15,858 nucleotides of DNA, from positions 1 through 15,858 of the forward strand of contig JAIPFU010000024.1 of the NCBI GenBank assembly GCA_021736505.1. Reading direction: 5' to 3'. The DNA comes from Spirochaetia bacterium. GTDB taxonomy: Bacteria; Spirochaetota; Spirochaetia; PWKH01. The stretch's first letter is position 1; each line of letters begins with the position of its first letter. The notes under the pieces are model-generated. The model ran no database searches. It was not told where the DNA came from and worked only from the letters and a program-made list of their open reading frames with translations. Below are positions 1-15,858 of the stretch, piece after piece. The translations under genes and the position numbers were made by a program.

Positions 1-138
1 TTTTAATTTCCTAAGTACTGTGAAAATTATTTTCCCTACTAATATGGATTTTAATTTCCACACTATACTGAATTCTATTTTCCGGACTACAATGATTTTT
101 AATTACCTAAATATAGTGATTTTTACTTGCCATTTACA
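1..138. mobile_element. Terminal region of an insertion sequence, probably IS21-type
   Basis: Five degenerate 24-bp tandem units are visible (12-35, 36-59, 60-83, 84-107, 108-131), each ending in a form of TTTTAATTTCC or TTTTACTTGCC with a core like ACTATANTGA. Read on the minus strand, the unit array is preceded by a tip that starts TGTAAATGGCAAGT at 138. Short terminal TGT plus several internal copies of a transposase-binding repeat is the known layout of IS21-family ends. The tip falls exactly where the FN3 domain of the neighbouring lipoprotein stops. The transposase genes istA/istB would lie left of the window, so the family is inferred from end structure only. Array structure is seen directly. 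Confidence 0.55.
12..131. repeat. Five degenerate 24-bp tandem repeats in the IS end
   Basis: The period is exactly 24 bp over five units, with an 11-bp piece of a sixth at 1-11. Conserved positions cluster in TGA-TTTT-AATT-CC. There is no spacer between units, so this is not a CRISPR array. They probably serve as transposase binding sites. Confidence 0.75.
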
Positions 139-1603
139 TTTCTTCAGAAAGTCCATCATCAGTATAGCGTTGCTCATTCCCTGTCACATCAACTGTCTGT
201 ATTGTCTCATATTCTCCTGAAGAAGTTGTACCCCGCTGGATTTCATACTGTTCTGTTTTGTCATGGTTTCTTTGTATAGTGAGTTCAACAGAAGTTGGGC
301 TTGCCGCCGCAGCTGACAGTATCTCTGGAGTTCCGCGGTGAGGGATGATAGAGATATCACCATCAAAAAGACTTGTAGAGATTTCTGATCCAGTCCCCGC
401 CAACACTTCAGGCATTAGCCGTAAGCCAGTATCAAGTCCATAGATAAAGTCCACGCCATGTGCAGTCTCCGCGTTACCAAGGCTGTTTTTATAAGTGTCT
501 GCATATGCACGCATTCCTGCATATATATCTAAATATGCTAGCTTTTTTTGAGCTGCACGCAGCCGTATTCCGATCCCTGCATTGGAATAAACTCCTAATG
601 ATATCTCTCCCGAAGATGTCACAGCTATTTTGTCAAACCCGATTTGAAAAGGATCATCAGGTTCATGTGGTAATTTAGAAAAACCCTGTTCATTGAATAT
701 GCGTGTTACTGAGAATGGATCGCTGCAGCTGATGGTTATTGAGCCTGAACCATCTATTGAGACATCAAATCCTATAAACACTTCAAGCCCGGCTGCAGCT
801 AATTCTCCGGGGATGAAAATGTTTGCATAAGGTATTTGAACTCTTGCTTCTAACTCTTGCCCAATCAGATGGCTAAGCGATATACCCGCATCAACACTTA
901 GGGTTAACTCTGATTCAAACATACCACTCATATGCACGCGAGTTTCTGCATTATTCTCTTCTAGGCTCCAATACTGAAAACGAAAATCCGATATTTGTAT
1001 GCTTCCGCTCACAAATTGCGTCAAATCGACATACACACCACCTACTCGAACTTCCAAACTTGCTTCAGGGTGTGGAAAAGTAATGCCTATGTCATCAGGC
1101 CCATGGTTAATTACTAAATCGATCGTTTTGATAAAATCTTCGAGAGGTTTCTCAACGAGAACAATACGAATCTGATCATTAATCATCTCTACTTCTTCAA
1201 CTCGACCAGTGATTGCTCCATAAACCGTTCCATATAACTCTAAATAAGTCATCAATGATTTTCCTATGACCAAATATGTTCCAGTTTTAATCGGTGTCCT
1301 TGAAGAAAAACTTCTAATACCTCTATATCCATCAGTACTTTCAAGCATCACTACATATCGTTCTTTATCAGTTTTTTCCACTGATTTTACTGAGATATCG
1401 GGGTTTGTTTCTGTTGAAAGTTCGACTACCTCTTCATGATACTCTTCAACGACCGAAGTGACCCTTCCCTCAACATCAACTTGCTCGCTACGTGGAGGTA
1501 ACAGCAAATGACAAGAGATAAATGTAAAGGAAATAATGATGATAAAGGCTCCATAGACAGCAGTACGAAGTATGGTACGTCGGTTATTCTTGAATATAGA
1601 CAT
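134..1603 (-). CDS. FN3-containing lipoprotein, 3' end truncated by the IS
   Basis: 489 aa. The N-terminus has basic residues (KNNRR), a hydrophobic stretch of about residues 15-29 and a lipobox-like FISC with Cys31, so export and lipidation are likely. The middle (about 35-420) is a beta-rich region I do not recognise. The last 65 residues, from about PEILSAAAASPTSVELTI, start a fibronectin type III domain, but it ends at YTDDGLSEEM where a normal FN3 continues with a strand such as TYYYRV. The Met codon is one host base plus TG of the IS tip, and the TAA stop lies in the IS. The start at 1603 has AAAGGAG about 8 nt upstream and overlaps the end of the upstream lipoprotein gene by 20 bp, so the two are probably co-translated. 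The loss may be about 30 residues or much more. Function is unknown. Confidence 0.85.
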   Translation of the reverse strand: MSIFKNNRRTILRTAVYGAFIIIISFTFISCHLLLPPRSEQVDVEGRVTSVVEEYHEEVVELSTETNPDISVKSVEKTDKERYVVMLESTDGYRGIRSFSSRTPIKTGTYLVIGKSLMTYLELYGTVYGAITGRVEEVEMINDQIRIVLVEKPLEDFIKTIDLVINHGPDDIGITFPHPEASLEVRVGGVYVDLTQFVSGSIQISDFRFQYWSLEENNAETRVHMSGMFESELTLSVDAGISLSHLIGQELEARVQIPYANIFIPGELAAAGLEVFIGFDVSIDGSGSITISCSDPFSVTRIFNEQGFSKLPHEPDDPFQIGFDKIAVTSSGEISLGVYSNAGIGIRLRAAQKKLAYLDIYAGMRAYADTYKNSLGNAETAHGVDFIYGLDTGLRLMPEVLAGTGSEISTSLFDGDISIIPHRGTPEILSAAAASPTSVELTIQRNHDKTEQYEIQRGTTSSGEYETIQTVDVTGNEQRYTDDGLSEEM

Positions 1604-1940
1604 CCATGATCTCCTTTGTAATACTGATTAATTGAATGTCACTATGGGAACCATCTTTAAAAGCTACCTGTAAGTATGTATCTCCTTTCTGCAGTTTCCC
1701 TAATTCAGCTGACCCACCAGGGAGAATAGCTTCCTCCCATATAAGGGAACTGCTCGGTAACTGTTCATCAGCAAGCGTTCTATCTGCATAGACTGCAGTT
1801 ATGGTTGTTTCTGTTTGGTTATGGATGATAAGTTCAGCATTATGATAGAAAATATCATAGAGGAGGTTGCAGCTTGTAGTTAGGATGAAAAACAAACATA
1901 CGATACAAGCTATTTCAGGGATACGTAATCGTCTTGACAT
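1584..1940 (-). CDS. Small lipoprotein of unknown function
   Basis: 118 aa from the ATG at 1940. A longer reading from 1973 is possible, but the internal start has GGAGAG at a good distance and gives a clean signal sequence: MSRRLR, a hydrophobic core at residues 10-20, then LTTSC with Cys24 as the likely lipidated residue. The mature part of about 95 residues is predicted to be beta-rich (IIHNQTETTITAVYAD, then a segment with GDTYLQVAF) and could be a small envelope-anchored domain. I do not recognise a family. It is first in a two-gene operon with the FN3 lipoprotein and has a promoter candidate about 70 bp upstream. Confidence 0.8.
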   Translation of the reverse strand: MSRRLRIPEIACIVCLFFILTTSCNLLYDIFYHNAELIIHNQTETTITAVYADRTLADEQLPSSSLIWEEAILPGGSAELGKLQKGDTYLQVAFKDGSHSDIQLISITKEIMDVYIQE

Positions 1941-2006
1941 ACCATGCTCTCCGCATACTAGGGACCAGCTCATGGTTGTATAAAATGATTCAAGTATTAC
2001 TTACTT

Positions 2007-2035
2007 ATTGTAACCCTTGTAGATCCCCAAAGCAA
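2007..2035 (-). promoter_or_regulatory. Promoter for the lipoprotein operon
   Basis: On the minus strand, TTGCTT (2035-2030) and TACAAT (2012-2007) are separated by exactly 17 bp. This is close to the sigma-70 consensus and sits 66 bp upstream of the lipoprotein start at 1940. Confidence 0.5.
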
Positions 2036-2038
2036 TGC

Positions 2039-2063
2039 TTATAGGTTGTTTTTTATCCTATAA
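2039..2063. promoter_or_regulatory. Perfect 7-bp inverted repeat upstream of the lipoprotein promoter
   Basis: TTATAGG (2039-2045) and CCTATAA (2057-2063) flank an 11-bp AT-rich spacer, just upstream of the -35 box. It could be an operator or a weak hairpin; the sequence does not decide. Confidence 0.3.
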
Positions 2064-2472
2064 TACAAAGAAATAGATTTTTTTGAATCATATACCGAAT
2101 AATGCTATTATTTAGGACATCAAGAGATAATTATCAATTCTATTTTTGGAACTTTTCAATAGGTAGTGCGATTATTTTATTGCTATCTTTGGCATATTGA
2201 AACCTTCATTCAATACAAAGAAAATTTGTGTTCTATCGAGCTATTTGTATTTAATAGCTTTCTGAGCTATTCCATCAACCCCACTGCAGCAGCTGTAGCT
2301 CTAGCACATACATGCGTATCCAGGGGCTTCATTATGTTCACGGAGTTTTACCCACTCCAACTTCGGATTATATCGCTTGTCCATCAGGGGTGGATTTCTT
2401 TAGTACCTCGGCACAGAGCTGCTTGATGTATTCGTCATATTAATTTTAAGAAAAATGACATTATTCTAAAGG
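2064..2472. other. AT-rich gap with no intact gene
   Basis: Apart from the transposase-like remnant at 2301-2384 I see no credible gene. A plus-strand frame at 2166-2426 has no ribosome binding site and no recognisable composition. A 13-bp string TAATTATCAATTC occurs here (2128-2140) and again at 2748-2760, but it is too AT-rich to weigh. Confidence 0.5.
2301..2384 (-). pseudogene. Decayed transposase start (helix-turn-helix, IS481/integrase-core type)
   Basis: A 27-codon reading frame on the minus strand begins MDKRYNPKLEWVKLREHN and ends in a stop after the Cys-containing ACMC. The pattern R/K-Y-N-P-K-L-E-W-V-K-L followed by GY(A/V)C is what I associate with the first helices of IS481-like transposases, which continue CRRCGISRPTLRKW. 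Here the frame breaks just at that point and no continuation is found in other frames. The identification is from memory of the family and the segment is short, so it is tentative. It supports the view that this gap is a graveyard of mobile DNA. Confidence 0.3.
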
Positions 2473-2660
2473 GTACGGATAATTCATTTAGTCCCTCAAC
2501 ATCAGTAGAAGCAGGGTGAACGATATTATATCTTGGCTCTAAGGTCTAAATACAGGGGTTTTTAAGTAGGGGGAACTGTTCCAAATAGCTTAGAGGGTAC
2601 ATTATTTATTCAGGGAAATTGAGGCTCTCAATTCCCTGTTAAAAAGGCTTTTTGGTGTCA
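2473..2660 (+). repeat. Dispersed structured element, copy A (candidate ncRNA or attachment-type repeat)
   Basis: It shares with 6035-6217 a near-identical head (GTACGGATAATTCATTTAG, then TCAACATC, then GTAGA) and a second block, CTAAGGTCTA-A-ACAG followed by a G-rich stretch and TGTT. Between the blocks the copies differ in sequence and length. A short hairpin before block 2 is kept with a change in one pair (CTTG/TAAG here, CTTA/TAAG in copy B). The copy ends with a strong hairpin, CAGGGAAATTGAG with CTCAATTCCCTG (2611-2638), followed by AAAAAGGCTTTTT. It lies about 140 bp upstream of the parB-like start. Homology between the copies is seen; the role is inferred. Confidence 0.6.
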
Positions 2661-2801
2661 CTTAATCCTCAGTTGTAAGTCATTTTAATTGCTGTACAAT
2701 AAGAAGTACTACGAACCCTTGATTTTCAAAAAATGCAGAATTATAATTAATTATCAATTCATGATTTTAAACACTTCATTTAAAAAGTAGGCTTGCTTAC
2801 T

Positions 2802-3872
2802 ATGAAAATTGCTGTCAAAAATATCAAACCAAACCCTTTTCGGAATATTGAGAACTATCCTATTGACAGGGAGAAAGTCGAACTATTAAAAGCTAGCATT
2901 AAAGAAACTGATTTTTGGGATAATATTATTGTCCGGAAAAAAGATAATCATTACTTCGAATTAGCGTACGGACATCACCGGCTTGAAGCCCTAAAAGAAC
3001 TTGGCATAAAAGAAATCAATATTCCCGTTAAAGAACTTGATGATGCTCAGATGATCAAGATTATGGCAAACGAAAATTTGGATGAATGGAGACACAATAC
3101 AGCAGTCATAAATGAAACGGTTTTAGCTGCAAAAACTTTTCTGGATGGAGAACTGGCGAAGGATGATAAGCTGGGCACCTCTAATAGCTTTATTAGAGGT
3201 CTATTTGAAAGTCAAAGAGCTTTTGAAACAACCAAGGGTTTAGGAGTTGGTCAGACCACTATACTCAAATTCCTTGGTGGAGCATGGAAACAATATCAAA
3301 TCCAAAGAGCATTGACCTTTATATCTGATGAAAAGATAGCACGGGAAGCCATTGAGATCTTTGAAGAACCAATCCATGCTGAAACATTTAGAGAGCTATG
3401 CAGTTCAAAAACAAACAGAATTTCGGCTAATAACATGCTTTCTTGCACCTTACCAGACTTGTTATTCAATACAAAGGAAGAACAATTAGAGGTAGCAAAA
3501 AACATTAAAAAAAGGTTAGTTGAAACAAATAGGGAAATTACAAGAAATGCTATTCAAGATGAATTCAAAAAAATTATGAATGAAAGAATGGCCACTAAAG
3601 ATGAAGAGTTAGTATTAGGAATGACAGAAGAAGAATTAGTTGATGAATATTTTAGTGGGAAAGCCGAAGATTTGATTTCTCTCCTTCAGAGTTTCACTAA
3701 AAAAGTGAAAAAGTTAAAAAAGGAGATCGCTGAAAATGAACCAACTTATGATAGGGATCTTCTGAAAAAAGAAATATTTTATCCGGTCATAATTGCTCTA
3801 GAAGAAACTGTTAGTGAATGTAATTATGACCTTCTAGATTTATTAAAGAATTGTAGGAGCGAAATGTTATGA
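2802..3872 (+). CDS. ParB/sulfiredoxin-fold nuclease-like protein
   Basis: 356 aa from the ATG at 2802; a TTG at 2793 is in frame but unlikely. Residues 1-95 form a ParB N-terminal domain: KPNPFRN, then the signature YGHHRLEALKELG (57-68), then the NENLDEW segment that matches the ParB box 2 region. The middle (about 105-250) would be the helical, DNA-binding part, and the C-terminus is charged with a likely coiled coil around FTKKVKKLKKEIAE. No ParA partner is present, so a role in plasmid partition is not supported. ParB-fold proteins of this sort also occur in phages and in DNA-modification islands (DpdB-type ATPase/nuclease). The stop overlaps the next ORF as ATGA, which implies translational coupling. 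The ribosome binding site is weak. Confidence 0.8.
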   Translation: MKIAVKNIKPNPFRNIENYPIDREKVELLKASIKETDFWDNIIVRKKDNHYFELAYGHHRLEALKELGIKEINIPVKELDDAQMIKIMANENLDEWRHNTAVINETVLAAKTFLDGELAKDDKLGTSNSFIRGLFESQRAFETTKGLGVGQTTILKFLGGAWKQYQIQRALTFISDEKIAREAIEIFEEPIHAETFRELCSSKTNRISANNMLSCTLPDLLFNTKEEQLEVAKNIKKRLVETNREITRNAIQDEFKKIMNERMATKDEELVLGMTEEELVDEYFSGKAEDLISLLQSFTKKVKKLKKEIAENEPTYDRDLLKKEIFYPVIIALEETVSECNYDLLDLLKNCRSEML

Positions 3873-4042
3873 AAATATTTTTAGCAACATGGCCACAAGC
3901 CAAAGATCAAATTGAAGCATTGAATAAAAGAAATGTTAAAAACAGACTATTTAGTTATTATTTTATCGATAAACAATTGAAAAATAATCGAAAAAAGATT
4001 GTTTCTAAGAAAGTTCATGAACGATGGAATAGGAAAAAGTAA
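3869..4042 (+). CDS. 57-aa ORF coupled to the parB-like gene, possible truncated DNA-modification gene
   Basis: The start overlaps the stop of the parB-like gene (ATGA). The product begins MKIFLATWPQAKDQIEALNK and has RLFSYYFID near residue 30, then a basic tail. MK(I/V)FLA followed by a short helix and a LxSYYxI segment resembles the N-terminus of phage and island tRNA-guanine-transglycosylase-like proteins of the DpdA kind, which travel with ParB-like DpdB. If that is right, this is only the first tenth of such an enzyme, because no continuation follows in any frame. The similarity is a recollection of pattern, not a search result. It could equally be an independent small protein. Confidence 0.55.
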   Translation: MKIFLATWPQAKDQIEALNKRNVKNRLFSYYFIDKQLKNNRKKIVSKKVHERWNRKK

Positions 4043-4194
4043 TTATATCTGTTAATGGTTTTTCTGTGTAAATTCAATCTGGTAACACTGACTAAACTGG
4101 TAATATTAAGGCTCTGTAAAAGCAAAGATATTACTTTCTATCTATCCAATTCCCATTTTTATAATAATTTGTTGAACCTACATATAATTGACCC
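4043..4194. other. Short non-coding gap with a hairpin
   Basis: The 7-bp inverted repeat GTAATAT (4100-4106) and ATATTAC (4128-4134), followed by TTTCTATC, could be a weak terminator for the parB-like operon. Nothing else is seen. Confidence 0.3.
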
Positions 4195-4457
4195 ATGATT
4201 TTAGACACCAAGGGTGGGGCAAAAGTCTTCTCCAAAAAGACTGACAAAAAACTGAGCAATTAGAAGAAACCCAAGGGGAACTTTTCAAGAAAACTGATCA
4301 TCTGCAGTATGACGAGGACGAAGATGACGAAGAAGTGACTGAGGACGATGAGGAGGAGCCTGAGGACGAGGAAGATGAGGAAGAGGATATTGATGACGAT
4401 GAGGATGAAGAAGAGCCTGAGGGCGAAGATTACGATGAAGATAAAGTGAAGTCTTAG
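4195..4457 (+). pseudogene. Frameshifted small acidic protein gene
   Basis: ATG at 4195 opens a frame reading MILDTKGGAKVFSKKTDKKL that stops at 4261. The next frame, without a start, continues smoothly as QLEETQGELFKKTDHLQYDE and then about 40 residues that are nearly all Asp and Glu, ending in KVKS at 4457. One base lost or gained near 4240-4260 would join them into about 86 residues. The two halves echo each other (VFSKKTDKKL and LFKKTDHL), which supports a single original gene. GC content is higher than in the flanks. The Asp/Glu tail suggests a DNA-mimic or chaperone-like acidic protein, but no family is recognised. Confidence 0.45.
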
Positions 4458-4792
4458 TCCTAGATCGCTATAGATTTTTTTGCTGGTGAGTTGGCGAAAT
4501 ATTTAGCACCAAAATAAATTTGTTCTGGGTTTCTATTAATTTGGGAATAATACTTGTAATTTACTCTTTTTTTAATTTTTCAATCAAATTAAACGACTGA
4601 AATTTTTAAAACACTATTTTCTAAATCTGTGATACTTCTTATACATTTTCCATTTATATTGCTTACTTAATTATTTGGAGCTGTCCTAATCCCTACCTCT
4701 TTAACCTGTAATTCGAATAATCCATTTCAACAATGCCTTTGCCAGATTTACCACCTATTTAACCCCAAATGGTTGTTAAACAGCAAACAGTT
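4458..4792. other. AT-rich gap between convergent genes
   Basis: No reading frame of note. A short inverted repeat, TTTAAC with GTTAAA near 4759-4780, lies just past the stop of the minus-strand restriction gene and might help termination. Evidence is weak. Confidence 0.35.
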
Positions 4793-5779
4793 TTATATAG
4801 GCCAATATACTTTTCTTAAAGGTATTAATGCTTTTCCTTCAGGGTCAAAATTATCATAATTTTGTAAAATTAATTCCACAAGAAAATCTGAATCAATCAA
4901 TGTAATTGGAATATTAGCTCTATCGGCTTCATACTTCGAATCTTTTGTAAAACCTCCACTTGAAAAATAAACACCTTTATCCCCTTGCCGGATACCACCA
5001 ATAAAACTTCTTAAATCTTGTGACCCAATGGTTCCTAGACGATGTTTTACTTCTATTAATATTCTTGGATCTTCTAGTCCTAAGCCATCAGGTGAAGCAA
5101 CAATATCTTTACCTCTATCACTTCCCGCTGGACTAATTCTAGTTTTATAACCCATAGATCGCATAAGAGAAGCTACTAACTCCTGCATTTCTTCCCAATC
5201 TAATTCAAGTATTTTATCCTTAATAAACTCATGTGCTTTTTCTGAAAAATCTTCTTGTATAAGATCTAAATTTTCGTCATCTTCAATGTATTCTTCAGTT
5301 GTTTCACCTGAAATAGCATTTAAAATTTCTTGTTTTGCTGGATTTTGTATTTCAAATATTGATGCTATTGAGCCCAATGAATTCTTTGTTTTTACTGTAA
5401 GATCATCTCTATTGATTTGATTTTGCCATTCAACTTTCCTTAAATGAAAATAAGTTATTAAGTTTTCATCATAATAATAATCTGACTTTATTTTACCCAA
5501 CCAGTAAATACGCTCATTTGGCTTATATGTTATTACATAGTCTTCTATTTTAAATTCTAATGTAAATCGGTATATTTGTCCTGCATTCATATTTCTAGAA
5601 TGTTTTTTGTCATTAGAATAGATTTCTTCATATAATGCTTTTATTTCTTCTAAATTGTTTATATCAGATAGTTCACCTAGGTCATTCCACCCAACTGCTA
5701 TTATCCCATTATCTATAAAATCATCTATTAAGTAAGCTCTTTCTCCTGCTCTAACCATCCACATTCTATTATTATTCAT
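4793..5779 (-). CDS. Mrr-type restriction endonuclease with PUA/EVE-like N-terminal domain
   Basis: 328 aa with AGGAG well placed before the ATG at 5779. Residues 5-120 (MWMVRAGERAYLIDDFIDNG, then IAVGW and a segment with YVITYKPNERIYWLGKI) have the look of a PUA/EVE-like domain, which reads modified bases in type IV restriction systems. Residues 160-190 are an acidic linker. Residues 193-300 are a Mrr_cat nuclease fold: WEEMQELVASLMRSMGY, then GSDRGKDI with Asp225, then LIEVKHR with Glu243 and Lys245 as the D..ExK catalytic set, then SQDLRSFIGGI. The likely job is cutting modified foreign DNA. It stands alone on the minus strand with no methylase beside it, which fits type IV restriction. 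Catalytic residues are seen; the substrate is inferred. Confidence 0.88.
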   Translation of the reverse strand: MNNNRMWMVRAGERAYLIDDFIDNGIIAVGWNDLGELSDINNLEEIKALYEEIYSNDKKHSRNMNAGQIYRFTLEFKIEDYVITYKPNERIYWLGKIKSDYYYDENLITYFHLRKVEWQNQINRDDLTVKTKNSLGSIASIFEIQNPAKQEILNAISGETTEEYIEDDENLDLIQEDFSEKAHEFIKDKILELDWEEMQELVASLMRSMGYKTRISPAGSDRGKDIVASPDGLGLEDPRILIEVKHRLGTIGSQDLRSFIGGIRQGDKGVYFSSGGFTKDSKYEADRANIPITLIDSDFLVELILQNYDNFDPEGKALIPLRKVYWPI

Positions 5780-6034
5780 GTCTTTCTCCTATAATATTAA
5801 CTCTAACAATGATTCTTTTTACCTAATTTCCAAATATTTTAAAAAAAATTACGAGTAAAAACATTCTACTCAACAATTTTAAGGTGATTTTATAAATAAC
5901 ACAAGGTAGTATTACAAAATACAAGTTAATGCTTCATTCAGAAATGATAATGTAAAAGGTATACGGAAAAAATAATACTGACATTATTGTACCAGTTATT
6001 CAAGTTGTAGTTATAATATTTTTAATTATGAAAT
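5780..6034. other. AT-rich upstream region of the restriction gene
   Basis: No gene is seen. It should contain the leftward promoter of the restriction gene, but composition is so AT-rich that no box stands out. Confidence 0.4.
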
Positions 6035-6217
6035 GTACGGATAATTCATTTAGTCTATCAACATCTGTAGAGATCTTTAGGAGAGGGGATTAGGCTACTA
6101 GAAAATCTTAGTTCTAAGGTCTAGAAACAGAGAGATTTTAGGGGGAGGGAAATTGTTGCATAGAGATATTAGGGAAATATATATCTTAGGAATTGAGACC
6201 GGTTTAAAACGTCTTTT
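6035..6217 (+). repeat. Dispersed structured element, copy B
   Basis: Direct-orientation partner of 2473-2660. The first 21 nt from GTACGGATAATTC are identical to copy A, and the next 18 have about three changes. The second shared block is at about 6112-6156 (TTCTAAGGTCTA, then ACAG, a G-rich run, then ATTGTT). The end has AGACCGGTTTAAAACGTCT followed by six T, which looks like a terminator. Together the copies bracket the parB-like, acidic and restriction genes, and copy B sits 253 bp upstream of the tyrosine recombinase. Confidence 0.6.
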
Positions 6218-6410
6218 TTAATTACTACAATTAACCCGCTAGTAGGTAGAATTAATATATGACGAACTAATGACTAAATTAGGTTTTTTGAACTCAATAT
6301 ATATTAAATAAAATATTTTGAGTTTCTCTCTTTAAACACTTATATATATAAAGAAACAGGCAAAAATCAGGATAAAACTCAATAGAAAAGAATATCACCT
6401 CTTTATTTTT

Positions 6411-6440
6411 TTGAAAAAGATTATATAATTAAAATATATA
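6411..6440 (+). promoter_or_regulatory. Possible promoter for the recombinase operon
   Basis: TTGAAA (6411-6416) and TATATA (6435-6440) are 18 bp apart, 30 bp before the start codon. In DNA this AT-rich the match is weak evidence. Confidence 0.3.
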
Positions 6441-6469
6441 AATAAGAACAGCAAGTAGAGAATATAATT

Positions 6470-7141
6470 ATGTATCAGAAAGAAAAAATAATTGAATTCC
6501 CAGCTCATACTATTAAGAGTTCACCTAGAAACTCGGCCAGCCGGGAAATCAAATATTTTACTGAATTACAAATTAAGGCTTTACGCCGCGTTACTAAGGA
6601 TGCAAGTGATCTAGCTAGAAATAAGGGACAAGTTACTGGAATTCGGGAATGGATTATTGTTGATGTGTTAACTTGTACAGGAATACGGGTTGCTGAATGT
6701 GCTGATCTTAGATGCGGTGATTTGCATACAGCTTATGGAGAGTCAGAGCTTGTTATAAAAAACGGAAAAGGCAATAAACCCAGAACCGTTCAAATACCTG
6801 AGAGCCTAAAAAAACATATGAAAAGCTATCTCAAATGGAAGAAAACCAAGGGCGAATCGATAACCAACAATAGTTATCTTTTTAAAGGACAGCGTGGACA
6901 AATGACAGTTCAAGCTATTCAACAAATAGTAAAAAAATATTTAAAGAAAATTGATCTATATGAAAATGGCAAATCAGTACATGCCTTGAGACATAGTTAT
7001 GCAGTTGAATATTATAGAAAAACAAAAGATTTACGAGGATTACAGAAGCAGCTTGGTCATAGCAGTATACAAAATACACAGATTTATGCAGATGTAAGTA
7101 AAGAAGATATTCAGAAAAACATAAAAGGGCTGTGGGGGTAA
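6470..7141 (+). CDS. Short tyrosine recombinase (catalytic domain only)
   Basis: 223 aa, against about 300-400 for phage integrases and Xer. The full catalytic set is present: Arg73 in TGIRVAE, Lys100 in NGKGNK, His171 and Arg174 in HALRHS, His197 in LGHSS and the nucleophile Tyr206 in TQIYADVS. The N-terminal core-binding (SAM-like) domain is missing; only about 30 residues precede the catalytic fold. Short enzymes of this architecture include the FimB/FimE inverters, so it may invert or excise DNA locally rather than integrate a large element. It is followed after 3 bp by a ribbon-helix-helix gene, so the two form an operon. The direct repeat pair upstream (2473, 6035) is a candidate substrate. 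Confidence 0.9.
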   Translation: MYQKEKIIEFPAHTIKSSPRNSASREIKYFTELQIKALRRVTKDASDLARNKGQVTGIREWIIVDVLTCTGIRVAECADLRCGDLHTAYGESELVIKNGKGNKPRTVQIPESLKKHMKSYLKWKKTKGESITNNSYLFKGQRGQMTVQAIQQIVKKYLKKIDLYENGKSVHALRHSYAVEYYRKTKDLRGLQKQLGHSSIQNTQIYADVSKEDIQKNIKGLWG

Positions 7142-7144
7142 AAC

Positions 7145-7321
7145 ATGAAAAGAGAACCTGGTCGTAAGACCGTAGGAGCAGCAGTTGATGAAAAACTTTG
7201 GCAAGAATTAAGAATACAGGCTTTTAGGGAAGGAAGAAAAACTGGGCAGTTGTTAGATGATTCAATTAAGTTGTATTTGAATAAAATAAACACTGAATCA
7301 GAAGATATAAAGAAAAATTAA
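7145..7321 (+). CDS. Ribbon-helix-helix (CopG/Arc-like) DNA-binding protein
   Basis: 58 aa, starting 3 bp after the stop of the tyrosine recombinase gene. The sequence runs KTVGAAVDEKLWQELRIQAF and then REGRKTGQLLDDSIKLYL: a short beta strand, helix, GRK turn and second helix, as in Arc/CopG repressors. The C-terminus (NTESEDIKKN) is a short charged tail. Tight coupling suggests it controls the recombinase operon or acts as its directionality factor. A toxin-antitoxin role is less likely because no toxin is adjacent. The fold is read from sequence; the partner role is inferred from spacing. Confidence 0.7.
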   Translation: MKREPGRKTVGAAVDEKLWQELRIQAFREGRKTGQLLDDSIKLYLNKINTESEDIKKN

Positions 7322-7346
7322 AGTTTTTTCATAAAGGAGTCTTACA

Positions 7347-7763
7347 ATGAAAACTTATAAAAAAGAACTTTGGATGAATACACGACAGAGACGTCAATTG
7401 ATTAATATCACAGAAGATGTTGAAAAATGCTTACAAGAAAGTAGTATTAAAGAAGGTTTAATTCTTATTAACGCTATGCATATTACTGCTAGCGTTTTTA
7501 TCAATGATGATGAGCCTGGGCTTCATCAGGATTATGAAGAATGGCTGGAGCGTCTTGCACCGGAAAAACCCCACAGCCAGTATCGCCATAATGGATTTGA
7601 GGATAATGCGGATGCTCATATGAAACGCCAGATAATGGGACGTGAAGTAGTTGTGGCTATTACGGAAGGTAAATTAGATTTCGGGCCATGGGAACAGATA
7701 TTCTATGGTGAATTTGATGGAAAAAGGAAAAAAAGAATATTGGTGAAAATCATTGGAGAATAA
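7347..7763 (+). CDS. yjbQ: YjbQ family protein (UPF0047), element-borne copy
   Basis: 138 aa, the usual full length, with AAAGGAG 7 nt before the ATG. Family hallmarks are present: [34 protein letters not shown] (40s-50s, including His45), the H..NG..DNADAH region (81-91) and the C-terminal [18 protein letters not shown]. The Escherichia coli member has weak thiamine-phosphate synthase activity and the family is annotated as a secondary thiamine-phosphate synthase, but its main role is unsettled. It lies between the ribbon-helix-helix gene and the serine recombinase (15-bp gap), an odd place for a housekeeping gene. The first 42 residues are about 76% identical (32 of 42 by my count) to the cut resident yjbQ at 9331-9456. 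Its second half has higher GC than its first half and than its neighbours. Confidence 0.92.
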
Positions 7764-7778
7764 TGGGGAAAATCAATA

Positions 7779-9356
7779 ATGTCCTTACGTTTTGCACCAT
7801 TAATCAGAGTATCAACTGAAACTCAAGCAGACAAAGGAGAATCACTACGAACACAAATGATGCAAATCCAACAATATGTAAAATCATTGAATGGTAATAT
7901 TCCAGAAAACTGTTTGAGATATGCGGGACAAGAACATGCTACACCAGAACTTGAAAGAAAAAAGCTGGATCAATTGCTTGAAGATTCTAGTAAAAATAAA
8001 TTCGATGCAGTAATTGTTTGTGATACTAGTAGATGGTCTAGGGATAATTTAAAATCCAAAGAAGGGTTAAATATTCTTCGAAACAATGGTATCAGGTTTT
8101 TTGTGGGAACAATGGAATATGATTTGTTTAATCCAGAACACAACTTTATATTAGGCATGAGTGCAGAAGTTGGAGAATTACAAGCTAGGCAACAATCGTT
8201 AAAATCCATAACAAATCGAATCGAGAGAGCAAGAAGAGGAATCCCTACAAGTGGTAAACTACCATATGGAAGAATATTCGATAAAAAAGATCAGCAGTGG
8301 AAGATTGATCAGCAAAAAAAGAAAAACATACAATGGGCGGCAGAACAATATTTAAACGGAAAGTCAATCGTTGAAATAGCAAAAGTGTTGGACATGAATT
8401 TTTCAAATCTCTGGACAATATTAACAAAAAGATCTGGAAAAAAGTGGGAATGTAGGTTCCGCGCTACTAAACTCAATATTGATGAAACGGTGGTTATTCA
8501 TGTTCCACCTTTACTTGATAACGAAACTATACAAGCCATAAAAGAACAGGGAGAAGCAAACAAAACTTATCATCATGGAAGTATAAAACATCAATATCTA
8601 TTATCTAGAATGGTATTTTGCAAGCATTGTGGATACTCTTTATCGGCACAAACAAACCATAATGGGAAACAATACTTTAGACATCCAAAACATCGTAAAA
8701 ATACATGCTCAGTTAAGAATTGGATTCCTGCTGAACCATTAGGAGAAGCAGTTTTAACCACTTTATTTCAAATGTTTGGTGATGAAGAAAGAATAGAAAA
8801 GGCCATTCGAAAAGCAACACCTGACATAGAAAAGATTCAAGGTATGCAAGAAGAACTTGAAGACCTTAGAAACAAGAAAAAAGAAGCAATACAGCAAAGA
8901 GAACGGCTTATTAAGCTTACAGCTAAAGGAACATTAACAGAGCAGGAAGTGACAGAGCAAATAATGGATATTAGGGATCGGATACAAACGATAGAAACCC
9001 GTATTGATCATCTTGAACTACAAGTTTCAAACCAACCAAACTCGGCAGAAATTAAAAAAAAATCAAAGTTAGCAAGATCAGTACTTATTCATACGTTTAA
9101 AAATCCTGGTCCAAAAACTATAGAAAAATTCCTGAATGCTTCTTTTGAAAAAAAAAGAAATTTAATCGAACGAGCTTTTTCAGGCAAAGATTCTCAAGGC
9201 AATAGACTAGGAGTTTATGTTGAACAAACAGATGATTTAAAAAGCCCGTGGAAATTTGAAATCAGAGCTATTTTAAATAATGTTGTAGAATTATTTGCAG
9301 ATGAGAACATTAATACTAATTTTGCTTTGTATTCACCAGGACAAGCCCCTCCTTGA
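7779..9356 (+). CDS. Large serine recombinase (site-specific integrase)
   Basis: 525 aa. The resolvase domain at residues 5-150 has the catalytic serine, Ser12, in IRVST, plus DTSRWSRDN and an ERARRGI helix. The Recombinase domain follows at about 165-270 with LPYGRIF near its start. A zinc ribbon begins at Cys281 (CKHCGYSLS) with a later Cys in KNTCSV. A long coiled coil (about 350-410) lies within the C-terminal domain. This is the layout of phage and ICE integrases that join attP and attB without accessory proteins. A GGGG element lies about 11 nt upstream of the ATG. The last seven codons (SPGQAPP) and the stop come from the antisense of the resident yjbQ, so the coding frame crosses the right attachment junction at 9330/9331. 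The native C-terminus in the free element must differ. Confidence 0.94.
9322..9340. other. Right attachment junction of the element in yjbQ
   Basis: Reading leftwards, the resident yjbQ frame is family-like up to Val41-Asn42 (codon AAT ending at 9331), then becomes ACA AAG CAA AAT TAG. The crossover is therefore at or within a few bases of 9330/9331. The exact two-base core cannot be read without the other junction. Confidence 0.6.
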
Positions 9357-9456
9357 TGCCGCTCTCCCGCAGACATTTCTCTACATCCTTCGTAATATTA
9401 ATCAGTTCGCGCCGTTTTTTCGTATGCATCCATAACTCTTTCTTATACGATTTCAT
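9331..9456 (-). pseudogene. yjbQ: Resident yjbQ, 5' stub of 42 codons cut by the element
   Basis: The minus strand from the ATG at 9456, preceded by AAAGGAG, encodes [18 protein letters not shown] and on to [12 protein letters not shown], a clear YjbQ N-terminus. The family next requires AMHITAS, but the frame instead reads TKQN and a stop at 9316. The stub is in the GC-rich style of the right flank, so it is the original chromosomal gene. Its own ribosome binding site is intact, so a 46-residue dead peptide may still be made. The complete copy at 7347-7763 presumably supplies the function. Confidence 0.85.
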
Positions 9457-9496
9457 AATTTTTTCTCCTTTTTCCCGTCATTGTTCATTTTGTTCT

Positions 9497-9526
9497 CTTT
9501 TCTCTGCAGTCCACTTTTCTCTGCAG
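9497..9526. repeat. 13-bp direct repeat, 17-bp period
   Basis: CTTTTCTCTGCAG occurs at 9497-9509 and again at 9514-9526. It lies 41 bp upstream of the yjbQ stub start, within its leader or promoter region. Confidence 0.7.
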
Positions 9527-9551
9527 CTCGTTTTCAGCATGTCACCAGCTT

Positions 9552-9584
9552 CTCTAGGTATAGTGCATCCTCTAGGTATAGTGC
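9552..9584. repeat. 15-bp direct repeat, 18-bp period, with TATAGTG core
   Basis: CTCTAGGTATAGTGC occurs at 9552-9566 and 9570-9584 without mismatch. It could be a paired operator for the disrupted yjbQ. The TATAGTG core recurs in the tandem duplication at 13313-13336. Confidence 0.7.
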
Positions 9585-9850
9585 CATGAGCTATCCCATT
9601 CTGCAACCCCCGGCAGCGACCGGTAAACTTGAACAGGCTTTGGTGATCATATTTTGGATTTATTGTTGACACAAAAAATCTGGCTGCAGCGCATATCTCA
9701 TCTGCATCAGAATTTGAAAAAGGCAGCATCTCAGCTTCTTTATTTGCATCCCTAGACATGCTATTATTATGTCACTGAAAATAGCATCGTTAGTGCAGCC
9801 GACAGAGCCGTGTACAGCGCAAAAAAAGGCTGAAGGAAGCAAGAACAGGT
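9585..9850. other. Gap before the first SEC-C gene, no gene seen
   Basis: A minus-strand frame crosses this gap (9759 down to 9478) but has no ribosome binding site and no recognisable product. A weak promoter, TTGCAT (9744-9749) with TATTAT (9765-9770) at 15 bp, could serve the SEC-C gene. Confidence 0.35.
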
Positions 9851-11680
9851 ATGTCAAAAAAGATTGGAAGAAATGATCCGTGCCCCTGCGGGAGCGGGAA
9901 GAAGTACAAAAAGTGCTGTCTGAACAAAAAGGGAGCAGGAATATACAACTATTCAGGGAGCGGTTCTGAAAGCGGCGCAGGAAACGGACTTCAGGTTTCA
10001 TCAGTGCAGGCATCCTCCATTCATGCTTCCTCTGCTAATGGTTTAAACGCACATGACACGCAGCCGGTATATGAAGACGAAGACGGTTTATTCATTCGGG
10101 AGCTGAGCAATTTTGACCTGCATATCATCCTGAATATGGCCGGCTTAAGAAGTCGGGAAGAGCTTTCCCAAGCCTACAATGAATACAGAGACTACGTCGA
10201 AACAATTACAGCTCAGCCGGGATTGATCACAGAAGATCTCCCCAGTTTCATAGAATACCTCCGTCTCGGTCGGGACGAAACCCGCAGCCTCCTGACATCT
10301 TTCCGACGAGAGCTTAGAATCCGTAGAATCTCCACCCAGGAGGAGCTCGACAGCTTCTACGAAGAGTTCGCTGCCGAGCGCAATCTGAAACCGACCATAA
10401 AAAACACAAACCTCGGCCTTTCTCAGGCTCAGATGAAACAGGTCATCGAAAGTGACTTCAGCGAACTCCAGGGAATTGTCAAACTCTCCGATGACCTGAA
10501 CGACAATGATGTCATTGAGGCCCCATTCATCAAAAGGCTCCTCATTCTCACGGACCTGTTCCGTAGAAACAACGGCCGTCTGGAGATAACAGCGGCAGGC
10601 AACCTGCGTCCGAAATACGTTAATGAGATCAAAAAGCACTTCTCCAGCCCCAACCCATTCGGCAGTTTCGGCAGCTTTTTCGGCGGAAACTCTAATCAGG
10701 AATCCAGTTCTCCTGAAATCAGCATCCTCAAGAATTTTCTCATTGACAGAAACTATGTCAAAAAAATGAAAACAATCCTCCGCCTCGACGAGAAGAAATG
10801 GAGCCCCTCCGAAGAAGGTTTCCTTGCCGAGGTCTACCGCGAGCTTCTGTTCTACTGCCTCGATTCATATGACTGGATCTCCAGCATCCGCAACCCGACC
10901 ACAAACACAGACAAACTGCGTTTCATCCAGAAAACTGCAGCTGCATCTCTGCTGATGCTGAAGCAGCTGCCGGCTTATTTCATCTCTCCAAGTGAACTTT
11001 ATCGCAATTTCTGTCTTATATTCCCCCACTTCGACCAGCATCTCAAACCCACTGACGACAATACGACCGATAACCGTAAAACTAAAGAACCGACGCCGCA
11101 TCCCACCCACGCCTCAAAAACGACAACCTCGCTTTCATCGAAACTGAACTACACCCTGGACTTCGGCATTGATTTGAATAATACTACTGAAAAGGCTGCT
11201 CCTTCTGCTGAAGCCGATGCTGCCCCGGATCCTGCTGCTATTGATGATCCGTCCGCCCTTCTTGGCAACGCTGATGACCAATCCAGCCACCCTGACAACT
11301 CTGAAGAGCAGATTCCCAATGAGCAGGAATCCTCAAACGGTAACTATGCCTACCGCGACATCTTCATTGAATTTTTCGCCTTCAACGCCGGCCTCCTAGA
11401 GCGACAAAATAAAGTCGCCCTCGAAGAAATCATGAAAGAATCGGAACTGAACACCTACCCCACACCCGTTGATTCGGAACCCGAACCATACAAGCAAATT
11501 AACACAGCACCCACCCCCAAATCAGAAGCAAGAAGCAGCCCTCAAAGTAAGAAATACAGTCCAACTGCTGAGGAAACGGATGAAGAGGACGATTCAATCC
11601 GTAGGATGCTCAATCTCTTATCCTCTATAACTCCTAAAGAGTACAGGGTCACTCCCCTCTTCCATCGACTCTTCCGCTGA
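9851..11680 (+). CDS. SEC-C zinc-motif protein, long paralogue
   Basis: 609 aa. The N-terminus IGRNDPCPCGSGKKYKKCC is a complete SEC-C motif with zinc ligands Cys11, Cys13, Cys22 and Cys23; in SecA this motif binds SecB and ribosomes. A Gly/Ser-rich linker (30-70) follows. Residues 90-265 form a helical conserved region that ends with NNGRLEITAAGNLRPKYVNE, a winged-helix-like pattern also seen in other large SEC-C proteins. Residues about 395-480 and 530-580 are low complexity (Pro, Thr, Ala, Asp, Ser), and the end is EYRVTPLFHRLFR. It is paralogous to the next gene; the low-complexity inserts account for most of the length difference. The role is unknown; SEC-C points to contact with ribosome, translocase or nucleic acid. 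The AAGGAAG upstream of the start is modest. Confidence 0.88.
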   Translation: MSKKIGRNDPCPCGSGKKYKKCCLNKKGAGIYNYSGSGSESGAGNGLQVSSVQASSIHASSANGLNAHDTQPVYEDEDGLFIRELSNFDLHIILNMAGLRSREELSQAYNEYRDYVETITAQPGLITEDLPSFIEYLRLGRDETRSLLTSFRRELRIRRISTQEELDSFYEEFAAERNLKPTIKNTNLGLSQAQMKQVIESDFSELQGIVKLSDDLNDNDVIEAPFIKRLLILTDLFRRNNGRLEITAAGNLRPKYVNEIKKHFSSPNPFGSFGSFFGGNSNQESSSPEISILKNFLIDRNYVKKMKTILRLDEKKWSPSEEGFLAEVYRELLFYCLDSYDWISSIRNPTTNTDKLRFIQKTAAASLLMLKQLPAYFISPSELYRNFCLIFPHFDQHLKPTDDNTTDNRKTKEPTPHPTHASKTTTSLSSKLNYTLDFGIDLNNTTEKAAPSAEADAAPDPAAIDDPSALLGNADDQSSHPDNSEEQIPNEQESSNGNYAYRDIFIEFFAFNAGLLERQNKVALEEIMKESELNTYPTPVDSEPEPYKQINTAPTPKSEARSSPQSKKYSPTAEETDEEDDSIRRMLNLLSSITPKEYRVTPLFHRLFR

Positions 11681-11720
11681 TTCGCCAAGTACATATCGCA
11701 TTGTTCTATTCTGCCTCATT

Positions 11721-11736
11721 TTTCGCAGCTGCGAAA
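11721..11736. promoter_or_regulatory. 16-bp perfect palindrome
   Basis: TTTCGCAG and CTGCGAAA meet with no spacer, 41 bp after the stop of the first SEC-C gene and about 25 bp upstream of the promoter of the second. It could be a dimeric regulator site or the core of a terminator; no T tract follows, so an operator is somewhat more likely. Confidence 0.4.
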
Positions 11737-11760
11737 TCTCCCGCGCCCGCCCACCGCCGG

Positions 11761-11789
11761 GTGACGTATGATCTGATTTCCAGTATAAT
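11761..11789 (+). promoter_or_regulatory. Promoter for the second SEC-C gene
   Basis: GTGACG (11761-11766) and a perfect TATAAT (11784-11789) are 17 bp apart. The resulting leader would be about 100 nt, so the two paralogues are probably transcribed separately as well as in line. Confidence 0.5.
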
Positions 11790-11895
11790 TCATATATGAA
11801 GCAGCTGTGATGCGCTTTACATAAACAACTTCAGGGAATATGCAGATCAAAAGCGGGAAAGCGACTGGCCGAGAGCCGGAAATCAGGAGTAATTG

Positions 11896-13263
11896 ATGTC
11901 AAAAAAGATTGGAAGAAATGATCCGTGCCCCTGCGGAAGCGGAAAGAAATACAAGCACTGCTGCATGGATAAGGATAAAAAAAATTCGAATATTTCTCAG
12001 TTCCCGAACAGCGACAGCAGAAATGGGCAGAGCGGCTCGTCTCAGAGCGCTCCGGATAATCCTGATATGCAGCGGCTGCTCGACATGTTCGGCTTCAGCA
12101 GCCAGGAGGAGATGGATCGTTCCTTGAAAGACTACGGGGAATGGGCGGAGAAAACGTCGTCACAGCCCGGTATGCAGGGACAGAACATACCCTCATTTTC
12201 GGAATTCAGCGGCAGGGGAGCAAACCTCGCCACAAAGACGCTGAAAGAAATATCCGGACGCCTTTCAGAAATGGAGTTCTCCTCCAAGGAGGAGGCTGAT
12301 GCATTTCTCAATCAGTTTAATAAGGAGCACAACAGCTCGCCGCTAGATAGCTTCCTGGGGCTCAGCCCCGATCAGATGGGGAAACTTCTGCACTCGGACT
12401 TGATCGACCTCCAGGGTGATCTTGTCAGACTGAATGAGAAACTGCAGGTAAGTGATGTCGTCGAAGCTCCTATGCTGAAGAAGCTTCGGTATCTCTTCGA
12501 TATGTTCAAAGAAAACGGAGGGCGCCTGCCGCTCACCCAGGGGGGCTACCTGCGGCCTGTGTACGTAAAGCAGTATCATAAGCATTTTTATGGTGAAGAC
12601 CCCTTACACACATGGGTCAAGCAGGAAAATCAAGTCAAAGACCTGGTTTTTCTCAGAAATTTTCTTACTGAGTTTGACTTAATCAATAAGCGGGTAACCT
12701 TTATGGAACTTGGCGACAAAACGCAGGCTTACATAGATAAGGGCGAATGGAGCTTATTTTATATTCTGATACTTTTTCATCTGATTGATAATATATCGTG
12801 GAGTTTCTTTCTGCCGCCTCGGATTGCTGAAATTGAGGAAATGGAGTTTATTCAGAACAGTGCGCTGTTTTCGCTGTTTATGATGAAAAAGAAGGCCGTC
12901 AATTTCATTTCTCAGCAGAAGATTTACGATTACTTCATTACAGCTTTTCCGTATTATGATCCGATACAGAATTCTGAGCTCTTTGATAACGATTCAAAGG
13001 GAAGGTATTCTGATGTCCCTGTTTTCAATATGTACAAAATATCTTACTTGAATCTTTTTCTTGATTTTTTCGCTACTGAGGCAGGACTGCTTGAGGAACG
13101 CAAGCGAGAAATCAAGGATGATTCCAATTCTGCAGATATGAGCAGCGGGCAAGATATATCTCTGGAAACTCTCACTGCCGATGGGAAACGGGTATACAAG
13201 GAGTACCGCATCACGCCTCTGTTCAAGAAACTTTTCATCTGGTTCGATGATCCTGACTTCTGA
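11896..13263 (+). CDS. SEC-C zinc-motif protein, short paralogue
   Basis: 455 aa from the ATG at 11896 with AGGAG 6 nt upstream; a TTG three bases earlier is in frame but not needed. The SEC-C motif is complete (Cys11, Cys13, Cys22, Cys23). Order as in the paralogue: Ser/Asn/Gln-rich linker (28-50), a helical region with FGFSSQEEMDRSLKDYGEWA, then LSPDQMGKLLHSDLIDLQG, VVEAPMLKKLRYLFDMF, and ENGGRLPLTQGGYLRPVYV as the winged-helix-like segment. The C-terminus EYRITPLFKKLFIW matches the end of the long paralogue. The first 41 nt of the two genes are identical although much of the rest has diverged. No partner gene suggests a pathway. Confidence 0.88.
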   Translation: MSKKIGRNDPCPCGSGKKYKHCCMDKDKKNSNISQFPNSDSRNGQSGSSQSAPDNPDMQRLLDMFGFSSQEEMDRSLKDYGEWAEKTSSQPGMQGQNIPSFSEFSGRGANLATKTLKEISGRLSEMEFSSKEEADAFLNQFNKEHNSSPLDSFLGLSPDQMGKLLHSDLIDLQGDLVRLNEKLQVSDVVEAPMLKKLRYLFDMFKENGGRLPLTQGGYLRPVYVKQYHKHFYGEDPLHTWVKQENQVKDLVFLRNFLTEFDLINKRVTFMELGDKTQAYIDKGEWSLFYILILFHLIDNISWSFFLPPRIAEIEEMEFIQNSALFSLFMMKKKAVNFISQQKIYDYFITAFPYYDPIQNSELFDNDSKGRYSDVPVFNMYKISYLNLFLDFFATEAGLLEERKREIKDDSNSADMSSGQDISLETLTADGKRVYKEYRITPLFKKLFIWFDDPDF

Positions 13264-13312
13264 GCCTGAGATGCTTTTTCCCCTCCAGCAATACTCAACT
13301 CAGCATAAAGGT

Positions 13313-13336
13313 GCTATAGTGTAAGCTATAGTGTAA
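13313..13336. repeat. Perfect 12-bp tandem duplication upstream of the MBL gene
   Basis: GCTATAGTGTAA occurs twice head to tail (13313-13324 and 13325-13336), 52 bp before the start codon. Each unit holds a -10-like TATAGT. It may be a duplicated -10 box or a regulator site. Confidence 0.75.
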
Positions 13337-13388
13337 TTGAGCGGAAGAGAAAACATGCACCGGAGCAAGCATACAGCGGGAGAAAGTT

Positions 13389-14315
13389 ATGGCGAAACTG
13401 CAGATTGAGCAGGTGGGAGCGTAGACCTATTACATCCCCGCCCCGACAAACATCGGCATCTTTGTAGAAAACGGAGAAGCCCTCCTCATCGACTCGGGAA
13501 ACGATAAGGAAGCCGGCCGGCAGATCAATAAACTGCTGAATGAACGGGGCTGGGAACTCAGCATGATCATCAACACCCACTCCAACGCGGACCACATCGG
13601 CGGAAACCAGTTTCTCCAGCGAAAAACCGGCTGCCCCATCGCCGCCACCGAAAAAGAGCGCTGCTTCATAGAGCATCCGGAACAGGAAGCCATCATGCTC
13701 TACGGCGGATTTCCCCACAAGGGCATCAACAATAAATTTCTGTGCGCCAAACCCTCATCAGTAGACCGCGTCATCCCCTTCCAGCAGCAGCTGATCGCCG
13801 GCACTCCCCTCACCGCTGTCCCCCTGCCGGGACATTTCCTTGCCATGATCGGCATTATGACGCCGGACAAGGTCTTTTTCACCGCCGACGCCCTCTTCTC
13901 CCGGGAAATCATCGAAAAGTACCACTTCTTCTACCTCCACGACATCGCGGCACAACTCCGCACCCTGAACAGCCTGGAGGAGACCGGAAAAAAGCTGCAC
14001 ATGGAACGCTGCATCCCGAGCCACGGACAGCCGCAGCAGGAGATCGGCGAACTCATCCAAATAAACAGAAACGCCATCGAAACAACAATCGAAACGATTC
14101 TGAGCCTGGTTTCCCTCACACCGCAGGGCAAGACACTGGAGGAATTGTACGGGCATCTTTGCCGGCGCTTTAGCATCAGCATGAATCACAACCAGTATGT
14201 GCTGGTGAAAAGCTGCATCCGCTCCTACATCAGCTATCTGGTCAACGAGGGCGCATTGGAGATTGATTATGATGATGCCTACGCGCTGCGGCTCACTGCT
14301 CGAAAAACCGACTAA
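13389..14315 (+). pseudogene. Metallo-beta-lactamase-fold hydrolase with in-frame amber codon 12
   Basis: From ATG 13389, preceded by GGGAGA, the frame reads MAKLQIEQVGA, then TAG at 13422-13424, then TYYIPAPTNIGIFVENG, which is the expected start of this family. Downstream is intact to 14315 (309 codons including both stops). The metal site is THSNADHIGG, where the second His of HxHxDH is Asn, a variant I recall as normal in this subfamily; later ligands are in LPGHF, FFTADALF and IPSHGQ. The C-terminal 100 residues are a helical domain (LEELYGHLCRRF, then VKSCIRSYISYLVNEGALE), likely winged helix. No start codon exists between the TAG and the core beta strands, and starting at ATG 13563 would remove two strands. 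It is a recent nonsense mutation, a readthrough gene or a sequencing error. A substrate cannot be assigned. Confidence 0.75.
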
Positions 14316-14380
14316 GGAGGTCCGACAAGAAATTTTCCCACCTTTCGTAACATAGATTACAGTTTTTCTCGCGCGTTTTT

Positions 14381-14412
14381 TGTATGTTCAAGGAGAAAAC
14401 GGAAAACATACA
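14381..14412. promoter_or_regulatory. 8-bp perfect inverted repeat upstream of the DUF438 gene
   Basis: TGTATGTT (14381-14388) and AACATACA (14405-14412) are 16 bp apart, ending 26 bp before the start codon. The centre-to-centre distance of 24 bp and the position suggest an operator rather than a terminator. Confidence 0.4.
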
Positions 14413-14438
14413 CCCTTTAAAATAGGCGGAGGAATATT

Positions 14439-15858
14439 ATGAGTGAATTTTTACAGAACGGGGACAAGGACAACTCGGCTTTTCAAGATACGCAGGCCTT
14501 TCAGGATACGCAGAAAGAAGAGCAGCTGAAACATATCATCAAGAAGCTGCATGCAGGATCAACGGTACATGATCTGAAACAGGAATTCGGCGATCTGCTG
14601 AAGGATTTGTCGGCAGAGGAGATTGCTTCCATGGAGCAGTCACTGGTAAACGAGGGCTTTCCAGTCTCCTCAATCCAGGATTTGTGCGAGGTCCATGTCG
14701 AGGTTTTCGAAGAGTCCCTGATGAACAACAAGGATGAGGCGCAGCTGGACGGGCACCCGGTCTATACGTATCGGCAGGAGATTCTGGAGGCTGAAAACAG
14801 GCTAGCCGATATGGATGAGGTCATCACAGGGCTGAAGAAATCCGACAAGAAATCCGGTAAGGAAACTGCCAAGAAGTCGGAAAAAAAGTCCGACAAAAAG
14901 TTCGGCAGGAAGTCTGAAAAGCAATCCAGCCGGAAGTCCGATGCTGCGAGCGGGAATACGATCACTGAGGGTAGCGGCAGTCAGGGCGAGCTCTACGATA
15001 TCCTCAGGGAAAAGCTGCAGGATCTGATGATTTTTGAAAAACACTTCCAGCGCAAGGAGAATCAGCTCTTTCCGAAACTGGAAAACACCGGTTTTACCGG
15101 TCCCACCACGGTTATGTGGGGCAAACACGATGAGATCAGGGATGCCTGGAAGGCTTTGAGAAATGCGTTAAGCGCTCCTGAGCCGCAGTCACCAAAGGAG
15201 CTGAAAAAGCTCTACAAGACCCTGAAGGGAAAACTGGAGAAGATTTTTTTCATGGAGCGCAAGATTCTCTATCCCACTTCGCTGAAAAAACTCACCCCCC
15301 TGGATTGGGCGGCGATTCGGGCGGAGGAGCCTGAGATCGGATACAGCTGGGTGGCCCCAGGAAGCATCTGGGACCCTTCTATAGCCATAAAGCGCTATGC
15401 CAAAGAACATGGTGATGATGCGGGAGCGGCGGGAGCTCAGGGAGGCCTGGGAGCTCAGGCATCTTCCGGCCTTCCGAATATTGCTGATTATATGCGGCCG
15501 TCTGCGGATGCTTCTGATGCTTCTGGTGCTTCTGGTGCTGCTGATGATGCTGCTGCTTCGTCTGCCGGTGCTTCTGCGAGTGCTGCGGGATCATCGGGTG
15601 CATCAGGAAGCTCAGCTGCGCCCCATAAAAAAGGAGGACTTATGGATAACAAACCGATTCTGATTCCCTTGAATGAAGGATTTCTCACCCAGGAGCAGTT
15701 GGATCTGCTGCTGCGCAATCTGCCCTTTGATGTGACCTATGTGGATGAGAACGACAAAGTGCGCTACTATTCCGCCACGGATGACCGCGTTTTTCCCCGA
15801 ACCCCATCAATTATCGGCAGGGATGTAGAAAAATGTCATCCGCCGAAGAGCGTTCATG
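14439..15858 (+). CDS. DUF438 - hemerythrin-like - PAS protein, runs off the window
   Basis: 473 residues visible, no stop before the edge; GGAGG lies 6 nt before the ATG. Residues about 26-95 are the DUF438 domain (EEQLKHIIKKLHAG, then CEVHVEVFEESL). Residues 133-170 are a Lys/Ser-rich linker. Residues 184-325 are the hemerythrin-like helical bundle with candidate iron ligands His202, Glu207, His230 (KHDEIRDAW) and Glu273 (FMERKILYP). Residues 324-400 are an Ala/Ser/Gly/Asp linker, unusually long. From residue 402 the PAS_10-type domain begins: NEGFLTQEQLDLLLRNLPFDVTYVDENDKVRYYS, then RVFPRTPSIIGR and CHPPKSVH. Such proteins are thought to sense oxygen, nitric oxide or redox. Inside the frame, GGAGGACTT precedes Met402 as a near-perfect ribosome binding site, so a separate PAS product may also be made. 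Confidence 0.9.
   Translation, partial: MSEFLQNGDKDNSAFQDTQAFQDTQKEEQLKHIIKKLHAGSTVHDLKQEFGDLLKDLSAEEIASMEQSLVNEGFPVSSIQDLCEVHVEVFEESLMNNKDEAQLDGHPVYTYRQEILEAENRLADMDEVITGLKKSDKKSGKETAKKSEKKSDKKFGRKSEKQSSRKSDAASGNTITEGSGSQGELYDILREKLQDLMIFEKHFQRKENQLFPKLENTGFTGPTTVMWGKHDEIRDAWKALRNALSAPEPQSPKELKKLYKTLKGKLEKIFFMERKILYPTSLKKLTPLDWAAIRAEEPEIGYSWVAPGSIWDPSIAIKRYAKEHGDDAGAAGAQGGLGAQASSGLPNIADYMRPSADASDASGASGAADDAAASSAGASASAAGSSGASGSSAAPHKKGGLMDNKPILIPLNEGFLTQEQLDLLLRNLPFDVTYVDENDKVRYYSATDDRVFPRTPSIIGRDVEKCHPPKSVH
15631..15644 (+). promoter_or_regulatory. Internal ribosome binding site and start in the DUF438 gene
   Basis: AAAAAAGGAGGACTT ends directly before the in-frame ATG at 15642. It lies at the junction of the low-complexity linker and the PAS domain, where an extra start would release the PAS part as its own protein. 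Confidence 0.45.

Follow-up and report, generated by a model that had tools for sequence, protein, structure and literature searches.

Serine-integrase islands that interrupt yjbQ at codon 42 and carry a separate full-length yjbQ as a putative replacement

A contig assigned to a Spirochaetia bacterium (assembly GCA_021736505.1, contig JAIPFU010000024.1) raises the question of why a complete yjbQ gene should precede a serine recombinase gene whose 3' end runs into the remnant of a second yjbQ. The whole stretch analyzed, 15,858 nucleotides in length, is referred to here as the window. It very probably represents one end of a serine-integrase island for which the codon-42 region of yjbQ serves as attB and which carries a separate, full replacement yjbQ. 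The following features were annotated in the window.

2793..3872, plus strand: ParB-N domain protein, probable element cargo (PF02195, E 1.1e-10; low-GC part of the window)
4793..5779, minus strand: Mrr-type restriction endonuclease, probable element cargo (PF04471, E 9.2e-24; low-GC part of the window)
6470..7141, plus strand: tyrosine recombinase, 223 aa, a third gene that recurs in the integration module (PF00589, E 1.7e-27)
7145..7321, plus strand: 58-aa ORF separating the tyrosine recombinase gene from yjbQ, by eye resembling ribbon-helix-helix proteins (ORF reading; no Pfam match)
7347..7763, plus strand: complete element-borne yjbQ, putative replacement copy, 138 aa (PF01894, E 1.1e-37; NCBIfam TIGR00149 YjbQ, 120.7 bits against a cut-off of 67.75)
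7779..9356, plus strand: large serine recombinase (integrase), 525 aa (Resolvase and Zn_ribbon_recom domains)
9310..9331, plus strand: element-side att arm (P' half-site) adjoining the recombinase 3' end (from its position and its resemblance to the attP arms reconstituted for relatives)
9332..9333, no strand assigned: crossover core, TT on the plus strand and AA on the yjbQ sense strand, the first 2 bases of the Asn42 codon (junctions of 12 paired elements; empty-site comparison)
9334..9456, minus strand: codons 1 to 41 of the split resident yjbQ, its N-terminal half (tblastn, E 3e-19 at 74% identity; L001 and 8 other loci are arranged alike)

The preliminary description of this DNA had placed a complete yjbQ 15 bp 5' of the recombinase gene, which was borne out by both family matches and by the coordinates (7347 to 7763, with the recombinase starting at 7779); the closest solved relative of the encoded protein was TM0723 (1vmj, E 5e-69). 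A 42-codon yjbQ stub, about 76% identical to the full copy over 42 residues, had also been described as ending exactly at the end of the recombinase gene. The stub, its coordinates, and its similarity (74% in tblastn over 43 codons) held, but the break was located at 9332-9333: from 9456 to the core at 9333/9332, the minus-strand stub comprised 41 codons plus the AA of codon 42, and the recombinase ORF ran 23 bp beyond the core into the host side, so that its last 7 codons are antisense yjbQ. GC content in 1-kb windows was 0.26 to 0.37 between about 1500 and 9500, 0.43 to 0.52 beyond 9500, and 0.39 to 0.40 in the first 2 kb, a profile that marks the right-hand side as host-like and the low-GC part as island-like. 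The C-terminal half of the resident yjbQ was not found within the window (tblastn), and no second att arm there scored near the known one (best other, 10.3 versus 15.8, under a model built in part on the known arm itself); the island's far end therefore lies off the 15.9-kb contig or was lost.

Several other features of the window were recorded. The ParB and Mrr genes are flanked by direct repeats (47 nt, 85%; 44 nt, 73%) separated by about 3.57 kb (2463-2573 and 6025-6148), perhaps the ends of a cargo module. An acidic repeat region, rich in GAT/GAG with 21- to 30-nt spacing, lies within the island (4310-4438). On the host flank, two tandem SEC-C motif proteins (9851-13263), with 77-bp starts that are 87% identical to each other, represent a duplication.

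Comparison with a related genome bearing an empty yjbQ site had been proposed, and such a genome was found for an element in a relative of a Desulfosarcina genome, though not for the window itself. Seven gene products of the window had no match in 36 spirochaete loci (most covering only 1.5 kb to each side of yjbQ), and for its SEC-C gene the matches, in 7 of 296 genomes, were all distant (24 to 29%). Among 60 relatives of the Desulfosarcina genome G005 (itself included), 38 matched this yjbQ subfamily at E 1e-30, and two of these, G005 and G047, also showed a C-terminal half. Genome G047 (locus L091) contained, in order, the N-terminal half, an 8,696-bp island, and the C-terminal half, whereas G052 (L067) contained one intact yjbQ between flanks matching those of L091 (left, 95.1% over 1,479 bp; right, 93.0% over 1,508 bp). 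The L091 N-terminal half was 96% identical to the G052 gene up to the AA of codon 42 and 23% identical beyond it; the C-terminal half was 20% identical before the AA and 96% identical after it. The breakpoints of this pair had exactly AA in common, the start of the Asn42 codon. GC content was 0.485 in the island and 0.625 in its left flank. The left flank match ended 150 bp before the start codon in L091 and 22 bp before that in L067, leaving about 130 bp extra in L091. This sequence just upstream of the split gene (L091:2649-2798) was absent from G052, and 135 bp of it recurred at 90% in L061/L090; it is perhaps a small interspersed repeat.

Two further comparisons pointed the same way. The L005 left flank was found directly upstream of an intact yjbQ in G029 (84%, small gap), with the right flank matching the same G029 region at 85 to 89% but about 6.6 kb from the gene, and L007 had a more distant empty-site match on both sides (L181, 68 to 73%). 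From these comparisons, the stub marks the ancestral locus, and the full copy is part of the island. The spare yjbQ of L091 was 79% identical to the G052 gene, which makes it no recent local duplicate. The proposal that yjbQ is the attB of an element bringing its own full copy was thus upheld by complete elements with both halves and by the L091 empty site with its 93 to 95% flanks. The two outcomes named beforehand as speaking against it, a stub without an element and an ancestral full copy, did not occur, the stub being ancestral in L091, L005, and L007 (lower identity).

Both junctions were available for 12 elements, 6 on one contig and 6 joining two contigs of one assembly. With the junctions aligned at that position, AA was present at both in all 12; the shared block was exactly AA in 7 and ranged from 2 to 8 bp, and yjbQ sequence was lost at the core on both sides. 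This AA begins the Asn codon in the motif NAMHIT. Reconstituted attP sites formed a dyad centered on AA, with a mean of 11.4 of 18 arm pairs versus 3.2 to 5.8 at 16 other offsets, although the AA dyad was not unique in 3 of 12 elements (L005, 8 versus 9 elsewhere; L015 and L021, ties at 8); attB was less symmetric (7.3). A 2-bp crossover core was thereby centered in attP and attB, as in large serine integrases. The target frame was not rebuilt at either junction, unlike in elements with replacement sequence in attP (icd, tRNA, dusA). The integrase would thus recombine attP with attB at the AA that opens the Asn42 codon of the host yjbQ, splitting the gene into an N-terminal and a C-terminal half that would each end in element sequence. 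Since the halves seen in relatives end in this way, attP does not rebuild the target, as it does in most gene-inserting elements.

Read in the direction of the integrase gene, the core was TT in elements adjoining the N-terminal half and AA in those adjoining the C-terminal half. With attP nearly symmetric, the core should set the orientation of insertion, and, by the rules for serine integrases, either orientation could arise if the AA/TT core of this near-palindrome were inverted with respect to the integrase gene. In a tree built from 25 recombinase sequences, 5 changes were needed to account for the N-side label, at least 3 of them forced by well-supported branches, so that orientation has switched repeatedly; the window recombinase was sister to that of a Spirochaetae metagenome-assembled genome (MAG) (L001). 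Insertion in both orientations, as indicated by these junctions, is a new point.

The distribution of such loci was examined by a protein search for close recombinases, an alignment of 32 of these, and a profile scan of one genome per species, which gave 26 loci with related recombinases, 3 of them fragments only. A search for relatives with a yjbQ stub at the element edge had been suggested as a check, and a yjbQ half was present at or near the recombinase end in 16 of the 26 loci (16 of the 23 with a near-complete recombinase). Nine had the N-terminal half read towards the recombinase, as in the window (L001, L004, L008, L009, L012, L014, L015, L019, and L021), and seven had the C-terminal half read away from it (L002, L005, L006, L007, L010, L020, and L023). 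The recombinase end was not at yjbQ in the other seven (L003, L011, L013, L016, L017, L018, and L022). Host records of the yjbQ-targeting loci carried eight phylum names, some of them coarse MAG names: Spirochaetota, Thermodesulfobacteriota, Bacteroidota, Planctomycetota, Lentisphaerota, Pseudomonadota, Myxococcota, and Candidatus Tharpellota. The recombinase was rare among the relatives searched, with matches at E 1e-60 in only 13 of 1,179 (7/389, 3/393, and 3/397), most of which were already in the set.

The N-terminal resolvase catalytic domain (PF00239) was detected in all 32 family members, with Ser12 in at least 90% of alignment rows; by analogy with S12 of phiC31, which is named in the main text of PMC12884075, this residue is the putative nucleophile. 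A recombinase domain, a zinc ribbon, and a coiled coil were present C-terminal to the resolvase domain, although PF07508 could hardly be detected (in 3 of 32 members, at E up to 1), and the recombinase model matched serine integrases.

Family members at other sites provided several side observations. The recombinase end was at a universal-stress-protein ORF in L016, and in a Bacteroidales locus (L011:10175-10550) the recombinase adjoined the C-terminal part of dprA, with an intact yjbQ elsewhere in the genome, a target switch within the family. Related serine recombinases ended at or inside opposite-strand phage capsid genes in L018:4965-6503 (minus strand) and L022:8001-8600 (minus strand), an arrangement suggesting that serine-integrase elements have entered prophage capsid genes. 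In L003:10001-14326, a recombinase frame without a stop ran into an Eco57I-like methylase (restriction-modification), giving an ORF of about 1,440 codons. Tyrosine and serine recombinases lay beside a cytochrome b-like gene (by eye) in L221, and its 7-kb contig contained no yjbQ.

No relatives of the recombinase or of YjbQ were found in viral contigs (three scans). Six plasmid records matched the recombinase, all at 27% identity or less, and all 51 plasmid and 3 phage records matching YjbQ were below 60% identity. A Pfam scan of 20 element ORFs, a subset of all, found no conjugation genes and no capsid or tail genes, the one virion-related match being a DNA-packaging gp3-like protein in L008/L120. 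Six single-contig elements measured 8.4 to 11.7 kb, which is small for a phage.

The pairing of yjbQ with the integrase gene, proposed from the window, was seen in six elements but is one of several layouts and not a rule. In the window, L001, L005, L008, L010, and L091, yjbQ ended 3 to 31 bp before the recombinase as called, on the same strand, and a tyrosine recombinase lay upstream in five of these six (all except L010). Separately, a short Xer-like tyrosine recombinase preceded the serine recombinase in the same orientation in the window, L001, L005, L091, L008, L007, and L003. The full yjbQ was at the far end, about 45 to 70 bp before the C-terminal half, in L012 and in G014, G015, G019, and G021 (each joining two contigs), near the N-terminal half in L007, and 2.3 kb before a C-terminal half in G004. 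That the spare yjbQ can sit at either element end, judging from the assembled loci, is a new point. The operon-like spacing in six elements could be taken to mean that YjbQ itself works in recombination, for instance as a co-opted directionality factor, and the directionality factors of serine integrases are varied proteins. That reading is nevertheless very unlikely, as yjbQ was at the far end in L007, L012, and the four two-contig cases, the protein remains an ordinary host-like YjbQ, and none of 10 related recombinases at other targets had yjbQ, even where the tyrosine-serine module was kept (L221).

The absence of yjbQ from those loci was also compared with its frequency at the target itself. 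Full yjbQ was present on the same contig in 8 of 18 yjbQ-targeting loci versus 0 of 10 related loci elsewhere (Fisher, P = 0.014, with two-contig cases scored as without yjbQ and the 10 loci including L013, L017, L222, and L223, which had no assigned target). This difference fits replacement and speaks against YjbQ as a general recombination factor. Across 13 loci, the 900 bp past the recombinase were also compared with the upstream part for copies of other targets: none was found in the 10 loci without yjbQ, apart from weak, low-identity L018 matches, with L005 and L001 positive and L002 negative as controls.

Seventeen genomes with an interrupted yjbQ were considered (G001, G002, G004 to G010, G012, G014, G015, G019 to G021, G023, and G047), and 13 of them contained a full yjbQ of the subfamily. 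In 11, it was the sole subfamily copy and was linked to the element; G015 had two, and the one in G020 was not linked to an element seen. The four genomes without a full copy (G002, G006, G009, and G023) had contigs ending 2.4 to 5.7 kb upstream of the recombinase. Outside the 17, G016 contained an N-terminal half and a second yjbQ start running off a 9.4-kb contig, on which there was neither a full copy nor a recombinase. For the 13 elements whose carried yjbQ was read, every frame was free of internal stops. Each island would thus bring a separate complete yjbQ, in the window directly upstream of the integrase gene, and after insertion this copy, usually the only full subfamily copy in the genome, would presumably supply the enzyme and make the host dependent on the island. 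From the intact copy kept in 13 of 17 genomes and the lack of yjbQ at the 10 related loci elsewhere, we infer that the carried copy compensates for a costly loss of yjbQ and rescues host fitness. Distant UPF0047 paralogues (24 to 38% identical), present in 15 of 16 such genomes searched (the exception being G009), might cover the YjbQ function, a form of redundancy. A passage of PMC5613172 lists YjbQ as an alternative to ThiE for making thiamine, and the islands offer comparative evidence that loss of this protein, with a poorly defined physiological role, is costly.

Phylogeny of YjbQ (92 columns, poorly resolved) allowed a further reading, passive capture, in which a host yjbQ was picked up by recombination at or near the att site and persists as neutral baggage. 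The 13 element rows required 13 changes in the tree and were scattered among host lineages, which implies that copies were exchanged with hosts, and some grouped with the resident C-terminal half of their own genome (for example, L096 with that of G004, 98% support). Against this reading, the frames were open in 13 elements across phyla, the carried gene was the only full copy in 11 genomes, and it was missing from all 10 related loci at other sites; two copies also had a changed att core codon, one of them with its differences concentrated there. Passive capture is accordingly considered improbable beside replacement.

If the carried copy replaces the resident gene, its own att sequence becomes of interest. 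Codon 42 was Asn in all 108 full yjbQ genes called resident, two of which were second records of element copies, and in 11 of 13 element copies, the others having Ser (G019) and Cys (G004) (2/13 versus 0/108, P = 0.011). The resident set was compiled after dropping second records of the same copy, scar genes, and L025, and it still included the two second records just mentioned (L053 and L054) and six copies with no link to an element; these eight were dropped in two later resistance tests (residents, n = 100 and n = 89), and L133, which lacks the motif, was left out of the profile test, giving 107. The conserved His of NAMHIT was Asn (NAMNIT) in 8 of the 108 resident genes, L133 among them, and in scar genes L199 to L201; all of these genes are perhaps element derived. 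The G004 element copy was 95% identical to its resident N-terminal half upstream and 94% downstream, but 10 of 15 bases differed in the core-spanning block.

When each element copy was compared with its own resident half, the arm upstream of the core was less conserved on the N side than in matched resident pairs (9 to 11 of 13 pairs below the median; z from -2.7 to -3.1, values that are approximate given the relatedness of the 13 pairs, the two-contig origin of six of them, and the trial of four arm lengths). No effect was seen on the C side (8 pairs; z = -0.7 and -0.1). Against a general attB-arm profile, element copies were not clearly poorer sites than residents (arm B, -3.84 versus -3.28; arm B', -0.88 versus -3.43, the better score being that of the element copies). 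In a separate test, element copies did not differ from N-terminal halves (P = 0.22 and 0.11), whereas they did differ from residents (P = 0.004 and 0.003). As the profile test was unclear, the case for resistance rests on the own-pair test, the two changed core codons, and G004. The G004 and G019 copies are likely resistant to their integrase, and their altered cores should prevent self-integration; resistance as a general rule for carried copies is unproven.

Traces of turnover were found in further loci. Spirochaete loci L198 to L201 contained a full yjbQ followed about 0.7 to 0.85 kb later by a C-terminal fragment, with no recombinase match on the stretch, and the fragment was preceded by a typical attP arm in L198 and L199. 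Recombination between the N-terminal half and the element copy would leave such scars. A BrnT/BrnA-like toxin-antitoxin pair (by eye) lay between the full yjbQ and the fragment in L198. Genome G001 contained two further C-terminal halves about 5 kb apart, and L012 contained two N-terminal halves 1.7 kb apart, arrays that are as expected if later elements enter earlier replacement copies. Together, the scars and arrays suggest repeated rounds of insertion.

These observations can be drawn together in a tentative account, possible rather than probable, in which the islands act as break-and-replace drives. Under this account, the resident yjbQ is destroyed at the hardly changeable Asn42 and a resistant copy (with Asn42 changed in two cases) is supplied, so that the host becomes addicted, and gene conversion keeps the rest of the copy host-like. 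Successive elements would invade earlier copies, leaving nested arrays and scars, and an element-derived yjbQ may come to be the resident gene. Regulated gene integrity, in which the insertion would be a reversible switch that keeps yjbQ off until excision restores it, is extremely unlikely by comparison. The target is truly broken and attP lacks repair sequence, as in the switches described in the main text of PMC10111431, but with a full open copy arriving on the element there is no obvious loss of function. Moreover, stops were present in the C-terminal halves of G001 and G019, and the scars keep a full copy beside the C-terminal fragment.

No report of yjbQ as an integration target, or of such a serine-integrase family, was found in the literature searched; a yjbQ case could be contained in Mageeney 2020 (NAR 48:4052), which is reportedly a search for islands encoding a homologue of their own target. 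The word yjbQ was absent from the main texts (supplements aside) of PMC10083194, PMC4482086, PMC10111431, PMC12884075, and PMC12424338. The islands name hosts in which yjbQ can be tested and provide new serine integrases with a defined, deeply conserved attB.

The satellite 11capE bears on the carried homologue, and its integrase is presumably of the tyrosine type. As presented in the main text of PMC10111431, 11capE is a helper-embedded PICI that disrupts a phage capsid gene, has a capsid gene of its own, and shows differences at the att region. It thus resembles the yjbQ islands in breaking a gene while bearing a homologue of it and differs in that its target is a phage late gene, not a host metabolic gene, and its identity block is 10 bp instead of 2; the word serine does not occur in that main text, which mentions no serine integrase. 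Its authors interpret this arrangement as regulated gene integrity that serves the satellite. An element with a homologue of its own target has therefore already been described, and the earlier remark that no pairing of YjbQ with its own integrase was known stands for the literature searched, but not for that broader idea.

According to the same main text (PMC10111431), attP usually carries replacement sequence, and exceptions are usually switches; unlike most gene-inserting elements, the yjbQ islands do not rebuild the gene and very probably do not use it as a switch. The dusA-associated islands, as described in the main text of PMC4482086, similarly occupy one site in a conserved housekeeping gene in many bacteria, but they replace the dusA 5' end and rebuild one hybrid gene, whereas yjbQ islands leave the gene split and bring a full copy separately. 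The integrases share with phiC31, Bxb1, and TP901-1 a similar fold, simple attP and attB sites, and a 2-bp core at the dyad center and are distinguished by the yjbQ target, the linked replacement gene, and the barely detectable PF07508. The islands also offer a natural parallel to engineered Cleave-and-Rescue/TARE drives, which, as outlined in summaries of those systems, inactivate an essential gene while supplying a recoded version that cannot be cleaved. Those drives are nuclease based, designed, and intended for sexual populations, whereas the yjbQ islands use a natural bacterial integrase and show clear recoding in few copies.
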